NCBI GenBank assembly: GCA_936920195.1
Contig: CAKZHE010000097.1
Coordinates: 1 to 64,000 of the forward strand
Source: an uncultured cyanobacterium
Lineage (GTDB): Bacteria > Cyanobacteriota > Cyanobacteriia > Cyanobacteriales > FACHB-T130
Direction of reading: 5' to 3'
DNA length: 64,000 nucleotides
This document shows positions 1 to 64,000 of the stretch, piece by piece. The notes under the pieces were generated by a model, which did not search any database, had not been told where the DNA came from, and saw only the letters and a list, made by a program, of their open reading frames with translations. The position numbers and the translations under genes are program-made. How positions within the stretch are numbered: position 1 is the stretch's first letter; every line of letters starts with the position of its first letter.

Positions 1-186
1 CTGCATCAATGCCCGAAATGTGGGTTGTCAATGGACAGGGATGAGAATGCCGCTATCAACATTTTAAATCGGGCAATCAGCGAGGTGGGACTCATCTGGC
101 CTGCGCGTGGAGGCTTAGGGGATACCCAGCCTGTGAAGCGCGAAGACTTTCTAGGGTTTGACGGTTTTCAACTGTCTCTATTCTAG
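1..186 (+). CDS. tnpB: TnpB (IS200/IS605 OrfB) transposase-associated nuclease, C-terminal fragment
   Basis: The window opens inside this gene in frame 1 and runs 61 codons to TAG at 184-186. The visible part holds the second half of the OrfB zinc ribbon (CPKCG) followed by MDRDENAAINIL. That motif carries the last RuvC aspartate typical of TnpB, the RNA-guided nuclease related to Cas12. The start and most of the protein are to the left of the window, so it cannot be said whether the gene is intact. It is followed directly by a hairpin that looks like the right end of the transposon. Confidence 0.9.
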   Translation: MHQCPKCGLSMDRDENAAINILNRAISEVGLIWPARGGLGDTQPVKREDFLGFDGFQLSLF

Positions 187-233
187 ATGAGAAGCTCCCG
201 TTATCCCGCCAGGTTAACGGGAGAGAACGTCAC
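187..233 (+). repeat. Right-end hairpin of the TnpB element (candidate omega-RNA 3' part)
   Basis: It directly follows the tnpB stop codon. CTCCCGTTA (195-203) pairs with TAACGGGAG (215-223), a 9-bp stem around an 11-base loop, followed by AGAACGTCAC. The flanks and both arms recur at 2945-2996. In IS200/IS605 elements the subterminal right-end hairpin is needed for transposition and gives rise to the 3' part of the TnpB guide RNA. The assignment here is by position and structure. Confidence 0.65.
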
Positions 234-257
234 ATATTTGTTGGCTTAGATTATCGC

Positions 258-283
258 AAGGGTTGGCAACGTTGCCAACCCTT
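258..283. repeat. 26-bp palindrome, copy 1
   Basis: AAGGGTTGGCA, four bases (ACGT), then TGCCAACCCTT. This is a near-perfect palindrome in non-coding sequence between tnpB and the first HTH gene. Identical arms occur at 7248-7273 and 14198-14223. It could be a protein-binding site, such as a centromere or operator, or a small palindromic repeat. Confidence 0.8.
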
Positions 284-355
284 GATTCGTTCTCCCGCGA
301 TCGCTTAATGGCAGAGATGGTAGTGCAGACAAGTTAATGGAATCGGGATTTATCG

Positions 356-652
356 TCATGCCGCACCCCTCGGATCTGACTGCTCATCTTGTGAGGGTGT
401 TTGCTCCTTTTTGGGGTATTTCCGAGTTTTTCTTTTAGGGATGTTTTCTGCATCCCTTAAATCAAATAAGTCGCCCACACCTTTGTCGAAGTAAGAGCAA
501 AGTACCTCTACCGTGCTGGTGTCAACGCGGCTGAAGTTATTTGTAAATAGACGGTTGATAGTGGTTATATCTAGGCTGGTTTCTCTGGCTAACTGCCTTT
601 GAGACAACTGCGGGTTTTTTTCTGCCATCAACACAGCAAGGCGGCAATACAT
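356..652 (-). CDS. XRE-family HTH transcriptional regulator
   Basis: A small DNA-binding protein of about 98 residues. A Cro/C1-type helix-turn-helix is visible at roughly residues 15-60, with LSQRQLARETSLDITTINRLF as the recognition region, followed by a short Lys/Arg-rich and acidic tail. An in-frame ATG three codons upstream (661) exists, but GAAGG lies ten bases before the 652 ATG and only one base before the other, so 652 is preferred. It is divergent from the gene starting at 660, the usual layout for an autorepressor. The target is unknown. Confidence 0.75.
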   Translation of the reverse strand: MYCRLAVLMAEKNPQLSQRQLARETSLDITTINRLFTNNFSRVDTSTVEVLCSYFDKGVGDLFDLRDAENIPKRKTRKYPKKEQTPSQDEQSDPRGAA

Positions 653-659
653 TTTTTTC

Positions 660-986
660 ATGCCTTCATCGTATCGATATCAGTGTGACAGGCTTGCGGC
701 TGGGACTGTTGGACGAGAGCCTGTCAGGTTAGAACAGAAGACTTTTCCTAGACATTTGAACCCAGTTTTTCGAGCATATATTGGCGATCGCTCCATCGCG
801 ATCGTATCGGCTTCCTACTACGGGATTTGGGGACATTCATTGCCGAACGGAACGCATCACTGGTCTACCCCTCAATTAGCCGCTCAAGCTGCGGCGGATG
901 AGTGGTGGGGAAGCGAGGAAATTGTAGCTACTCAAGGGCGCGAATTTGCTATTGTCCAGATCGAAAAGGATTTGACTAGATTTTAA
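660..986 (+). CDS. Hypothetical protein, 108 aa
   Basis: I do not recognise this protein. It is mixed alpha/beta in composition with no signal peptide or membrane segment. The C-terminal half (SYYGIWGHSLPNGTHHW, then AAQAAADEWW) looks like genuine protein. No convincing ribosome-binding site precedes the ATG, so the true start may be internal. It is divergent from the HTH gene at 356-652 and lies 52 bases before the next gene. Confidence 0.5.
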   Translation: MPSSYRYQCDRLAAGTVGREPVRLEQKTFPRHLNPVFRAYIGDRSIAIVSASYYGIWGHSLPNGTHHWSTPQLAAQAAADEWWGSEEIVATQGREFAIVQIEKDLTRF

Positions 987-1038
987 TTGAAAGCAGGGGA
1001 TAATTCCCTTGCTAAAATGTCAACAAAGGGGATGAATT

Positions 1039-1449
1039 ATGAACGGTACAACAATTAATATCAAAGCAGAAGCTAAGAAAGCTTACGAGGCGTACCAACG
1101 CCAACGACAAGAGGAATTAGAGCGGCAGAAAAAAGAGCAAGAGGAACGCGATCGCGAGCGAATTAAGGATTTTCAGCAAAAGTTGAATGAGGTCATCCCA
1201 AAAGAATATCAAGATGCTTTTAGGATAGATATCGACATTAATCTTAATGGCGATGTCTGTGGGTACTTCGGGAAAATCGACGGCGCTGAATTCCTGGAGG
1301 GGGCGGTTTTGCACGAATATGCTGGTTTGTGGTACGTCAGCACCAGTAGAAGCAGAGAGGTAGTTTTTAAAGAACCAGGAGATTGCTTGCTTGAAAGACT
1401 TCTGCGAAGTCTGGGTGAACACTGGTTTGGCACTGAAGAACACAAGTGA
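1039..1449 (+). CDS. Coiled-coil hypothetical protein, 136 aa
   Basis: Residues 8-50 form a strongly charged Glu/Arg/Lys/Gln-rich coiled coil. A compact C-terminal domain follows, with a Gly-Asp-rich strand region and VSTSRSREVVF. No known family was recognised. AAGGGG seven bases before the ATG is a good ribosome-binding site. It is the first gene of a run leading to recT, so a role in recombination or element maintenance is possible but unproven. Confidence 0.7.
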   Translation: MNGTTINIKAEAKKAYEAYQRQRQEELERQKKEQEERDRERIKDFQQKLNEVIPKEYQDAFRIDIDINLNGDVCGYFGKIDGAEFLEGAVLHEYAGLWYVSTSRSREVVFKEPGDCLLERLLRSLGEHWFGTEEHK

Positions 1450-1485
1450 ACTGCATGGGCGGCATAGTCCGCCCTCGAATACGCC

Positions 1486-1800
1486 ATGAAATACCCAAAA
1501 GATTTTAAGGAATGGTTTAATCGTCAAGAACTTTTAGTTGCTTGTTTCTACGGTGAAGCTAAAGCGATTAACTTGCTCTACATGATTTCGCTTTGGTACG
1601 AAGAAGTAATTGTGTCCGATGAAGATTTTTCAGGCAGCTATCCGCACCTAGCTCAAGAGTTCCAAATTGAAATAGCTAAAGAGGACGAAAAGATCCAAGA
1701 TCTTCTACAACTATTTGGCTGCGACAAGTCGCTTTATGGAAGCCATCTAAAAGCGTGGTCGCTTGGGGATGAGATTTTAGTTCAATGCCTAGAGGATTAA
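1486..1800 (+). CDS. Hypothetical protein, 104 aa
   Basis: A small acidic protein, probably soluble and mostly helical, rich in aromatic residues (YPKDFKEWF, MISLWYEE). No recognised domain. It ends four bases before recT and is probably translated with it. No clear Shine-Dalgarno sequence precedes the ATG. Confidence 0.6.
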   Translation: MKYPKDFKEWFNRQELLVACFYGEAKAINLLYMISLWYEEVIVSDEDFSGSYPHLAQEFQIEIAKEDEKIQDLLQLFGCDKSLYGSHLKAWSLGDEILVQCLED

Positions 1801-1804
1801 CAAT

Positions 1805-2608
1805 ATGTTGGCAACAACTACAGCGAACGCACTCGCAAGCTCTGCAATGAGCGATGAGAAAATTGCTCTAATTAAGCGGACGATTTGCAAGGGCGCATCT
1901 AATGACGAGTTAGTAATGTTTATCCGCCAGTGCGATCGCACTGGCCTTGACCCATTTCTACGGCAAATCTACGCCGTTAAGCGCTGGGATAGCCAGGAGC
2001 AAAGGGAGGTAATGAGCGTTCAAATCTCTATTGATGGCCTCAGATTAATAGCTGAGAGAACTGGTCTTTATAGGGGGCAGACACCGATTCAGTGGTGCGG
2101 TACGGACGGGAAATGGGTAGATGCGTGGTTAGATGATGCGCCTCCATCTGCGGCTAAAGTTGGGATTTGGAGAGAAGGGTTTAAAGAGGCCATTGTTAGG
2201 GTCGCTAAATACAGCAGCTACTGTCAGCGGAAAAAGAATGGTAATCTCACCCAAATGTGGGAGAAGATGCCCGAAGTGATGCTTGGCAAATGTGCCGAGA
2301 GCTTGGCGTTAAGAACTGCTTTCCCTCTGGCAACAATCAATTTATCTGAGAGTGATGAAGTTCGGATAATTGACGTAGAAACAGATTCAAGCTCAAGCCA
2401 TAGAGCCGATCTAATGCAGTTCACTACTCAGCATTTTGAGCGACTACAAATGAACACCTCATCAGCAGTGAGCTTGTTGCAAATCAGATATCAAAAAAAT
2501 CATCGCAGTAAACTGAGCAGCGAGGAATTGGCTGATCTGGCGGAGTTTCTTGCAAATCAACCAACTCCAGGATCGACCGAAGAAGATGCCGATCAAGAAC
2601 TGGAGTAG
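1805..2608 (+). CDS. recT: RecT/Bet-family single-strand annealing recombinase
   Basis: Phage-type annealing protein that pairs complementary single strands during phage or plasmid recombination. The 267-residue length is normal for the family. Family hallmarks include CDRTGLDPFLRQIYAVKRW near residue 44, the VQISIDGLRLIAERTG block near residue 75, and KYSSYCQRK...MPEVMLGKCAESLALRTAFP near residues 137-180. A variable acidic tail follows. GAGG lies about nine bases before the ATG. The usual partner exonuclease (RecE or YqaJ type) is not adjacent; the DnaQ-like exonuclease 1.9 kb downstream may serve instead. Confidence 0.92.
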   Translation: MLATTTANALASSAMSDEKIALIKRTICKGASNDELVMFIRQCDRTGLDPFLRQIYAVKRWDSQEQREVMSVQISIDGLRLIAERTGLYRGQTPIQWCGTDGKWVDAWLDDAPPSAAKVGIWREGFKEAIVRVAKYSSYCQRKKNGNLTQMWEKMPEVMLGKCAESLALRTAFPLATINLSESDEVRIIDVETDSSSSHRADLMQFTTQHFERLQMNTSSAVSLLQIRYQKNHRSKLSSEELADLAEFLANQPTPGSTEEDADQELE

Positions 2609-2641
2609 AGTTAATCTTGCAAAAGAAAGGAGAATTAGATT

Positions 2642-2896
2642 GTGCCTGAACTTACTGCAAAACGTTCCTTGAACGAAAACATTTTAAAAACCATTCGCGA
2701 ATTATTTGACGCTTGTGGCGCTCAATCTTTTTCTGAGATTTTGTACGAAGTAAGAACGCAATGTGTAGGGGTAGATTCCCTGGAAGAAGCGCACAAGCAA
2801 GTTAAAGTGCATCTTGCCTATTTGATTTCACTCGGATCTGTGTGTGAGTCCAAGGATGAATTTGGCATCGTCTATGGTCATCCATGGGATTTATAA
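2642..2896 (+). CDS. Small winged-helix-like hypothetical protein, GTG start
   Basis: 84 residues starting at GTG, with AGGAG at good spacing. The pattern (helix, helix, HKQVKVHLAYLISLGSV, then a short strand pair ending in GHPWDL) resembles a small winged helix. No specific family was recognised. It follows recT by 33 bases. Confidence 0.6.
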   Translation: MPELTAKRSLNENILKTIRELFDACGAQSFSEILYEVRTQCVGVDSLEEAHKQVKVHLAYLISLGSVCESKDEFGIVYGHPWDL

Positions 2897-2944
2897 AATG
2901 TCAATAGGTGTTTAAGATGGGACAAATTTCAACGATAAGTAGTG

Positions 2945-2996
2945 AGATGAGAAGCTCCCGTTAACCTGGCTGTATGTATAACGGGAGAGAGCGTCA
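2945..2996 (+). repeat. Orphan copy of the TnpB-element right-end hairpin
   Basis: AGATGAGAAGCTCCCGTTA (2945-2963) and TAACGGGAGAGAGCGTCAC (2978-2996) match the sequence just after tnpB at 185-233 with one substitution in the arms. Only the loop differs. No tnpB or tnpA gene is attached. It lies in the 132-base gap before the gene at 3029. It may be a MITE/PATE-like remnant or a stand-alone guide-RNA end. Confidence 0.75.
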
Positions 2997-3028
2997 CTTA
3001 CGATAGAATTTAAGAGGAGAATCACGAA

Positions 3029-3349
3029 ATGCCTGGGAATAAAATTATCTTTGCCGACGAAGAAGTTGCCATCTTCATAGGCAGTCGAGACAATGCGGAT
3101 GGCGACGTTCTAGAGTTTGGTCGATGCCGGAAGTGTGCTGTAGTCAAAGCATCTCAGTTGCCAGAAGAAGTCGCTAATAGAGCGATTAATGCTTTGGTCA
3201 ACAAAGGTATTGTGATAATTGAGGGGGAGGGGAGGAATGCAACTTTTGACTATACAACAGAAGGGCTTGAATACGCATTAAATAGCCTTGGCTATCTGAC
3301 TGACGCAGGGCTGCAAGAAAACTTACAAAGATATAAGAGAACGAGGTAA
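3029..3349 (+). CDS. Hypothetical protein with winged-helix-like middle, 106 aa
   Basis: The middle section (SQLPEEVANRAINALVNKGIVII, then TFDYTTEGLEYALNSLGYL) has the helix-helix-wing pattern of MarR/PadR-like folds. A Cys pair (RCRKC) lies near residue 33. GAGGAG precedes the ATG at good spacing. Its stop overlaps the next start by one base (TAATG), so the two are translationally coupled. Confidence 0.65.
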   Translation: MPGNKIIFADEEVAIFIGSRDNADGDVLEFGRCRKCAVVKASQLPEEVANRAINALVNKGIVIIEGEGRNATFDYTTEGLEYALNSLGYLTDAGLQENLQRYKRTR

Positions 3350-3606
3350 TGTCAAAAATATTAAGTGTCGAAGTGGGACTTCGCCTCAAGAAAAGGAGAG
3401 AATTATTAAGGCTTTCTGCCTCGGAAGTTGCTAGAATATTCAATATCTCGCGAGCAAGAATTGATTCAATAGAAAATGGCGCGATTGAGGGCAATTATCA
3501 AGAAATTTATGCTTTGATATGCCTTTATAATGCACCAACGCACGAAATATTCGCGGGATATTTCGACAGGAATAAAAGTTGTCTAGCTAAGTTGCTGGGG
3601 GTTTAA
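3349..3606 (+). CDS. XRE-family HTH regulator, 85 aa
   Basis: A nearly minimal Cro/C1 domain: LRLKKRRELLRLSASEVARIF, then ISRARIDSIENG as the recognition helix region, then two further helices. It is coupled to the preceding gene by a TAATG overlap. It probably regulates the element's own promoters; no operator could be assigned. Confidence 0.8.
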   Translation: MSKILSVEVGLRLKKRRELLRLSASEVARIFNISRARIDSIENGAIEGNYQEIYALICLYNAPTHEIFAGYFDRNKSCLAKLLGV

Positions 3607-3607
3607 A

Positions 3608-3799
3608 ATGGAGATAAATACCAAACAGTCATTGCGAGTATCCGGTGAAGAGTTTGACTCTAACGCCTGTAATCGAGAGATGCAAATTCTAGCTTTGTTT
3701 GGGCGTTCGCTCCGCCTAATTAAAGAAAGATACCCGACCACCAAAAATCTAGTAGAAGATATACAAGCGCAAGTTATTGCATCAGTAATCGACTGGTAA
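3608..3799 (+). CDS. Hypothetical protein, 63 aa
   Basis: A small soluble peptide with one long probable helix (REMQILALFGRSLRLIKERY). It starts one base after the upstream HTH gene's stop, which supports translation as part of the same operon. Function unknown. Confidence 0.5.
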   Translation: MEINTKQSLRVSGEEFDSNACNREMQILALFGRSLRLIKERYPTTKNLVEDIQAQVIASVIDW

Positions 3800-3810
3800 A
3801 AGAAAAAGAA

Positions 3811-4080
3811 ATGGCTAAAACTTTCTGGACAAAAACCTCTAATGGCAATATAGCTCATGTTAATGGCTGCAAAGACAGCATACAAGCTATTCATGCAGTA
3901 ATAGACGCTGCTGCCGTTAAACATTTAAACTCAGCATCGGACTGGGTAATTGAAGGTAAAGCCGATCCGAGTGGTGCGTGGGTTGTGCTAATGAAAATTC
4001 CCTCAGAAAATTTGGCAAGACAGGCGTATCGAAAACTTCTCGAAGATCGCGACGGAGAATACCGATTAGTAAGATCATAG
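3811..4080 (+). CDS. Hypothetical protein, 89 aa
   Basis: A small alpha/beta protein with no recognised family. It is the last gene of the rightward run from 1039, followed by a strong inverted repeat that overlaps its stop codon. Confidence 0.6.
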   Translation: MAKTFWTKTSNGNIAHVNGCKDSIQAIHAVIDAAAVKHLNSASDWVIEGKADPSGAWVVLMKIPSENLARQAYRKLLEDRDGEYRLVRS

Positions 4081-4112
4081 AAGGCGATCGCAGTTAGTCG
4101 CGATCGCCTTCT
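4079..4112 (+). terminator. Inverted repeat, probable terminator between convergent genes
   Basis: A perfect 13-bp stem (AGAAGGCGATCGC with GCGATCGCCTTCT) around an 8-base loop. It contains two HIP1 octamers and lies between convergent genes ending at 4080 and 4169. There is no T-run, so it is not a classical intrinsic terminator. Confidence 0.5.
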
Positions 4113-4168
4113 ATGAAGTGCTTTAACGCAAATCAAAGCACAACTGTTGCTGACTGAGTATTAAACGC

Positions 4169-4453
4169 TTACGCCAAAACCCCAGAATCAAAAAGGCGAT
4201 TCTGGAGTAAATAGCCTTCTAGCTTCCATAATTGGTTGGCAGCGTCTTCTCTAGCAAATTTTCGGCCTATTTCTATGTCGAAATTTTTGGGGTCTATACA
4301 AGCCGCCCGTCCCAAAACGGTAAACCCAGAGGGCAGTTTGTAGCTAACTGCCAACTCTTTCTCCCAGAATGTACACTCCTGAGTTTCTGCCCGATCTAGC
4401 AAGTCGTCAATTTGTTCTTTTGTAACAGTGGTAATAGGTTCCATTGCAGACAA
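4169..4453 (-). CDS. Phage N4 Gp49 / Sf6 gene 66-family protein
   Basis: Matches the pattern of this small phage family: QIDDLLDRAETQECTFWEKEL, then LPSGFTVLGRAACIDPKNFD and IGRKFAREDAANQLWKLEGYLL. The biochemical function of the family is unknown; it occurs on lambdoid, N4-like and many other phages. It is transcribed divergently from the exonuclease gene downstream. Confidence 0.75.
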   Translation of the reverse strand: MSAMEPITTVTKEQIDDLLDRAETQECTFWEKELAVSYKLPSGFTVLGRAACIDPKNFDIEIGRKFAREDAANQLWKLEGYLLQNRLFDSGVLA

Positions 4454-4495
4454 TTAATGTGGGATAAAATAATTATATCAACAATTTTCAAAGAC

Positions 4496-5380
4496 ATGGG
4501 AAAGCTCTGCACACTTGAAAATAAAGACATCAAAAAATACGATTGGTGGGGCGGCAGCAACCCACCTCCGCCCCATCTGAAAACGAAAAAGCAGTTAGCG
4601 GATATGGGGCTAAAACCTGTATCTGCCGTGGGCGTTATTGAAGCCAGAAAATATGATTTACTTCTTTACGATCCTGAAAATCCACGCTCAGTTCGCCCCA
4701 GTAAAAAGCCGACTGAAGCGCAACTCAGAAATTTAGAGAAAGGCAGGCGCAAGCAAGCGTATAAAAACTGGTTTAGGGATGAAGGGTTTATTTACCGTGA
4801 CGAAAATGAGGCGATCGCGTGGGCAAGGGAATTCGTTGCCGATCCCGATAATCTTGTTCTGGATACCGAAACAACTGGGTTCACAGATCCACAAATAGTT
4901 GAAATTGCAATATTAAATCTTCAGGGTGAAATTCTGTTCCACTCGTTAGTCAAACCTGCCAAGGAAATTGAGCCTGGGGCAGAAGCTGTTCACGGGATTA
5001 GTAACGCCGAGGTTGCTGACAAGCCTACATTCGCCGATATCTCTCCGCAATTGACAGTATTATTGACTGATAAAAAGATCGCAACTTACAACGTGGGGTT
5101 CGATTTTAGGGCTTTGGAGTGTAGTAGGCAATCCGCAAACTTGCCCCAGCCAAAGTATGAAGATCAAGAATGGGAATGTGCCATGCTCTGGTATGCACAG
5201 TTTTATGGAGAACGCAGAGGTCGCCATGGATATCGCTGGCAGCGTTTACCTTCCGCTGGTCATCGGGCAGTGGCTGATTGTTTGGCGCTAATTGATTTGT
5301 TGCGGCAAATGGCGACTACTGAACCAAGGGATCTGGGGCAATTATTTGATCGGCATTGGGAGGAAATATGCAAGAGCTAA
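4496..5380 (+). CDS. DnaQ-like DEDDh 3'-5' exonuclease
   Basis: 294 residues. A basic N-terminal region (30-100) precedes a complete DEDDh domain: ExoI DTET (D123, E125), HGISN, ExoII NVGFDFR (D203) and ExoIII HRAVAD (H256, D261). Such enzymes degrade single strands from the 3' end in proofreading or recombination. A longer reading to 4412 would overlap the divergent gene at 4169-4453; 4496 or 4457 are the plausible starts. It may act with RecT, which lacks an adjacent nuclease. Confidence 0.85.
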   Translation: MGKLCTLENKDIKKYDWWGGSNPPPPHLKTKKQLADMGLKPVSAVGVIEARKYDLLLYDPENPRSVRPSKKPTEAQLRNLEKGRRKQAYKNWFRDEGFIYRDENEAIAWAREFVADPDNLVLDTETTGFTDPQIVEIAILNLQGEILFHSLVKPAKEIEPGAEAVHGISNAEVADKPTFADISPQLTVLLTDKKIATYNVGFDFRALECSRQSANLPQPKYEDQEWECAMLWYAQFYGERRGRHGYRWQRLPSAGHRAVADCLALIDLLRQMATTEPRDLGQLFDRHWEEICKS

Positions 5381-5595
5381 AAGAATTAGATGCCGAACCT
5401 GATGATTGGATTGAGCCTGGTTGCGACGATCCAGTTACTAGCGAGGAGTTCTTTGACTCGGTTGCGGCAGAAATTCTAGGCCAACCTAAAAAATTCGCTC
5501 CCTATACTAAAGAGATGCTGGCGGAAGACAAAAAACTTGTTTCTTGGACTGATGGAAGGAACGAAATTACTGAAGGACAAATAGCTAATAGCTAA
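5368..5595 (+). CDS. Acidic hypothetical protein, 75 aa
   Basis: A small, strongly acidic protein (PDDWIEPGCDDP, SEEFFDSVAAEIL). GGAGG lies five bases before this ATG inside the exonuclease gene, so the start at 5368 is preferred; the genes overlap by 13 bases and are coupled. Its end overlaps the convergent gene at 5592 by four bases. Function unknown. Confidence 0.6.
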   Translation: MQELKELDAEPDDWIEPGCDDPVTSEEFFDSVAAEILGQPKKFAPYTKEMLAEDKKLVSWTDGRNEITEGQIANS

Positions 5596-6173
5596 TTTGA
5601 TATTTTCCGATAATAGTAAATCCGCGATCGCCATCGCCCCTGTTCTCGAACCTCGGCAGCTACAAGCCCCTGCTGATTGAGATCTTTGAGGATCTCGGAA
5701 ATTCTCGCCCTGCCAATTGGTAGTTTCCCGTCCAAATCGTAGGCCGATAAAGGTTTGCTGGTTGATAGCTTTTCCAGTACCATTTGATCGGTGTCGAGTG
5801 AGGGAACTGCGATACCTTTCTTCCTGAGCCTTTGAGCAATTTTTCGGGCTTTGTCCACCGTCCAACCAAGTTTTTGAGCTACGGGCTTTGCCCAATAGTA
5901 ACTAACTGGTAATTCAGCCAAGACTTTCTGAAGAAGCTGTTCTTCTTCGAGCCTTTTGTTAGCTTTCTCGGATTGTTTGCGCTTTCTAATCTGGCGAACC
6001 GTTGGAGGCTTGGATGGGGCAACTTCTTCCGGGATTGGCTGGGACGGGTTTTTCCAGTAGTGGCATTCTACGCAAATGCCATTAACCAGTTGGCGATACT
6101 TCTTAATCCCGACGCGATAGCGCTAGCGCGCTCGCAGAGCTTCGCAGCAAGAAAAGCACCATCCGTAGCTCAT
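5592..6173 (-). pseudogene. Winged-helix protein gene interrupted by a repeat-borne TAG
   Basis: Starts with ATG at 6173, overlapping the upstream TGA (ATGA). The reading frame stays open to 5592 except for one TAG at 6125-6123, which lies inside a 32-bp dispersed repeat (6114-6145). After the stop the frame encodes VNGICVECHYWKNP (possible metal ligands), a charged helix and a C-terminal winged helix (SYYWAKPVAQKLGWTVDKAR...). There is no ATG, GTG or TTG just after the stop. A shorter 109-residue product from a TTG at 5921 would keep only the winged helix. Either the gene is broken or the stop is bypassed. Confidence 0.7.
6114..6145. repeat. 32-bp small dispersed repeat, copy A
   Basis: GCGATAGCGCTAGCGCGC followed by TCGCAGAGCTTCGC. 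An identical copy is at 19281-19312 and a copy with two differences at 13969-14000. All three sit inside reading frames. It resembles the very small dispersed repeats known from Nostoc-type genomes. On the minus strand this copy supplies the TAG that interrupts the gene at 5592-6173. Confidence 0.85.
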
Positions 6174-6505
6174 ATTCCCCCCTCGCGTCCAGGCTCTAAC
6201 CGCTCCAAGAAGCTAGGCTTTTGCCCAGAGTTAAACTCAACCACAACGCTATCTGGCAATGGAGTTTCCCCAGTCAGCCTTGCGAATTCAACATAGTGTG
6301 ACAAGCACTCAAGGATTGTTTTAAATCCAAATCTCGTTTTGTAACCGCAAGCGCTAGAAAATTTCCTGCAATCCCCCCGAAAAACAGCCCAATGCCAAGC
6401 ACTTTGCTCGGTCGCCAGCATGATTCGGACTCGGCACTGAGCGTCTTCGTAGAGAGTGATGTCTTCAAGTGGCTCAGACAATATTGGCAACGTTATTTTG
6501 CTCAT
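6170..6505 (-). CDS. Hypothetical protein, 111 aa
   Basis: A soluble alpha/beta protein with no recognised family. It lies four bases after the ParB-like gene and overlaps the next gene by ATGA, so it belongs to the leftward operon 9212 to 5592. The central region (RIMLATEQSAWHWAVFRGDCRKF) looks like a folded domain. Confidence 0.65.
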   Translation of the reverse strand: MSKITLPILSEPLEDITLYEDAQCRVRIMLATEQSAWHWAVFRGDCRKFSSACGYKTRFGFKTILECLSHYVEFARLTGETPLPDSVVVEFNSGQKPSFLERLEPGREGGI

Positions 6506-6509
6506 ATTC

Positions 6510-9017
6510 CTAAGCCTCTGACTTCAATGTTTTGACTTCGACCAGGGCATCGCCTACCCTGATTTTGCGCCGATCCGATATTTCTTCTAGTTGAGCTAAT
6601 GCCACTCTTAAATTGACGTTGACGGGGGATGACTCGGTATAAATGTCATCAGCAAGGCTGCTGATTCCGGTGACAACTTTGGCTAGTTGTGTTGCCAAAC
6701 TCTCAGCCTTTTTAACCATCTCGGCGATGGTAATTAGAGACTCAACTTTATAAACGCCTGCGGCCTCAGTAACTGTTGCCTGTGCGGACTCTGACAGCTT
6801 CGCCAGTAAAGCGGTTTCGGCGATCGCCTTGCTGTACCTTTCCAGATCCGGGTTGATTGGTTCGCTAGTGGCCTCAATCGGTGGTTTCCAATATTTGCAG
6901 TAACTTTCCGCAGCGCGATCGCTATCTAAAAACGTAAAGCTATGTACCCCGCACTGCCGTTCGCCAGCTTCCCCGCCCTCAAAACGATGGCAGTGTTGAC
7001 AGGTGAAGCAGCTTTGCTTCTCACTGAGGATCTGGGCGGCAACTTTAAAGGCAGCGTTTACGCTCTGCTCGTTCAAAGCGTGGCGCAAACCCGCCGCCTT
7101 TGCTCTGGCTGATTCCTCCCACTCTGCCGCCTTCGGCGATTCGCCCTCCTGCGCTTCCAACTTGTCCAGCAATTCAATGATTTTTTCACCCTTGGCGAAG
7201 GTGCGCTCGCCTACCCCCGCGATATCGGCTAGTCGTTGGCGCGTGTGAAGGGTTGGCAAATTTGCCAACCCTTGTCCCCCGGCGCTCATGTTCGCTTTGG
7301 CTTCTGCCTCAATAATTGAGCGCCAAGCTTTAGCTTCGCGGAGCTTTTGCTCATCATTCTTTTCCCGCCCTTTGTTGGCTTCTAGGAGCCGTTTTAGCTC
7401 TTGTTCTGGAGTGGCAAAGCGCACCCATTTTACTTCCAGGGACTTGAAGCGGCTATCGCCTTTTGCTGTCAATCTCTCAACGCATCGATGACAGGAGTTG
7501 CCGTCAACGATGTGCCTGGTCGTGATGCTAACCACGATGGGCTTAACCCAACCGCTTTGATCGATGGTTGCCTCAAGTTCAGTTAGATCCTCTTCTCCGT
7601 AGATCTGCTCATTCAGCGGGTGTCTTATGATCTCGTCAATATTCACAAACCGGGGCAAGTCTTCGTCTGGGGCAGTCTTCAGGGAGGAAAGATCGACTGT
7701 GCCATCGTCTTTCTGAGGCAATCCCCACCGCCGATTATTTTCTCGGACGATATCTGGATTAACTGCGCCAGATGGAAGCGATACCACAGCGCTAACGGAT
7801 TCCTGCTCTGACTTGGAAGTGGGTCCGTTATGCAGCGTTTCCACCAAATCTTCTAACAGATGCTCTCCCGCCTCCGTTAGCGAAAACCCTACTGCCCCAT
7901 CTGTTTGAATAAACTTAAGCTTCAGCAGTTGCTTAAACGCCACATCTGCTGCTAATTGCTCCCATCCTAAGTTCAGGGCGATCGCCTGTTTGCTGGCTTT
8001 GTTGTTGGCCTTGATCTCCTGGAGAATCAGGATCTGCTCCTCGGTTGATAAAATCGTTGAGATACTGAATTCGGGCGATTCCAACACTGGCAACTCTGGG
8101 GTCGAGGGCGTTGCCGACTGCGGCGCGGCGTTTTCTAATGACTCCATCTCCGCTAGGAACTCCGAGGCCGATCGCTTGTCCGCTGGGTCTGTCCACCCAA
8201 CGGGAATCCCGGAGCCACTCTCCAGGAATTCCGGGTTCGATACTTCGTTGGACGCGATCGCTCCCCTCTCCTGCAAATCTTGCTCTAATCTGTTCGTGCC
8301 AGGGGGTCCGCCTTTGCCACCCATCCGGGATAATGCTGTGGGCGATTGCAACAATAAGGAGCCGCTCTCGGCTCCAGGGCGCTCCAAAGTGGGCGCTGCC
8401 GATAGTCGTCCATTCTGCATCGTACCCGACGTAGAAGAGTTCTCTGAGAAGAAATTTGAAGTATTTGATCCGGTTTCCTGGACTGATGGGGCAGGTGAGG
8501 AGTCCTGGTACGTTCTCAATTGCCACGAATTTTGGCCTGATTTCTCCGATGATTCGGATGACAGCAGGGAAGCAGTCTCGACTGTCTTCGCCTCCGAGCC
8601 GTTTTCCGGCGATCGAGAATGGCTGGCATGGGGGAGAGAATCCGCAGACATCGTACTGTCCGGGCCTCCCCCTGAAGGTGCGGATATCTCCGTGAATTGG
8701 GACTCCGGGGTATCTGAGTCTGAGGATTGACTGACAATATTCGTCCCATTCAATGAGTTGGCATAACTCCCATCCGGCTCTAGTGGCGGCAAGTTCCCAT
8801 CCGGCTCCAACTCCACTGCATCCGGTGAGGATTCGCATATATCTATACCTAGATCGTTCTTGAGTTCGTATCTGGAGTAATAGGCGGTCTTGCCATTCTT
8901 GTCGCACCGAATTTGGAAGGGCGCTTTTTTCCTCCGGGCATCGGTTTTCAGCAATGTATATCCGGGCTTCAGTTCCGTACCGGGTTTTAGATCCGACTTG
9001 TTTATGGTTAGTGTCAT
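6510..9017 (-). CDS. ParB-like nuclease-domain protein, 835 aa, hosting a nested gene
   Basis: Domain order: a short N-terminal domain (1-60); a Ser/Pro/Gly/Glu-rich disordered stretch (about 60-320); a winged-helix-like region (320-395); a ParB N-terminal domain near 455-550 (FVNIDEIIRHPLNEQIYG, IVDGNSCHRCV); a ParB-type HTH near 580-620 (TRQRLADIAGVGERTFAK); a Cys cluster near 670-710 (CFTCQHCHRF...C...YCKYW); and a helical tail. It may bind DNA for partition or regulation. The disordered stretch coincides with the methyltransferase gene read in another frame on the same strand (7933-8838). This suggests the linker arose by overprinting. It follows the RHH gene by three bases. Confidence 0.85.
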   Translation of the reverse strand: MTLTINKSDLKPGTELKPGYTLLKTDARRKKAPFQIRCDKNGKTAYYSRYELKNDLGIDICESSPDAVELEPDGNLPPLEPDGSYANSLNGTNIVSQSSDSDTPESQFTEISAPSGGGPDSTMSADSLPHASHSRSPENGSEAKTVETASLLSSESSEKSGQNSWQLRTYQDSSPAPSVQETGSNTSNFFSENSSTSGTMQNGRLSAAPTLERPGAESGSLLLQSPTALSRMGGKGGPPGTNRLEQDLQERGAIASNEVSNPEFLESGSGIPVGWTDPADKRSASEFLAEMESLENAAPQSATPSTPELPVLESPEFSISTILSTEEQILILQEIKANNKASKQAIALNLGWEQLAADVAFKQLLKLKFIQTDGAVGFSLTEAGEHLLEDLVETLHNGPTSKSEQESVSAVVSLPSGAVNPDIVRENNRRWGLPQKDDGTVDLSSLKTAPDEDLPRFVNIDEIIRHPLNEQIYGEEDLTELEATIDQSGWVKPIVVSITTRHIVDGNSCHRCVERLTAKGDSRFKSLEVKWVRFATPEQELKRLLEANKGREKNDEQKLREAKAWRSIIEAEAKANMSAGGQGLANLPTLHTRQRLADIAGVGERTFAKGEKIIELLDKLEAQEGESPKAAEWEESARAKAAGLRHALNEQSVNAAFKVAAQILSEKQSCFTCQHCHRFEGGEAGERQCGVHSFTFLDSDRAAESYCKYWKPPIEATSEPINPDLERYSKAIAETALLAKLSESAQATVTEAAGVYKVESLITIAEMVKKAESLATQLAKVVTGISSLADDIYTESSPVNVNLRVALAQLEEISDRRKIRVGDALVEVKTLKSEA
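7248..7273. repeat. 26-bp palindrome, copy 2, inside the ParB-like gene
   Basis: AAGGGTTGGCA, AATT, TGCCAACCCTT. It is coding here (QGLANLPTL) and lies just before the HTH of the ParB-like protein. It has identical arms to the copies at 258 and 14198. Confidence 0.8.
7933..8838 (-). CDS. C5-cytosine DNA methyltransferase nested in the ParB-like gene
   Basis: 301 residues in a different frame of the same strand as the ParB-like gene and entirely inside it. All core motifs are present in order: I GCSGVGAGWE (6-15), IV GFSPPCQPFS with the catalytic Cys at 71, VI AIENVPG (106-112), VIII FGAPWSRERLLIV (151-163) and X AVGNALDP (240-247). The target-recognition part is short. The ATG at 8838 puts MRIL directly before motif I. 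The ribosome-binding site is weak, so translation may depend on that of ParB. It would transfer a methyl group from SAM to cytosine in a short DNA site; the specificity is unknown. No restriction enzyme is adjacent. Confidence 0.88.
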   Translation of the reverse strand: MRILTGCSGVGAGWELAATRAGWELCQLIEWDEYCQSILRLRYPGVPIHGDIRTFRGRPGQYDVCGFSPPCQPFSIAGKRLGGEDSRDCFPAVIRIIGEIRPKFVAIENVPGLLTCPISPGNRIKYFKFLLRELFYVGYDAEWTTIGSAHFGAPWSRERLLIVAIAHSIIPDGWQRRTPWHEQIRARFAGEGSDRVQRSIEPGIPGEWLRDSRWVDRPSGQAIGLGVPSGDGVIRKRRAAVGNALDPRVASVGIARIQYLNDFINRGADPDSPGDQGQQQSQQTGDRPELRMGAISSRCGV

Positions 9018-9020
9018 GGT

Positions 9021-9212
9021 TTAAACCGATTGCTTGGCTTGTTCTGCGTCTTGTTCTGATTCCGTTCCCAGATATTTCTTGATTGCATGGAGAACCGTTT
9101 TGGTTTTGTCCCGATCGTTGCGAGCCATGTCTCTCTCGATCGCCTGACTTATAGAAATGGGCATCCAAAGCGTCATCTTTACTTGTCCAGATCTTTTAGG
9201 TCTTTTTGCCAT
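9021..9212 (-). CDS. Ribbon-helix-helix DNA-binding protein, 63 aa
   Basis: Short CopG/Arc-like protein: KMTLWMPISISQAIERDMARN gives the strand and first helix, TKTVLHAIKKYLG the second. It lies three bases upstream of the ParB-like gene, the arrangement of an RHH regulator or partition partner. It probably autoregulates; the dyad at 9240-9278 just upstream is a natural candidate operator. Confidence 0.75.
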   Translation of the reverse strand: MAKRPKRSGQVKMTLWMPISISQAIERDMARNDRDKTKTVLHAIKKYLGTESEQDAEQAKQSV

Positions 9213-9239
9213 AAGTCCGTTAGCCGTATTTCTGTCCTA

Positions 9240-9278
9240 CTTGTCCGTATTGTATCACTGTCTAAAGCAATAGTACAA
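9240..9278. promoter_or_regulatory. Candidate operator/centromere dyad, copy 1
   Basis: In the 119-bp gap between divergent genes. CTTGTCCGTATTGTA (9240-9254) is followed by TGTCTAAAGCAATAGTACAA (9259-9278). The 20-mer recurs exactly at 12244-12263, and the reverse complement of the 15-mer occurs at 12259-12273. The half sites make an imperfect dyad around TCTAAAG. A bidirectional operator for the RHH protein or the HTH protein at 9332 is the simplest reading. Confidence 0.6.
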
Positions 9279-9331
9279 GTGAGAGATGGGGAGAATTTTG
9301 CTAAAATTTTCACAGACACTAAGGAGGCCAA

Positions 9332-9721
9332 ATGACTAACTCGCTAGCCCCATCAGTAGCAAAGCGCCTAACTCATAAAGCAAATTTGCTCATTCAGGTT
9401 GATCGGGCGAGTCTCTTGAAAGTGGGCAGTATATTCGCGAAAGCCAATCAAGAAGGGTTAAACTTAACCCAAGATGAATTGGCGACTATCATTGGATGCA
9501 GTCGCGGCTCTCTCAGCAATGTTTTCCTGGGGAAAAGCTTTAATCAAGAAATAATAACGGGGCTATTGATACTGCTAGAGCCGATAAACCCCGAAACCAA
9601 TCGCAAATATTCTTACGAAGAAATATATAAATTAGCGATTAAGATTGACTCGGACGAAATACAGCGACGCTTTGACGAGATCAGGAAGCAAAAGCTTCTG
9701 GGAGGGAGTGCAGATAAGTAG
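9332..9721 (+). CDS. HTH transcriptional regulator, 129 aa
   Basis: A central helix-turn-helix is clear (LTQDELATIIGCSRGSLSNVFLGKS, about residues 49-73), followed by a helical C-terminal region. A strong AAGGAGG precedes the ATG. It is divergent from the RHH/ParB operon across a dyad, so it may be a master repressor of the module. It overlaps the convergent gene at 9681 by 41 bases. Confidence 0.8.
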   Translation: MTNSLAPSVAKRLTHKANLLIQVDRASLLKVGSIFAKANQEGLNLTQDELATIIGCSRGSLSNVFLGKSFNQEIITGLLILLEPINPETNRKYSYEEIYKLAIKIDSDEIQRRFDEIRKQKLLGGSADK

Positions 9722-10199
9722 GGATTGCCGCTACTCCAATATCGAAATGCTCAATCCCAGACTCAAAGGCGGCCTCAAGTATTTTCTGCAAGTTTCCAGA
9801 GGCGCGGAGCGATCGCATATCCGCTTCGCTCCCTGTAACGCCAAGACACCATCGGCGATTAATCCGCAGATCGCACCGTTTGATTGCCTCGAAGATGGTC
9901 GCCGACAACGTGGCGAGAAACAGGGTTAGCGCCTTAGTGCTAGCACCCAAAAAATCAGTTATTTCCTCAAAACTAGCCCCTTCTTCCATCATTTCTTGTA
10001 CTTCCTGCACTTGCTCTGGCAGTACGGCAAATATTTTTTTGCCGCCGTCTCGATCCGCCCAAACGAGTCGGCTGTCAACCGTGAGTTGAAGTACGCCCGA
10101 CTCGTACTCAACTTCCATCTCAGACTGGCATTCAATAGCTCCAGTCCGCCAATTGATGGCGTTAATTTCGGCGATTATTTGTTTCTGGCGATCAAGCAA
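9681..10199 (-). CDS. Hypothetical protein, 172 aa
   Basis: An acidic N-terminal half with alternating strand pattern (IECQSEMEVEYESGVLQLTV), then EQVQEVQEMMEEGASFEEITDFLG and a more hydrophobic helical region. No family recognised. It overlaps the convergent HTH gene by 41 bases, so either this C-terminus or the neighbour's may be shorter in reality. Confidence 0.55.
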   Translation of the reverse strand: MLDRQKQIIAEINAINWRTGAIECQSEMEVEYESGVLQLTVDSRLVWADRDGGKKIFAVLPEQVQEVQEMMEEGASFEEITDFLGASTKALTLFLATLSATIFEAIKRCDLRINRRWCLGVTGSEADMRSLRASGNLQKILEAAFESGIEHFDIGVAAIPTYLHSLPEAFAS

Positions 10200-10297
10200 A
10201 TTATTATTTTGGGGGTTCGTTTGAATAGCTCTTAATGCGATCGCTATTTAGCCTTAGCGCAATGCCTATAATTATTTCTGACTAGATATAAATCTTA

Positions 10298-10609
10298 CTA
10301 CCATTCGTAATAAATATCAATTTCTAGAACTAAATTGATTTTCCCTTGACGTGGAATTGCCGGAATCACTTGCCCCAGTTCAGCGCCAATCACCTTACAG
10401 ATAGCGACTAGCAATGCTGGCTCGACTGAAGCTGCTCTACCATCTTCTAGTTTTTGAATGAATTGGGGCGAACAACTGCATCCTGCGGACTTTAATTGGT
10501 CTGATAGAGATCTTCTAGATATTTTCCCTCGCAGTTGCTTGATCTTTTTGCCTAGATTTTTGTCCCAATTAAAGCGAGAAACGCAATCTAGGCTGACCAT
10601 TTCTGTCAC
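10298..10609 (-). CDS. XRE-family HTH regulator, 103 aa
   Basis: A Cro/C1-type domain: LGKKIKQLRGKISRRSLSDQL, then CSPQFIQKLEDGR as recognition helix, then a helix ending EIDIYYEW. Independently transcribed. A 244-base gap upstream holds a possible 75-codon GTG-started frame (10702) that I could not support. Confidence 0.75.
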   Translation of the reverse strand: MTEMVSLDCVSRFNWDKNLGKKIKQLRGKISRRSLSDQLKSAGCSCSPQFIQKLEDGRAASVEPALLVAICKVIGAELGQVIPAIPRQGKINLVLEIDIYYEW

Positions 10610-10853
10610 AAATTACCTCTCTTCTACTGCTTTATTCCGTAGCGTAGTAAATCGCTGCATCACAGAATAAGCTTAGGCTAGCAAAGCAAGGTGAAGAAAT
10701 TGTGAATCACGCAGCCGGAGCGAAGTTGACTGACTTAAAGCTCAATTCATTAGTATTGCCATGCTGCCAGCAACGGTTCAGAGATCGCTATAAACTTGTC
10801 GTAGAATTGTCGAAAAATTGGACTCCCTTTTTAATTGGGGAAATTAACAGCGA

Positions 10854-11354
10854 ATGCCATTCAAAATCCTCATCTTGCTTGCGATCGCGTTACTTGCCAT
10901 CATTGCCATTCGGCCTCTGGCGATACTAGCGATGCTGCTATTGGTTTTCGCGTTACTTGTGCTGTTGGTCGCCTCCCCGATACTGATAGCAATTGGTGCA
11001 ATCAAACCTCGCTGGGTGCTGCTTAATTTGAGCGACAACCGTATTGCTGCGCTTGGGGCGGCAGTTGCGTTGTTTTTGCTGCCAGCGATCGCACTACCCG
11101 GAGCCATTGATCTGACTAAATCGCTAATTTTTGGATCGCGACCAGCAGACACCTCGCCACAAGCCACTGTTGCTCCATCGGTAATTTCCTCGCCACCGAC
11201 ATCAGAATCGCCATCGCCTAGCCCTTCGTCAACAACTGCCGTTAATAGCCCCATCCGCAATTCTCGGTCTGGTAGCTGTGCTTGCCCCTACGACACGGAT
11301 CGGAGGGGGGAGAAGTTGTGGCGGGAGATCCGCTTATTCCAGGGATGGCGGTGA
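10854..11354 (+). CDS. Membrane protein with Pro/Ser linker and frameshifted Cys-rich tail
   Basis: At least two hydrophobic segments fill residues 4-50 and another about 65-85. A Ser/Pro/Thr linker (95-130) and CACPYDTD follow. In this frame the protein ends soon after at 11354. Shifting forward one base within the G6 run at about 11305 gives RSCGGRSAYSRDGG...KCY and a stop at 11382. That continuation matches a Cys-rich C-terminal pattern (CPYDxDxxGRxCGxRSAYSRxGG) that I recall from other bacterial proteins. The gene therefore carries one extra G, uses programmed +1 slippage, or contains a sequencing error. Confidence 0.6.
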   Translation: MPFKILILLAIALLAIIAIRPLAILAMLLLVFALLVLLVASPILIAIGAIKPRWVLLNLSDNRIAALGAAVALFLLPAIALPGAIDLTKSLIFGSRPADTSPQATVAPSVISSPPTSESPSPSPSSTTAVNSPIRNSRSGSCACPYDTDRRGEKLWREIRLFQGWR

Positions 11355-11440
11355 TAAGCCAAAATGCTATGCGGGCGATTAAGCTCTGCCTTGCAAACTA
11401 TCTGGTTAATTCCGACTGACTTGACGGCAAAAAGCCAATG

Positions 11441-11659
11441 TCATAGCTTGATCTCCTCGTGTCCAGTGACGATTTCTTCGGTCGTTTGCCAGCGAATAAT
11501 TAACTCGCCGCCCATTGCGCGAATAGCGGCTTCAACATTCTCAAAGCTTGATGTATTGGGATTTTCAATGATCTTCGATACTGCGCTAACTAAGCTGGCT
11601 GGCTTTTTGGCTGGCTTCTGAAAAATGGAAACACGAACTTTGTTGACTTCTTGAGCCAG
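11441..11659 (-). pseudogene. Protein-like frame without a start codon
   Basis: A 72-codon open frame between a TAG (11662-11660) and a TGA (11443-11441) that reads like real protein: VRVSIFQKPAKKPASLVSAVSK, then NVEAAIRAMGGELIIRW and TGHEEIKL. The only ATG is late (in AAIRAMGG), so it is probably a 5'-truncated gene or uses an unusual start. It abuts the divergent gene at 11663. Confidence 0.35.
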
Positions 11660-11662
11660 CTA

Positions 11663-12184
11663 ATGGTCGCCAAGTTAAAAACGATGATTGACTACAAGGA
11701 GCGCGAAATCGCCAAGCCTAATGCAAATGAGGTCACTTTCGTTGATACCAAGGGAAAGACTCACAGGCTAAAAATGGGGACGTTTACCATCGAGAATTAC
11801 GAGCAGCCGCAATACTCTAAATTTCTGCGGGTGCAGCTAAAAAATGGCAGAGGCGAATTCCCGATCTGGGGTAATCCTTTAAAAATTGAGATTGAAATCT
11901 TTCTTGAGGAGCAAGCAGGAAAAATCGCTCCTGAGCCTGAGCCAATTGCCGAACTTCAAAAAGCCGCCCTTACTGTCGAAGTTCAAATCGCCAGCATTAC
12001 TTGGTTTGGAGAAAGTTTCGTAGCTAATTTGAAGGAAGGCAATCGCCTGTTAGGGCAAATCACTTTTATCTCCGCCTGGGGCGATCGCTGGCATTTTCGA
12101 TTTGGGGCAAAGGCTGGCAAGAGCAGTTCGGCTTATCAGGCGATTTGCTCTCTGATGGAATTAGCTGGTGCGTTGCCCTTCTGA
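11663..12184 (+). CDS. Hypothetical protein, 173 aa
   Basis: A soluble protein with two beta-rich halves (THRLKMGTFTIENYEQPQYS; ASITWFGESFVANLKEGNRLL) separated by a Glu/Pro stretch. The second ATG in the frame (11663) is preferred over a TTG at 11651; MIDYKE at 11684 is also possible. No family recognised. Confidence 0.6.
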   Translation: MVAKLKTMIDYKEREIAKPNANEVTFVDTKGKTHRLKMGTFTIENYEQPQYSKFLRVQLKNGRGEFPIWGNPLKIEIEIFLEEQAGKIAPEPEPIAELQKAALTVEVQIASITWFGESFVANLKEGNRLLGQITFISAWGDRWHFRFGAKAGKSSSAYQAICSLMELAGALPF

Positions 12185-12239
12185 TGGCAAATCACCTCAA
12201 CCACCAAGGAACTTTGAAATCTTAACAAAACTTGATGTA

Positions 12240-12273
12240 CCATTGTCTAAAGCAATAGTACAATACGGACAAG
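12240..12273. promoter_or_regulatory. Candidate operator/centromere dyad, copy 2
   Basis: GTACCATTG and CAATAGTAC form a dyad around TCTAAAG, continuing into TACAATACGGACAAG. It shares an exact 20-mer with 9259-9278. It lies in a region with no supported gene (12185-12488), about 220 bases before the gene at 12489. It may be a second site for the same regulator or a partition site. Confidence 0.55.
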
Positions 12274-12488
12274 CAGGTAAGGAGTACGGCAGCAGTCCGC
12301 TCAATCGAACAGCGAACCATGCTGCCGCAACCCTGGAACTGCCCGTGGGAAAAGGTTTGGAGCGCTCCGAGGAGGTCGCCATGAGTTAGAGACAGTTGTC
12401 CGGCATTGGGTTTCTTTATTAATTGCGTCCCCCGGCGATGGCTTGTTGTTACCTGCAAGCGATCGCCCTCCCTAAACAAATTTTAGCT

Positions 12489-12752
12489 ATGAGCGAAACA
12501 ACAATACTGTACGAATTTGGAGCAGTCCAATCGGTAGACGCAGACCCAGCGTCAGAGGCAGCGCGAGATTCCGCGATTGCCGCCCTAGACGGACTAATCT
12601 ACCATCTCGAAGCCAGTTTTGGTTGCAATCATCTAGAAGCAACTAGAGCCGCTGCCTCATTGGTGATGGGAATAAAGATCGTTCAATCTCGCGAGGAGTT
12701 AGAGGCCACCATCCGCCGGATACAGAAAAATTACCAGCAAGTCTACGACTAA
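12489..12752 (+). CDS. Small helical protein, paralogue of the gene at 12878
   Basis: 87 residues. LIYHLEASFGCNHLEATRAAASLVMGIK aligns with IHHFQSNFGCDLLTATRVTAELIAAIK in the next gene; both share (F/L)xxxFGCxxLxATRxxAxLxxxIK. Function unknown. An upstream in-frame ATG (12423) is not favoured because the added residues do not resemble the paralogue. Confidence 0.65.
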   Translation: MSETTILYEFGAVQSVDADPASEAARDSAIAALDGLIYHLEASFGCNHLEATRAAASLVMGIKIVQSREELEATIRRIQKNYQQVYD

Positions 12753-12774
12753 TTTCGTGGACGGTCACTGGTGT

Positions 12775-12826
12775 GAGCGAGTGTTCATACGCTCTCGTGC
12801 GGGTTCGATTCCTGCTACTCCTCCAA
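12775..12826 (+). other. tRNA-like 3' half
   Basis: A T-arm with canonical loop (GCGGG, TTCGATT, CCTGC at about 12799-12815) is followed by acceptor-like TACTCCTCCA. Before it is a stem-loop (GAGCG ... CGCTC). No 5' acceptor strand that pairs was found, so it is at most a degenerate or partial tRNA. It directly follows the gene at 12489-12752. Confidence 0.35.
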
Positions 12827-12877
12827 GGGCGGCTGCCGTAGTAGTCAGTCGCCCTATCTAAAAAACACAGGAAAGCA

Positions 12878-13111
12878 ATGGAGGATAAAGAATTTCTTGC
12901 CGAAACCGCCCTGTATTTCGCCAGCGCCAGCGTTACCGCTGCGTCTGAGGCAGTCATTCATCATTTCCAGTCCAACTTCGGGTGCGATCTCCTAACAGCA
13001 ACCAGAGTTACGGCTGAGTTGATAGCTGCCATCAAAAAACACCCCTGGACACCCGAACAATTCCATGCCGCCGCCAGGGTGGCAGAGCAAAAATTCATGG
13101 GCGATCGCTAG
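12878..13111 (+). CDS. Small helical protein, paralogue of the gene at 12489
   Basis: 77 residues with the same FGCxxLxATR core as the upstream gene, so the pair arose by tandem duplication and divergence. AGGAAAGC precedes the ATG. Each copy is followed by structured, tRNA-like sequence, which suggests the duplicated unit may have been gene plus RNA. Function unknown. Confidence 0.65.
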   Translation: MEDKEFLAETALYFASASVTAASEAVIHHFQSNFGCDLLTATRVTAELIAAIKKHPWTPEQFHAAARVAEQKFMGDR

Positions 13112-13371
13112 TGCGGCAGGTGCCTTCCACAGCATCTGAGCGGGTGCAATTCCCCAATGCCCTGACCCCTCTGAATAGTAGAGCGGCTAGGCTACTGATG
13201 TCGATAAAGAATGACCCTGAAATGTAGCACGAGAGGAGTTTGAAGCCCTAAAATCCATCCAGTTTGGGTCTGGGTGGGCGACACCTGCTCCAAGTGGTGT
13301 GACAGCCGGAGAGACGGCAATCAACGGCAGGCGTGTTCCTTTATTGACCAACAAGCCGCAAGGCTTTTCTT
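13112..13371 (+). other. Structured non-coding stretch
   Basis: About 260 bases with stops in every frame and several stem-loops: GGTGC ... GCATC near 13120, CACCTG ... GTGGTG near 13290 and GCC ... GGC near 13305. It leads into the tRNA-like gene at 13372. No known riboswitch or intron core was recognised. Confidence 0.4.
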
Positions 13372-13441
13372 GGGGTAGTAACTAAGGCGGTTGATCGTTT
13401 GCCTCCCAACGATTTTGCGGGTTCGATTCCCGCCTACCCCC
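13372..13441 (+). tRNA. Atypical tRNA-like gene, anticodon unclear
   Basis: A 70-base cloverleaf: acceptor GGGGTAG with CTACCCC (7 of 7), a reduced D-arm (AAC/GTT) whose loop contains GG, anticodon-like stem ATCGTT with AACGAT, and a perfect T-arm GCGGG-TTCGATT-CCCGC. The anticodon loop has eight bases (TGCCTCCC) and no U in the usual position 33, so the decoding identity cannot be given. It may be a degenerate phage tRNA or a tRNA mimic. No CCA is encoded. Confidence 0.5.
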
Positions 13442-13510
13442 ATTCCTTCTAGCCGGGAGAAGGAGTCACTCATTTTGTTATAGAACAACCTGGCTTTCCT
13501 ACTAAATCAA

Positions 13511-13870
13511 ATGAACAATCACTTATTTGATGCTGATGGATTTACAAGAAGAGATATTTTGGCGCTACTCAAACGCCAGTCGGACGGACTGACCGAGAAA
13601 GAAATTGCTGAAGAAATTGGGCTGACCGTCGCCCAAACTAAGATTCACTTAAATGCTCTGGCTGCCAACCAAAAGTGCGATCGCCGGGGCAAAAGATATC
13701 GCCTAATTCCCACCTCCCATACCGAAGAAAGACTGGGGAAAAGATTAGCGATCGCGGCAGAATCACCGATTCCCCGAACCAAACTTCTTCTGCCACCAAA
13801 AGAACTTGAAAAGGAGAAGCCTAAACGCGGCAGGCCAAAGGGGGGTTATCCAAATGACCGCAGCGAATAA
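13511..13870 (+). CDS. Winged-helix protein with AT-hook-like tail
   Basis: Residues 10-60 form a winged helix (RRDILALLKRQSDGLTEKEIAEEI, TVAQTKIHLNALAANQKCDRRG). The C-terminus carries EKPKRGRPKGG, an AT-hook-like minor-groove-binding motif. It is likely a DNA-binding regulator of the element. It overlaps the next gene by 17 bases. Confidence 0.7.
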   Translation: MNNHLFDADGFTRRDILALLKRQSDGLTEKEIAEEIGLTVAQTKIHLNALAANQKCDRRGKRYRLIPTSHTEERLGKRLAIAAESPIPRTKLLLPPKELEKEKPKRGRPKGGYPNDRSE

Positions 13871-14198
13871 TCAGTCGCAGGCAAATTGCATCATCACTCT
13901 GGGCAGAACCATTAGAAATGCCCGCCGGGAGATGGGTCTTAGCCAGAGGGAATTTGCCGATTTAATTGGCGATAGCGCTAGCGCGCACGCAGGGCTTCGC
14001 CGCATCGACTTCATGCAGCTTTCCAAAATTGAAAACGATCGGATTGAGGTTCGTGACCCTAGTTACGACTGGCTGATTCAACGCCTTGCCGAAATTCTTG
14101 AAGCCGATGCCGAATACCTGGAACAACTCCGGCAACAAACCGAGCCGCAGCCGCTGAATTTAGAACAAGCATTTTTCCCGGTTTATGCAGAACTTTAA
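13854..14198 (+). CDS. XRE-family HTH regulator with a repeat-encoded insertion
   Basis: 114 residues. The HTH reads MGLSQREFADLIG, then DSASAHAGLRR, then IDFMQLSKIENDR. The middle block is encoded by a 32-bp dispersed repeat (13969-14000) inserted in frame between the two HTH helices. Without it the domain would match the canonical Cro/C1 spacing, so DNA binding may be altered or lost. The 13854 ATG inside the previous gene is preferred over an upstream in-frame ATG. Confidence 0.7.
   Translation: MTAANNQSQANCIITLGRTIRNARREMGLSQREFADLIGDSASAHAGLRRIDFMQLSKIENDRIEVRDPSYDWLIQRLAEILEADAEYLEQLRQQTEPQPLNLEQAFFPVYAEL
13969..14000. repeat. 32-bp small dispersed repeat, copy B
   Basis: Differs from copies A and C at two positions (GCGCGCACGCAGGGCTTCGC in its second half). 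It is inserted in frame within an HTH domain and adds about ten residues. Confidence 0.85.
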
Positions 14199-14223
14199 AG
14201 GGTTGGCAAAAATGCCAACCCTT
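14198..14223. repeat. 26-bp palindrome, copy 3
   Basis: AAGGGTTGGCA, AAAA, TGCCAACCCTT. It directly follows (and by one base overlaps) the stop of the HTH gene and precedes the replication-type gene at 14245. It could act as a terminator here, but the same arms also occur inside a gene, which favours a protein-binding or repeat role. Confidence 0.8.
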
Positions 14224-14244
14224 ATAGAAAAAGGATAGCGCTTT

Positions 14245-15006
14245 ATGTGGACAAAAAAACACGATCAAATCTGCCTGCAAAAAAAACTGACCGCTTCATC
14301 CTCAACGCTCCTGTGGCGATGGTTAGTGGAGCAAGGGGATGGCGAGAGAGAACCCGATTTAAAGGAGTTTAATACTTGGGTGAAAAAGCACCGGGGGCAG
14401 GGATTCCACCGGGACACCCTTAAACAGGCATTCAATAAATTGGTGGAGGCAGAAGTAATTATAGTCATTAAAGATTTTGGGTATTGGAATATTTGGCGGG
14501 TGGTGGTGAGATCTCTTGATGCTATTTTGCCTATAAAACCAAAAAAAAAGACCGGACAAAAAAAATCCGAAAGCTATGAAGTTCCCCGCGATTTAGACTC
14601 CTCAAACGCCTGTGTTGGCGAATCAGGGGTTCAAGCAGCAGCAGCTAATAATATTTCTTCTCTAGATCTGATTGGTCAACTACCAGAGGAAGAAATTAAA
14701 GATCTGGAAGAAAATTTGGATCAGTGCGATCGCGCCGGGATTCAATTTGATGCCAAAGATGCCGCAGAAATATTGACAACTTACGATCCAGAGGAATTGA
14801 GACAGGCGATCGCGCTATTTGAAAAGCGTGGTGGGCATCAGAAAATTAAAAATCCTGAAGGCTTTATCAGACGTTGTTTGGAGCGTCGCTGGTGGGAAAG
14901 TAAGCGCCCAGCTTTTGAGGATATTATCAGTGGATTGGCGGCTGTCTTTGGGTTGGCTTCCGAATCAAAATCAAAGGCTGTATTTAAGGGATTTGGCTAT
15001 GCGTAA
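14245..15006 (+). CDS. Replication-organiser-like winged-helix protein, 253 aa
   Basis: The N-terminal part (about 10-90) resembles a winged helix: KLTASSSTLLWRWLVEQG, then DTLKQAFNKLVEAEVIIVIKDFGYWNIWRVVVR. A basic linker and a disordered stretch follow. The C-terminal domain (170-235) has EELRQAIALFEKRGGHQKIKNP and EGFIRRCLERRWW, reminiscent of DnaD-like or phage replication-organiser tails. Replication initiation is an inference from this architecture and the setting. Confidence 0.55.
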   Translation: MWTKKHDQICLQKKLTASSSTLLWRWLVEQGDGEREPDLKEFNTWVKKHRGQGFHRDTLKQAFNKLVEAEVIIVIKDFGYWNIWRVVVRSLDAILPIKPKKKTGQKKSESYEVPRDLDSSNACVGESGVQAAAANNISSLDLIGQLPEEEIKDLEENLDQCDRAGIQFDAKDAAEILTTYDPEELRQAIALFEKRGGHQKIKNPEGFIRRCLERRWWESKRPAFEDIISGLAAVFGLASESKSKAVFKGFGYA

Positions 15007-15286
15007 TAATTTCCTGGAAACAATTGCCCCAGAGCGCACCTTGCCGCCTCCTGAAGTAGTTGCTCGGATTAAAGCCCATTTTAACGCGGCTCGCTCTAAT
15101 CGCAAAACGCTCAGTAGAACAGCCTTTAAAACCCTGCCTTATACCGAGCAGAATTTACAAATTGCCCGTGCTTACCTGCAATTTCCAGAATTTAAAAATC
15201 GCGCTCTTAACTGGGCAAGAAACAACTCTGAAGATGTTGAAATTATCGATCGAGATGGCGAGATCCTGATTGACGTGAGGTTTTAA
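14999..15286 (+). CDS. Hypothetical protein, 95 aa
   Basis: Overlaps the previous gene by eight bases and ends one base before nblA, so it is coupled on both sides. Helical, with EVVARIKAHFNAARSNRK and FKNRALNWARNN, then an acidic strand pair (DVEIIDRDGEILIDVRF). No family recognised. Confidence 0.6.
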   Translation: MRNNFLETIAPERTLPPPEVVARIKAHFNAARSNRKTLSRTAFKTLPYTEQNLQIARAYLQFPEFKNRALNWARNNSEDVEIIDRDGEILIDVRF

Positions 15287-15287
15287 A

Positions 15288-15497
15288 ATGAGCCAGCCCA
15301 TTCAGCCCATTGAACTTTCGATGGAACAGCAATTCAATATCTGTTCGTTTAAAACTCAGGTGCAGCAAATGAGTCACGAACAGGCTCAGGATTTTCTTGT
15401 CAAACTTTACGAACAAATGGTGGTCAGAGAGGCAACTTACAAGCAGCTTCTCAAACACCAATGGGGGATAGAAGATCCGGCTATAGAGGTTGATTGA
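15288..15497 (+). CDS. nblA: NblA phycobilisome degradation protein
   Basis: 69 residues closely matching the cyanobacterial NblA pattern: PIELSMEQQFNICSFKTQV, MSHEQAQDFLVKLYEQMVVRE and TYKQLLKHQWG. NblA is a small helical dimer that binds phycobiliprotein rods and delivers them to the Clp protease, normally during nutrient starvation. Some cyanophages carry nblA, apparently to dismantle the antenna during infection. This copy is embedded in the mobile element between unknown genes, so a viral-style role is plausible. GAGG precedes the ATG. Confidence 0.93.
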   Translation: MSQPIQPIELSMEQQFNICSFKTQVQQMSHEQAQDFLVKLYEQMVVREATYKQLLKHQWGIEDPAIEVD

Positions 15498-15500
15498 TCG

Positions 15501-15737
15501 GTGGGAAAGAAGTCAAAAATTGATCGTGATCGCCTTCGTTCCGAGGAAAATTCACGGGCTTTTCTGCTACTGAAAGATGCCGTTTTTGTCAGACATAAGA
15601 TTCGGGGCGAACGCGGTGTTGGCAAAATAACAGGAATTTATAGCAATCCCCACGGAACCTATCAGCAGATTGTGGTCGATTGGGGAAATGGGTTGTCAGT
15701 GCCGGAGTCACCGGAATTATTGGAGAAGCTGTCGTGA
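15501..15737 (+). CDS. Small SH3-like hypothetical protein, GTG start
   Basis: 78 residues. The pattern KDAVFVRHKIRGERGVGKITGIY, then YQQIVVDWGNGLSV, suggests a small beta-barrel (SH3/KOW-like). It follows nblA closely and overlaps the next gene by one base (TGATG), so it is co-translated. Confidence 0.6.
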   Translation: MGKKSKIDRDRLRSEENSRAFLLLKDAVFVRHKIRGERGVGKITGIYSNPHGTYQQIVVDWGNGLSVPESPELLEKLS

Positions 15738-16126
15738 TGAATATTAAAACGAGCAGTCTGCATTACATCGATAAAGACGATTTTGTTGTAGGAGTTAGCT
15801 TTAGATTTCGCGGCGATGATGATTTGGAGCATATCGCTTTTCACCTAGGCTCTCTAACAGTTTGCTGGGGTGTTCCCGAACCAGACTGCGCCATAAAATG
15901 CGAATCGCTGTCTTTACCAATCAGATTGCTGATTTTATTTAACGGTGGAGTTTGGTATTGGGGAAAGGCTTATTTCCCGGACTTATCAAGCCTTTATCAC
16001 TTTGCTTGGATCTGTAGAGCTTGGGAGTTAATGAATGTTTCGGAAAATTTTCTTCAAGAGACTTTGAGCGAATGGCAGGATAAATCCAAACCTAGTACAG
16101 ATATTCTAGATGAAATTCCGTTTTAA
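15737..16126 (+). CDS. Hypothetical protein, 129 aa
   Basis: Start chosen from the TGATG overlap with the upstream stop. Beta-rich N-terminus (FVVGVSFRFRGDDDLEHIAF), then an aromatic-rich helical region (SLYHFAWICRAWELM). No family recognised. Confidence 0.6.
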   Translation: MNIKTSSLHYIDKDDFVVGVSFRFRGDDDLEHIAFHLGSLTVCWGVPEPDCAIKCESLSLPIRLLILFNGGVWYWGKAYFPDLSSLYHFAWICRAWELMNVSENFLQETLSEWQDKSKPSTDILDEIPF

Positions 16127-16135
16127 GGAAGAATC

Positions 16136-16387
16136 ATGCAGGAAAAAGATAGGCGAAGATATCACGATATCTTTGAGACAAATGCTGCTACCATTACGCA
16201 CCATTACACTTTTGAGGGTAGGCAGGTAATTGAGGCAGAAACGGGCAGGGCGCTAGACATTTCCGAAGTGGTAGAAAGGCTCAATTTATTAACTGAATCG
16301 GTTCGGTATTTTGAAAATCTAGCAGAAGATCGAAAAATTCGGTTAAGAAGAATCTCGGATTTTGTTGATGCCAATGGAACGGAATAA
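16136..16387 (+). CDS. Hypothetical protein, 83 aa
   Basis: A charged, helical small protein (ISEVVERLNLLTESVRYFENL). GGAAG lies at good spacing before the ATG. Part of the rightward run that begins near 13511. Function unknown. Confidence 0.55.
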   Translation: MQEKDRRRYHDIFETNAATITHHYTFEGRQVIEAETGRALDISEVVERLNLLTESVRYFENLAEDRKIRLRRISDFVDANGTE

Positions 16388-16417
16388 CTGACGCAGGTTG
16401 ATCGGGAGGGAAATTAA

Positions 16418-17419
16418 ATGTCACAAACAACGATTGAATGGACTGATAAAACTTGGAACCCTGTTACGGGTTGTACCAAGGTTAGCGAGGGGTGCGCCCG
16501 GTGTTATGCCGAAACAATTGCTAACAGATTCTGGGGCGATCGCAAATTCTCCGATGTGCAGTTTCACGAAGATCGGTTAAAGGCTCCGGCAACTTGGAAA
16601 ACACCCTGCAAAGTGTTTGTCAATTCAATGTCGGATCTATTTCACGAATCAGTTACGTTTAAGCAAATTGATCAAATATTTGCAGTAATGGCGACGACAA
16701 ATCGTCACACTTTTCAGGTGCTGACAAAGCGACCTGAAAGGATGCTGGAATATTTTACTGATTACCTGCCCGATGTTGGTGGCTTGACTGTTTTGCACAA
16801 AGGCTCTGCAAGAGTAGCCGTAGATCTTTCTCGTTCTTTTCCGCTGCCTAATGTTTGGTTGGGAGTGTCGGTGGAAAATCAGAAAGCCGCTGATGAACGC
16901 ATTCCGCTACTACTAAGAATCCCGGCCACTGTTAGATTCTTGAGTTGTGAGCCATTGCTAGAGGATATCGATATTAAAGATTATTTGGGAGAATTCTGGT
17001 ACTGCCCAGACTGCGAGTACGACTGGAAAGAAGCCGGAGCAATGGCAAGTGGAAAGAAAAGACTCTGCGGAATTTGTGAAGCGCGGATTATCAAGGGAGA
17101 AACTGGGATTCATTGGGTGATTATCGGCGGTGAATCTGGGGATAAAGCTCGCCGTTGCTATTTGGACTGGGTGTGATCGCTAGTCCGCCAATGCAGAGAT
17201 GCGGGTGTTTCCCCCTTCGTAAAGCAACTTGGCTCTAACCCAGTTGCTGCAAGCCCCTACGTTAAGGGTGCGGGTTCCAGCGATTACCTTTATGTATTCA
17301 AGGTACGAGATAAGAAGGTACGCGATCACAAGGGCGGCGATATCACGGAATTCCCAGAAGATTTACAGATCAGAGAATTTCCGCAAGTTGCAATTAGCGA
17401 GGAGGCGGTATGTCTGTAG
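16418..17419 (+). pseudogene. DUF5131 (phage Gp37/Gp68) radical-SAM-like protein with in-frame TGA
   Basis: The first 252 codons give the family signature: EWTDKTWNPVTGCTKVSEGC with Cys at 19, 26 and 29 (Cx6Cx2C), then FVNSMSDLFHESV, VLTKRPERM, LGVSVENQ and IIGGESGDKARR. A TGA at 17174-17176 follows LDWV. The frame then continues without another stop: SLVRQCRDAGVSPFVKQLG, DYLYVFKVRDKK, HKGGDITEFPEDLQIREFP, to TAG at 17419. Relatives normally have Arg at the TGA position, so CGA to TGA is likely. It is either a nonsense mutant or read through. It overlaps the next gene by ten bases. Confidence 0.8.
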
Positions 17420-17883
17420 CTCAACTCTATCTTCCTTTCGCCCCTTATTTGGTTGTCCGCGATGGCGATCCACTGGCAGGCGCGATCGCCAATCGGCACT
17501 ACTCAAGACTGGAGCGCGGCAATACAGATCAACTTAGGTTTTGCCGCCCTGGGAAAAGATTAATACTGCTTCAGCCAGAAGGGTCCTGGTTATTCGTTTG
17601 GGTGCTTCAAAAATTTAGAAGGGATGGGCAAGTTGGTGCTGAATGCGTTTTGTTCCGCAACGAAGCGCCTAATAAGTTTTTAAGTTCAGAAATCGTTCTA
17701 TTGGCAGAAAAAGTGTGGAACGATTTGCATGGGTTTTGCCGAAAATTCACCTACGTTAATCCAAGACTTGTTCGCTCTAAAAATCCTGGTTGTTGCTTTC
17801 AAAAAGCTGGCTGGACAAAGAGCGATCGCCGAAGCAGTCGGGGGTTGATCTTGCTGTCAAAGGAGGTAGTCGCCAATGTTTAA
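17410..17883 (+). CDS. GNAT/Mom-like protein (possible DNA base modification)
   Basis: 157 residues. The pattern ANRHYSR, then GSWLFVWVLQKF, ECVLFRNE, LSSEIVLLAEKVWND, FTYVNPRLVRSKNPGCCFQKAGW is reminiscent of the GNAT-fold Mom family of phage Mu, which modifies adenine in DNA against restriction. I am not certain of this family. The neighbours are two adenine methyltransferases, which fits a DNA-modification cluster. GAGG precedes the ATG. Confidence 0.5.
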   Translation: MSVAQLYLPFAPYLVVRDGDPLAGAIANRHYSRLERGNTDQLRFCRPGKRLILLQPEGSWLFVWVLQKFRRDGQVGAECVLFRNEAPNKFLSSEIVLLAEKVWNDLHGFCRKFTYVNPRLVRSKNPGCCFQKAGWTKSDRRSSRGLILLSKEVVANV

Positions 17884-18724
17884 TCGCCCACTTCTTCGCT
17901 ACCTCGGAGGGAAATACTTGTTAAGCCCTTGGATAATTTTACACTTCCCTCTACACCAAATCTATTGCGAACCCTTCGCGGGTGGCGCGAGTGTTTTACT
18001 GAATAAGGCTCCAAGCCCCATTGAAATTTACAACGATTTGGACGGACGGCTCAACAACTTCTTTAGAGTATTGCGCGATCGCGCTGACGAACTATTGGAG
18101 AAACTTGAGTTAACACCATATTCTCGCGCTGAATATGATTTGGCTCTTTCCCCCTCCGAAGATCCTGTTGAAGATGCCCGACGACTTTATGTTCTTAGTT
18201 GGCAGTGCAGGGGCGGCGGTTATGTCGCGAACGGGGGCAGGGGATGGAGATATCAAAACAAGGATTGGGCGGGGAATGATGTTGTCAGGAATTGGCATCG
18301 ATATAGCGATCTAAGGTTATTTGCTGATCGGTTATTGAACGTCCAGATAGAGCAAGATTGTGCATTCAAAGTGATTAGTCGATATGACAGTCCAAAAACC
18401 CTTTTCTATCTCGATCCCACTTATCTGCACGAAACTAGATCTGCAAATCACAGGTGGGAATATTTCCACGAAATGACCAAGAACGATCACCAAAAACTGG
18501 CTGAATTGCTCAACTCAATTCAAGGGATGGCGATAATTAGCCATTACCCCTGCGAACTTTACGATCGCCTCTACAAAGATTGGCGGTGTATCCAAAAAGA
18601 AGTACGAACTCAAGGGCGCACAACAGCAACTGAATGCCTCTGGATAAATCCAGCCTGCGATCGCGCTTTAAATAGTCTCTTTTCGCTGCCATTGTTTGCA
18701 GGAAAACATGAGGAGGTTATTTGA
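17876..18724 (+). CDS. D12-class N6-adenine DNA methyltransferase with DPTY motif
   Basis: 282 residues. RYLGGKYLLSPWI (motif X) and YCEPFAGGASVLL (motif I, SAM binding) are normal. The catalytic motif IV reads FYLDPTYLHETR (180-183) where the family has DPPY; the second Pro is replaced by Thr. Activity is therefore uncertain. AAGGAGG precedes the ATG, which overlaps the upstream gene by eight bases. A second D12 enzyme lies 120 bases downstream. Confidence 0.85.
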   Translation: MFNRPLLRYLGGKYLLSPWIILHFPLHQIYCEPFAGGASVLLNKAPSPIEIYNDLDGRLNNFFRVLRDRADELLEKLELTPYSRAEYDLALSPSEDPVEDARRLYVLSWQCRGGGYVANGGRGWRYQNKDWAGNDVVRNWHRYSDLRLFADRLLNVQIEQDCAFKVISRYDSPKTLFYLDPTYLHETRSANHRWEYFHEMTKNDHQKLAELLNSIQGMAIISHYPCELYDRLYKDWRCIQKEVRTQGRTTATECLWINPACDRALNSLFSLPLFAGKHEEVI

Positions 18725-18921
18725 CCGAGGAATATTGCAACTGCAAAGGCGCTTTGATTTTCGCCAACCCGAACAGCCCTAAAATTGATTATTTAGTTAG
18801 ATGCTCCGTCTGCGGCAAAATTTACCCAATTTTTAACCCCAATTATGACAGCCATCGCAGAGAAAGAACAAGAACCCGCATTGCAAGATCCGCACCCTTT
18901 CCTAAAGTGGGCGGGCGGTAA
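18721..18921 (+). CDS. Small Cys-rich peptide, TTG start
   Basis: 66 residues from a TTG preceded by GAGGAGG. CNCKGALIF and VRCSVCGKIYPIF suggest a small zinc ribbon. The last third overlaps the next methyltransferase gene in another frame and has low-complexity Arg/Thr content, so only the first 45 residues look convincing. Confidence 0.4.
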   Translation: MTEEYCNCKGALIFANPNSPKIDYLVRCSVCGKIYPIFNPNYDSHRRERTRTRIARSAPFPKVGGR

Positions 18922-19726
18922 GAATGGCTTACTTAGACAATACCAGCCCTACTTCCCCAAAGAATTCAGAACTTACTTTGAACCCTTCTTAGGCGGTGGT
19001 GCAGTATTTTTTCATCTACTACCAGAAAAAGCGTTTCTTTCTGACATTAATTTTGAACTTGTCAACGCTTATCAAGTAGCGGTCTTTGATCTTGATAAAT
19101 TGATATCACTCTTAACAGAACATCAGAGCAACCATTCTCCCGAATATTACTCCCAAATCAGAGGGTGCAACCCTGGCGATCTAATCGAGAAAGCAGCGCG
19201 ATTCATTTACCTAAACAAAACTTGTTTCAATGGAACGCACAGGGTTAACAAAAAAGGAGAGTTTAATACCCCAATTGGGCGCGATAGCGCTAGCGCGCTC
19301 GCAGAGCTTCGCAATGGTCATTCTCAATATGTTTGCGATGTTGATGGGTTGAAATCTGCTTCCTTGGCTTTAAGGAAATCTGCATATCTTGATACCAGTG
19401 ATTTTACCCTAGTGGAAAGCACGGCAGAAAAAGGCGATTTTGTCTACTTTGACCCGCCGTATCACCCAGTTAGCGAAACGGCGAAATTTACCAGTTACTC
19501 AGCGAGCGGATTCGATAAATGCGACCAAATCGCTTTAGCCGCTGTGTTTAAGTCCCTTGCCGAACGCAAGGTGAAAGTCATGCTCTCTAACTCTGATTGT
19601 CCGTTTATTAGGGAGTTGTACAAAGGATTTGAAATCGTGTCAATAAACGCCGCTAGATCGATCAACTCTGATGGGCAGAAACGTGGCAAGGTTGGTGAGA
19701 TTTTAGTTGTCGCAAATTGTAATTAA
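18845..19726 (+). CDS. Dam-like D12-class N6-adenine DNA methyltransferase
   Basis: 293 residues. PFLKWAGGKNGLL (motif X), YFEPFLGGGAVFFHLLP (motif I) and YFDPPYHPVS with a canonical DPPY at 203-206 are all present, as are FIYLNKTCFNG and TKFTSYSASGF-type segments. By family it methylates adenine, probably in GATC-like sites. Residues about 146-157 (RDSASALAELRN) are encoded by the dispersed repeat at 19281-19312, inserted in frame after NTPIG in a loop between motifs. Confidence 0.9.
   Translation: MTAIAEKEQEPALQDPHPFLKWAGGKNGLLRQYQPYFPKEFRTYFEPFLGGGAVFFHLLPEKAFLSDINFELVNAYQVAVFDLDKLISLLTEHQSNHSPEYYSQIRGCNPGDLIEKAARFIYLNKTCFNGTHRVNKKGEFNTPIGRDSASALAELRNGHSQYVCDVDGLKSASLALRKSAYLDTSDFTLVESTAEKGDFVYFDPPYHPVSETAKFTSYSASGFDKCDQIALAAVFKSLAERKVKVMLSNSDCPFIRELYKGFEIVSINAARSINSDGQKRGKVGEILVVANCN
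19281..19312. repeat. 32-bp small dispersed repeat, copy C
   Basis: Identical to copy A at 6114-6145. It is inserted in frame within the Dam-like gene, in a part of the protein that varies in the family, which may explain why it is tolerated. Confidence 0.85.
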
Positions 19727-19737
19727 TGGAGAATTTA

Positions 19738-20190
19738 ATGAAAGCGATTACACTTTGGCAGCCTTGGGCATCTTTGATAGCCCAAGGGTTTAAAAAAATT
19801 GAGACGCGATCTTGGGGGACGAATTACCGTGGAGCGCTACTGATTCATGCTGCAAAACGACCAATAAAAGCAGAGGACATAGATTTGTATGTCCGAATAA
19901 CCAATGGTCAGGCTCTTGATCTGCCCCTTGGTAAAATTGTCGCGGCTACTAAATTGTCTAATTGTGTTGAAATGTCGCAAGAATTTATTTTCAAGCAATC
20001 CGATTTGGAAATAAGGTGCGGAGACTGGAGAGAAGGGCGGTGGGCATGGGAACTGTCAGAGATCGTTCAAGTAGATATTGGTATTCCGGTCAAGGGTAAG
20101 CAAGGTTTGTGGGTTCCGAACCAGGGCTGGAAAGATGAATATTCGTATTTGATGAAGACAAATAAGTGTGTGGTGGAGAAAAGGATTTGA
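19738..20190 (+). CDS. ASCH-domain protein
   Basis: 150 residues. AITLWQPWASLIAQGFKKIETRSW, then YRGALLIHAAKR, then LGKIVAATKLSNCVE and GRWAWELSEI are the hallmarks of the ASCH fold, a PUA-like domain that binds RNA or acts on modified nucleosides. GGAG six bases before the ATG at 19738 favours this start. It begins 11 bases after the Dam-like gene and its end overlaps the next frame. Confidence 0.85.
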   Translation: MKAITLWQPWASLIAQGFKKIETRSWGTNYRGALLIHAAKRPIKAEDIDLYVRITNGQALDLPLGKIVAATKLSNCVEMSQEFIFKQSDLEIRCGDWREGRWAWELSEIVQVDIGIPVKGKQGLWVPNQGWKDEYSYLMKTNKCVVEKRI

Positions 20191-20815
20191 GATCGTGTTA
20201 ATAAACGCCGCTAGATCGATGCCCTATCTGTACAAAGCATCCTGTCCTAAGCCTGACGATTACAAGTGGAAGCCGTCGATATTCATGCCTAAAGAAGCTT
20301 GCCGACTACATCTTAGAATTGTCGATGTCCGGGCAGAAAGGCTCCAGGTGATATCAGCGACAGACGCGATCGCCGAAGGTATTTTCTGTAAAGAAGGAAG
20401 ATTTAAAGATTACCTAGATCCAAAGCAACATTATCTGACAGCATATAGCTCTTTTCGATCCTTGTGGAATTCAATTCATGGCGCTGGCGCTTGGGATTGG
20501 AATCCTTGGATTTGGGTTGTCAAGTTTAAAAAGTTAGAAGATAGACCCGATGGCAAAGAAAAGCAACGCCCAATGCTGTTTTCAACTGAGATGGTGCAAG
20601 CCATCTTAGAAGGCAGAAAAACCCAGACTAGGCGAATAATATTGCCCCGCAACAATCCCAAGGTTCCTCCGGCGACAGTGATTGAGAAGGGTGATTCTTG
20701 GATTGGTCTTCACGAAAGTTATCCCGCTCCCACAAATGGAATCCATCTGTTACCGCCCTATGGTGAAGTTGGCGATTTTATCTGGGTTCGAGAAAGTTAT
20801 TGTGAGGATAAATAA
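20168..20815 (+). CDS. Rearranged ASCH-type phage protein (C-terminal part first)
   Basis: The order of parts is unusual. Residues 18-125 (KWKPSIFMPKEACRLHLRIV, DVRAERLQVISATDAIAEGI, WDWNPWIWVVKF) look like the C-terminal half of a common phage ASCH-type protein. Residues 137-215 (MLFSTEMVQAILEGRKTQTRR, PPYGEVGDFIWVRESY) look like its N-terminal half, cut off after WVRESY. This fits tandem copies fused by deletion. The first 17 residues come from a duplicated piece of the Dam gene (20180-20220), so translation may really start at the ATG at 20219. Confidence 0.6.
   Translation: MWWRKGFEIVLINAARSMPYLYKASCPKPDDYKWKPSIFMPKEACRLHLRIVDVRAERLQVISATDAIAEGIFCKEGRFKDYLDPKQHYLTAYSSFRSLWNSIHGAGAWDWNPWIWVVKFKKLEDRPDGKEKQRPMLFSTEMVQAILEGRKTQTRRIILPRNNPKVPPATVIEKGDSWIGLHESYPAPTNGIHLLPPYGEVGDFIWVRESYCEDK
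20180..20220. repeat. 41-bp duplicate of a Dam-gene segment
   Basis: Matches 19622-19662 near the 3' end of the Dam-like gene at 39 of 41 positions (GGATTTGA.ATCGTGT, then AATAAACGCCGCTAGATCG). It marks a recombination junction: a second Dam-like gene was probably once present here and was mostly deleted. Confidence 0.85.
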
Positions 20816-21103
20816 ATGTGTGACTGCGATTATGAAACCCCAGATTTTTACCGTGAGCGGCTTATAAAAAAGACCAGAAAACCCCACGAGTGCTGCGAGT
20901 GTAGAAAAGTAATCCAACCTGGCAATTCTATGAATGAAGTGTCTGGGAAATGGGGTGGTGAGTTAAGCAGTTTTTACATCTGCTTAACCTGCCAGGAAAA
21001 GATTAATGCTTGGCAAGAGCAAAACCCAGATGAATGTTTTTGCCACGGGGATCTTTACGAACTTCTAAGTTGGTCTGAATCAGATGAATCGGAGGCAGCA
21101 TGA
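20816..21103 (+). CDS. Cys-rich probable zinc-binding protein, 95 aa
   Basis: Starts directly after the previous stop, with GAGG at good spacing. CDCDYETPDFY, HECCECRKVIQPG and FYICLTCQEKI provide two or more CxxC-type clusters, followed by ECFCHGDLYELL. This layout is common in small phage zinc-finger proteins. The target is unknown. Confidence 0.7.
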   Translation: MCDCDYETPDFYRERLIKKTRKPHECCECRKVIQPGNSMNEVSGKWGGELSSFYICLTCQEKINAWQEQNPDECFCHGDLYELLSWSESDESEAA

Positions 21104-21104
21104 A

Positions 21105-21266
21105 ATGACTGTAAATATCGACGTATCCAATCCCCCTCTATGTTTGTCGCTTTTGATTTGGCGACAGCACAAAGGGCATCAAGATTCCTTCCGAGTAATT
21201 GCTTACGACCCGCTATACGGGTGCTTGCTTGATTTTGGAAATTATAAAGAGTGGAGAAAATTGTAG
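21105..21266 (+). CDS. Hypothetical protein, 53 aa
   Basis: A short protein with SLLIWRQHKGHQDSFRVIAYD. GGAGG lies nine bases before the ATG at 21105, and the gene runs straight into the next one, so it is probably translated. Function unknown. Confidence 0.5.
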   Translation: MTVNIDVSNPPLCLSLLIWRQHKGHQDSFRVIAYDPLYGCLLDFGNYKEWRKL

Positions 21267-21521
21267 ATGAAAACTCATCAGCAAAAAATTAGCGACCTCG
21301 AAGCAATGGTTGAAGAATTACGATCAAGGGTTGTTCAATTAGAGGTAGGACGCGATCGCCAAGAATTGCCAACCACAGAGGCGGCGCAAGTTTTGGCAGT
21401 TAGCGCTGCCACGATAAAGCGCAGAATCAGCAGCGGCGCAGCCAAAATTGGTACGCACTACTCAATGACTTCAAGTGGGCGATATTTAATCAAGATTGGG
21501 GAATTCAAGAAAATACTCTAG
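21267..21521 (+). CDS. Excisionase-like HTH protein
   Basis: 84 residues: an N-terminal coiled coil (HQQKISDLEAMVEELRSRVV) and a MerR/Xis-like HTH (LPTTEAAQVLAVSAATIKRRIS), then a short strand pair (GRYLIKIGEF). It is convergent with, and directly abuts, the integrase gene. A recombination directionality factor is the likely role, by position and fold. Confidence 0.65.
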   Translation: MKTHQQKISDLEAMVEELRSRVVQLEVGRDRQELPTTEAAQVLAVSAATIKRRISSGAAKIGTHYSMTSSGRYLIKIGEFKKIL

Positions 21522-22598
21522 CTATTTGCCTTTCATCAACTCCCAAGCCTGCCTACTATCTATCTCATTAAGCCATTTCAGGTAATGTTTGCAATGTGTA
21601 CCAATGGAATGCCCCATCCACTGAGCGACAATTGCCGGACTACATCCCGCGATCGCACACCTAATTGCGTAGCGATCGCGCAATCCGTAGGGAGTGAATT
21701 TTATTTTAGGGTGGTCGTAAAAATACGAGGAGATTTTTGCTCCTAAGTCTTTATTCAAAGTCCCTGGCTTATTTTTAAAGTTAGGGAAAATAACTTTTTC
21801 TAGCTCCCAATCTTTACACCAGTTGGTCGGCACGGGCAGAACTAATCGTTTGCCAGTTTTGGTATTTTCCTTTACTCTGAGAGTGTCGTTGGCAAGCTCG
21901 GTGGTGTCTAGGTGGAATATTTCGTGATCTCTAATCCCAAAAGTTGCTAATATTCCAAAAACCCACCGCCAAGCCGGATTAGCAATCGCTTCTCTGGCCT
22001 CTAAAATTTCCTCATCGCTGGGGATATGCCGATCTCCCTTGGCCTTATACCCCTTCCCCAACGGCCTTAAATTGCACTCCAGCCCAGCAAAATTAGCAAG
22101 ACATTGGTAAGCGGTGGTCAAATTTACTCGTTTCCGCGTCTCAGCTTGGCTTTGAGAAAGGATCGTTGCTCGCAACACAGATTCCGAGAGCGGACTGGAT
22201 GAAGGGAGGAAATTAAAAGGAGTACGGTAATTTTCTTGCCAAGTAGACTGTTTGCCTAGGTCACTCCGATTGCGACTGCTCCAGTAATCCTCCTCAAATT
22301 TGTCCAACCAGTCCCCTATCGTTTCTGGTGGCTTTTGCTTGCCCTTGAGAAATAAACTCCAGTCAAACCGCTCCCTAAGTAGCAAACCCTCAATTTCCAT
22401 CGCCTTGCCCTTCGCGATCGCCAGTCCCTCCGGAGAAAATGGCGCACCAGTGCTAATCTCGTATTGTTTGGGGCTATCGCCATCATCCGGCTTTGGTGGC
22501 AAGGTTGCCCGTAGGTAAAGTCTGCCTCCTTTTTGTCTAATCGTCACTCTATCCAAAGCATCGTTGGCTTTCTGTAACGCAGATTCCAGCTTCCCCAT
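21522..22598 (-). CDS. Tyrosine-family site-specific integrase
   Basis: 358 residues. The N-terminal arm and core-binding parts are followed by a catalytic domain: Arg I in FGIRDHE (R223), a Lys in the beta-hairpin (KTGK, about 247-250), LRDR box (R307), H330 in MGHS and the nucleophile Y339 in KHYLKW. The first His of the usual HxxR box is Tyr (YGLR). It catalyses integration and excision of the element. Its 5' end faces tRNA-Ser 103 bases away, the usual layout at an attachment site. Confidence 0.9.
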   Translation of the reverse strand: MGKLESALQKANDALDRVTIRQKGGRLYLRATLPPKPDDGDSPKQYEISTGAPFSPEGLAIAKGKAMEIEGLLLRERFDWSLFLKGKQKPPETIGDWLDKFEEDYWSSRNRSDLGKQSTWQENYRTPFNFLPSSSPLSESVLRATILSQSQAETRKRVNLTTAYQCLANFAGLECNLRPLGKGYKAKGDRHIPSDEEILEAREAIANPAWRWVFGILATFGIRDHEIFHLDTTELANDTLRVKENTKTGKRLVLPVPTNWCKDWELEKVIFPNFKNKPGTLNKDLGAKISSYFYDHPKIKFTPYGLRDRYAIRCAIAGCSPAIVAQWMGHSIGTHCKHYLKWLNEIDSRQAWELMKGK

Positions 22599-22700
22599 CT
22601 CCCTAAACCTTCCCTAAAAAAGGGTAGTAATTTGCTATAACTTGTTACTACAAATTACTGCTTTCACGAGGGAAAGTAAAGGCTAGAACCTTGAATTGAA

Positions 22701-22789
22701 CGGAGAGGCAGGGATTTGAACCCTGGAGGAGGCAAAAACCCCCTAACAGATTAGCAATCTGCCGCTTTCGACCACTCAGCCACCTCTCC
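22701..22789 (-). tRNA. tRNA-Ser(GCU)
   Basis: Read on the minus strand, GGAGAGG pairs with CCTCTCC. The D-arm GGCTGAGTGG, anticodon loop TTGCTAA (GCT), a long serine-type variable arm and T-loop GGTTCAAATCC are all present. The 3' end lies toward the integrase, so it is the probable integration target of the element. CCA is not encoded. Confidence 0.95.
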
Positions 22790-23069
22790 AGTGACATAGA
22801 TTTTTATGATAGCAGGTTTTTGGCTCAGAAGCTAGAAATTAAAATTTTTATTTTCGGTTCGGTGCAGTACGGAAAACCGTACTTTGATAAGACACCTTAG
22901 AAAGCGTTAGGGCGCAGAAGTATTTCCAATAACAGATGCTTATTAGCAGGAAATCTGTTGATACTGAAAATCATTACTTGATTAAAAACTGTTTGTGTTG
23001 ACGAGAAGCCAGTGCAAAGTTAATCCTTTGCGGAATTCTGGCTGTTGCTATCCTGTACCTAGAAAAATT

Positions 23070-24335
23070 ATGATGCCTACAAGTAAAAAGCACATTGCCC
23101 TGATTTCTGTTCATGGCGATCCCGCAATTGAAATTGGCAAAGAAGAAGCTGGGGGACAAAATGTCTATGTGCGCCAGGTGGGTGAAGCCTTAGCTAGACA
23201 AGGCTGGCAGGTAGATATGTTTACCCGCAAAGCGAGCGTGGCAGATGCAGCGATTGTGAAACATTTACCCAATTGCCGCACGATTCGGTTAACGGCTGGA
23301 CCGGAAGAGTTTGTCTCCAGAGATAATTTATTTGAGTATCTGCCGAAGTTTGGGGAAGAATTGCTGAAATTCCAGCAGCAGTCTGGCATTATCTATCCTT
23401 TGTGCCATACGAATTACTGGTTATCTGCTTGGGTAGGAATGCAACTGAAGAAGCGTCAAGGCAGCCAGCAAGTGCATACTTATCATTCTTTGGGGGCGGT
23501 GAAGTATAAATCTGTGGGGGCAATTCCATTGATTGCCACTACTCGGTTGGCGGCGGAGAAGGCGGTTTTAGAAACTGCGGAAAAGATTATCGCCACAAGT
23601 CCCCAGGAAAAGGAACATATGCGATCGCTGGTTTCCCAGAAAGGTCAGATTGATATTATCCCCTGCGGGACGGATATTCGCAAGTTTGGGGGTATGACTC
23701 GCCAAGCGGCTCGCCAGCAATTAGGGATTGCCCCCGATGCTAAGGTTGTTCTCTATGTGGGAAGATTTGACCCACGGAAGGGAATTGAAACTTTGGTTCG
23801 GGCGGTAAATATTTGCCAACACCGTCAGGATGTGCAATTAATTATTGGTGGCGGTAGTCGTCCCGGACAATGCGATGGGATGGAACGCGATCGCATTACT
23901 AATATTGTCAACGATTTGGGAATGGCAGCATTTACTACGTTTCCCGGACTGCTGGACGATACTACTCTCCCCCTTTATTATGCTGCCGCCGATCTCTGCG
24001 TTGTCCCTAGCCATTACGAACCTTTTGGTTTAGTGACCATTGAAGCAATGGCAAGTTATACGCCAGTGATTGGCAGCGATGTAGGTGGTTTAAAGTTTAC
24101 CATCTTGCCAGAACAAACGGGATTGCTGTGTCCGCCTCAAGATGAAGTTGCCTTTGCTGCTGCCATTGACCGGATTTTAGCAGATCCAAGTTGGCGCGAT
24201 CGCTTAGGACAACAAGCCAGAGCGCGGGTAGAAGAAATGTTTAGTTGGGATGGAGTGGCAGAGCAGTTAGGCACTTTGTACCAACAATTATTGCAGGAAA
24301 AACCAGCCGCGAAGCGATCGCTAGCTAGTGCTTAA
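23070..24335 (+). CDS. GT4-type glycosyltransferase (sucrose-phosphate-synthase-like)
   Basis: About 421 residues with the GT-B fold. The N-terminal HIALISVHGDPAIEIGKEEAGGQNVYVRQVG resembles sucrose synthase and sucrose-phosphate synthase relatives. The C-terminal domain has VVLYVGRFDPRKGIETLVRAV, PSHYEPFGLVTIEAMA (the EX7E sugar-nucleotide site) and VGGLKFTI. Substrates are uncertain; sucrose-type or exopolysaccharide synthesis are both possible. The double ATG at 23070 was chosen; an upstream GTG adds residues that do not fit the family. Confidence 0.8.
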   Translation: MMPTSKKHIALISVHGDPAIEIGKEEAGGQNVYVRQVGEALARQGWQVDMFTRKASVADAAIVKHLPNCRTIRLTAGPEEFVSRDNLFEYLPKFGEELLKFQQQSGIIYPLCHTNYWLSAWVGMQLKKRQGSQQVHTYHSLGAVKYKSVGAIPLIATTRLAAEKAVLETAEKIIATSPQEKEHMRSLVSQKGQIDIIPCGTDIRKFGGMTRQAARQQLGIAPDAKVVLYVGRFDPRKGIETLVRAVNICQHRQDVQLIIGGGSRPGQCDGMERDRITNIVNDLGMAAFTTFPGLLDDTTLPLYYAAADLCVVPSHYEPFGLVTIEAMASYTPVIGSDVGGLKFTILPEQTGLLCPPQDEVAFAAAIDRILADPSWRDRLGQQARARVEEMFSWDGVAEQLGTLYQQLLQEKPAAKRSLASA

Positions 24336-24688
24336 GCTGTAATTCTGCCAATATAGCAGGCGATCGCTGCCAATCTTTGGGCGATCGCCTGCTGGCGTTT
24401 TTGGGCAGTCGCTGGCTGACGCGCTGCCTGCCAAAATAGCCAATCTGTTTCTAGCAGTTTTAGTTGCCTGTGAATTTCAGTTTGGGATGACTGCCACAGA
24501 GAAACTGTCTCATCTGCCAATTCCTCTCCAGTCAAGCTGGCAATTTGGCACTGAAAAATTTCCTGCATCTGCTGGCAACCAGCTTGAAAATCAGCCGGAT
24601 TGAGACTCGGCGTACTTACCAACTGTTGCAACTGCCCCACCACTTGCCCAAATTCTTGATATCGATCCAGATAAAACTTTGGTAACAC
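24332..24688 (-). CDS. patD: PatD, heterocyst-frequency control family protein
   Basis: 118 residues, all helical. MLPKFYLDRYQEFGQVVGQL at the N-terminus and QTEIHRQLKLLETDWLFWQAARQPATAQKRQQ near the end match what I remember of the PatD family of filamentous cyanobacteria. In Anabaena, PatD affects heterocyst frequency and is linked to FtsZ. Its presence points to a filamentous host but does not prove heterocyst formation. It overlaps the convergent glycosyltransferase gene by four bases. Confidence 0.65.
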   Translation of the reverse strand: MLPKFYLDRYQEFGQVVGQLQQLVSTPSLNPADFQAGCQQMQEIFQCQIASLTGEELADETVSLWQSSQTEIHRQLKLLETDWLFWQAARQPATAQKRQQAIAQRLAAIACYIGRITA

Positions 24689-24795
24689 GCTCTCGAACCA
24701 TTAAGCTAGAATTTGGTAAAGAATTTTAACGATGCAATCGAGAGCCGCCACGTAAACTGTCAGGCTGAAGTTGGAGGTCTGTTCAACTGAATCCT

Positions 24796-25050
24796 ATGGC
24801 TATTACCATCAATATCCCTGAAACTGTTGCTCAATTTACGCAACTACTCGATCGCGTTCAGGCGGGAGAAGAAATCCTGCTGATTCAGAACGGAATCGAG
24901 ATCGCTCGTCTTGTTCCTATTCAGAATGTAAGTCAACCTCGCATTCCAGGGCAAGACAAGGGCAAAGTAGCGATCGCGCCTGACTTTAATGCGCCTCTGC
25001 CAGATCTTATCCTGAATGACTTTCTCAACTCCAATCTTCCCACTCCATGA
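24796..25050 (+). CDS. Phd/YefM-type antitoxin
   Basis: 84 residues. INIPETVAQFTQLLDRVQAGEEILLIQNGIEIARLVPI is the standard Phd-type dimerisation and DNA-binding domain, followed by a toxin-neutralising tail (ILNDFLNSNLPTP). Its stop overlaps the ATG of the toxin remnant (ATGA). As the toxin is broken, it may persist as an orphan or protect against related toxins. Confidence 0.85.
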   Translation: MAITINIPETVAQFTQLLDRVQAGEEILLIQNGIEIARLVPIQNVSQPRIPGQDKGKVAIAPDFNAPLPDLILNDFLNSNLPTP

Positions 25051-25150
25051 AAGTTCTCCTGGATACCCATGCCTTTCTATGATTGAAAATATCCCACTTC
25101 TAACCCTAGATCGCTCGATAGGAAAGTATCCTGTCAATGTAATTTGGTAG
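25047..25150 (+). pseudogene. VapC-like PIN toxin, internally deleted
   Basis: MKVLLDTHAFL, the start of a PIN domain with its first catalytic Asp, runs into TGA at 25080. Two bases out of frame, MIENIPLLTLDRSIGKYPVNVIW gives the typical PIN C-terminus, ending at TAG 25148-25150. The middle of the gene (about 90 codons in relatives) is missing, so the ribonuclease is inactive. Confidence 0.8.
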
Positions 25151-25495
25151 TTTGATTTCCCAGCGATAAAGAATTGAAGTTGGCGACAACCAGCTAGATC
25201 GCTACCTAGTATAGTTTGATTTTCCTCGGATTGGGGGTATTTTAAGTATTAACAGCAGTCATACACAACTGACTGCGATTAAGAGCAGGTTTTAGGCGAG
25301 ATTGAAATTATCGGCGCGATCGCTTTACTTTTGCCCAGATTTTCCCCATAATTTCCCCCATCCATAGAATTGTGCGTTAGCTGGCAACTCAGCTGCCCAA
25401 AGTCCCAAGTGGTTGAGATCCCCAGATCTATCTGTGGGATGGCTCAAAAATTCCAGATCTCCAATGGTTTACCCCCGTACTATCTTTAAATTTCT
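25151..25495. other. 345-bp gene-free region upstream of rel
   Basis: No coding frame is supported. It presumably holds the promoter of the Rel gene. No clear operator, riboswitch or repeat was recognised. Confidence 0.5.
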
Positions 25496-27829
25496 ATGCT
25501 CGACACTATGACAGTCAAAATTCCCGCTTCCCCTGTTGCCACTGTCACGGCTCCCACAGTTCCCGCGCCCAATCCGACTTTTGAATGTGCCATCCCGGAA
25601 TGGCTGCAAACTTGTTTAATTGCCCGACAAGCACAATCTGAAGCTCCCAAAGCAGGTACACCCGCCGCCGATACCGATTTAATTTGCCGAGCCTTTGAAT
25701 TTGCCTACAAGCTCCACGAAGGGCAGCGCCGCGCCTCTGGAGAACCTTACATTTGCCATCCGGTGGCAGTTGCCGGGTTATTGCGGGAATTGGGCGGTGG
25801 GGGAATATCCATCGCGGCGGGATTTCTGCACGACGTGGTGGAAGATACCGAAGTCACTGTGGAAGAAATTGAACAGATGTTTGGGGCAGAAGTCCGCCAT
25901 CTGGTAGAAGGCGTGACCAAACTCTCTAAGTTTAACTTTTCTAGTAAAAGAGAGCGGCAAGCCGAAAACTTCCGGCGAATGTTCCTGGCAATGGCGCAGG
26001 ATATCCGGGTGATTGTGGTCAAATTGGCTGACCGCCTCCATAATATGCGAACGCTGGAACATTTACCCGACGAAAAACGCCGCGCGATCGCCCTGGAAAC
26101 CAAAGAAATTTTTGCTCCCCTTGCCAACCGTCTAGGGATTGGGCGGTTTAAATGGGAACTAGAAGATTTATCTTTTAAATATTTGGAACCGGATGCCTAC
26201 CGGAAAATGCAGGATTTGGTATCTGAAAAACGTACTGATAGAGAAGCCAGATTAGCCGAAGTAGTCCAGAGTTTAAAGGAACGTCTAGAAAAAACCGGAA
26301 TTAAATATTTTGAAGTCAGCGGTCGTCCCAAGCATCTATATGGAATTTACCAGAAGATGCAGCGGCAGAAAAAAGAATTTCATGAAATTTTTGATATTGC
26401 TGCCATGCGGTTAATTGTCGAAACCAATGAGGAATGTTACCGCGCCTTAGCGATTGTCCACGATATTTTTAGACCGATTCCCGGCAGATTTAAAGATTAT
26501 ATTGGTTTGCCGAAACCCAACCGCTACCAATCTCTACATACGGTGGTAGTAGGTTCTTCTGGACAACCCCTAGAAGTCCAAATTCGTACCAGGGAAATGC
26601 ACCAAATTGCCGAGTATGGGATTGCCGCCCATTGGAAATATAAAGAAACGGGTAGTTCCAGCAATACCCCCATAAAAGCTGCCGATGAAAAGTTTACTTG
26701 GTTGCGGCAACTTTTGGAATGGCAAAATGACCTGAAGGATGCACAGGAATATCTGGAAAGTGTTAAAGACAATTTATTTGATGACGACGTTTATGTGTTT
26801 ACCCCCCAAGGAGATGTGGTTTCCCTGAGTCGGGGAGCGACTACCGTTGATTTTGCCTATCGGATTCATACCGAAGTGGGAAATCGTTGCGCGGGAGCAA
26901 AGTTAAATGGGCGAATAGTTCCCCTAGATACGGAATTGAAAAATGGCGACATTGTGGAAGTAATTACTCAAAAAAATGGTCGCCCTAGTTTAGATTGGTT
27001 GAATTTTACCGTCACGCCCAGCGCTCGCAATCGAATTCGACAATGGTACAAGCGATCGCACCGCGATGAAAATCTGGCGCGGGGTAGAGAATTGCTAGAA
27101 AAGGAACTTGGAAAAAGTGGCTTTGAAGCTTTACTCAAATCTGAGCCAATGCAGGCAGTGGCAGAACGTTGCAATTACCACAGCGTTGATGATTTACTCT
27201 CAGCCTTGGGTTATGGAGAAATTACCCTCAATCTAGTTGTGAATCGGATTCGGGAAATTACTAGACCAAATCTTCCTGCCGTTTCTGATGCTGAACTGGT
27301 TGAGAAATTAGGCACAAATCATCCCGAAGCCAAAGCTGTCCCCAATTATTCTACTTCTTCCACCACTTATCATCCCATTGCTGGGGTAGAAGGATTACTG
27401 CACTATCGCCCTGGTTGTTGTCACCCCATTCCAGGAGAAGCAATTACGGGAGTTGTGACCAAATCGCGGGGGATTGCCATTCATCGCCAAGGCTGTCATA
27501 ATATTGAGAGTGTTCCAGGCGATCGCCTAGTTCCGGTCAGTTGGAATCCCGTCAATAGTGAAACTCGTCGTCCGCAAACTTATCCGATTAATATTCAATT
27601 AGAAGTGATTGACCGTGTTGGTGTTTTCAAAGATGTTTTATCGCGGTTAACAGACAATAATATCAATGTCCGCCACGCCAGAGTCAAAACTTCTCTTGGC
27701 AAGCCCGCCGTAATTTATTTGGGGATTGATATTCGGGATCTTGCCCAACTAGATCAAGTTTTTGCTCAAATCAAGAAAATGACTGACGTGCTAAACCTGC
27801 GTCGGATTGGGCAAGCAGACGATAAGTAG
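25496..27829 (+). CDS. Bifunctional (p)ppGpp synthetase/hydrolase (RelA/SpoT family)
   Basis: 777 residues in the standard order. The HD hydrolase domain (about 60-210) has YICHPVAVAG, FLHDVVEDTEVT and KLADRLHNMRTL. The synthetase domain (245-360) has SGRPKHLYGIYQKMQRQ and PGRFKDYIGLPKPNRYQSLHT. A TGS domain (about 430-490; VYVFTPQGDVVSL) and a C-terminal ACT domain (705-777; VIDRVGVFKDVLSRL) follow. Intact catalytic motifs in both halves suggest it both makes and degrades the stringent-response alarmone. It lies alone with its own upstream region. Confidence 0.95.
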   Translation: MLDTMTVKIPASPVATVTAPTVPAPNPTFECAIPEWLQTCLIARQAQSEAPKAGTPAADTDLICRAFEFAYKLHEGQRRASGEPYICHPVAVAGLLRELGGGGISIAAGFLHDVVEDTEVTVEEIEQMFGAEVRHLVEGVTKLSKFNFSSKRERQAENFRRMFLAMAQDIRVIVVKLADRLHNMRTLEHLPDEKRRAIALETKEIFAPLANRLGIGRFKWELEDLSFKYLEPDAYRKMQDLVSEKRTDREARLAEVVQSLKERLEKTGIKYFEVSGRPKHLYGIYQKMQRQKKEFHEIFDIAAMRLIVETNEECYRALAIVHDIFRPIPGRFKDYIGLPKPNRYQSLHTVVVGSSGQPLEVQIRTREMHQIAEYGIAAHWKYKETGSSSNTPIKAADEKFTWLRQLLEWQNDLKDAQEYLESVKDNLFDDDVYVFTPQGDVVSLSRGATTVDFAYRIHTEVGNRCAGAKLNGRIVPLDTELKNGDIVEVITQKNGRPSLDWLNFTVTPSARNRIRQWYKRSHRDENLARGRELLEKELGKSGFEALLKSEPMQAVAERCNYHSVDDLLSALGYGEITLNLVVNRIREITRPNLPAVSDAELVEKLGTNHPEAKAVPNYSTSSTTYHPIAGVEGLLHYRPGCCHPIPGEAITGVVTKSRGIAIHRQGCHNIESVPGDRLVPVSWNPVNSETRRPQTYPINIQLEVIDRVGVFKDVLSRLTDNNINVRHARVKTSLGKPAVIYLGIDIRDLAQLDQVFAQIKKMTDVLNLRRIGQADDK

Positions 27830-27984
27830 GGCTGGCTGAAAAGATTGAAAAGAGAATGGTTTTAAATGACTTATCTTGAATATTTGACCCAACAATAAAA
27901 CTTGTTTAATTAATAAAGATTTAACATTGGTTTAAATTCCGTTAAACACCTTTGATCAGTTGACAGGGTTTTAGAAAAGGTTCG

Positions 27985-28029
27985 TAGTTGGGCTTCAGCC
28001 CTCCGGATTAGGGCTGAAGCCCAACTACA
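27985..28029. repeat. Interspersed palindromic repeat, family A
   Basis: A perfect 19-bp inverted repeat (GTAGTTGGGCTTCAGCCCT and its complement) around CCGGATT. A near copy is at 49553-49597 and a degraded one at 29174-29210. It lies between rel and cobW and could form a strong RNA hairpin. Confidence 0.9.
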
Positions 28030-28095
28030 AACAATCTAGGTTCAGACTAGGATAAGATCCGGATCTGGCAAACCAATAATTTTCACCTTCTGAGC

Positions 28096-29145
28096 ATGGC
28101 AGCAAAAATTCCGGTTACAGTCATCACTGGCTTTTTGGGCAGTGGCAAAACTACCCTGATTCGCCATTTATTGCAAAATAATCAAGGCCGTCGGCTAGCG
28201 GTGTTAGTTAATGAGTTTGGGGAACTAGGCATTGATGGGGATTTGCTGCGAGCTTGCGGGTACTGCCCCGATGATGATGGTACGAGCAATATTGTGGAAC
28301 TGACTAACGGTTGCGTCTGCTGTACCGTTCAGGAAGAGTTTTTGCCGACTATGCTAGAGTTGCTGAAGCGACGCGATCGCCTAGATGGGATTTTAATTGA
28401 GACTTCCGGATTAGCATTGCCCAAGCCGTTGGTTAAAGCTTTCCAGTGGCCTGAAATTCGCCATGCAGCTACGGTGGATGCGGTGGTAACTGTGGTAGAC
28501 TGCGAATCAGTAGCGGCGGGAACTTTGGCGAAGGATTTAGAGGCGATCGCGGCTCAACGGTTAGCTGACCCCAATTTAGACCATGAAACGCCCTTACAAG
28601 AGCTATTTGAAGACCAATTGGCCTGCGCGGATTTGGTATTGTTGAATAAAACGGATACTGTGGATGCTGAGGCTCAGGCGCGGGTGATGGCATTGGTGGA
28701 GCAGGAATTACCCAGAGCGGTGAAAGTTGTAAGTTGCAATTTTAACACTTCTCCCCTCGATCCTGCCCTATTGTTGGGTTTGGAGGCAGCGGTGGAGGAT
28801 AATTTAGCTAGTCGCCCTAGCCATCACGATGAGGAAGAAGATCACGATCACGACGATCAAATTGTCTCAACTCATGCTATATTTAACCGATCTTTTGATC
28901 CAGAGCAATTGGTGAAACAATTGGCAGCGTTGGTAGAGGAACAGGAAATTTATCGGATTAAGGGATTTGTAGCTGTTCCCAATAAGGCGATGAGGTTGGT
29001 ATTGCAGGGGGTGGGTAAGCGGTTTGAGCAATTTTATGACCGAGCTTGGCAACCGGAAGAGCAGCAATTGACTAAGCTAGTCTTTATTGGGCGCGATCTG
29101 AATGGGGAGGCGATTAAGTCACAAATTGCCGCTTTACCGGGATAA
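28096..29145 (+). CDS. cobW: CobW-family metal-chaperone GTPase
   Basis: 349 residues. Walker A GFLGSGKTTL (12-21), NEFGELGIDG, the metal-binding GCVCC motif, LIETSGLALP and NKTD are all present, with a His/Asp-rich metal loop (HHDEEEDHDHDD) before the CobW C-terminal domain. Family members deliver metals (Zn, or Co for cobalamin synthesis). No cobalamin riboswitch was seen upstream, so assignment to B12 synthesis rests on family similarity only. Confidence 0.85.
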   Translation: MAAKIPVTVITGFLGSGKTTLIRHLLQNNQGRRLAVLVNEFGELGIDGDLLRACGYCPDDDGTSNIVELTNGCVCCTVQEEFLPTMLELLKRRDRLDGILIETSGLALPKPLVKAFQWPEIRHAATVDAVVTVVDCESVAAGTLAKDLEAIAAQRLADPNLDHETPLQELFEDQLACADLVLLNKTDTVDAEAQARVMALVEQELPRAVKVVSCNFNTSPLDPALLLGLEAAVEDNLASRPSHHDEEEDHDHDDQIVSTHAIFNRSFDPEQLVKQLAALVEEQEIYRIKGFVAVPNKAMRLVLQGVGKRFEQFYDRAWQPEEQQLTKLVFIGRDLNGEAIKSQIAALPG

Positions 29146-29500
29146 TTACAATGAAAACCAAAGAAGAAAGTTCGTAGTTGGGCTTGAGCCACCCGGATTA
29201 GGGCTGAAGCTAGGCTGTTGACTGTGTGAGTTTTTAGGCAATCTTATTCATACAATAACTATGTCAAAAGTTGTTCGGGAGCGCCCCCTAAATCCCCCAA
29301 TTCTGGGGGACTTTAATATCCTATTCCCCCCAAAGTTGGGGGGTTAGGGGGGCGCTTAGGAATGAAAAAAATCAATAACTTGGTGATAATCGTAGGTTGG
29401 GTTGCTAGAGGGCAAAACCCAACAAACCACTGATAAATGTTGGGTTTTCACTATCGTTACAACCCAACCTACAAACCTTTTAATTTACTGAGGAAAACTA
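29146..29500. repeat. Repeat-filled intergenic region
   Basis: 355 bases between cobW and the TPR gene hold three palindromic repeats: a degraded family-A copy (29174-29210), a GCGCCCCCTAAATCCCCC-type inverted repeat (29280-29356) and a GTAGGTTGGGTT-type inverted repeat (29392-29472). Parts of the last recur near 46375-46425 and 53508-53550. No gene is supported. Confidence 0.8.
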
Positions 29501-31780
29501 ATGATAGAAGAAATAGAGGAATCGCTCAATGATGTTTATCAGGAAGCATTAATATTGCAGCACCAGCAAGATTTTGTTGGTGCTGAACGAAAGTACAAAT
29601 ATTTTTTGCATCGCCAACCGGAACACGCAGAAGCTTGGTTAAATTTAGGGTTGTTGTATTATCAAGTTCAAAATTATCAGGATGCCAAAACTGCAATTCA
29701 AAATTCTTTAGAGCTTGATGATTCTCAAGCTTTTGCCTATTATATTTTAGGATTAATTTTAGAAAAAGCCAATATATTTGCAGAGGCAATTTTAGCTTAT
29801 GAGATGGCGATCGCCCTCGAATTAAACCTGATTGATGCCTATAATAATCTTGGTAATTTGCTGAAACAACTAGGCGATCTAGACCGGGCAGAAGAGGTTT
29901 ATAATGAAGCGATCGCTGTCCAACCAGAACATTTTGGTAGCTATATAAATTTAGGAAATTTGTTCTTAGAACAGAATCAAGTCCCAAAAGCGATCGCTCT
30001 TTTTGAAGCGGGATTAAATTTCAATCCAACTCATCCAGATCTCCTCAACAATCTAGAATTTGCTCGCCAAGCTCAAGAAAATCCGGCTCAGTTTTTACTA
30101 GATTTTGGCAATCATTTTTACGAACAAGGAAAATATGTCGAGGCGAGCGAGCGGTATCAGCAATCCTTCGCGATGCAACCGGGGGATAGTGAAGCTTATT
30201 ATCGTCTCAGCGAATGCTGGCGAAATTTAAGAAAACCCGATCTTGCTCTCAGTGCTTTGCAAGCTGGAGTTAGCGCCCATCCGGAATCTGGAAAACTACA
30301 TTTTTTGACAATTGTTCGCCTCCGACAGCAAGGGCGTACCCCAGAAGCATTATTAGCGGCGGAAAAAGCGGCAAAATTAATTCCCAATGAATATGTTTTT
30401 CAAATTCTGGAAAAATTAATGCTCCCCAGCATTTATGATACTCCAGCAGAAATTGATTTTTATCGTCCTAGATTTATTGATGGCTTGCAAAAGTTGATTG
30501 CTCAAACTTCCCTAGAAACCCCAGCCGAAAGGCAAGAAGCTCTGCAAGGAATTAGTTTGGTGACTAATTTTTACTTGGCTTACCAAGCTCAAAATGATGT
30601 GGATTTGCAACGGCAATATGGTAACTTAGCCCATCGGATTGTGGCAGCTAATTATCCTGATTGGGTGCAACCTTTGCCTATGCCACCTCTCTCGGAAAGT
30701 GGTAAAATTCGGGTTGGTTATGTTTCTGCCTATTTGCATTCCTATAGCGGCACGCTGTGGTTGACGGGGTGGTTAAAATACTGCGATCGCCAACTGTTTG
30801 AAATTTACTGTTACTACACTGGTTATGAGCCAGATCCGATTACCCAGGAATTTCAAAGATATAGCGATAAATTTTATCATATTCCCGGCAATTTACCCGC
30901 CGTTGCTCCCCAAATTCTCGCCGATCAACTGCACATTTTAGTTTTTCCGGAAATTGGCATGGATGCCCCAACCATTCCTTTAGCTAGTTTGCGCCTTGCT
31001 CCGGTGCAATGTGTCGCTTGGGGACATCCAGTGACTACGGGATTACCTACAATTGATTACTTTTTGTCGAGCGAGTTGATGGAAGGGGAAAATGCTCAAG
31101 CGCACTATTCAGAAAAGTTGATTCGCCTAGCAAATATTGGCGTGGCTTATCCTAAACCAGTGATTCCAGCCATTACTAAAACCCGCGCTGATTTTGAATT
31201 ACCAGCCGATGCGGTAATTTATTTGTGCTGTCAAGCGCCATTTAAATATTTGCCCCAGTATGACCAAATTTTTCCCGCCATTGCCCAACAAGTACCAAAG
31301 GCTCGATTCTTATTTTTGCGCGGAGAACTGCTAAAATCTCGATTGGATCGCGCCTTTGCTGCGGTAGGATTAAATAGTGCTGACTATTGCATTTTCCGTT
31401 ATTTAGCCGAAAGGTATGACTACTTAGCTGTCAATTTACTTTCAGACGTTTTTCTGGATACAATTACTTGGTCTGGGGGCAATACCGCTCTAGAAGCGAT
31501 CGCCTGCAATTTACCCATTGTCACCTGTACGGGGGAATTTATGCGGGGAAGGCACTCAGATAGTTTTCTGAAAATGATCGGAGTGACTGCCACTATTGCC
31601 AAAAATGTCCCAGAATATGTCGAAATTGCGGTAAAGTTAGGATTAGCCTCAGATTGGCGACAAGCGATCGCTCAAGAGATCGCGGAACGTCAACATTATC
31701 TTTATGACGATCAAACTTGTGTAAGATCGGTGGAAGCTTTCTATCAACAGGTTGTCCAAGCAGGTTGGCAGCAGGGGTAA
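29501..31780 (+). CDS. TPR protein with SPINDLY-type O-GlcNAc transferase-like domain
   Basis: 759 residues. At least seven TPR repeats fill residues 10-300 (AEAWLNLGLLYYQVQNYQDA, AYNNLGNLLKQLGDLDRAEE). The C-terminal half begins IRVGYVSAYLHSYSG, a SPY/OGT-like start, and has APVQCVAWGHPVTTGLPTIDYFLSS, FLDTITWSGGNTALEAIACNLPIV and VTCTGEFMRGRHS. By family it transfers a sugar from a nucleotide sugar to protein Ser/Thr or another acceptor; the substrate is unknown. It is followed two bases later by glcD. Confidence 0.88.
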   Translation: MIEEIEESLNDVYQEALILQHQQDFVGAERKYKYFLHRQPEHAEAWLNLGLLYYQVQNYQDAKTAIQNSLELDDSQAFAYYILGLILEKANIFAEAILAYEMAIALELNLIDAYNNLGNLLKQLGDLDRAEEVYNEAIAVQPEHFGSYINLGNLFLEQNQVPKAIALFEAGLNFNPTHPDLLNNLEFARQAQENPAQFLLDFGNHFYEQGKYVEASERYQQSFAMQPGDSEAYYRLSECWRNLRKPDLALSALQAGVSAHPESGKLHFLTIVRLRQQGRTPEALLAAEKAAKLIPNEYVFQILEKLMLPSIYDTPAEIDFYRPRFIDGLQKLIAQTSLETPAERQEALQGISLVTNFYLAYQAQNDVDLQRQYGNLAHRIVAANYPDWVQPLPMPPLSESGKIRVGYVSAYLHSYSGTLWLTGWLKYCDRQLFEIYCYYTGYEPDPITQEFQRYSDKFYHIPGNLPAVAPQILADQLHILVFPEIGMDAPTIPLASLRLAPVQCVAWGHPVTTGLPTIDYFLSSELMEGENAQAHYSEKLIRLANIGVAYPKPVIPAITKTRADFELPADAVIYLCCQAPFKYLPQYDQIFPAIAQQVPKARFLFLRGELLKSRLDRAFAAVGLNSADYCIFRYLAERYDYLAVNLLSDVFLDTITWSGGNTALEAIACNLPIVTCTGEFMRGRHSDSFLKMIGVTATIAKNVPEYVEIAVKLGLASDWRQAIAQEIAERQHYLYDDQTCVRSVEAFYQQVVQAGWQQG

Positions 31781-31781
31781 A

Positions 31782-33266
31782 ATGACAGTGGCGATCGCAA
31801 CAACAGATACTTTAAAGCGAAATTGGCAGCCAATTATTCAAGCCTTGGAAGCAGCAATTGGCAAAAAAGGCGTTGTCCAAAAACGGGAAGAATTGTTAAC
31901 CTACGAATGTGATGGCCTAACCAGTTATCGCCAAACTCCCGCCTTGGCAGTATTACCTAAGACTACCGCAGAAGTGGCAGCAGTGGTGAAAATATGCGAT
32001 CGCTTTCAAGTGCCTTGGGTGGCGCGGGGTTCGGGTACAGGACTTTCTGGCGGCGCGTTGCCAGTGGAAAACTGCGTTCTCATCGTCACCGCCTTAATGC
32101 GGAAAATCCTCAAAATTGACTTAGAAAATCAATTGGCAGTCGTGCAACCAGGGGTAATTAATAACTGGGTAACTCAAGCCGTCAGCGGAGCCGGATTTTA
32201 TTATGCTCCCGATCCTTCCAGTCAAAGTGTTTGTTCCATTGGTGGTAACATTGCAGAAAATTCCGGCGGCGTTCATTGTCTGAAATATGGAGTGACAGTT
32301 AATCACGTTTTAGGCTTAAAATTAGTCTTACCCGATGGTTCCATTGTGGATGTCGGCGGACAAATTCCCGAAATGCCCGGTTATGATTTAACCGGATTAT
32401 TTGTTGGCTCCGAAGGCACTTTAGGCATTGCCACCGAAATCACCCTCAGAATTCTCAAGTCTGCTGAATCAATTTGCGTTCTCCTCGCCGATTTTACCAG
32501 TATTGAAGCGGCTGGCGATTCCGTCGCCGATATTATTAGTAACGGCATTATTCCCGGCGGCATGGAAATCATGGACAACCTCAGCATCAATGCTGTGGAA
32601 GATGTGGTGGCAACAGGTTGTTATCCCAGAGATGCCGCCGCCATCCTATTAGTCGAAATTGATGGGTTGGCAGCGGAAGTAGAAGTTAATAAGCAACGAG
32701 TTGCCGAAATTTGTACTAGGAATGGGGCGAGAAGTATTACTACTGCCAGCGACCCCGAAACTAGATTAAAATTATGGAAAGGGCGTAAAGCTGCCTTTGC
32801 TGCGGCGGGTCATCTCAGTCCAGATTATTATGTTCAAGATGGGGTAATTCCCCGCGCTCAAATGCGGTTTGTTTTGGGAGAAATTGAAGTCCTCAGTCAA
32901 AAATATGGCTATAAAATTGCCAATGTCTTCCATGCTGGCGACGGCAATTTACACCCACTGATTCTCTACGATAACTCTGTTCCTGGAGCTTTGGCAGAAG
33001 TGGAAGAATTAGGCGGGGAAATTCTGAAACTGTGCGTCAAAGTGGGAGGAAGTATTTCTGGAGAACATGGCATTGGTGCAGACAAAAAGTGTTATATGCC
33101 CGAAATGTTTTCTGAAACAGATTTGGAAACTATGCAATGGGTAAAGCAAGTTTTCAACCCCAAGGGTTTAGCCAATCCGGGAAAAATATTTCCCACTCCT
33201 AAAACCTGTGGAGAAGCGGTGCGGGAGCAGGCAGCAAAACACTTTACGGCGGTGGAAAGGTTTTAA
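31782..33266 (+). CDS. glcD: Glycolate oxidase/dehydrogenase subunit GlcD (FAD-linked)
   Basis: About 494 residues. The FAD-binding domain has VPWVARGSGTGLSGGALP, ICSIGGNIAENSGGVHCLKYG-type glycine-rich segments and LFVGSEGTLGI. The C-terminal FAD-oxidase domain has NVFHAGDGNLHP and GGSISGEHGIGADKK. It oxidises glycolate, the photorespiration product, to glyoxylate. The ATG two bases after the previous stop was chosen over an in-frame codon inside the TPR gene. GlcE and GlcF partners are not adjacent. Confidence 0.9.
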   Translation: MTVAIATTDTLKRNWQPIIQALEAAIGKKGVVQKREELLTYECDGLTSYRQTPALAVLPKTTAEVAAVVKICDRFQVPWVARGSGTGLSGGALPVENCVLIVTALMRKILKIDLENQLAVVQPGVINNWVTQAVSGAGFYYAPDPSSQSVCSIGGNIAENSGGVHCLKYGVTVNHVLGLKLVLPDGSIVDVGGQIPEMPGYDLTGLFVGSEGTLGIATEITLRILKSAESICVLLADFTSIEAAGDSVADIISNGIIPGGMEIMDNLSINAVEDVVATGCYPRDAAAILLVEIDGLAAEVEVNKQRVAEICTRNGARSITTASDPETRLKLWKGRKAAFAAAGHLSPDYYVQDGVIPRAQMRFVLGEIEVLSQKYGYKIANVFHAGDGNLHPLILYDNSVPGALAEVEELGGEILKLCVKVGGSISGEHGIGADKKCYMPEMFSETDLETMQWVKQVFNPKGLANPGKIFPTPKTCGEAVREQAAKHFTAVERF

Positions 33267-33287
33267 AAAACTAAAAACTCAAAAATT

Positions 33288-33548
33288 ATGGCTCGATATA
33301 CTCCCTATAACATCCAATTACAGATTACCCGAATGTTTCAATCAGGGCAATCTTTCTTTGCGGCGATTAAAGTCCAAGATTGGCTGAAAGAACGTCAAGA
33401 AGATCCTACAGCCTATGATATTATCTTTCATCAAAAGCCTGCGGCTCCTGGTTCTAATCAAATCATTGCCGTGGAGATTGAACTGCGGCGTAAAGATGGC
33501 AAACCTGTAGAAGAATGGTTGCTGCAAGAATTGAATAATCAAAGTTAA
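33288..33548 (+). CDS. Hypothetical cyanobacterial protein, 86 aa
   Basis: A small soluble protein (YNIQLQITRMFQSGQSFFAAIKVQDWL, then AVEIELRRKDGKPVEEWLL). It follows glcD by 21 bases. No known domain. It overlaps the convergent RES gene by four bases. Confidence 0.6.
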   Translation: MARYTPYNIQLQITRMFQSGQSFFAAIKVQDWLKERQEDPTAYDIIFHQKPAAPGSNQIIAVEIELRRKDGKPVEEWLLQELNNQS

Positions 33549-34099
33549 ATAGGTCGAACAAAACTGTTGGGTTTTAGCCTATCTGGAAAAATAACTAGAT
33601 TGTAAGCCTGTGGGTTTTCTTCTAGAGCAACGGCAGAGGGTACTTTCAAGGCTTCAATTGTTTGAATATTATACGCTGCTGCCCCAAGTAATTGAGTTGG
33701 AGCTTGTTGGTTTTCTGCCTGCATAGGTCGCCATAATCCAGTCAATTCCTGTAAATTTGTTCCTAAAGCTTGTTGAATAGCAGAATTAGTCAGGTCTAAA
33801 ACTGATTCGAGCCGATATTCAATCTCAAGCATGATGCGGGGAGGTCCTTGCACTTGAATAAGTTCTGAACTGATTTGAAATAATGCTCTCACTTCCAAAT
33901 TCGCAGTTAACTCACTGTCAGCTAAATAAAGTGCCTCAAATTGTTCTTTTAGATTATATCTACCACCACAAATAAAAGAACCAATAGCAGACAAGGGATC
34001 TTGAGCAAATTCCGTTCTAATGGAGCGAAAGCCAGTACCTTCTATAATTATGGTAGTTAGTCGAGGTAAAACAGCATTAAGCTGAGGGCTAGGCAGCAT
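33545..34099 (-). CDS. RES-domain toxin
   Basis: 184 residues matching the RES pattern: FRSIRTEFAQDPLSAIGSFICGGRYN, EALYLADSELTANLEVRALF, then YNIQTIEALKVPSAVALEEN and NLVIFPDRL. RES toxins degrade or modify NAD+ (ADP-ribosyltransferase-related fold) and are neutralised by an Xre/MbcA-type antitoxin, encoded here 112 bases upstream. The Arg, Tyr and Glu positions expected for catalysis appear present. Confidence 0.85.
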   Translation of the reverse strand: MLPSPQLNAVLPRLTTIIIEGTGFRSIRTEFAQDPLSAIGSFICGGRYNLKEQFEALYLADSELTANLEVRALFQISSELIQVQGPPRIMLEIEYRLESVLDLTNSAIQQALGTNLQELTGLWRPMQAENQQAPTQLLGAAAYNIQTIEALKVPSAVALEENPQAYNLVIFPDRLKPNSFVRPI

Positions 34100-34211
34100 T
34101 CTGATAATAGAAGTTGTTGATTAAAAAAATAATTGAGGTTAAAGATTTTTCCGGTTAACCTCAATCATTTGTGTTGCCAGAATCTCTTTGGTGAACCATT
34201 AGCGATCAGCT

Positions 34212-34571
34212 TTAAATAGGTTGACCAGTGTTCATTGCATGAACTAATTCTTCAACAACTTCAATCTTCCCTTCTAGTAAGTAAGAAAGAGCAGTACGCC
34301 CTCCAAGTTGAGGATTGGGAGAACGCAGCCAAATTTGGACATAATCCATCGATCCATCTAATAGTTCGCGCAATTCTGTCACTACCCGATCAAGTCTTTT
34401 TTGGTTTTCTTTAAGTTTGCCCTGGTGGAGTTTGGATGGCATAGAAGTTTTTTGGTAACAATTTGGAATATGCGAGATAACCTGATCTATTTCTTCTTTT
34501 GAAAACCCTGGAATCTCATCTAAACCAGAAAAAGGAAGAATTTGAGTGTCATCTCGTGATTTAAGAGCCAT
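34212..34571 (-). CDS. Xre/MbcA/ParS-type antitoxin
   Basis: 119 residues. The C-terminal toxin-binding domain (YVQIWLRSPNPQLGGRTALSYL, LEGKIEVVEELVHAMNTGQ) is typical of antitoxins paired with RES toxins. The N-terminal region is less clearly an HTH. It lies upstream of the toxin on the same strand, the usual order. Confidence 0.85.
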   Translation of the reverse strand: MALKSRDDTQILPFSGLDEIPGFSKEEIDQVISHIPNCYQKTSMPSKLHQGKLKENQKRLDRVVTELRELLDGSMDYVQIWLRSPNPQLGGRTALSYLLEGKIEVVEELVHAMNTGQPI

Positions 34572-35283
34572 AACTGATTCCTTATGAATGCTAAGGCAGC
34601 ATTATCATTAATGAAGGTTTTTCGCCATATAGCGAAGCCAATAATGAGACTTAAGTCATGTTTATGCAAGACCAGATCATTTTTTGGCCTTTTATACTAT
34701 ATCCTTTTGACTGCATTTATGTCAATATTTTTACGCAAACTTTGAATTTGTACGCTATATGTGGTGTGTCATTGGGATTAAATCCCACTAAATCTAGCGA
34801 CATGGCATAATTTTTGGTCAAGATCAAATTACAAAATGTTACTAGATTATTACTAAAATATCGTTGTCAGCGGCGATTCCCTAGGCGGAACATGGAGTTA
34901 AAAAATCTGGGAAAGTCTTGACAAGCAACTTCAAACTCCCTAAGCTAGTTTATTGAAAATAACTTGCATTAACTTTGACTGGTTGTCATACCAGTCAGTA
35001 CCTAAGCAGTAGCAACTGTCAGCGAGCCAAAGAAAATCCTGTCAATGGCGATGGGACTAGCAGTCATGCTCAATTTTCTGGCTCGTATCAGTCCTATTGC
35101 CAGCACTCTATTGAATTATCCAGCCCCAAGAAAGGCTAGTTTACGCTAAACTAATTGAGAAATACTAGCAATACAGTTTTTTCTGATAAACTTTCCTAAG
35201 ACCTTGGGTTTGTTGGACAATGGAGACAAGTTATTTGATAATGATTATCGTTCCTGTTTGTTGGTGTGAGAATTAAGTAGAAA
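34572..35283. other. 712-bp intergenic region before the porin gene
   Basis: No coding frame is supported. The right part holds the porin promoter region with a Fur-like site. The rest is AT-rich, without recognised repeats. Confidence 0.6.
35236..35254 (+). promoter_or_regulatory. Fur-box-like site upstream of the porin gene
   Basis: TGATAATGATTATCGTTC lies about 30 bases before the porin ATG and resembles the Fur consensus GATAATGATAATCATTATC. Repression by iron-loaded Fur would make the porin iron-starvation induced. Confidence 0.6.
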
Positions 35284-36921
35284 ATGTTGAAAATCCTTGA
35301 CCTATGCCTGAAATTAGGTGCTACCACCCTGGGTATAATCTGGGCAGCTAGTAGCGCGATCGCCTCTGAGCCACCTGTCGCCCCTCAACCCACCACTTTA
35401 GAGCCAATTAATCTCTACAATGGCGCTGAGAGCGAAGATCCGATGGAACAAGTCTCCAACGTCTCCCAATTAACTGATGTGAACCCAGGGGATTGGGCTT
35501 ACGAATCCTTGAGAGCATTAGTTGAGCGCTATGGCTGTATTTCCGGCTATCCCGACAGCTTATTTCGCGGCAACCGCAGCCTATCTCGTTATGAATTTGC
35601 CGCTGGTGTCAATACCTGTCTCAAGCAAATTGAAAAGTTGTTAGTTGATACCTCAAATGTTGCCACTCGCCAAGATTTAGAATCATTGCAACGGCTCACA
35701 CAGGAATTTCAGGCCGAAATTTCTAGTCTCCGAGCTAGAGTAGATAACCTAGAAACCCGCACCGAATTTCTAGAAAACCATCAATTTTCCACCACTACTA
35801 AACTCAACGGTGAAGTTGTAGTAGCCCTGACGGGAATTGCTACGGGACAGGGACCGCAAAGTAGTAATACAATTCCCTTTGGTAATAGTCGAGAAATTCC
35901 TCGCAATACCGTCTTGGCAGCACGAACTCGCTTAAACTTTGATACCAGCTTTACTGGAGAAGATTTACTTCGTACTCGACTGCAATCAACTAATTTGGAT
36001 GCCTATTCTGCCAATACTACTTTAGTCCCAGAAGGAGATTTGCGGTTTGGGGCGGGAGCCTTTGGTACAGGGAGTAACCAAGTGGTCATTGATGCTCTTT
36101 TTTACAGCTTTCCCTTGGGAAAAAATACATCTGTGGTGTTAGAAGCCAATGCCGGAGCCAGCGACGATTTTGCCGCTACCATCAATCCCTTTATTGATGG
36201 GGATGGTGGTAGCGGTGCTTTGACTAACTTTGCTACCCGCAACCCAATTTATTATTACGCTAGTGGTTCGGGATTGGCAATTAATCACAAATTTGGCAAT
36301 AGTGCCGAACTCAGTTTAGGCTATCTTGCCCCCAATGGGGCTAATCCTCTGACTAGCAACGGGTTGTTTAATGGAGCCTATGGCGCGATCGCTCAACTAC
36401 TTTTCAAACCCAGCGAAAAGTTTAATTTGGGCTTTTACTACCTGAATGCTTACAACACCGATAATGGGACAGGTAGTCTGAATACGAACTTATTCCGCGC
36501 CACTAATTTACCAGTATCTACCAATTCCTATGGGGTAGGTGCTTCTTGGCAACTTAGTCCCCAATTTCTAATTAATGGTTGGGCGGGATATACCGCTGCG
36601 CGAGTGATTAATACTGGGGATGCGGATATTTGGAATTATGCGATCGCCCTGGCTTTTCCCGATCTTGGCAAGGAAGGTAATTTAGCCGGAATTGTAGTTG
36701 GGATGGAACCCAAATTAAGTGGTGTCAGCAGTTCTTTGACTACTGCTAAAGGTATTGGTAGAGATCCCGATACTTCATTGCATATCGAAGGTTTCTATCA
36801 ATATAAAGTTTCCGACAACGTAGCCATTACACCTGCCTTAGTGTGGTTAACAGCACCAAATCACGACGAACGCAACAGTGATATTGTCATTGGCACAATC
36901 AGGACTACGTTTACATTTTAG
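35284..36921 (+). CDS. Iron-uptake porin, SLH plus OprB-type barrel
   Basis: 545 residues. A signal peptide (1-27, ending SAIASE) is followed by an SLH domain near 60-115 (LTDVNPGDWAYESLRALVERYG, GNRSLSRYEFAAGVNTCL) that anchors to peptidoglycan. A coiled coil (125-160) and an OprB-type beta-barrel ending in Phe (TIRTTFTF) follow. This architecture is the common cyanobacterial outer-membrane porin, several members of which serve iron uptake. The Fur-like site supports that role. Confidence 0.88.
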   Translation: MLKILDLCLKLGATTLGIIWAASSAIASEPPVAPQPTTLEPINLYNGAESEDPMEQVSNVSQLTDVNPGDWAYESLRALVERYGCISGYPDSLFRGNRSLSRYEFAAGVNTCLKQIEKLLVDTSNVATRQDLESLQRLTQEFQAEISSLRARVDNLETRTEFLENHQFSTTTKLNGEVVVALTGIATGQGPQSSNTIPFGNSREIPRNTVLAARTRLNFDTSFTGEDLLRTRLQSTNLDAYSANTTLVPEGDLRFGAGAFGTGSNQVVIDALFYSFPLGKNTSVVLEANAGASDDFAATINPFIDGDGGSGALTNFATRNPIYYYASGSGLAINHKFGNSAELSLGYLAPNGANPLTSNGLFNGAYGAIAQLLFKPSEKFNLGFYYLNAYNTDNGTGSLNTNLFRATNLPVSTNSYGVGASWQLSPQFLINGWAGYTAARVINTGDADIWNYAIALAFPDLGKEGNLAGIVVGMEPKLSGVSSSLTTAKGIGRDPDTSLHIEGFYQYKVSDNVAITPALVWLTAPNHDERNSDIVIGTIRTTFTF

Positions 36922-36967
36922 TTGATTCCCTCTACCCTTAAAACGGAGGTAACTTACCGCCTACCAG

Positions 36968-37004
36968 TTAACGGTGCGTTAGCGATAGCGTAACGCACCC
37001 TACT
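36968..37004. repeat. Interspersed GCGTTA-type palindrome
   Basis: GGTGCGTTAGCGATAGCGTA with its complement-rich right half, reading TAACGCACC. The same family is at about 43247-43290, 62785-62815 and 62996-63032. Confidence 0.75.
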
Positions 37005-37080
37005 ACTACCAGGGCTGTTTCATTCGTGAGGGAAAGAAAGTAAATAGGAGCAAAAGCCATGCTCAGTGCAAAAAGAGAAG

Positions 37081-38022
37081 TTAGCGCTCTTTGATTTGCA
37101 CATAGCGGTTGAGTAAATTCATCCCCCCAGCAATGCTGAGACTAATGGTTAAGTAAGTACCGATGAGCAGTAACATTACTTCTACGACTCGTCCAGTTTG
37201 ATTAAAGGTGGTAGAAGCGACAAAATAAACATCGGGATAGCCAATGGCACTGGCTAAACTGGAGTTTTTGGCTAGGTTTAAATATTGGCTAGTTAGGGGA
37301 GGAATAATTACTCGCAAGGCTTGGGGAAAGATAACTAAACGCATGGCTAGACTGGGTTTTAGTCCTAGCGATCGCGCCGCTTCCCATTGTCCCCTTGGTA
37401 CTGATTGTATCCCAGCGCGGACGATTTCGGCAATAAACGCCCCGGTATAACAAGTTAGTCCAATTAATAGCGCTCCAAATTCGGGAGAGAGAACAATTCC
37501 AAATATTTCTAGTCCATTACCTGTGAGGGAAATAAACCCGAATAATTGAATTTTTCCGGCGGTTTTGGCAGCACCGAGGAAAATTGCTAAATACCAAAAA
37601 AGTAATTGTACTAGCAGGGGAGTATTCCGGAAAGTTTCGACATAAATTAAGGAGAGATTCCGCACCAACCAGTTATCAGAAAGTCGGGCAATCCCCATAC
37701 TAACCCCGACAATAGTAGTCAGGATAATTCCCGCTACCATTACCCGCAAAGAGTTGAGCAAACCTAGTAATAAAGCCAGCAAATAAGAATCAGCGGGGGT
37801 GTAAGGAATGGGTTTTTCGCCAATTTCAAAAGATGCCTGCGATCGCAAAAAATCAAACCCTAGTTCAATCCCTCGTTGCTCCAAATTGTAGTCTAAATTA
37901 TCCCATAGGATCAGGATGGCGATCGCCAACAATCCCAACACGCCAATTTGCATCGCTATGCGCCAAAAGCGGACATCGCGCCAAAAGTTATTTTTCAGTT
38001 TAGAATTAGGATTAATGTTCAT
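37081..38022 (-). CDS. Polar amino-acid ABC transporter permease
   Basis: About 313 residues with multiple membrane segments and the typical HisM-type stretch GLLNSLRVMVAGIILTTIVG and EIVRAGIQSVPRGQWEAARSLGL (the EAA loop that contacts the ATPase). It resembles NatG-type permeases of cyanobacterial N-I/N-II systems. The start at 38022, five bases after the binding-protein gene, is preferred to an overlapping upstream ATG. No second permease or ATPase follows; the porin gene is next. Confidence 0.85.
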   Translation of the reverse strand: MNINPNSKLKNNFWRDVRFWRIAMQIGVLGLLAIAILILWDNLDYNLEQRGIELGFDFLRSQASFEIGEKPIPYTPADSYLLALLLGLLNSLRVMVAGIILTTIVGVSMGIARLSDNWLVRNLSLIYVETFRNTPLLVQLLFWYLAIFLGAAKTAGKIQLFGFISLTGNGLEIFGIVLSPEFGALLIGLTCYTGAFIAEIVRAGIQSVPRGQWEAARSLGLKPSLAMRLVIFPQALRVIIPPLTSQYLNLAKNSSLASAIGYPDVYFVASTTFNQTGRVVEVMLLLIGTYLTISLSIAGGMNLLNRYVQIKER

Positions 38023-38026
38023 GTGA

Positions 38027-39073
38027 TTACCGGAAAGGAGGAGAATACAGCAATCCACCCTTTGACCATTGATTATTCAACCCGCGTGGGAGGTTAAAAG
38101 ATGTTTTGCTACCGAGATTGCGATCGTAAACTTCTCCATAATTGCCCACGTGCTTGACAATGCGAACCGCAAAATCATTAGTTAAACCCATTCCCGTACC
38201 TAGTTCCCCTTCTGTTCCCAAAAAACGTTTAATTTCTGGGTTAGGATTACTCGCCATCTCACTCACATTCTGGGAAGTAATCCCCAATTCTTCTGCCCCA
38301 ATTAAACTATAAACGCTCCATTGCACCACATCATGCCATTTGGCATCGCCTTTAGCAACTGCTGGAGCCAAAGGTTCTTTAGAAATAACTGTATCTAAGA
38401 TTAAATGTTCCTCTGGTTTGGGGAGGGTACTGCGACGAGAAAGCAATTGGGAACGATCGGAAGTGACACCTTGACAGCGGCCTTCAACATAGGTAGCGTA
38501 GGCTATATTGATATCTTCAAATACCACCAATTTATAGGGAATATTCCGCTGCCGCATTTGATCGGAAAGATTTTGTTCGTTGGTTGTCCCAATCTGAGTA
38601 CAAATCGATTTATCTTTTAATTGTTCCAAAGATTTGATGCCGCTGTCTTTCCGCACCATGATCCCTTGACCATCATAAAAGACCACGGGAGCAAATTCTA
38701 GTCCCACACTTGTCCCCCGACTGAGAGTCCAACTGGTATTGCGACTCAAAAGGTCAATTTCCCCGGATTGCAAAGCGGTAAATCTTTCCTTGGCATTCAA
38801 TTTGCGAAATTCTACTGCATTGGGATTATCAAATACTGCTGCTGCCACGGCGCGGCAAACATCCACATCCAATCCAGCAAATTTGCCATCGGAACTCACA
38901 AAGCTAAATCCCGGCAGTTCTCCGCTAACTCCGCAAATTAGTTTCCCCCGCTGTTTAACGGTATCTAATCGACTAACAGTTTGTTTTCCGGCTTTTTCAG
39001 TTCGCTGCCGACAAGCTGCCAGAGGCAGAATTGCGAGCATCAAGGCTACTAGCAAAGAACTCCATTTACGCAT
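38027..39073 (-). CDS. Amino-acid ABC transporter substrate-binding lipoprotein
   Basis: 348 residues. A signal peptide with lipobox LAACRQ (Cys near 21) is followed by a family-3 solute-binding fold: GKLICGVSGELPGFSF, GLDVDVCRAVAAAVF, ERFTALQSGEIDLLSRNTSWT and CTQIGTTNEQNL. It captures polar or acidic amino acids for the permease encoded just downstream. It is similar to NatF/BztA-type proteins. Confidence 0.88.
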   Translation of the reverse strand: MRKWSSLLVALMLAILPLAACRQRTEKAGKQTVSRLDTVKQRGKLICGVSGELPGFSFVSSDGKFAGLDVDVCRAVAAAVFDNPNAVEFRKLNAKERFTALQSGEIDLLSRNTSWTLSRGTSVGLEFAPVVFYDGQGIMVRKDSGIKSLEQLKDKSICTQIGTTNEQNLSDQMRQRNIPYKLVVFEDINIAYATYVEGRCQGVTSDRSQLLSRRSTLPKPEEHLILDTVISKEPLAPAVAKGDAKWHDVVQWSVYSLIGAEELGITSQNVSEMASNPNPEIKRFLGTEGELGTGMGLTNDFAVRIVKHVGNYGEVYDRNLGSKTSFNLPRGLNNQWSKGGLLYSPPFR

Positions 39074-39278
39074 CAGTCACACCAGTTATCTAGTTAGGAA
39101 AAACAAATCAGTCTATTCTAACATAGTATAGAGGCTCTGCGATCGCCCAATAGACAAAACAATTGCCAATTGTTAGCATGAAACTATCAAATAATTTCTT
39201 GAAAAGAATGCGATCGCCGCCTGTCTCCAAGCCCGTGCAGAAAGGGGTTTCTCTCCAACACCCTGCTAATTCAACTTC

Positions 39279-39638
39279 CTATGAAAGGGGTTTTCTAAAC
39301 CGATGTCCATCCGGTTCTACAACTACAAATGCCCCTTTTAGTTCTACTTCAGAGTAAGCTTCTATAACTCCTTTTAGTTCATTGTGAACTCCATTTACCG
39401 TTTTAGGTAAGACTCGAAGGTAAATCACACCTGTTCCGATTGCCCTAACAAAAACAAGATTGCCGTAATCTCTGTCTCGCGTAATAAGGATGCGATTTTC
39501 TGCTTGCGCTACTCTAAGTATTTCTTCATCACTTGCTTGCGCTAGACCTATTTGAGCGACAATAATTACATCGTGTCCTGCATCAATCAAAAACTTTGTG
39601 GTAACAGCGTACACATCTTGGTCTATTAGAAATTTCAT
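39279..39638 (-). CDS. DUF5615 PIN-like toxin candidate
   Basis: 119 residues. MKFLIDQDVYAVTTKFLIDAGHDV, ASDEEILRVAQAENRILITRD and DYGNLVFV match DUF5615, a PIN-like nuclease fold with conserved Asp residues. The ATG at 39638, two bases after the partner's stop, is chosen over an overlapping longer frame. Paired with a DUF433 gene, it forms a putative toxin-antitoxin module. Confidence 0.82.
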   Translation of the reverse strand: MKFLIDQDVYAVTTKFLIDAGHDVIIVAQIGLAQASDEEILRVAQAENRILITRDRDYGNLVFVRAIGTGVIYLRVLPKTVNGVHNELKGVIEAYSEVELKGAFVVVEPDGHRFRKPLS

Positions 39639-39640
39639 AA

Positions 39641-39874
39641 TTAAGCTAAGGCCAAGCGAACATCGACCGCCGCCACCAGTGCGATCGCATACTGTAGGCA
39701 AGCCCGAATATCCTCCACTTGCAGATCGGGATAGTAGTCTCGGATAATTTCTGCAAAAGAAAGCCCTTCATTTAGTAATTCGAGAACGCTTTGTACGGTA
39801 ATGCGCGTACCCACTATGCAAGGCTTACCGAAGTGGATTTGAGGGTTGACCGAGATTCTGTCCATGTTAACCAC
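39641..39874 (-). CDS. DUF433 antitoxin candidate
   Basis: 77 residues. RISVNPQIHFGKPCIVGTRITVQSVLELLNEGLSFAEIIRDYYP is a textbook DUF433 domain (HTH-like), followed by LQVEDIRACLQYA. It precedes the DUF5615 gene by two bases in the usual antitoxin-first order. Confidence 0.88.
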   Translation of the reverse strand: MVNMDRISVNPQIHFGKPCIVGTRITVQSVLELLNEGLSFAEIIRDYYPDLQVEDIRACLQYAIALVAAVDVRLALA

Positions 39875-40048
39875 ACAGCTATATGTCTCTTCTATTTTAA
39901 GTCATAAAGTTGGCGATCGCACCTCTTCACCGATTCATCTTCTCACCAGACATTATTGAGAAGAGGATGAAAAATGCGATCGCCTTTGTTTTTTTATTCA
40001 TAGGCGATCGCTTCCCTTATTGCTGATTTTCAACAATTCGGGCTTTAA

Positions 40049-42499
40049 TTAGGATAATTGCCAAACTGTGACTGGATTTCCAACATTACCAACAACTAAC
40101 GTTTTACCATCTGGATGAAAAGAAAGTGTAACTGAATGTAAAAGATTTGTTGTCATAGTTTGAATCAGCTTATAATCTTCTAAATCGCATATTTGGATTG
40201 AATTACGATTGTTATAAGCCAAAATCTTACCATCTGGACTTATAGCAAAGCATCTAACTACATTAAAATCACTTTTCAAGGTAATTTTTAGATTTCCTGT
40301 GGCTAAATCCCAAATTTTTACTCCACCTCCACCACTACTAACTACAGTCTTTCCATCAGGAGTGATTGCTACACAACTAACTAGATCTGAATGATCTGAA
40401 AGAGTCCGAATTATTTGGTTATTTTGAAGATTCCAAATTTTAATTGTTTTATCATTACTGCCACTCACTAAAAACTTTCCATCAGGGCTAAATGCTAGAG
40501 AATTCACCTGTAACAAATGTTCACCTAAAACAGCAATCATTTTTCTGGTATTTACATTCCATAAATAAATACCAACACTATTACCAAAAGTTTTATACTT
40601 TTTCGAGCCACCACTAGCTAAGATATTTCCATCAGGGCTAAACGCCACAGAGAAAATAGGATCTGCATATTTTTTTAGGGAAGCAATTAGGCTACGAGTT
40701 TGTATATTCCAAATTTTGACTTCTTTATCGCTACTGACACTAGCAAGAGTTTTACTATCAGAAGTAATAGCAAGAGCAAAAATTGTATCTGAGTGTCCTC
40801 CCCAGGTAAAAATACGCTTGAAATCACCCGTATCCCAAAGAATAATTTTCCCTTTGTTGTGAGTAACTAGCGTTTTTCCATCAGGCGTAATAGGAACACC
40901 ATAAATCCAGCTTGAATGTCCTGCTAGAGTGTGACGACATTCCCATTTAATTACTGAAGTAGGTGGATCTGAAATAGATGAAGTTGAAATAGATGAAGTT
41001 GAAGTAGATGGAGTTGAAGTAGATGGAGATTGTACTTTTGGTGCTTCTATATATTGAATATTTGCTAATTCTAACTTTCGTTTTAAAAGTGCCGAACACG
41101 AAGGCGCAATCATAACTGCTATATCATTTGCCAGCCCATCAGACTTAAATGGGTTAAACTTGGATTTAGGATCATTTAACCATTCTTTGAAGGTTTCCAA
41201 ATGACCAATAACAAGTTCATAATTTTTAGCTTCCCCAAAGGCTCTAGCAACAACATTTCCATTATGTTTTAATTCTGCATAGCAATCAAATGAATGGCCT
41301 GCAATTATTTTGTTCGTTGTAGTTGAAACCAATTCATAATCCTTTCGTTTCAAATATTTTTCCCATTCTTTCCTACATTTTGTTTCTAATAAATCACGGG
41401 CATCGCCTTCAAAAACTTGTTCGGGTGCTTGTTCAAAGTATTTTGCATGAATTTCTAAGACCGCACGTCCGTATTTTTTGCAAAATTCCCTTAATGAAGT
41501 GGCTGAGTTTATTTCAATATTTTTAATTTCTTGCCACGCTTGATTGAAGTCCTTATATCCTTTATAAGCACCTTGAATCCGATCGTCAATTTTAGATCTT
41601 ATTTCCGTAAATTCGTTATTGTAGCCCTTGTTTAAATTAATAATTGAATCACCTATAAGGCTTTCTATAACAGAATCACCTGTAATAAAATTTCCTACAT
41701 TTGCTGATGTGCCTGCTAAATATATTAGCAGACGGATTTTTGAGCTAAATTCCTTTGATGCTCTTTTAATTAATCCTTTAAAAAGCAGTCTTGTTTGATC
41801 TGTCTGAGAACTAAACTTCTCTAAATGATCTAAATCATCTATCAGATAAACAAAAGTGAATTTATGATCGATTGCGGATATTTCTGCAATTATATCAAAT
41901 AAAAGATGTTCCAATGAGTCTTGATAGTTGTTGGCAATGGATTTTTTAAAATCATTCCGAAACTGGTTCAAATTTTCAGCAGTTTTTAGTTCGGCAAATT
42001 CAGAGCCTTTAATAAATTGTCCTAGAATTTTTTCTGATTTATTTCTGACTTCTTGTTTAAAATCTGAATTATGAAACAATTCATAAAAAGTATATGCTAG
42101 TATATGACGATAAATTTCTTCTCTAAAGTCGGGTGATTTTATTCGGAGATCAGAAAGATTAAATTGAACCAATATAAAATGTTTTCGATGTGTGGTTTTA
42201 GTCTTTGTTAATTCATGCAAGTATGTTAATAGAGAAGTTTTCCCACTGCCCCGTGAAGCAGCAACGAATCTAAATGTAAAATAGCCGTCATCAAAAGTAT
42301 GCTTGAGATCGTCTTTAAGTAGCCCATTTATAGTAGATATCTCTCGCCCTGATAAACTTTTAGCAGTGGAACCTTCCCCTACTGAACCCGGAAGTCTCAC
42401 AGTTCTTTCAATGCTAATATCCTCAATTAGTCCAGCACCTCCTTGAACATTATTGAGAAAGTCTTGAATGAATCTTTTTTTACCTGTATCTTCTGGCAT
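40049..42499 (-). CDS. P-loop ATPase, possible PD-(D/E)xK nuclease and WD40 propeller fusion, 816 aa
   Basis: Domain order: a P-loop NTPase with Walker A SRGSGKTSL (82-90) and Walker B FVYLIDDLDHLE (216-227), in a KAP/STAND-like context; a middle domain near 385-485 with SFDCYAEL (D405) and AFGEAKNY (E423, K425), the G-D-ExK spacing of restriction-type nucleases; a Ser/Thr repeat linker (490-516); and seven WD40 blades (520-816; KIWN, IYLWN, KIWD). This combines a sensor, an ATPase and a likely effector in one chain. AT-rich and without HIP1 sites, so probably acquired. It forms an operon with the gene at 42503. An anti-phage function is inferred. Confidence 0.8.
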   Translation of the reverse strand: MPEDTGKKRFIQDFLNNVQGGAGLIEDISIERTVRLPGSVGEGSTAKSLSGREISTINGLLKDDLKHTFDDGYFTFRFVAASRGSGKTSLLTYLHELTKTKTTHRKHFILVQFNLSDLRIKSPDFREEIYRHILAYTFYELFHNSDFKQEVRNKSEKILGQFIKGSEFAELKTAENLNQFRNDFKKSIANNYQDSLEHLLFDIIAEISAIDHKFTFVYLIDDLDHLEKFSSQTDQTRLLFKGLIKRASKEFSSKIRLLIYLAGTSANVGNFITGDSVIESLIGDSIINLNKGYNNEFTEIRSKIDDRIQGAYKGYKDFNQAWQEIKNIEINSATSLREFCKKYGRAVLEIHAKYFEQAPEQVFEGDARDLLETKCRKEWEKYLKRKDYELVSTTTNKIIAGHSFDCYAELKHNGNVVARAFGEAKNYELVIGHLETFKEWLNDPKSKFNPFKSDGLANDIAVMIAPSCSALLKRKLELANIQYIEAPKVQSPSTSTPSTSTSSISTSSISDPPTSVIKWECRHTLAGHSSWIYGVPITPDGKTLVTHNKGKIILWDTGDFKRIFTWGGHSDTIFALAITSDSKTLASVSSDKEVKIWNIQTRSLIASLKKYADPIFSVAFSPDGNILASGGSKKYKTFGNSVGIYLWNVNTRKMIAVLGEHLLQVNSLAFSPDGKFLVSGSNDKTIKIWNLQNNQIIRTLSDHSDLVSCVAITPDGKTVVSSGGGGVKIWDLATGNLKITLKSDFNVVRCFAISPDGKILAYNNRNSIQICDLEDYKLIQTMTTNLLHSVTLSFHPDGKTLVVGNVGNPVTVWQLS
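40973..41030. repeat. 15-bp tandem repeat encoding the Ser/Thr linker
   Basis: About four imperfect units of a GAAGTTGAAGTAGAT-type 15-mer (plus-strand reading) within the ATPase-WD40 gene. They encode the repeating STSxS linker between the nuclease-like domain and the propeller. Copy number may vary between strains. Confidence 0.75.
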
Positions 42500-42502
42500 T
42501 GC

Positions 42503-43096
42503 TTATTCCGCCCATTGAATTAGTTCTTGATCTCTTTCAATCACCGCAAAAATCTTGCCTGTGGATTTAAGCTGTTCAAAATATTGGTTTAACTTGGATT
42601 TAGAGATAGTATGTTGTGCGGAGAAATCTTGGCAAAGTTTTTGGCTGCGAATAGCCACTACTCCCCTTAACTCCTGTTGTCTTCTCTCCTCCATATAAAG
42701 TGCTTTGAATTCTTCCACAAAAGTCTCGAAATCCATCTCGTCAACAGCGGCAATAGTGCTGCCTGCCGATTGATATTGAATGCCTTTGAGCAAAAGGTTA
42801 AGGATTTTGTAACCTTTGGAGGCAGTGAATTGATAAACTGTGGTACTCAAATTAGCAAACAAGATTTGCTCGCTTTCTTCCGTGAGGCGAATTTGCCCTT
42901 TTTTGGGAGATGCGATCGCCCCCTGTTGACACAATTCTTGACAAAGGCGTTCGGCATCCTTTTGGAATTGTTTAGGTAAACTTTTTTTAACTTGACCTTG
43001 GGTTGCCTTACCATTTTTGGAGTAAGCAACCGCGTGGAGTAAGTAAAGTAGATGCTCTGTTGCCAGATCAGTCATAGATAAATTCCTCTTTGGCAC
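42503..43096 (-). CDS. Winged-helix-like partner of the ATPase-WD40 protein, 197 aa
   Basis: The gene ends three bases before the large ATPase gene starts, so they form one operon. The N-terminal half (MTDLATEHLLYLLHAVAYSK, KSLPKQFQKDAERLCQELCQQGAIA, GQIRLTEESEQIL) and the C-terminal end (ISKSKLNQYFEQLKSTGKIFAVI) both look like winged helices. No named family was recognised. A regulatory or adaptor role is inferred. Confidence 0.75.
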   Translation of the reverse strand: MPKRNLSMTDLATEHLLYLLHAVAYSKNGKATQGQVKKSLPKQFQKDAERLCQELCQQGAIASPKKGQIRLTEESEQILFANLSTTVYQFTASKGYKILNLLLKGIQYQSAGSTIAAVDEMDFETFVEEFKALYMEERRQQELRGVVAIRSQKLCQDFSAQHTISKSKLNQYFEQLKSTGKIFAVIERDQELIQWAE

Positions 43097-43563
43097 TCAC
43101 CGGAGCGCATCTAATTTTTTAAATTATAGGACTAAAACGTTACCCTCTCTATTTATATAGACTAAAATTTCACAAAAATTTTATAAATTGTCAATATCTA
43201 CTCAATATGATATAAACAAAAACTAACTGGTTGAACTGGTTCCTAGTAGTAGGCGGTGCGTTACGCTAACGCACCGCCTACCAGTTAACTAACGCAACTC
43301 TTTGTGTCTTTGTGCCTTGGTGGTGTCAGAATATTTTCATAACAGAAGCGATCGCGCTTAAGGCTGGAACCCTTGCGAATAAAGAGATCACCCCTACTGC
43401 TTCAAAAGGGGGGAACAAGAGATCTTCTCAAAGCCACCCTTTTTCAGGGGGATTTAGAGGGATCTAAACTTAGAACGGTAGCCATAAAAACCAAAATGTG
43501 GATGAAGATGAGCGATCGCACCTCTGCCCACAAAAGAGCGATAATTATGGTCAATGATGAGTT
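43097..43563. other. 467-bp intergenic region with repeats
   Basis: Contains the promoter side of the ATPase operon, a GCGTTA-type palindrome (about 43247-43290), a CCCCTTTTGA-type repeat remnant (43390-43460) and the first 61-bp direct repeat (43495-43555). No gene is supported. Confidence 0.65.
43495..43555 (+). repeat. 61-bp direct repeat, left copy
   Basis: Matches 44356-44416 at 59 of 61 positions, same orientation (shared core GAGCGATCGCACCTCTGCCC). Together the copies flank the two-gene JAB-like module. Confidence 0.9.
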
Positions 43564-44049
43564 ATGCTATCAGATGATTTGACACAATCATCAAAAAGCT
43601 CCTATTTACGTCAGTCAATGAATCAAGGATACGCGGAAATATTAAACAATCCTTTAGTTTCTGCACAATTAAAGCAAGCTTGGGAAGATTCTAAACCTGG
43701 AGTAACTGGCGGACACGAAGAAGGCGGTTTCATTTTGAAAGATTCAGTAGGAAATCTCAGTGTTGTGCGATGGTCACTCGGCAATCAGAATAGTATCGTT
43801 CTGCCTTCTCATCCAAAGTGTAAAATTGGGGAAGGCGCTATTGTTGCGTCGTTTCACACTCATCCCAATACAGGAGGCGATTATTTGCAAGAACCTAGTG
43901 AGACAGATAAGCGTGCGGTTAGAGACGATCCCGATTTAAAGGGAGCCTTTTACGTAGGAGAGTTTGTGATTTCGCAAGCAAAAATCTATCTAATTGCACC
44001 AAATGGACAAGTAAGTGAGATTTCGGATACATCTATCATTCTAGGTTGA
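43564..44049 (+). CDS. JAB/MPN-type metalloprotease-like protein
   Basis: 161 residues. EEGGFIL, then GAIVASFHTHPNTGGDYLQ and EPSETDKRAV fit the JAMM pattern (Glu, HxHP, then SxxD), a zinc isopeptidase or deaminase-like fold; DUF4329 is an alternative name for a similar motif. It may remove or cleave a small modifier or a partner protein. It is followed 16 bases later by a small gene, and the pair is flanked by direct repeats. Confidence 0.65.
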   Translation: MLSDDLTQSSKSSYLRQSMNQGYAEILNNPLVSAQLKQAWEDSKPGVTGGHEEGGFILKDSVGNLSVVRWSLGNQNSIVLPSHPKCKIGEGAIVASFHTHPNTGGDYLQEPSETDKRAVRDDPDLKGAFYVGEFVISQAKIYLIAPNGQVSEISDTSIILG

Positions 44050-44065
44050 AAAGTGGAAGCTAATT

Positions 44066-44335
44066 ATGAGTGCAATATTGAGTTCAGATGTGCTTCAAGA
44101 TGATATTGCCGTTGCAATTGCTCGTGCGATCGCGGCTGCTAATAAACGTGCCCGTGAGTTGAATATTGATGTAATGCAAAGCATCATCAGCCTGACGCAG
44201 TATCCTCAGAATGATAGCTGGGTATGGCGAGTGAACTATGGGGCAAAAGATTATATTGGGCGACGAGGTGGGGATTTAATTATCGAAGTTAATCCAGAGG
44301 ATATTAGCATCCAGAGAGTGCTTTGGGGGCAATAG
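44066..44335 (+). CDS. Small partner of the JAB-like protein, 89 aa
   Basis: AVAIARAIAAANKRARELNIDV, then SWVWRVNYGAKDYIGRRGGDLIIEV and ISIQRVLWGQ. No named family. The close spacing and the shared direct-repeat boundaries suggest it works with the JAB-like protein, perhaps as substrate or immunity partner (inference). Confidence 0.65.
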   Translation: MSAILSSDVLQDDIAVAIARAIAAANKRARELNIDVMQSIISLTQYPQNDSWVWRVNYGAKDYIGRRGGDLIIEVNPEDISIQRVLWGQ

Positions 44336-44355
44336 ATACAGCGCGGTTGAACGCT

Positions 44356-44416
44356 AATGTGGATGACAATGAGCGATCGCACCTCTGCCCACAAAAGAGC
44401 GATAATTATGGTCAAT
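44356..44416 (+). repeat. 61-bp direct repeat, right copy
   Basis: Second copy of the repeat at 43495-43555. Homologous recombination between the two would remove the JAB-like gene pair as an 861-bp circle. Confidence 0.9.
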
Positions 44417-44423
44417 CGAGTAA

Positions 44424-45266
44424 TTAACTGATTTTTCGTTCGGTGACTAAAGTCAAACTCACCCATCCCCCCCGCTCGTCATAGCGACGAATTAACCGCT
44501 GACGTAAATTATCAGCAATTAACCATCCCGCCTCTAACAAAAACGGAGTGTGGCGCGGAATAATTAAAGGTGTATGACAAGAAGCTCCCCCAGGTAATAA
44601 CAATACTTGGACGGGATATCTCCCTTGGTCAAATAAAAGCCGAGAACCTGAAATTGTCGCTGTGGAAGCTAATTCAAAGTTAGGTGCAGTTAACTTTTGG
44701 GAGAAGCGATCGCCCTGCATTTGCAATAATAGATTGGTAGGATAAACATCAGGCGATCGCATATCCGCATACATTGTTACCGCCTCCCCTTGCCATTCCC
44801 CCAACAACAGGTCTAAACTTAAAGGCGATCGCGCTACCATCGGCATATTTTGCCTAACTTCCCGAATTAAAGTTATCCTTGCCAAATTGCTGTCAGTATC
44901 AAACATCGTCACCAACCGCAACCGACAATCGCCCTCAATAAAACCAAACTCGGCTCCAAACTCTGCCAATGGACTAAATTGCATCGAACCTTGGGAAAAA
45001 GCTCCATTATCAAAAAACAGTATGCTGCGACTTAAGGAACTGTATTCCAACACCTTTTCTGATTCCAAGTTCCCCGTTGCCGCCTCAAAATATTGAAGCG
45101 TTTGCCGGATAGTAGAATTACCAGCCAAACCTTGAAACGTCACCAAACTGGGAATATCTTCCCGCAATTCCCCCTCCGGCGAAAGTCGCGTAAACGAACC
45201 TTGCCAAGCACCCAGATGCTGTAATAAATTTGACCATTGGGAACCAAAATTAGTTTCTGTCATCAA
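44424..45266 (-). CDS. DUF3598-family protein
   Basis: 280 residues. WSNLLQHLGAWQGSFTRLSPEGEL, then LEYSSLSRSILFFDNGAFSQGS and RLRLVTMFDTD are characteristic of DUF3598, found in cyanobacteria and plastids with a lipocalin-like fold. LGEWQGEAVTMYADMR marks a second, related half. Precise function unknown; binding of a pigment or lipid has been supposed for such folds. Confidence 0.8.
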   Translation of the reverse strand: MMTETNFGSQWSNLLQHLGAWQGSFTRLSPEGELREDIPSLVTFQGLAGNSTIRQTLQYFEAATGNLESEKVLEYSSLSRSILFFDNGAFSQGSMQFSPLAEFGAEFGFIEGDCRLRLVTMFDTDSNLARITLIREVRQNMPMVARSPLSLDLLLGEWQGEAVTMYADMRSPDVYPTNLLLQMQGDRFSQKLTAPNFELASTATISGSRLLFDQGRYPVQVLLLPGGASCHTPLIIPRHTPFLLEAGWLIADNLRQRLIRRYDERGGWVSLTLVTERKIS

Positions 45267-45300
45267 AGTTCAACCATAATTTTCAACTAAGTAAAATAGC

Positions 45301-46296
45301 ATGAAAGTAGCTGTATTCAACACCAAATCCTACGACCAACAGTTTTTGGAAACCACTAACCAAAAATATCATCACGAATTACGATTTTTTACCCCTAACC
45401 TCACTCTCGATACTGCCATTCTAGCCGATGGTTTTTCAGCAGTCTGTGTCTTCATTAATGACAATCTCAATCGGGAACTGATTGCTAAATTAGCCTCCCA
45501 AGGAATCAAACTGATTGCTACTCGCTCCGCAGGCTTTAATCATATTGATTTAGCAGCAACTAAGGAAGCAGGTATTACAGTCGTGCGAGTGCCAGCCTAT
45601 TCCCCCTATGCAGTTGCCGAACACGCCGTTGGACTAATTTTAACGCTCAATCGCAAAATTCATCGTGCTTACAATCGAGTTCGGGATGATAACTTCTCTC
45701 TGGAAGGATTGTTAGGTTTTGATTTGCATGGTGCGACAGTGGGAATAGTTGGAACTGGCAAAATTGGACAATGTTTTGCCAGCATTATGAAAGGATTTGG
45801 TTGTCATCTCTTGGCTTATGATGTTTATCAAAATCCTGGTTGTTTGGAGCTAGGAGTAAAATATTGCGAATTTTTAGAACTGCTTGCTCAATCAGATATT
45901 GTCTCTCTCCATTGTCCACTCACTCCGGAAACCCATCATTTGATTAATCCTACTTCCTTAACGCATCTCAAACGAGGTGCAATGTTGATTAATACCAGTC
46001 GGGGCGGTTTAATTGATACTGCTGCTGTCATTAGTGCCATCAAAACCGGACAAATTGGTTATTTGGGCATTGATGTTTATGAACGAGAAGAAAACCTCTT
46101 TTTTGAAGATTTATCCGATACAGTAATTCAAGATGATGTCTTCCAATTATTACAATCTTTTCCCAATGTAGTAATTACCGCCCATCAAGCATTCTTTACC
46201 CGCAATGCCCTAGAAAATATTGCCGAGACTACCCTGAACAATATTACTGAATTTGAACAAGGTAAGCAATGTTTAAACATAGTTACTGCCAGCTAG
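45301..46296 (+). CDS. D-2-hydroxyacid dehydrogenase (D-lactate dehydrogenase type)
   Basis: 331 residues. TVGIVGTGKIGQCFASIMKG is the NAD(H)-binding GxGxxG. RSAGFNHIDL, LINTSRGGLIDTAAV and TAHQAFFT supply the catalytic Arg, the Glu region (DVYEREENLFFED) and the His of D-isomer-specific dehydrogenases. It most resembles enzymes reducing pyruvate to D-lactate during fermentation. It stands alone, divergent from the DUF3598 gene. Confidence 0.9.
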   Translation: MKVAVFNTKSYDQQFLETTNQKYHHELRFFTPNLTLDTAILADGFSAVCVFINDNLNRELIAKLASQGIKLIATRSAGFNHIDLAATKEAGITVVRVPAYSPYAVAEHAVGLILTLNRKIHRAYNRVRDDNFSLEGLLGFDLHGATVGIVGTGKIGQCFASIMKGFGCHLLAYDVYQNPGCLELGVKYCEFLELLAQSDIVSLHCPLTPETHHLINPTSLTHLKRGAMLINTSRGGLIDTAAVISAIKTGQIGYLGIDVYEREENLFFEDLSDTVIQDDVFQLLQSFPNVVITAHQAFFTRNALENIAETTLNNITEFEQGKQCLNIVTAS

Positions 46297-46462
46297 AACT
46301 CAATTTATAGCGCTTTGTAGGGGCAATCCCCCCGTGGTTGCCCCTATTTCTAGGATAGTTGCGTAAGTTCTGATTCATCAGTGGTTTGTTGGGTTTTGCT
46401 GTCGCGCAACCCAACCTACAAATATTAGAAATGTTCTAGCGGGCATGATGTTTTAGATCGTC

Positions 46463-46852
46463 TTACTGGGCATTTTTAACTGCCAGAAATTGCCGTAGAC
46501 TTAATAAGCTAAATGTCTGCCCCAAATTTAGCGGCAGCAAAGAAATCCCTTCTAAACGGGATTGCACCCAACTGTCTCCCCACATCCATTCGTGATAGCC
46601 GTCAATCCCTTGGCTCAAAATTAGGCGCAAAGAGGTAGAATCGACAATATCTACTTGATGTTGAATTGCTACCGGACCAATATAGCTAGTAAAAGTTAAA
46701 CCGGAATGTAGTTTTTCTGGCAATCCATCAGGGAAATTTTGACTCCATAACCATTGACGCAATTGGGAGGGACGTAATAAGCTGTCACCAATGGTATCGG
46801 CAGAGGCGGCTAATTCAATGCGGAGATGGGTTTTTTGAAAGGTTCCCAGCAT
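46463..46852 (-). CDS. SRPBCC-like cyanobacterial protein
   Basis: 129 residues. ELAASADTIGDSLLRPSQLRQWLW, then LTFTSYIGPVAIQHQVDIVD and HEWMWGDSWVQSRLEGISLLPLNL fit a small START/SRPBCC helix-grip fold. Ligand unknown. It is divergent from coaE. Confidence 0.65.
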   Translation of the reverse strand: MLGTFQKTHLRIELAASADTIGDSLLRPSQLRQWLWSQNFPDGLPEKLHSGLTFTSYIGPVAIQHQVDIVDSTSLRLILSQGIDGYHEWMWGDSWVQSRLEGISLLPLNLGQTFSLLSLRQFLAVKNAQ

Positions 46853-46899
46853 AAAATAAATTATATTTGGCTATTTGGGTAAATTATAGCGAAAATCTG

Positions 46900-47517
46900 A
46901 TGAGCGATCGCCTTTCCATCCCACCACCACGGATTATCGGTTTAACCGGAGGTATTGCTACGGGTAAAACTACTGTAGCTAATTATTTGGCAGATGTCTA
47001 TCACTTACCAATTCTCGATGCGGATATTTATGCGCGGGAGGCGGTGCAACCAGAATCGGCAATTTTTCACCGGATTGTGGAACGCTACGGTACAAGTATA
47101 GTTTTACCAGATGGGACGCTCAACCGTCCAGAGTTGGGAAAAATCATTTTTAGTAATATTGATGAGCGGAGGTGGCTAGAAGCACAAATTCATCCTTTTG
47201 TGCGCGATCGCCTAATTTCTGTTTCTCAAATGGAAATGGCAAAATCTGCTGATAAAATAGTCATGGTTGTGCCTTTATTGTTTGAAGCTCAAATAACTAA
47301 TTTAGTTACAGAGATTTGGGTAGTTAACTGTCCTTTAGAGCGACAATTACAAAGATTAATGTTACGCGATCGCCTTTCCAATGAGCAAGCCATGAATCGC
47401 ATTAATAGCCAAATGCCATTATCAGAAAAGTGCGATCGCGCTGATATTGTCCTCGATAATTCTTCTACTTTAGAATTTTTATTACTCCAGATAGATTCAG
47501 CTATAATTCAAGATTAA
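46900..47517 (+). CDS. coaE: Dephospho-CoA kinase
   Basis: 205 residues. Walker A GLTGGIATGKTTV, then LPILDADIYAREAV, EAQIHPFVRDRL and VVPLLFEAQ are standard CoaE motifs. It phosphorylates dephospho-CoA in the last step of coenzyme A synthesis. The ATG at 46900 was preferred over an in-frame ATG 11 codons upstream that overlaps promoter-like sequence. Confidence 0.93.
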   Translation: MSDRLSIPPPRIIGLTGGIATGKTTVANYLADVYHLPILDADIYAREAVQPESAIFHRIVERYGTSIVLPDGTLNRPELGKIIFSNIDERRWLEAQIHPFVRDRLISVSQMEMAKSADKIVMVVPLLFEAQITNLVTEIWVVNCPLERQLQRLMLRDRLSNEQAMNRINSQMPLSEKCDRADIVLDNSSTLEFLLLQIDSAIIQD

Positions 47518-47851
47518 TTATTTCTTATTTTTGGGCTTTTTATTAGTTTTTTGTGGAAGCGATCGCCCAACATTCATATTCCATCCTAATACGCGAATAT
47601 GATTAAAATTAATGACATCAATTTCTTGTCTGCCCAAGTAGTCGGCAAGCCTCAAATCATCAGTTAACACTAATCAAAACTCTAACTAATAAATCGTAAT
47701 CTTCTGGCAAGAATGTTTCAGTTCTTTTGAATTTTGCTATTCGCTCTCTATTTGCAGTACCAACAAACCAAAGAACTAAAATATTGGTGTCCACCAAAAT
47801 TCCCTTATGTTGGTACTTACTGAGTAGAGAATTAAAATCGTTTATGTCCAT
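47518..47851 (-). pseudogene. PIN-domain protein, frameshifted remnant
   Basis: The first 63 codons give GILVDTNILVLWFVGTAN (first PIN Asp) and end in a stop at 47660. In another frame TDDLRLADYLGRQEIDVINFN and HIRVLGWNMNVG supply the PIN C-terminus, ending at 47518. A shift plus probable internal loss has broken the gene. Its 3' end abuts coaE. Confidence 0.65.
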
Positions 47852-48144
47852 GATAAATCGCGGATTTTCATTGATTTCATTTGGCCTGTCTCAGAATCAA
47901 TTTCAAATATTTTATATTGTCTTTCTGGCTTGAGCGATTCACCCGCCGCAAATATTCCTAAATTTGAGATTGATTCTTTAGAAATAGGGATAATAAAACT
48001 CAAAGTAATTACCCACAAACTTTTATCCTCAGATAATTCAACTTCTTCAAGTCTGAGATCAAGTACATGACCACCGATCAAATCTGCCATCGACTGTAAA
48101 GATTTTTGGGCAGCTATTACTGCCTCTCGGACATCAATTGTCAT
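47842..48144 (-). CDS. Hypothetical protein upstream of the PIN remnant, 100 aa
   Basis: MTIDVREAVIAAQKSLQSMADLI, then LEEVELSEDKSLWVITLSF and ERQYKIFEIDSETGQMKSMKIRD. It overlaps the PIN remnant by ten bases, as antitoxins or cognate partners often do. No known family. The internal ATG at 48144 is preferred because the upstream codons look non-coding. Confidence 0.6.
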   Translation of the reverse strand: MTIDVREAVIAAQKSLQSMADLIGGHVLDLRLEEVELSEDKSLWVITLSFIIPISKESISNLGIFAAGESLKPERQYKIFEIDSETGQMKSMKIRDLSWT

Positions 48145-48255
48145 AGCCGATCTACCTTTTCTTAACTCCAAAACATTGTGATGGTTACTCACCATTATTT
48201 TAAGCGATGCAGTGGGAATAGTCAAATACTCAATTTGACAATGACCACGTTTTAT

Positions 48256-49458
48256 CTACACTGCTTTTCTGGGTGTTCTTTTAGCTGCTTCAGCCTCGTA
48301 ACATTTGAGGATTAAATTCCTGAGAAGATCCAAATCGCTAACTGATGAAATAATCACTTTTGACTTAGCATCCCCCAAGGAAGATGACATCTCTTGCACT
48401 TCAAAATTTAATGATAATTTCTTCACCTCATCAACAGGCAATCGCGTGACAAAACTTTTCTTCTTTGGCGAGAGATATAGTCTGAGAAACCACCAAGTGC
48501 TTTTACCAACATTTATGCCAAAATATGACACAACATCTTTATATTTGACCTCCAAAGCATAGTTAGTAGACTGCTCTGCAATAGATTTAATTTTCTCAAA
48601 TGCTTCTAGTTCTTCAGCCGTCGTCTCTATTTTAGCGTCTTCGTTACCTTGTTCTGGTTCATCCTCAATTTCTTCAACTTCTTGGATTAGTTGAGTAGGG
48701 GAAGAAATCTCACTAGATTGCCCCATCTCCTTGCTAATAGATTGAGTCATTAACTCTACTAAACTTCCTTGAATAGACTTTTTCACAATCGGTCGAAATT
48801 TCTCAACCACTTTGCTAGTAATCCGCTCTATCTCATATCTAGAGGCCATATTACCCAGCTGAGAAATCAAAAACCGAATGAATTCATCAGAGGGAGAACG
48901 CAGAAGATTATCCACCAGTTGAGTCATTCCACTGAGATAAACCATCTGTTCGGCGTGTCGTTTGATAACGAGAGCGTCAAAGTTATCCCGATGAAAGAAT
49001 TTGAGGTTTTCAACTTGCTTTTGATCGTAGTTAAGGATATTGAAGACAAAGAAAGGTTCATCATCCATTATATTGTCATGGCGTAAATCGGTAAAAAATA
49101 GGTATTCAATACCATTAGTAACAATAGCAACCTTAGCGGAAAGCAAACCGTTGAAATATCTTTTTAACTGCCCATCATGGGCTTCTGGCTTTTTATCGCG
49201 AGCTTTTGCTTCCACAAGCATAACAATGGAGTTACTGATTGAGATGGCATAATCTACTTTCTCTTTTTGCCCAGACTTCTTAATTGCAAAATCCGCAATG
49301 TATTCAGGAATAACCTCTGTCGGATCGAAGACATCATAGCCGATAATGCTGAGAAATGGCACAATCAAGCCCATTTTTGTTGCTTCTTCACCGGAAACCA
49401 CATCAATTCTTTTTTTGACTTGTTCGGCAACCTTGGCAATATCATCTGCAAATGTCAT
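48256..49458 (-). CDS. Solitary HsdR-N-type PD-(D/E)xK nuclease domain protein, 400 aa
   Basis: EEATKMGLIVPFLSIIGYDVFDPTEVIPEY, then KVDYAISISNSIVMLVEAKARDKK gives the D...ExK core of type I restriction HsdR N-terminal domains. No helicase part follows. The middle is helical and the C-terminus has an acidic linker and a folded region (KSTWWFLRLYLSPKKKSFVTRLP). No HsdM or HsdS is nearby. Such stand-alone proteins are widespread and of unclear function. GAAGGAAG precedes the chosen ATG at 49458. Confidence 0.75.
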   Translation of the reverse strand: MTFADDIAKVAEQVKKRIDVVSGEEATKMGLIVPFLSIIGYDVFDPTEVIPEYIADFAIKKSGQKEKVDYAISISNSIVMLVEAKARDKKPEAHDGQLKRYFNGLLSAKVAIVTNGIEYLFFTDLRHDNIMDDEPFFVFNILNYDQKQVENLKFFHRDNFDALVIKRHAEQMVYLSGMTQLVDNLLRSPSDEFIRFLISQLGNMASRYEIERITSKVVEKFRPIVKKSIQGSLVELMTQSISKEMGQSSEISSPTQLIQEVEEIEDEPEQGNEDAKIETTAEELEAFEKIKSIAEQSTNYALEVKYKDVVSYFGINVGKSTWWFLRLYLSPKKKSFVTRLPVDEVKKLSLNFEVQEMSSSLGDAKSKVIISSVSDLDLLRNLILKCYEAEAAKRTPRKAV

Positions 49459-49552
49459 ATTGATTACTTCCTTCATTCTAGTTTTTGCTGTTTTTGCGTC
49501 ATTAAAGATTCCACTCCGGTTTAACTTCAAAGTAAAAAATCAAACGAAGTTC

Positions 49553-49597
49553 GTAGTTGGGCTTCAGCCCTCCGGATTGGGGCTAAAGCCCAACTAC
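49553..49597. repeat. Interspersed palindromic repeat, family A, second copy
   Basis: Near-identical to 27985-28029 (arms GTAGTTGGGCTTCAGCCC and its complement with two changes). It lies between the HsdR-N-like gene and tldD, whose ends it may separate as a terminator. Confidence 0.85.
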
Positions 49598-49612
49598 AAA
49601 CTTTATTACTAC

Positions 49613-51013
49613 CTAAACTGCTGCCTCGCCACCAACTACCACATCGCGAATTCGGAGACTGGGACCGCCACAACCGACGGGCAAACCACTTTGTCCGCCT
49701 TTGCCGCAACCGCCAGATTCATCCCAATAAAAGTCATTGCCAATCCCTTCAATATCTGCCAAAGTTGCAAAAACATTGCCAGAAAGTGTGACATCTCTGA
49801 CAGGTTCGGCAATTTTGCCATTGCGAATCATCCAGGCTTCACCAGCACTAAAAGTAAACATTTCTCCATTGGTCATGCCTCCCAACCAATTGCAAGCATA
49901 AACCCCTTCTTTGATGTCCGCAAATAAGTCTTGAACTGGGGTTTTTCCCCGTTCAATCCAAGTATTTGTCATCCGGACAATGGGGGGATAATGATAGTTG
50001 AGACAGCGAGCATTCCCTGTCGGCTGCTCGCCCAATTTTCCCGCCGTTTCGCGAGAATGCAATCGTCCCACTAACACCCCATCTTTAATTAATTGAGTAG
50101 TGGTAGCGGGGGTTCCTTCGTCATCGTAGTAATAACTACCTCGGTGTCCCCCAGGGGCTGCACCGTCAAAGATTTGTAATTCATTGGAACCAAACCGCCG
50201 TCCAATGCTCATAACTTCCAACAAGTCGGGATTTTCGTAGGCCATATCTGCTTCGGAAAGGTGTCCAAAAGCTTCGTGGACAAATAATCCGGTAAGAATG
50301 GGATCAATGACGACAGTGTAGGTATTGCCCTTGACTGGGGGCAGAGAGAGGGCGCTGACGGCACGTTGGGCAGCACCGCGCACTTGTTCATCTAGGGCGA
50401 TCAGGTCTTCGTAGGCTTTGCGCGATCCCGTGGTTTCCCGTCCAGTTTGGACGGTTTCACCATTGCGAGCGGTGGCAGCAAATCGCATTTCCATATCTAC
50501 CCAAGATTGCTCAATTGCTGTACCCTCAGAAGTAACCAGGATAATTCGTTGAGCGCTGTCGCCATAACGGACCGAGGTGGTAGCAATGCGAGGGTCTAAA
50601 GTTCGGAGGATTTGGGTATAGCGATCGCACAGGGCTTTTTTTTCTCCTAGGGGGATGTGCCGGGGATCGCTACCAGTGAGGGGTAATTGACAAGTTGCTT
50701 GAATTGGCTCAATTGGTGCGAGAATAGTTTCTTCATCACCAACAATTCGGGCAGCGGCGATCGCTTCTTCGATTCGTTCTGCCAAACCAGACAGACGATT
50801 AAAACTGGCAAACCCCCAACCGCCTCTATAACAGGCTCTCACCTGTCCGCCAATGGAAATTCCTTCGCTCAGGGTTTCTACTTTATCCCCTCGCAAAAAA
50901 ATATCTGTTCCCTCTGCCTCTTCTAAGCGAATTGCTAGATAGTCAACGCGGGAACGATAGCGAATCATCAAATCTGAGAGTAAATTTTTGGCATCAGTCA
51001 GTAAAGTTGGCAT
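49613..51013 (-). CDS. tldD: TldD-family metalloprotease
   Basis: 466 residues. VDYLAIRLEEAEGTDIFLRGDKVE begins the N-terminal domain. The metal site is in GLFVHEAFGHLSEAD (HExxxH). SYYYDDEGTPATTTQLIKDG, NYHYPPIVRMTNTWIERG and GMTNGEMFTFSAGEAW are standard. With TldE it forms a heterodimeric protease active on unfolded peptides; the TldE gene is not in this window. Confidence 0.92.
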   Translation of the reverse strand: MPTLLTDAKNLLSDLMIRYRSRVDYLAIRLEEAEGTDIFLRGDKVETLSEGISIGGQVRACYRGGWGFASFNRLSGLAERIEEAIAAARIVGDEETILAPIEPIQATCQLPLTGSDPRHIPLGEKKALCDRYTQILRTLDPRIATTSVRYGDSAQRIILVTSEGTAIEQSWVDMEMRFAATARNGETVQTGRETTGSRKAYEDLIALDEQVRGAAQRAVSALSLPPVKGNTYTVVIDPILTGLFVHEAFGHLSEADMAYENPDLLEVMSIGRRFGSNELQIFDGAAPGGHRGSYYYDDEGTPATTTQLIKDGVLVGRLHSRETAGKLGEQPTGNARCLNYHYPPIVRMTNTWIERGKTPVQDLFADIKEGVYACNWLGGMTNGEMFTFSAGEAWMIRNGKIAEPVRDVTLSGNVFATLADIEGIGNDFYWDESGGCGKGGQSGLPVGCGGPSLRIRDVVVGGEAAV

Positions 51014-51297
51014 ATTTAGCAGCCGCGATAAAGTATGAATAATTCAGCCCAAAGGTTGATTCCTCTGCTTCTATTTTCCGATTAATTGGCATACACTGGC
51101 ACTAAAGGAAAATCTGAGGGGTTTTAACCCCAGCGAACATTTTGACAATCTATGTTAACATTCAGTTTCTTTAGATCTGAGAGTGTCAATAGTAGGAATC
51201 AGGATAGAATTCAGTTAGGTCGGAACTTCATGCCAACTTCACAAAAAGCCCTAGCAGAAGTAAAACGGCACTTTCGCCTCCAGAGAGCAGATCTGCA

Positions 51298-51954
51298 ATG
51301 ATTACTACCTCCATGCCTGCCGAGCAGAGATCCCTGCTGCATAACATCAGCTGGCAAACCCTGGAAACCCTTCTGGCTCAAAGTAGCAAGGAGCGTAATT
51401 ATCGACTAGCATATAACGGCAGTAGCTTAGAAACTGCCACGCCTCTGTACGAGCATGAAAGCTACAGCAGCCTGCTAAATAATCTAGTCCAGGTTTTTGC
51501 CGAAGAATTAGACCTAAAAATTAAAATGTATGATTCGGTGGTTCTCAAGCGGCAAGATGTGGGCTGCGCCATTGAGCCAGATAGCTGTTATTATATTCAA
51601 AATGTGGCGGAAGTAAAAGGCAAGCGATCGCTCGATCTGACCATCGATCCGCCCCCAGATTTAGCCATCGAAGTTGATATCACTACCAGCCAAATTGATA
51701 AATTTAGCATTTATGCGGCGTTAGGCGTTCCGGAATTATGGCGCTATAACGGATTAGAAGTCAAAATTTATCGGCTTTTGGGCAAAGAGTATCTGGAATG
51801 CGCTCGCACTGGTTGTTCCCAAGATATGCGATCGCGAGCTTTTCCCCCACTACTTGCCCCCAAAATTTCTCGCTTCCTAGATCAAAGTAAAACCTTGGGA
51901 GAAGTAGCAGTAGTCAGGTTATTCCGCACCTGGTTGCGAAATCAAATTGCTTAG
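51298..51954 (+). CDS. Uma2-family protein (PD-(D/E)xK fold)
   Basis: 218 residues. ISWQTLETLLAQ, LAYNGSSLETATPLYEHESYSSLL, then PPPDLAIEVDITTSQIDKFSIYAALGVPELWRY are the Uma2 signature, with D and E-x-D of the nuclease-like core. The family is greatly expanded in cyanobacteria; its role is unresolved. A second, broken member lies at 53234. Confidence 0.88.
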   Translation: MITTSMPAEQRSLLHNISWQTLETLLAQSSKERNYRLAYNGSSLETATPLYEHESYSSLLNNLVQVFAEELDLKIKMYDSVVLKRQDVGCAIEPDSCYYIQNVAEVKGKRSLDLTIDPPPDLAIEVDITTSQIDKFSIYAALGVPELWRYNGLEVKIYRLLGKEYLECARTGCSQDMRSRAFPPLLAPKISRFLDQSKTLGEVAVVRLFRTWLRNQIA

Positions 51955-52059
51955 TCCAATGTCTATGCAATGTAGTGGCAGATTTACATATATAAATTCG
52001 CTGGTTTTTCCCGATCAAATTCCCATTTTAAAGGATTATCAATAATATATTGAAGGGCT

Positions 52060-52184
52060 ATATAGCGCGTCTCAATGAGTGCAATTCCGTAGGGGCAATC
52101 CCCCCGTGGTTGCCCCGATGTGTAGGGGTAGGCACGGGGGCGCTACCCCTACAGATTTACATAAATGATTCAGACGCGCTATAT
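52060..52184. repeat. 125-bp MITE-like repeat with 13-bp terminal inverted repeats
   Basis: ATATAGCGCGTCT (52060-52072) and AGACGCGCTATAT (52172-52184) are perfect inverted ends. Inside are GTAGGGGCAATCCCCCCGTG- and GTAGGGGTAGGCACGGGGGC-type repeats that recur near 46317, 53464 and 61640. It abuts the 3' end of ilvE. Confidence 0.8.
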
Positions 52185-52186
52185 TA

Positions 52187-53101
52187 TTAAGTTAAAGAAA
52201 CACGATAAACCCAATCTTGATATTTAGGTTCTCGGTTTTCAGTAATCGCCGTCAGCTTCTCTCGCAACAGTTCAGTAATTGGTCGATTGGTAGACAAAGG
52301 ATAATTTTCAATTTGCTTCACTGGACTAACTTTGGCAGCAGTACCGCTTAAAAAAACTTCATCGGCAATCAACAATTCAGATTTATCAATCGCTCTTTCT
52401 AAGGTGGGAATTCCCAAATCTCTCGCCATAGTCAAAACGCTATCTCTGGTAATCCCTTCGAGAATATCTTGATCGTAGCCCGGTGTAATTAATTGTCCAT
52501 TTCTGACAATAAAGATATTCATCCCCGAAGCTTCGCAGACTTTCCCTTGGGAGTTCATTAAAATTGCTTCATCAAAACCAGATTCAATCGCTTCAGTTTT
52601 TGCCAAAGAAGAAGTAATGTACGCCGCACTAATCTTCCCCCGTAGTGGAAAACTCCGATCTTCTTGCCGACACCAAGAACTAATTCGACATTTGACACCT
52701 TCCGGCGACAAATAATCGCCTAATTCAATGCCATAGACTAAGAAATCTTTCTCAATATTATGGAGTCTGGGAGTAATTCCCAATCCAGAAGTATAGATAA
52801 AAGGTCGGATATAAAAAGGCTGAGTTGGTTGATTCTTTTTAATAAATTCAACAATAACTTCTTGGATTTTGGCGGCGGGTAAGTCGTAGTTGAGAAATTT
52901 GGCGCTATTGCTCAGTCGCTGACAGTGACGATCTAATCTAAACAGGAGAATTTCCTGGCTGTTTTGGGGGTTGGGGATACCGCGCATTCCTCCGAAGGCT
53001 CCCGTGCCGTAGTGTAAGGCATGGGTGGCGATGGAGATATTAGCTTCGGCAAAGGGCAGAAAATGGTTCTTGAAGTAGGCGATGGGCAGGAAGTTATCCA
53101 C
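52187..53101 (-). CDS. ilvE: Branched-chain amino-acid aminotransferase
   Basis: 304 residues of fold-type IV PLP enzyme. ATHALHYGTGAFGGMRGI, FYIRPFIYTSGLGI, RGKISAAYITSSLAKTEAI (catalytic Lys), GFDEAILMNSQGKVCEASGMNIFIV and LEGITRDSVLTMA are all typical. It interconverts Leu, Ile and Val with their 2-keto acids. It stands alone; no other ilv gene is near. Confidence 0.92.
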   Translation of the reverse strand: MDNFLPIAYFKNHFLPFAEANISIATHALHYGTGAFGGMRGIPNPQNSQEILLFRLDRHCQRLSNSAKFLNYDLPAAKIQEVIVEFIKKNQPTQPFYIRPFIYTSGLGITPRLHNIEKDFLVYGIELGDYLSPEGVKCRISSWCRQEDRSFPLRGKISAAYITSSLAKTEAIESGFDEAILMNSQGKVCEASGMNIFIVRNGQLITPGYDQDILEGITRDSVLTMARDLGIPTLERAIDKSELLIADEVFLSGTAAKVSPVKQIENYPLSTNRPITELLREKLTAITENREPKYQDWVYRVSLT

Positions 53102-53233
53102 GATCTTGGCTCGGTGTTAGTGATACGGAACCTAATTTTACCCCAAGCAGGCAACTTACAGCACAATTTTGCCAGGAAATTTATGGTCATCTTCTCTGTC
53201 AATCCCTCCCATTTGAGATTTAGATGTTTTGGC

Positions 53234-53456
53234 TTACCCAATTTCTACTAGATATTGTTCGTTTTGCCAAAGATTAATTTGTAGTCCTCCGCGTCTGTAT
53301 CTCCAAAGTTCCGGCACGCCAAGAATTTGATAATTATCCAACTGAGTGCGAGAAGTGAGATCAATTTCTATTGCTAAGTCTGGCGGTGGATCTACACTCA
53401 TATCCAGCCGATTTTTACCGATAATATCTGCTTGATTTTGAATGTAAAAACAAGTT
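53234..53456 (-). pseudogene. Uma2-family gene remnant, 5'-truncated
   Basis: An open frame without start reads CFYIQNQADIIGKNRLDMSV, then PPPDLAIEIDLTSRTQLDNYQ and LGVPELWRYRRGG, ending at TAA 53234-53236. This is the C-terminal two thirds of a Uma2 protein. The 5' part is replaced by interspersed repeats (53464-53550), so the gene was probably broken by repeat insertion. Confidence 0.75.
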
Positions 53457-53564
53457 ACATCGGGGCAACCACAGGGGGATTGCCCCTACATCTCGCAATA
53501 AAGCGAACTGATAAATGTTGGGTTTTCACTATCGTTTCAACCCAACCTACGTCTATTTCCATGC

Positions 53565-54407
53565 CTAACCATGAAATAGAATAGTTAATAACGGTAAAAA
53601 AGAAAGCAGGAAAAACTGCCCAAACCAAAGATCCACAGTAGTCGGGTTTTCTGGTTGGGAAATCAGCGCTTCAATCCTTTCTTCTAACCGATTAGGCGGA
53701 GCAACGGTACTCAAAGGAGCGCAGAAATTATCGGAACGAACTAGGGGCGCGATCGCCACTAACAACAAAGATTCTGCTAATAATAAAGAATCTACTTTTT
53801 GCGCCGCCCATTGATCGGCTCGCAATTCTCTTAACAGTAGCAATTCTTGCCAGAGCGCCTCTGTATTGGGCAACCATTTAGAAATAGCTTTCAGCCAACC
53901 CAACCAGAAAAACCAAAAGGTATCTCGATAATAATAATGCCCTTGTTCGTGGGCTAAGACCGCCTCTAACTGCTCTGAATTCAAAGTGGCTAATAATCCT
54001 TCGCTCACCACTAATTCGGGCTGCCAGAAGCCAATCCGACCGCAAAACAAAAAGGCATTTTTCAGCAATCTTCCGGGGGTTTCCCCTAGCTGAATCTGGG
54101 GATAGGTGCGAATTTGCTGGATAGTCTGCCAGCCTTCCCAAACTAAATTGAGTCCGATAATTGCTGTCCAACCGACAAAAGCCAGTCCCAACCCGTAACT
54201 GAACCAACCTGTCTGCCAACCTGCCATTTTACCCGTTGGTCCCATGCAGAGTAAAGCGATCGCTGTGGCTAAAATTAATAATGGGGGGAACAAAAATAAA
54301 CTCAATGTCTGTTGCCAGCGGGTTAACCAGTTGCCCGATTTTTTTTCCCACCGAGATCTTAGCCACCAAGCGGCGGTCAGGACTATCAAAATAATACTTA
54401 AGTGCAT
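53565..54407 (-). CDS. M56/BlaR1-type membrane metallopeptidase
   Basis: 280 residues. Membrane segments near 4-16, 34-56 and 65-90 are followed by LEAVLAHEQGHYYYRDTF, the HExxH zinc site, and LRELRADQWAA with the downstream Glu. A final hydrophobic segment closes the protein. It lacks the penicillin-sensor domain of BlaR1. It starts on the stop of the BlaI-type regulator, so the two form a sensor-protease/repressor pair. Confidence 0.88.
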   Translation of the reverse strand: MHLSIILIVLTAAWWLRSRWEKKSGNWLTRWQQTLSLFLFPPLLILATAIALLCMGPTGKMAGWQTGWFSYGLGLAFVGWTAIIGLNLVWEGWQTIQQIRTYPQIQLGETPGRLLKNAFLFCGRIGFWQPELVVSEGLLATLNSEQLEAVLAHEQGHYYYRDTFWFFWLGWLKAISKWLPNTEALWQELLLLRELRADQWAAQKVDSLLLAESLLLVAIAPLVRSDNFCAPLSTVAPPNRLEERIEALISQPENPTTVDLWFGQFFLLSFLPLLTILFHG

Positions 54408-54829
54408 TATTCTGCCTCCTTTTTGGCAGCGCGGGCGGCTTGCAAACGGAGCGCGATCGCCGCAATTTGATCTAAACTAGCAGTATCCAGGCTATCCGCA
54501 AAACTCGCCACAATATCCGGGTTGCCGACAGCTAAAAACTTATGCAGGCGTTCGTAAGCTTCTACAACTTGGGCTTCGGCGCGGGAAATTAAAGCCTGCC
54601 AAGTGAAAGTGCGTTCGCTTTTATTGCAAGTCAGCCAGCCTTTCTGCGCTAAACGGCCTAAAACTGTGGTTACTGAACTATAGGCTAATTCCCGGTTGGG
54701 ATCTTGTAAAATCCGGTCGTGAACGTCTTTAACCGTTACTTCGCCTATATCCCAAACAATGTTTAAAATTTCCGCTTCCAAGGGACCGAGGGAAAGTTGT
54801 TTGGGGCGGTACTTGGGGATATCACTCAT
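54407..54829 (-). CDS. BlaI/MecI/CopY-type repressor
   Basis: 140 residues. LSLGPLEAEILNIVWDIGEVTVKDVHDRI, then LAYSSVTTVLGRLAQKGWLTCNKS is the winged helix of BlaI-family repressors. The helical tail serves dimerisation. In BlaR/BlaI systems the protease cleaves the repressor; the one-base overlap with the M56 gene suggests the same logic here. Its target genes are unknown. Confidence 0.88.
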   Translation of the reverse strand: MSDIPKYRPKQLSLGPLEAEILNIVWDIGEVTVKDVHDRILQDPNRELAYSSVTTVLGRLAQKGWLTCNKSERTFTWQALISRAEAQVVEAYERLHKFLAVGNPDIVASFADSLDTASLDQIAAIALRLQAARAAKKEAE

Positions 54830-55068
54830 AGATTATAGTTGCTTTGCTGAATTATATGTAGATTTTATGCGATCGCGCGATCGCTGTAAACCCTTCTATA
54901 AAATTAGTTTTCTCTAGCTAAAGAGGGAGGTCTAAGTTGCGGAATATCTCATAGTGTATAGGTATCTGAAGGGAATTCAAAATAACATCGAATGGCCTAT
55001 TTTTTGGGAGCGTTACGATAGCTATTATTTTTCATAGACCAATTAAAAAAATCAATAAGGAGATCATC

Positions 55069-58000
55069 ATGGATAATAATATTAGAGTTTTGTTTGTCAA
55101 TCAGTTCAATAGTAGCAGAGATGTATTTAACCAAGATCTTCAGAATACTTTGGTATATCTGAAATCGCAGTCTAATCTAACATTAGAAGAAATATTTTTA
55201 ATAGAAGACGCTAAGGAAAAACTAACAAATACTGACATTTTGATAATATGGGTTGACACCCAAAACTCTGGTGCTTGGCATGATTTCATTGAGAACTCAC
55301 CAACTTTATATTATCTAGGGTTTATTGTTGTTTTTGAATCTAAAGAAGGAAACTTACTTGAAAACGCTCGTGAAGCAATGTTGCGGCAAATATATCCATT
55401 TGTCTGCCCTATTGACTTCGATGTATTCCAGGCATCTATTGAAGCAATAGATGCTAAAATGAAATATAGAAAATCTCTAAGAAATTTCAAAAATGCCTTA
55501 CTTAAAGCAGACAGTTTAGATTCTATCGTAGATAAGGCACTCCAGCAGTTAAAAGATCATCCATTGGTTGGATATCAAGAAGCAACTATATCATTAGTTG
55601 ATAAAGAAACTAAAACTGGTAAAAGATATTTATTAAAAATTGATCCATCAAATTCTCATCCGGATCGGACTCTTCATAAAGAGATCCAAAAGGACAAACT
55701 AATCACAAAAGTGGATGAACAAACTGTAGTTATTCTTGAATCTATATATGCAGAAGAATCAAAACAACAATTTATTGATTGGGGTTGGGAATACAACAAA
55801 TCTTCAACGCAAGATATCAAATCTTGGATTGGATTGGCTGCAAAATATCAAGATCAGACAGTAGCAATTATTACTCTCCATCATCAAACACCACGCAAGT
55901 ATGAAAAATCCAGCCAGAAACTTGTAAAATTTCTCAGAGATTTTGGTGAGATTTTTGCAAATGCAATCGAGAATTTCTTCCTAAAAAGGAATAAGATTGT
56001 AGTTGAAGAAATTATCAATGAAATGGGAGATGATTTGAAGAGTAAAGATCTGATCATACAAATACTTCAGAAATTAAAAGATGAGCTAAAATGTGATACC
56101 TGTAATTATTTTCTGACTTCATATGATGCACATAGCAAAGAAACATTTCTTTCAGAATTAACTTCATCTAAAGACAATTCAAATGCCCCAAAAAAAAGCA
56201 GCCATACGTTTAAAAAAGGTGTTGGTATTGCAGGATCTGTACTAAAAGATGGTAAGAGTAGAATTGTCCCTCATGCCTGTGAAGATGACGATTTTCTCCC
56301 AACCCTTAACCATCCCGGCTACAAGCTTTCTATGTTAGCAGTACCTGTAATACCGATATCTGACAAACACTCAAATCAGCCTAATCGTATAATTGGTATT
56401 ATTTGCTGCTACAAGGAGGAACCAGATTATTTTACAGTTTACGATCGAGATCTTGTTGCAGATATTGCGCTCAGTGCAGCCACGGTCATTGAACGCACGA
56501 TGACCCTAGAGTTCTCGAATGAGATCAGTTCAGAAATGGCTCAACTTGTGGTCAATCCAGATAAAACAAAACTGCTTGAAAAAATTTGTCAACATGCATT
56601 GAAAGTGACAAATTCTGGATCGGCGAGCATTCATCTACTTCAATATATAGATATAACAAATTATTACAGATCCACGGGAGATTATTACACTGCTCCACCT
56701 AATGAACAAGAATTACCTCCTCGTCTTGATGGTCAAGGTACTACTGATCTAGTAATAGAGGCAAACCAGACTGTAGAATTTTCTGAAAAAAATGGAAATT
56801 TTGCTCGAATTGCCGAATCACAAAGACAAAAAGGTGTCAAGTATAAGATTGTTGTTCCCCTGCGAATCACTAAGGATGATAAATCATCCATTATTGGAGC
56901 TTTATACTTGAATAAATACTCAGACGAGCCATTTTCTGCAATTGAAAAATTTGCAATAGAACTGTTTGCAAGTCAAGCAGCTAACATTATCTACGATCAG
57001 AAAATTTTAGTTGAAAATAAGTTTAGATCTGACGCTCACGAAGGCTTTGCTAAAGCCATTGAAGTAATCGCTAGCACAGACGATATAGACTTACTACTGC
57101 AAAATATTGCAAAATATTCCTATTCTCTCGTAAATGCGAACTTCAGTTATCTAGTTATTCGTGATAGTACAAATAAGTTCAAGGTCAAAGCTGCGTGGCC
57201 TGAGTATATCTTGACTGATTTAGAAAATAAATATTGTGAAGTTAATCAGATAGGAATCACAGGTATTGTTGCTAAAACAGGGATAGGTATTATTATTAAC
57301 GACATTCATGAAGAGAAGAAAATAAACTCAGAATATGGGCAGGCATATGTTGAATTTAAAAAAGAAACTCGTTCAGAATTAGCTGTCCCTATTTTAGAAA
57401 AAGATGGAACTGTAATTGGTGTAATTAACCTTGAGCATGATAAAACTTATGCTTTTACTCCGTTACATCAGAAGGTCATTGAATATTTTGCAAAACAGGT
57501 GGGAATTGCATTTCAAAAGAAAAACCTTATTGAGGGTATTAGTATTAATAATAACACATTGAGGCATCTTCATCTGTCTTTACAGAATATCATGCAGCAA
57601 TCTCTTCAAAATATGCTTTCTAAAGTGGTTTCACTGACTTGCGAAGCTTTAGAAGCAGAAGAAGTGATCGTAATTCCATATAAAGGGGGAAAAAATGGTA
57701 GTTTAATTATTTTGGAGGATGAAATTGTTCCAATTAGATGTCTTAGTTTGACAAAAGATTTGGAAAAAATGTCCTCAGATGTTTATGCTAAACAGGAAGA
57801 AAAGATTTACCCAGAGGAAAATTCCAATCAAGATAAAAATGATTTTAACTGCATAAAGGAAGCAAGAAACATATCCTATGGACTATGCCTTCCTTTCTCG
57901 TTTGGGCTAAAGAAAATTGGTGTTATGTGGATACTTTTCTCTGATCCGAGCTACAAAAAACAGCTAGAGAAAGATAAAGATATGTACAAGATTTATATCA

Positions 58001-58512
58001 ATCAAATTGCATTAGCCTACGAAAATGCCGAGAAATTTGAAGAATTAAAAAAGAAGGCCAAAGAAGATTTATCTAGAGATATTAAACTTGATTATAAAAA
58101 TGCACGGCGGCAGGCAACGTTCTTTTTTGCGATTTCAGTAGTTGCTTCATTGACTGGTCTTGGATTAATTTTTGCCAGTGTCCCTCAGTTATTGAAAAGC
58201 GATACCAAAAATCTTTTAAATGGAGGAGCAATTTCTGCTGTGGCTGGTGTCTTATTGGAGGCAATTACTATATTAGCTTTTAATCGTGCTAAAGAGGCAA
58301 ACGAAAGGTTAGATCGATATCATCAAGAGATTTACCATGTTGGCGAATTAAGTATTTTACTCTCTGCAACAGAACAACTTGATCCACAAATTATGCAGGA
58401 AGAAAAGCAAAAAATCATTCAGACTACTACTAATCATTGGCTTAAATCAATCAATGAAGTGAAAAATAATGATAATATTAATGTTAATGAAGTCAAAAAC
58501 ACTGACAAGTAA
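55069..58512 (+). CDS. Multi-GAF sensor with C-terminal two-helix membrane domain (TRADD-N-associated type), 1147 aa
   Basis: Residues 1-135 form a receiver- or TIR-like alpha/beta domain (RVLFVNQFNSSRDVF, DILIIWVDTQN). Four or five GAF-like domains follow (about 140-310, 315-475, 480-650, 660-825, and a weaker 840-1000). A helical stretch leads to two membrane helices near 1012-1035 and 1050-1072 and LAFNRAKEANERLDRYHQEI. This tail resembles the cyanobacterial TRADD-N-associated transmembrane domain described in NLR-like conflict systems. AT-rich and lacking HIP1 sites. No kinase or cyclase output domain is present. Confidence 0.72.
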   Translation: MDNNIRVLFVNQFNSSRDVFNQDLQNTLVYLKSQSNLTLEEIFLIEDAKEKLTNTDILIIWVDTQNSGAWHDFIENSPTLYYLGFIVVFESKEGNLLENAREAMLRQIYPFVCPIDFDVFQASIEAIDAKMKYRKSLRNFKNALLKADSLDSIVDKALQQLKDHPLVGYQEATISLVDKETKTGKRYLLKIDPSNSHPDRTLHKEIQKDKLITKVDEQTVVILESIYAEESKQQFIDWGWEYNKSSTQDIKSWIGLAAKYQDQTVAIITLHHQTPRKYEKSSQKLVKFLRDFGEIFANAIENFFLKRNKIVVEEIINEMGDDLKSKDLIIQILQKLKDELKCDTCNYFLTSYDAHSKETFLSELTSSKDNSNAPKKSSHTFKKGVGIAGSVLKDGKSRIVPHACEDDDFLPTLNHPGYKLSMLAVPVIPISDKHSNQPNRIIGIICCYKEEPDYFTVYDRDLVADIALSAATVIERTMTLEFSNEISSEMAQLVVNPDKTKLLEKICQHALKVTNSGSASIHLLQYIDITNYYRSTGDYYTAPPNEQELPPRLDGQGTTDLVIEANQTVEFSEKNGNFARIAESQRQKGVKYKIVVPLRITKDDKSSIIGALYLNKYSDEPFSAIEKFAIELFASQAANIIYDQKILVENKFRSDAHEGFAKAIEVIASTDDIDLLLQNIAKYSYSLVNANFSYLVIRDSTNKFKVKAAWPEYILTDLENKYCEVNQIGITGIVAKTGIGIIINDIHEEKKINSEYGQAYVEFKKETRSELAVPILEKDGTVIGVINLEHDKTYAFTPLHQKVIEYFAKQVGIAFQKKNLIEGISINNNTLRHLHLSLQNIMQQSLQNMLSKVVSLTCEALEAEEVIVIPYKGGKNGSLIILEDEIVPIRCLSLTKDLEKMSSDVYAKQEEKIYPEENSNQDKNDFNCIKEARNISYGLCLPFSFGLKKIGVMWILFSDPSYKKQLEKDKDMYKIYINQIALAYENAEKFEELKKKAKEDLSRDIKLDYKNARRQATFFFAISVVASLTGLGLIFASVPQLLKSDTKNLLNGGAISAVAGVLLEAITILAFNRAKEANERLDRYHQEIYHVGELSILLSATEQLDPQIMQEEKQKIIQTTTNHWLKSINEVKNNDNINVNEVKNTDK

Positions 58513-58746
58513 GTACCTTAAATACAGTCAAGTTTATTCAGGAAATAAAAAAACCAACCTGGCAAATCAATTTTCTCTAACTTTAGCTAGAGGTTTAAGT
58601 AAGAGAAATTGTCTTAGGATGCAGATATCCGAGTGGTATTGAAGATAACTCCAATAGCTAGTTATTGAAAGCATGGCGATCGCTCTTGACGGCGATCGCT
58701 CTTGTTTTTCATTCGGAAATTTAACTAATTTCATAAGGAACAGATC

Positions 58747-58929
58747 ATGAGTTTAAAAGATAGAGCCGAAGCCACCGCCAAAAATATCGAAGGTAAAGTG
58801 CAAGAAGCACTAGGCGATTTGACTGGCGACCCCAAAGATCAAGCCGAAGGCAAGGCAAAACAGGCAGAGGCCAAAGTTCGCCACACTGTCGAAGACATCA
58901 AAGACGAAGCCAAAAAAGTCATTGATTAG
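58747..58929 (+). CDS. CsbD-family stress protein
   Basis: 60 residues: AEATAKNIEGKVQEALGDLTGDPKDQAEGKAKQ is the CsbD pattern. Small, highly charged and probably disordered or helical. CsbD proteins are induced by general stress. The first of three CsbD genes in this cluster. An inverted repeat 155 bases downstream probably ends the transcript. Confidence 0.9.
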   Translation: MSLKDRAEATAKNIEGKVQEALGDLTGDPKDQAEGKAKQAEAKVRHTVEDIKDEAKKVID

Positions 58930-59083
58930 TAAATCATTTTTTCAGGGCGATCGCCATTCAGAAAAATGATTGCAACTGTTTCCATAAAAACTCTTCCTCA
59001 AGGAATAAATTTCTTGAGATAATTACAGTCTTAGGGACAATACAAGGTCAATCGAAATAGTATTACCATATCCCTAGATGCTC

Positions 59084-59115
59084 AAATAAGCTGAGGAAAA
59101 ATCCTCAGCTTATTT
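59084..59115 (+). terminator. Inverted repeat, probable terminator
   Basis: AAATAAGCTGAGG and CCTCAGCTTATTT form a perfect 13-bp stem around a six-base A-rich loop. The stem's 3' arm ends in TTATTT. It separates the CsbD gene from the next gene. Confidence 0.6.
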
Positions 59116-59169
59116 CCGCTCCCAAGGACAAGAAAAATCTCAACAAATCATAAATTCCAGGAAAAAGCC

Positions 59170-59784
59170 ATGACCTTAAGACAACGCGCTGTCGGTACAT
59201 TCTCAAGTTATGAAGCAACTGAAACCGCCTTGCATCAATTAAAAGATAGTGGCTTTTTAATGGATCGAGTTTCAGTCGTGGGACATGATATCAATCGTCA
59301 TACTGAAGTTACAGGAGCTAATACCAGCAATCAACTGACAGATATCGGCAAACTGCCAAATGGAAACAATGCTGGGGAAGCAGCTGCCACAGGCGCGATC
59401 GCTGGTACTACTTTAGGCGGTTTAACTGGTTTATTAGTTGGTCTTGGTGCGGTTGCCATTCCTGGCGTAGGTCCAGTGATGCTAGCTGGTGCAGCAGCAA
59501 CGGCGATCGCCACAGCTATTTCAGGTGGTGTTATCGGTGCAGCGGCTGGTAGCTTAGTCGGTGGATTAATTGGTTTAGGTATCCCCGAAGATCGCGCTAA
59601 AGTCTATGGCGATCGCGTTTCTCAAGGTGATTATTTGGTCATAGTTGAAGGCTCAGAAGCAGATATCAATCACGCTAAATCAATTTTGAACAATCATAGC
59701 ATTGATGAATGGTACGTCTACGATTTACCGAACAACTCAGTACCGACTACCACCATAGATTCTCCCCATCACCAACGAGTTTAG
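59170..59784 (+). CDS. General-stress-protein-17M-like glycine-zipper protein
   Basis: 204 residues. The N-terminal domain (RAVGTFSSYEATETALHQLKDSGF, DRVSVVG) is of the GSP17M/YflT type. The centre is a Gly/Ala-rich hydrophobic zipper (IAGTTLGGLTGLLVGLGAVA, AISGGVIGAAAGSLVGGLIG) that could insert in membranes. GIPEDRAKVYGDRVSQGDYLVIVEG follows. The setting suggests a stress role. Confidence 0.82.
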   Translation: MTLRQRAVGTFSSYEATETALHQLKDSGFLMDRVSVVGHDINRHTEVTGANTSNQLTDIGKLPNGNNAGEAAATGAIAGTTLGGLTGLLVGLGAVAIPGVGPVMLAGAAATAIATAISGGVIGAAAGSLVGGLIGLGIPEDRAKVYGDRVSQGDYLVIVEGSEADINHAKSILNNHSIDEWYVYDLPNNSVPTTTIDSPHHQRV

Positions 59785-59838
59785 AAAACTGAGTAGGCGG
59801 TTGATATCAATACTGAATCCTCAAGCATAACAACACCC

Positions 59839-60303
59839 ATGAATCAAATTACCAAAAAGAGCTTTACCTTGCCCCTAATATTCAGCCTTTTGCTGATGGC
59901 CACTATATCAGCTTGCAGCCAAGAAAAAACCAGCTCAGATGCCCCTAATTCCGCCAACAATAATGGGGGGAAATCTACAGCAGAAAATGCTCAAAATACC
60001 CAAAATGATGCTCAAAGTGAAACCCGCAAAAGGCAGTTAGAATCAGATATTCGAGCGCGGGAGCAGCGGAATAATGTCGGCGGCGATCCTCAAAAACGTG
60101 CTGAGGGAGATTTGGCTAGTGAAGTTCGCAATAAGTTAGAGGCAAATATCCCTAGCAGCAAGCTCACCGTCGATGCTAAGAATGCCGATATCACCGTATC
60201 AGGGGTGGTAACAACTCAGGAGCAACTGAATAAAATTAAACCATTAGCAATGCAAATTAAAGGCGTTAATAGCGTTATGGTTAAAGCCGTTGTCAACCCC
60301 TAA
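59839..60303 (+). CDS. BON-domain lipoprotein
   Basis: 154 residues. A lipoprotein signal (LLLMATISACSQ, Cys near 26) is followed by a Gln/Asn/Ser-rich disordered linker. The BON domain at about 85-150 (LASEVRNKLEANIPSSKLTV, ITVSGVVTTQEQLNKIKPLA) binds phospholipid surfaces in related proteins. Probably periplasmic, stress-linked. Confidence 0.85.
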   Translation: MNQITKKSFTLPLIFSLLLMATISACSQEKTSSDAPNSANNNGGKSTAENAQNTQNDAQSETRKRQLESDIRAREQRNNVGGDPQKRAEGDLASEVRNKLEANIPSSKLTVDAKNADITVSGVVTTQEQLNKIKPLAMQIKGVNSVMVKAVVNP

Positions 60304-60345
60304 AACTATTCCTGGTCAATAACTCATAGCTAAGGAGATTTATCC

Positions 60346-60882
60346 ATGCGGACAATTAATATTGGACTAACCGATAAACAGCGTCAAGGGGCAATTAATC
60401 TCCTCAACCGAGATTTAGCAGACAGCTATCTGCTACTGGTCAAAACCAAGAAATATCATTGGGATGTCGTTGGGCCGCAATTTATGACTTTGCATAAGTT
60501 ATGGCAGGAGCATTACGAAGCTCTAACAATTAATGTCGATCTAATTGCCGAACGGATCAGAAAACTAGGTGGTTATCCCGTCGGCACAATGGAAGGGTTT
60601 TTAAAAATCTGTTCCCTCAAAGAACATCCTGGTAATGTGCCAGCAGCAACTGAGATGGTATCTCAATTGCTAGACGACCATGAACATATTGTGCGAAATT
60701 TGCGCGAACATATTGAGCAATGTAGCAAAGAGTTTGAAGATGATGGAACCGCTGACTTTCTCACAGGTTTGATGGAGCAGCATGAAGAGAAAGCTTGGAT
60801 GCTGCGTTCTTTCATTGAGGGAGAAGCAGTAGAAGCAGACGGCTTGAAGCCGGAGATTAAGAAAAAGATGGTAGGGGTTTAA
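60346..60882 (+). CDS. dps: Dps-family ferritin-like DNA-protection protein
   Basis: 178 residues. LLLVKTKKYHWDVVGPQFMTLHKLWQEHYE provides the ferroxidase His and Trp, and INVDLIAERIRKLGGYPVGT the Asp/Glu side of the dimer-interface iron site. Dps dodecamers store iron, detoxify peroxide and may bind DNA. GGAG precedes the ATG. Part of the stress cluster. Confidence 0.92.
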   Translation: MRTINIGLTDKQRQGAINLLNRDLADSYLLLVKTKKYHWDVVGPQFMTLHKLWQEHYEALTINVDLIAERIRKLGGYPVGTMEGFLKICSLKEHPGNVPAATEMVSQLLDDHEHIVRNLREHIEQCSKEFEDDGTADFLTGLMEQHEEKAWMLRSFIEGEAVEADGLKPEIKKKMVGV

Positions 60883-60950
60883 AAACCTGTTTCGTTTCTA
60901 GTATTAGTTCTTTGCCCGGTTTAAATTATCAGATTGTGAGGAATTAGTTG

Positions 60951-61220
60951 ATGAATATCATTGCTTGGATAATTTTAGGCTTACTAGCAGGCGCGATCGC
61001 CAAAGCTATTGTCCCCGGTCGTCAAGGTGGTGATTGGCTTTCGACGATGGTTTTAGGGGTTGTAGGAGCCTTCATCGGTGGCACCTTACACACCTTTATC
61101 CAGACTGGAAGCCTGCAATTAAACGCCCCTAGTTTGAGCATTCCTGGCGTATTTGTCGCCGTTCTGGGTTCAATCATTGCCATTTTTCTCTATGGTTTTC
61201 TGTCTCGCAGAAACACATAA
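60951..61220 (+). CDS. GlsB/YeaQ/YmgE-family membrane stress protein
   Basis: About 89 residues with three hydrophobic helices: IIAWIILGLLAGAIAKAIVPG, TMVLGVVGAFIGG and GVFVAVLGSIIAIFLYGFL. Typical of transglycosylase-associated small membrane proteins induced under stress. ATG at 60951 chosen over the TTG directly before it. Confidence 0.88.
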   Translation: MNIIAWIILGLLAGAIAKAIVPGRQGGDWLSTMVLGVVGAFIGGTLHTFIQTGSLQLNAPSLSIPGVFVAVLGSIIAIFLYGFLSRRNT

Positions 61221-61245
61221 ACTATCGCTACTTTTAAGCGATAGT
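61221..61245 (+). terminator. Inverted repeat after the GlsB-type gene
   Basis: ACTATCGCT and AGCGATAGT form a 9-bp stem around a seven-base loop, starting one base after the stop codon. There is no strong T-tract, so Rho-independent activity is uncertain. Confidence 0.5.
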
Positions 61246-61276
61246 CCGGTTGGTTATTAACTTGGAGGATTTTGAG

Positions 61277-61618
61277 ATGAAATACATTTCAGCATTGCTA
61301 TCCCATCTACGCTCAGTGCAAATATTACTGTCTATTTTACTCTCAGCAGTGCTATTCTTCGCCAGCGGTTCCCCAGCACTAGCTGGCAAGAGCGCTCCTA
61401 CCAAAGGAACGGTACAACTAGACAAAATTGAACAGAAAACTCAAGAGTCTATTGATTCTCCAGCCTTATCCCTGGAAGCGGTGGAAAAGCGCTCTAAAGG
61501 CGGACTGAATGAAATCCAAGGGAATGCCGACCAGGACAAAATGATTCATTCTGATGACCCTACGCTGCCAGTGGTTAAGCAAATTGAAAAAGCCATTGAC
61601 AAAATGAAGCACAGTTAA
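61277..61618 (+). CDS. Secreted small hypothetical stress-cluster protein
   Basis: 113 residues. A signal peptide (ILLSILLSAVLFFASGSPALA, cleavage near AGK) is followed by a Lys/Gln/Asp-rich, probably disordered chain (GTVQLDKIEQKTQESID). It resembles low-complexity desiccation or low-temperature proteins of cyanobacteria only loosely. GGAGG lies at good spacing before the ATG at 61277. Confidence 0.65.
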   Translation: MKYISALLSHLRSVQILLSILLSAVLFFASGSPALAGKSAPTKGTVQLDKIEQKTQESIDSPALSLEAVEKRSKGGLNEIQGNADQDKMIHSDDPTLPVVKQIEKAIDKMKHS

Positions 61619-61803
61619 GGTTTAACTTCCTGATTTTGGGAGAACAATCCCCGTGGTTGCCCTATTCCTAGGATAGTTGCGTAAGTCCTGGTTTCATCGA
61701 AATTAAGTTTACTTGGCGTTTAGCGCCAAGTCTCAAAGCAGAGGGATTAACTTAACTCTGCTCATCCGGTTTCAAGTTCAACAACCCCCATAAGGAGCGC
61801 ATC

Positions 61804-61986
61804 ATGAGTTTAGAAAATAAAGCCAAAGCCACCGCCAAAAATGTCGAAGGCAAAGTTCAAGACGCAGTAGGCAATCTGACTGGCGATCCCCAAGCTCAGG
61901 CAGAGGGCAAGGAAAAACAGGCAGAGGCCAAAGTTCTTCACACTATCGAAGATGTGAAAGATGAAGTCAAAAAAGCCGTTGACTAG
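61804..61986 (+). CDS. CsbD-family stress protein, second copy
   Basis: 60 residues, closely similar to the protein at 58747 (about 80 percent by eye; KAKATAKNVEGKVQDAVGNLTGDPQAQAEGK), so a recent duplicate. AAGGAG precedes the ATG. A small inverted repeat (61711-61731) lies upstream. Confidence 0.9.
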   Translation: MSLENKAKATAKNVEGKVQDAVGNLTGDPQAQAEGKEKQAEAKVLHTIEDVKDEVKKAVD

Positions 61987-62011
61987 TCAGTAATTTGTCT
62001 GAATGGCTAAT

Positions 62012-62168
62012 ATCATGTCCGGTCGAATAACCATGATTAATCACTCGTTCCTAGGCTCTGCCTAGGAATGCCTACGAGAGGCTCTGCCTCGACGATCTCC
62101 AAGCGAGGCAGAGCCTAGGAACCAGTTTAACCAGTTTAATAGTGGGCAATCGACCGACCGGACATGAT
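62012..62168. repeat. 157-bp MITE-like element with 14-bp terminal inverted repeats
   Basis: ATCATGTCCGGTCG (62012-62025) and CGACCGGACATGAT (62155-62168) are perfect inverted ends. Inside is a nested CTAGGCTCTGCCTAGG/GAGGCAGAGCCTAGG palindrome. It lies between two CsbD genes. Confidence 0.85.
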
Positions 62169-62258
62169 ATAACAGATAAAATTTGCCTTTTACGAAAGCC
62201 ATTCAGACAAACAATTCAATCTAGCGTCGATTTATCAAATTCTTTTTGGAAATTAAAG

Positions 62259-62729
62259 ATGATTTCAATTAAAACATTTGGCAGCTTTTTTATCAACATC
62301 AGTTTAGTTCTGTTTCTAGCAACTACCATAGGTTTTGGCTTAGGATCTACAGATAGTTGGGCAGCCACTAAATCCCAGATTCAAATTGCCTCAATAAATC
62401 GAGTGGAAGCAATAACCAAAAATATTGAAGGTAAAGCTCAAGAAGCGCTGGGAAACCTCACAGGCAATCCCAGAGATCAGATTGCTGGAAAAGCCAAGCA
62501 AGTCGAAAGTCAGGCTCGTAATGCCGTCGAAGATATCAAAGATAAGACGCAGTTACGAGGGAGAACTAAAGCAGTAGAAAAAAACATTGAAGGCAAATTT
62601 CAAGAAGCCAAAGGTAAGGTTACTGGCAACCGTCAAGATCAAGTTGATGGACAAGCCAAACAAATTGAAAGCCAAGCTCGCAATACCGTAGAAAATGTTA
62701 AAGACTGGGGTCGAGATATCCTCAATTAA
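62259..62729 (+). CDS. Exported protein with two CsbD domains
   Basis: 156 residues. A signal peptide or anchor (SFFINISLVLFLATTIGFGL) with a likely cleavage near WAA is followed by two CsbD repeats (AITKNIEGKAQEALGNLTGN; AVEKNIEGKFQEAKGKVTGN). An in-frame ATG at 62142 lies inside the preceding MITE-like repeat and is rejected. It indicates CsbD duplication plus gain of an export signal. Confidence 0.8.
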   Translation: MISIKTFGSFFINISLVLFLATTIGFGLGSTDSWAATKSQIQIASINRVEAITKNIEGKAQEALGNLTGNPRDQIAGKAKQVESQARNAVEDIKDKTQLRGRTKAVEKNIEGKFQEAKGKVTGNRQDQVDGQAKQIESQARNTVENVKDWGRDILN

Positions 62730-62759
62730 AGAGCGATGCAGTTCAGTTATTAACTATGA

Positions 62760-62944
62760 TAGGACTTACGCAACGCCTCTATCAGTAGGGTGTGTTAGCG
62801 CAGCGTAACGCACCATCAACGCTATATCTGGAGTGACTGCCTAATACCAATTCTTGCAATTCTGACTACAGATGGTTTCTGCTCCATAAAAGTATATAGC
62901 TTCGTCATCTGTAGTCAACTTAAAGAGAATTGGTATAAGTCCTA
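62760..62944. repeat. 185-bp nested inverted-repeat element
   Basis: TAGGACTTA and TAAGTCCTA are the outer ends. ATACCAATTCT pairs with AGAATTGGTAT, and TGACTACAGATG with CATCTGTAGTCA, further in. A GCGTTA-type repeat (62785-62815) is nested inside, so one repeat has probably inserted into another. Confidence 0.75.
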
Positions 62945-63071
62945 CTAGATTTTCAACCCGGTGGGGCTGGTTCAGAGTAAAGCACCGTTAACTGTTGGCG
63001 GTGCGTTACGCTATCGCTAACGCACCCTACTATCTAACGCACTTCAGAATAATATACATTTTGCTCCTTGC

Positions 63072-64000
63072 TTACGGTTTGGCGGCAGTTTTAAACCAAG
63101 AAGTGACACTTTCTGGCAATTCCTTAGTCAACCGCAAGGGAATTTCGGTGGTTGACAGGGATTGAGCATATTCTGGAGTGAGAAACTCTTGATAGGTTTT
63201 GGCTTCCGGAGTCAATTGTTTAATAAATGCTAGAGTTGTCCCCTGGAGTAATTGCTGTAACTTTTTGGTTTCTTCGCCTAACTTTTCATTCGCTAGGGTT
63301 TTGGGCGGATTAGAATTGTTCTGGTTCTGATGGGCGGAATTACTCACGCTTAAATGAGTAGCATTAATCGCGGCAATCAAATACTTGGGTTTGGGCAGTT
63401 GGGTGAAAGGTTCCAATTGATGGTTAATGGCTGGAGTAATGGCATCATCGGTAGAAGTCAAAATTAGGGTGGGAACATTGACTTGCGATAGACCTTTGTT
63501 ACCAAAAAGCTGTCCAATTGTCGGGTTAAGCGCGATCGCCTGTTTTACCCTTTGATCTTGCAATTGTACCTCACTGTCTGGCAATTCCGCCGCCGCGCAC
63601 TGAATCCAGTCTGCTCCCACTTTCAACAGTGAGTCCTGTGTTTGGCAGAACTCCCGCAACTCGGTAATATTCAGTTTGGCTCCAGCTAGAGCCAAGGCAG
63701 TGTAACCGCCCAAGGAATGACCAATTACGCTGACTTCCTGGGTATTAAATTTGCCCTGTAATACTCCTGGTTGCTGATTGAGGTTGGCAAGTTCATCTAG
63801 CAAAAAGCTCACGTCCTGGGGACGAGCCAAAAACTCACTGGGAGCCATCAAATCGCTGGGTTTGCCCCCAAGGGAAATTTTACTGAGAGCATCAACATTG
63901 CTCCCAGGATGTTCCAAAGCCGCTACGGTGAAGCCGTAGGAGGCGAGGTGTTGAGCTAAATAGGCTAAAAAAGTCCGGTCTGCCGCAAAACCAGGGGAAA
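63072..64000 (-). CDS. Alpha/beta hydrolase, C-terminal part (runs off the window)
   Basis: The frame is open to the window edge, so the start is missing. SPGFAADRTFLAYLAQHLASYG and TVAALEHPGSNVD open the alpha/beta fold. SVIGHSLGGYTAL carries the nucleophile Ser (GHSLG). PTLILTSTDDAITPA and NATHLSVSN give the acid and His regions. Similar cyanobacterial proteins act as lipases or carboxylesterases (platelet-activating-factor acetylhydrolase/dienelactone-hydrolase-like); the substrate is unknown. Confidence 0.82.
   Translation of the reverse strand, partial: SPGFAADRTFLAYLAQHLASYGFTVAALEHPGSNVDALSKISLGGKPSDLMAPSEFLARPQDVSFLLDELANLNQQPGVLQGKFNTQEVSVIGHSLGGYTALALAGAKLNITELREFCQTQDSLLKVGADWIQCAAAELPDSEVQLQDQRVKQAIALNPTIGQLFGNKGLSQVNVPTLILTSTDDAITPAINHQLEPFTQLPKPKYLIAAINATHLSVSNSAHQNQNNSNPPKTLANEKLGEETKKLQQLLQGTTLAFIKQLTPEAKTYQEFLTPEYAQSLSTTEIPLRLTKELPESVTSWFKTAAKP

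Follow-up and report, generated by a model that had tools for sequence, protein, structure and literature searches.

Can two overlapping reading frames in the same DNA encode both halves of one DNA-methylating enzyme? The question is raised by a locus on contig C97 of a 5.7-Mb genome with its closest matches among cyanobacteria, analysed here within a stretch of 64,000 nucleotides (the window), where the ORF of a C5-cytosine methyltransferase sits inside a longer ORF on the same strand. The original prediction took this for overprinting, in which a complete methyltransferase gene had become the disordered linker of a ParB-like fusion protein. Our analysis indicates that the two frames most likely specify both halves of a single enzyme.

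Two nested reading frames

Both ORFs were verified at their coordinates (Table 1). The methyltransferase ORF (P0001, alpha) lies wholly inside the container ORF (P0002, the beta fusion), which occupies the +1 frame of the same minus strand; the full nesting had thus been predicted with the correct coordinates and strand. The container's ATG at 9017 lies 3 nt past the stop of a short upstream ORF, and the two probably belong to the same operon. No strong Shine-Dalgarno sequence was found at the beta ATG (9017) or at the alpha ATG (8838). Well over a hundred genes from viruses and cyanobacteria show this overlap, and relatives of the locus have the same methyltransferase overlain by a long second ORF.

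Table 1. Features of the nested locus and its surroundings, in window coordinates.
Feature	Coordinates	Strand	Remarks
Beta-fusion ORF (container, P0002)	6510..9017	-	835 aa; +1 frame relative to alpha
Alpha ORF (P0001)	7933..8838	-	C5-cytosine methyltransferase, 301 aa, motifs I-VIII + X
Upstream ORF	9021..9212	-	63 aa; ribbon-helix-helix-like by eye; no Pfam match
Alpha motif IV	8614..8637	-	SPPCQPFS, catalytic Cys71
Alpha motif VI	8503..8517	-	ENVPG
Alpha motif VIII	8359..8373	-	SRERL
Alpha motif X	8089..8118	-	VGNALDPRVA
Beta core	8055..8630	-	Homologous to +1-frame proteins of cyanobacterial and viral C5-methyltransferase genes
Motif IX equivalent in beta	8184..8249	-	NEVSNPEFLESGSGIPVGWTDP
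Winged-helix-like segment of beta fusion, weak	7839..8027	-	HTH_45 E 0.019, under Pfam cut-off
ParB-like domain of beta fusion	7335..7649	-	phrog_620 E 3.7e-8; standalone homologues in relatives
Cys cluster	6888..7010	-	CxxCxxC...C...C; also in standalone ParB-like homologues L024, L026, L031
RecT	1805-2608
Exonuclease	4412-5380
DUF5131	16418-17176
Two D12 adenine methyltransferases	17876-19726
ASCH protein	19726-20190
Integrase-like protein, weak match	21522-22598		Beside tRNA-Ser
tRNA-Ser	22700-22790

The methyltransferase frame lacks motif IX

Alpha matches PF00145 (E 6.3e-31) and, over residues 1-267, phrog_363 (E 1.4e-49). The C5-methyltransferase motifs named in the original prediction are all present and intact in a single chain: I (GCSGVGAG), IV (SPPCQPFS), VI (ENVPG), VIII (SRER) and X (VGNALDP). 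The enzyme had also been called complete, and here the prediction fails: the match to Pfam PF00145 and TIGR00675 stops at motif VIII, near residue 170, and the alpha frame has neither motif IX, which a profile places in the +1 frame, nor a recognition domain of the usual kind. Alpha thus does not combine motif IX and a target-recognition domain (TRD) in the same chain as a monomeric enzyme does. Against M.HhaI it aligns well as far as motif VIII and no further, apart from a weakly matching stretch at motif X. The alpha domain ends at about 8050, and the tail beyond this point is probably passive read-through.

Motif IX lies in the overlapping frame

Motif IX was located by profiles; simple regular expressions had missed many variants. 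Among viral genes, the profile puts it in the +1 frame in 162 of 171 cases, and among cyanobacterial genes in 25 of 27; of the 33 genes from loci found with the single-chain phage enzyme L198, 24 have it in frame 0. In L198 itself, LLPTP repeats, LNPELPEWMMGWPAGW and GNGVVPQQ share one frame with motifs I-VIII, and a viral beta profile matches exactly the TRD/motif IX part of this protein (57.9 bits). The motif IX of M.HhaI, partly visible in the alignment (HPRECARVMGYPDSY), resembles the NPxWVEWLMGFPxGW sequence of the +1 frame. Another single-chain relative, L302, is predicted to fold like M.HhaI: its AlphaFold2 model (pTM 0.72) superposes over the whole length, 1-353 on chain 12-319, with 234 residues aligned, a Z-score of 22.5 and an rmsd of 3.6. 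In the window, motif IX is divergent, with ESGSGIP against EWLMGFP in viruses; it scores 37.7 bits (E 4e-11) with a leave-one-out profile and weakly, 9.5 bits (E 0.03), with the viral motif IX profile.

Four viral genes (L049, L054, L064 and L110) have an alpha that goes no further than motif VIII, with IX and X both in the +1 ORF, so that no enzyme there can be complete without the +1 product. We regard these as natural AquI-type splits that arose within the overlapping family. All 30 viral betas compared with phrog_1008 ('DNA methyltransferase') match it; the beta of the window did not reach E 0.1 against this profile, and a search of the window's own genome with phrog_1008 gave no match, but neither did the controls, which leaves this negative uninformative. 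The beta profile had no match among PDB sequences. An AlphaFold2 model of a viral beta core alone was poor (pLDDT 59, pTM 0.29) and so lends beta no direct structural support, as might be expected of a partner-dependent subunit, though this is no proof of one.

Domains of the container protein

The beta core scores 180.9 bits (E 7.2e-55) against a profile of cyanobacterial betas from which the window was left out, for which it is the sole significant match in the window, and 34.2 bits (E 6.7e-10) against a viral-only profile. These matches contradict the view of the overlap as just a disordered linker, which we reject; across the family, conservation in the recognition-domain region is higher for the +1 frame than for the methyltransferase frame. 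The claim of an 835-residue ParB-like protein holds for its length, the phrog_620 match and the Cys cluster, whereas PF02195 (ParB_N, E 0.031) and HTH_45 stay under the Pfam cut-offs. The ParB-like part also occurs in standalone ORFs without overlap (L024, L026 and L031), which makes the window's protein look like a fusion of two modules rather than one protein interrupted by a linker. A genome of the window's family encodes, at L037:106-2898 (+), a canonical single-chain C5-methyltransferase with a ParB-like domain in frame, which supports a functional link between both activities.

At the cyanobacterial loci, the container runs past alpha on both sides and its domains vary. Fusion partners of beta include Dam (L138, L139 and L143), KilA-N (L143), ASCH (L138, under the Pfam cut-off) and other ParB-like domains (L013, and L162 by eye, without a Pfam match). 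A further, unnamed C-terminal domain with no Pfam match and the consensus GCLYxYLENKKLKxGxIxSYPRVxGxRDxxNxxHWRWGxxWEE... recurs in the beta fusions of L129, L130, L131, L137, L139 and L152.

A probable two-subunit enzyme and its alternatives

Very probably, the overlapping genes specify a single C5-cytosine DNA methyltransferase made of two subunits, the alpha gene lying inside that of beta. Frame 0 (8838-7933) would specify alpha, responsible for SAM binding and catalysis through motifs I-VIII and X, and the +1 frame would specify beta, which would supply motif IX and probably also the target-recognition segment missing from alpha. Both would be translated, beta from the ATG at 9017 and alpha from the internal ATG at 8838; each would be inactive singly, and they would be expected to assemble as in M.EcoHK31I and M.AquI. 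Assembly and methylation activity of the pair are putative. In this cyanobacterial element, beta would be extended by an N-terminal segment, the weak winged helix, the ParB-like domain and the Cys cluster, and with the domains gained by beta, alpha comes to lie entirely within the beta gene.

The domains fused to beta, ParB-like ones among them, hint at tethering or targeting, and the ParB-like parts may direct or tether the enzyme on DNA. It is conceivable, though we lean against it, that the family represents a natural targeted-methylation machine, in which a beta fused to ParB-like, KilA-N or Dam domains steers methylation to particular sites and dual coding locks alpha and beta together so that they are inherited as a unit. 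If true, nature would here have an equivalent of the split methyltransferase-zinc finger fusions made by engineering (PMC3439449). As to initiation, 54 of 123 viral +1 ORFs have their first ATG at position -5 or +4 relative to the start of alpha, and ATGs this close, within 5 nt, suggest coupled initiation. An internal ATG at the H-D-D site had first seemed to be conserved; it holds in a minority only (22/114) and was rejected.

Were the two proteins unrelated products of overprinting, alpha would be self-sufficient and the +1 protein would have another, ParB-related job, with no joint enzyme. We consider this improbable: the container does have DNA-binding domains of its own and both ORFs can be read independently, but motif IX is missing from frame 0, the +1 segment matches the TRD/motif IX part that single-chain relatives have in frame, and motif X itself sits in the +1 ORF of four viral genes. 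From the overprinting first proposed, dual coding survives, and the complete enzyme and the linker do not. The products are most likely subunits of one enzyme, not unrelated proteins. We give still less credence to programmed frameshifting, which would join motifs I-VIII of alpha to the +1 recognition segment and yield a second single-chain enzyme beside or instead of the subunits; single-chain relatives show such a fusion to be workable as an architecture, but separate initiation suffices, given a container start upstream of alpha and, in the 54 viral ORFs above, an ATG no more than 5 nt from where alpha begins.

Selection on both frames

Stop codons were counted from motif IV to motif X in 153 non-redundant genes (<80% mutual identity), with the expectation taken from 300 synonymous shuffles inside each gene. 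Over these genes, which share ancestry and so are not independent trials (the effective sample is smaller), the +1 frame held 52 stops against 660.8 expected, an approximately 12-fold depletion, and 136 of the 153 had none. The +2 frame held 1732 against 1684.6 expected, with zero stops in no gene. In the cyanobacterial subset (20 genes), a single +1 stop was observed against 48.2 expected. The +1 depletion was absent in the outside-clade genes L166, L169, L171 and L175 and in single-chain L198. We therefore reject chance openness of the +1 frame for the family, on the count of 52 stops against 661, and likewise a codon-bias artefact, the depletion being found in +1 only and not in +2 or the controls. 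Taken alone, the open +1 frame of the window gene is unremarkable (0.85 stops expected, p 0.36).

Substitution rates, compared in 62 independent pairs, point the same way: the third-position rate of alpha relative to the mean of positions 1 and 2 is 3.2-3.3 outside the core overlap and 1.28 inside. Along the gene, frame 0 is the better conserved at motifs I, IV and X and near them; over the last 50 codons before motif X, the +1 frame is equally or more conserved. In Cyanobacteria, identity over the same 50 codons is, in most bins, 0.55-0.66 for +1 vs 0.37-0.56 for frame 0. Part of the +1-frame similarity stems from alpha homology on shared DNA. At the family level, these patterns of conservation indicate that both frames are under purifying selection. 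The dual coding of the original prediction withstands both comparisons, since the homologues do not conserve one frame while the other carries stops, and the third-position excess falls inside the overlap. An untranslated +1 ORF, open through codon bias or GC content and conserved as the shadow of alpha, is the least credible reading of all: the p value of the window alone and the 57% GC of the overlap would allow it, but a 12-fold depletion in +1 and neither in +2 nor in the controls L198, L171 and L175, the third-position constraint, and the Dam, KilA-N, ASCH and ParB-like domains held in the same +1 ORF by homologous containers all stand against it.

Spread of the overlap

The family surfaced only through alpha alignments and relatives; an IMG/VR scan with P0001 alone and an INPHARED scan with P0002 gave no matches, and whole-container alignments, which appeared misaligned, were left out. 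The +1 frame is open over the second half of the gene in C5-methyltransferases of Paenibacillus, Sulfitobacter, Synechococcus, Microbacterium and Mycobacterium phages, most of these frames ending in an NPxWVEWLMGFPxGWT-like sequence. It is also open in most of 80 IMG/VR contigs, whose loci were picked solely by methyltransferase-frame similarity, and on plasmids of the archaeon Methanomethylovorans, of Lacticaseibacillus, Bacteroides and Picosynechococcus. Public annotation usually records alpha alone, with beta lost or truncated; on pAQ5, the end of the +1 ORF has been given an annotation of its own, as a small hypothetical protein. We found no earlier description of widespread nesting in the literature covered, preprints and most subscription papers lying outside that coverage.

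Individual relatives vary in both frames. The viral beta at L080:1807-3276 (+) contains a LAGLIDADG_1 domain (E 3e-5), an apparent insertion with both frames still open, comparable to the HNH insertion of ShiLan (PMC11855218). The betas at L063:2658-3989 and L050:2051-3169 (+) have an extra HWFRxDxxxxYPSVENW-like segment, which by eye resembles a domain of other DNA methyltransferases. In an apparently decayed copy, L007 (G064:C160), alpha has PPS for PPC and LNT for ENV and the +1 frame has a stop, so that decay apparently hits both frames together. In L282 (pAQ5, Picosynechococcus PCC 7002), L008, L009, L012 and L015, alpha has PCTGTS for PCQ and EQP or ENP for ENV with +1 open; in these, alpha may work by a changed chemistry or have lost its activity, with beta retained.

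Genomic context and significance

Positions 1805-22790 of the window probably form an integrative element or prophage (Table 1), and self-modification against host restriction is the conventional guess for its role. Discussions of long overlapping genes on one strand usually treat them as rare cases with unrelated protein products. Here, one gene family, which occurs in phages, in cyanobacteria and on plasmids of bacteria and of an archaeon, appears to encode both subunits of the same enzyme in two frames. Its single-chain and differently split relatives allow comparison, which makes the joint evolution of a split enzyme and a dual-coded gene testable. It can also be tested whether cloned 'orphan' phage methyltransferases seem inactive because codon optimisation removed beta.

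Comparison with known systems

M.AquI is a cyanobacterial two-subunit C5-methyltransferase with the target CYCGRG, and M.EcoHK31I targets YGGCCR. The small subunit of EcoHK31I is said, after Lee, Kam and Shaw in 1995, to be encoded in another frame within the gene of the large subunit. The larger subunit of M.EcoHK31I carries motifs I-VIII and X, with the predicted TRD placed there too, and the smaller carries only motif IX, while M.AquI is divided into I-VIII and IX-X (PMC3404938). The window pair shows the EcoHK31I division, with I-VIII and X in one chain and IX in the other, a likeness in the layout of motifs as described. It differs in the recognition segment, which in the window probably belongs to beta, in the reversed nesting, with alpha enclosed by the beta gene, and in the size of beta, a large fusion that includes ParB-like parts. 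M.AquI is likewise a split enzyme, and L049, L054, L064 and L110 share its division; the window, unlike M.AquI, retains motif X in alpha.

Viral betas and the window's alpha match phrog_1008 and phrog_363, respectively; PHROGs calls both 'DNA methyltransferase' and, as far as shown, records no overlap between them. A second reading frame also runs within a mycobacteriophage DNA methylase gene, in the ShiLan domain; this differs in that the third frame there holds an inserted homing HNH endonuclease, which occurs sporadically and is no subunit of the enzyme (PMC11855218). A nested pair like that of the window is found in the Paenibacillus phages Lily (gp62/gp63) and Diva (gp49/gp50), where RefSeq names both members 'DNA methyltransferase' and notes the inner one as 'internal gene', the record giving no mechanism. 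In contrast to the window, beta is short in these phages, lies inside alpha and has no fused domains.

Follow-up and report, generated by a model that had tools for sequence, protein, structure and literature searches.

A phage-like element integrated at tRNA-Ser(GCT) of an uncultured cyanobacterium carries an nblA gene most likely taken from its host lineage

Introduction

Previous descriptions of phage-encoded nblA concern mainly lytic cyanophages, whose gene is divergent and of unclear host source (PMC4103541). In the Microcystis phages Ma-LMM01 and MaMV-DC and their relatives, NblA is encoded within an early-type gene block, which in MaMV-DC places it between genes for ribonucleotide reductase; expression of the Ma-LMM01 gene is early and exceeds that of the host nblA about 20-fold (PMC4103541), and expression of phage nblA in cyanobacteria causes loss of phycobilins (PMC9602691). 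A resident element may also affect pigmentation by other means, as in Synechococcus elongatus PCC 7942, where a prophage in a tRNA-Leu gene, flanked by an exact 60-bp att duplication, affects phycocyanin content through two other genes and has no nblA (PMC9239245). Finally, plasmids of Nostoc and Chroococcidiopsis bear nblA on mobile or extrachromosomal DNA. Our literature search, the coverage of which was incomplete, returned no earlier account of an element integrated in a tRNA gene that carries nblA alongside the chromosomal parent of that gene.

Here we analyze a 64-kb stretch of contig C97 of an uncultured cyanobacterium (hereafter, the window), in which an nblA gene is part of such an element. 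As in the Microcystis phages, the gene lies in a block with element genes and, as in PCC 7942, the element sits in a tRNA gene. The differences are that the Ma-LMM01/MaMV-DC genes represent a divergent lineage (about 30-32% identical) whereas the copy described here is of the host lineage and on an integrated element, and that this element, unlike the PCC 7942 prophage, carries nblA itself.

Results and discussion

Integration site and extent of the element

The features that define the element are the following.

1-22761: right-hand part of the integrated element, with its left-hand end on contig C267 and its middle on unlinked contigs
21522-22598, minus strand: tyrosine integrase, 358 aa, adjoining the tRNA (phrog_1 integrase, 5.3e-15; Pfam Phage_integrase, 7.6e-5)
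22695-22761: attachment core, 67 bp, with an exact second copy at G000:C267:225-291
22700-22790, minus strand: tRNA-Ser(GCT), the integration target (ARAGORN; tRNA-glycosyltransferase synteny in family genomes)

The Pfam match of the integrase falls below the curated cut-off, and the R-K-YxxR-H-Y residues are readable by eye in its sequence. The tRNA-Ser(GCT) is the sole tRNA in the window, and a search of the same genome with the tRNA region showed that its 3' part recurs exactly over 67 bp on C267, followed by unrelated sequence. This copy is the expected second attachment site, the two ends of the element being on two separate contigs (C97 and C267). Five other genomes of the family have conserved chromosomal genes, and no integrase, on the 3' side of tRNA-Ser, and the same glycosyltransferase adjoins the tRNA wherever one contig spans both. 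These conserved surroundings indicate that the right flank is ordinary chromosome and that the element is an insertion.

The left flank was rearranged, since the ancestral left-hand neighbor gene was found mid-contig on C265, beside an argininosuccinate-synthase-like gene; for the same reason, an attempt to join the 3'-flank chromosomal gene to C267 failed. Further, C97 starts inside a TnpB-like reading frame (identified by eye) and the end of C267 is an inverted copy of its own start, which indicates that the assembly broke at repeats and that the middle of the element is missing.

Alternatively, the region could be ordinary chromosome with a duplicated nblA, the phage-like genes being unrelated remnants, and the close relationship of this copy to the host's own nblA (below) would fit such a scenario. 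We regard this as very improbable and already contradicted by the integrase at the tRNA with its 67-bp att copy, by the five relatives lacking an integrase at this tRNA, and by a gene beside nblA (a 155-aa frame) that was found only in its own genome among the 195 searched, i.e., is absent from the other 194. Hence, as judged from this anatomy, nblA is carried on an integrated element, as the original prediction had proposed.

Gene content of the element

The following genes were recognized between the contig start and the integrase.

356-661, minus strand: CI/Cro-type HTH repressor (Pfam HTH_26, 1.9e-10; a 46% identical relative on the IMG/VR phage G388)
1805-2608, plus strand: RecT-family annealing protein (match found in the protein scan)
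4412-5380, plus strand: 3'-5' exonuclease (match found in the protein scan)
7933-9168, minus strand: C5-cytosine DNA methylase, the true frame, overlapping the start of an 835-aa ORF
13511-13870 and 13854-14198, plus strand: two HTH regulators, directly upstream of the nblA block
14245-16387, plus strand: packed nblA gene block, with gaps of -8 to +9 nt
15288-15497, plus strand: nblA, element copy (69 aa; PF04485 match; nearest relative, the nblA on contig C73 of the same genome)
16418-17176, plus strand: DUF5131/phrog_2045 protein
17876-18724 and 18845-19726, plus strand: two D12-class adenine DNA methylases

Positions 1-22761 also encode a ParB-like protein, an ASCH protein and many unknowns. 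The claim that nblA sits among phage-like genes is therefore well founded (integrase, RecT, 3'-5' exonuclease, CI/Cro-type regulators, DUF5131 and DNA methylases). The 835-aa ORF at 6510-9017 (minus strand) was considered as an element marker and discarded: the matches at its N terminus are shadows cast by the C5-methylase frame that overlaps it, and the ORF was split, its C-terminal part being ParB-like. The proteins scanned from the first 22.7 kb of C97 included no recognized capsid, portal, tail or terminase, and no virion structural or packaging genes were recognized on C267. Searching the whole-element DNA against phage and plasmid collections returned no match, the genes next to nblA, used as probes, returned one distant plasmid relative, and a 253-aa gene near nblA had no viral relatives. 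With no virion genes recognized on the assembled part and the middle on unlinked contigs, possible identities of the element include a satellite, an island and a degenerate prophage.

A canonical NblA protein

The interval 15288-15497 (plus strand) contains exactly one ORF (ATG to TGA), with the 69-aa product MSQPIQPIELSMEQQFNICSFKTQVQQMSHEQAQDFLVKLYEQMVVREATYKQLLKHQWGIEDPAIEVD. This product matches the Pfam NblA profile PF04485 over its whole length (1-50 of 50) with an E-value of 1.5e-24 and 86.7 bits, the curated cut-off being 25 bits, and a PDB comparison aligned its residues 6-63 without gaps to the solved NblA 1OJH (E-value 1.1e-27). In the latter alignment, L54 and K56 are the equivalents of L51 and K53 of Anabaena NblA, the C-terminal Leu and Lys that bind phycobiliproteins and are needed for phycobilisome binding. 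That is, the protein has the features of the family (about 60 aa of helix-loop-helix, gap-free against a solved NblA, C-terminal Leu/Lys kept). Its description as canonical in the original prediction agrees with both the profile match and the structural alignment, and the ORF encodes a full-length, canonical NblA. A chance ORF is not a viable explanation, because silent differences from the chromosomal copy far exceed amino-acid-changing ones (about 22.5 vs. 6.5 over 55 codons).

Origin of the element copy

A search of 388 genomes of the order found the closest match to the element NblA in the same genome, encoded on contig C73 (93% identity over 58 aa); the next best reached 86%. The C73 gene lies beside an stp phosphatase gene and a small membrane-protein gene, as in most of the cyanobacterial loci fetched, and we interpret it as the vertically inherited chromosomal locus. 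A DNA tree of the codon region placed the element and C73 genes in one clade (support 98/96), nested in a wider group that includes the closest chromosomal nblA copies of the family (96/90). In a smaller DNA tree with the long-branched phage sequences L062 and L063, the exclusive element-C73 pair was not recovered but was not rejected either (p-AU 0.39). A phage origin through L063 was considered as well and not retained: L063 stands beside the element NblA in the protein tree (100/74), but on a long branch, and elsewhere in the DNA tree.

The two genes of this genome differ at about 18% of nucleotides, with a dN of 0.05 and a pS of 0.75, i.e., silent sites are saturated, which indicates that the capture was not recent and that the protein has been kept by selection. 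The element protein differs from its C73 counterpart by an N-terminal duplication of QPI and a different C-terminal tail. Taken as a phylogenetic result, the most likely origin of the element's nblA is the chromosome of this host lineage. The link to freshwater cyanophage nblA that had been suggested does not hold, since the element protein is only about 32% identical to those of Ma-LMM01/MaMV-DC and its gene groups with the host C73 copy at the support given above. It had also been reasoned that tight grouping with the host's own chromosomal nblA in an otherwise chromosomal neighborhood would refute a mobile copy; the tight grouping (with C73) was indeed found, whereas the neighborhood is that of an integrated element.

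In a related genome with three intact nblA genes, a decayed nblA-like sequence with three stops was also observed (L025; G003:C8:145217-145354).

Operon setting and control

The nblA block comprises genes at 14245-15006, 14999-15286, 15288-15497 (nblA), 15501-15737, 15737-16126 and 16136-16387, and nblA is separated by 1 nt from the upstream gene and by 3 nt from the downstream one. The C73 gene is of the same lineage but differs in its long leader, NtcA-like site and conserved chromosomal neighborhood: its leader is about 460 bp, with one GTA-N8-TAC site at -277, a single such site being weak evidence of NtcA control (six occur in the 64-kb window). The element copy is without a leader, and no GTA-N8-TAC is present in the 2.5 kb upstream of it. 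A packed operon with no leader of its own means that expression of this nblA is most likely tied to transcription of the element. That is, judging from the anatomy, the element's own transcription most likely drives the gene.

It is conceivable that nblA is a chance passenger with no role for the element, as small genes may hitch-hike. Such a passenger would not be expected to show few amino-acid changes against saturated silent sites or translational-type spacing on both sides, nor would nblA be expected to recur on unrelated IMG/VR phage contigs, and we assign this scenario a low probability, slightly above that of a chromosomal duplication.

Other mobile carriers of nblA

Four IMG/VR contigs, G388 (L062), G389 (L063), G390 (L065) and G391 (L066), encode nblA at 59-73% identity to the element copy amid phage genes. 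G388 spans 97.5 kb and carries genes for terminase, baseplate, endolysin and tail fibres, as well as an nblA 70% identical to that of the element, a CI-like repressor 46% identical to that in the window, and an integrase that begins at the first base of the contig and is 33% identical to the window integrase over its full length. G389 combines nblA with a large serine recombinase and a terminase. These contigs are metagenomic with no known host, and their genes reflect different captures or a much longer divergence than that seen here. By gene content, nblA on integrase-bearing cyanophages is a recurrent arrangement. Plasmid NblA proteins are 51-63% identical and, in the examples compared, their genes are mostly separated from neighbors by gaps, unlike the packed element copy. 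On the plasmid side, nblA was seen on several Nostoc, Chroococcidiopsis and Kovacikia plasmids (H3-H15), four of which (L148-L151) constitute a separate clade of the protein tree.

These comparisons bear on a rival view of the element as a genomic island or a phage satellite that keeps nblA as host-beneficial cargo (e.g., an extra dose for acclimation) rather than as a lytic-cycle tool. No capsid, tail or terminase was recognized in the 22.7 kb or on C267, the nblA-bearing Nostoc plasmids mean that non-phage mobile nblA exists, and the protein is under purifying selection, all of which would be consistent with cargo. The absence of virion genes is, however, not established, since the middle of the element is missing; further, nblA lies in a packed element operon without its own promoter region, and G388, the nearest mobile counterpart to encode a related integrase, is a tailed phage. 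Hence, we consider the cargo explanation unlikely, albeit the most serious of the alternatives discussed here.

Proposed explanation and significance

Instead, we favor, as reasonably probable, the hypothesis that a host-lineage nblA was captured by a temperate phage-like element at tRNA-Ser(GCT), is controlled by that element, and serves to dismantle the antenna upon derepression. Under this hypothesis, the temperate phage-like element would integrate at the 3' end of tRNA-Ser(GCT) by site-specific recombination, and the element or its ancestor would have captured nblA some time ago from a cyanobacterial chromosome of the same lineage. The captured gene would have lost its nitrogen-responsive promoter region and been built into a packed operon just downstream of two HTH regulators, so that derepression of the element genes would produce NblA whatever the nutrient state. 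NblA would then link phycobilisomes to ClpC, leading to degradation of the antenna, and this breakdown may free amino acids and lower excitation pressure during replication of the element. Of this scenario, the analysis shows the intact protein, the site of integration, the origin in the host lineage, the embedding in an operon and selection on the protein, while we infer the repressor control, when nblA is expressed and what the element gains from it; that NblA triggers antenna breakdown once the element is active is likely. Phage-encoded nblA is already known; the gene described here is most likely an element-controlled antenna-dismantling gene.

More tentatively, integrase-bearing cyanophages may repeatedly acquire nblA from the hosts they infect and bring it under control of the phage, with lysogens gaining a second, nitrogen-independent bleaching switch, a generalization that we consider possible but doubtful. 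If true, antenna dismantling would be part of prophage induction.

A single genome displays the putative donor lineage together with the parent copy on the chromosome and the site of integration, which makes capture, promoter replacement and function directly testable, and the two nearly identical NblA proteins under what appear to be different controls offer a direct comparison. The element also represents a concrete candidate for a resident element that alters host pigmentation, to be compared with the S. elongatus prophage that acts without nblA (PMC9239245).

Candidate further contigs and a shared palindrome

One additional feature lies in the gap before the nblA block.

14198-14224: palindrome AAGGGTTGGCAA-N2-TTGCCAACCCTT (variant)

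Other element copies are at 258-284 and 7248-7274. In total, the element holds three copies of this 26-bp palindrome or a close variant, C267 one, which adjoins the attachment site (L011, about 380-405), C324 four (L177/L178) and C186 two (L242). The rest of the window lacks it, as do the other stretches of this genome examined, including 39 of 40 sampled contigs. Possible readings are a mobile palindrome, a hairpin or an operator. Its use as a repressor operator was rejected, with one copy inside a coding sequence and others downstream of genes, and the palindrome was kept as a marker only.

C324 encodes a small and a large terminase, and its 35 ORFs include 10 with relatives on G391, an IMG/VR contig that bears nblA. 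No contig-end overlap joins C324 to C97 or C267, the ties of C324 to the element being the shared palindrome and gene families common to nblA-bearing IMG/VR contigs. This pattern suggests that C324 and C186 may be part of the same element as nblA. C99 was considered as the source of the element's terminase and excluded as a separate, apparently Mu-like prophage. Its segment L176 (C99:36001-56000) encodes a MuB-like ATPase, a transposase-like protein, a small and a large terminase and head genes, all of these roles except the terminase being assigned by eye. Finally, an N-terminal stretch resembling AVAGSNGTAKGTAKGSKSAGG recurs in six proteins that otherwise differ and may represent a shared targeting tag or repeated leader; five of the proteins are encoded on L177 (C324; at about 6972, 9027, 15222, 17237 and 17924, minus strand) and one on L242 (C186; 5013, minus strand).
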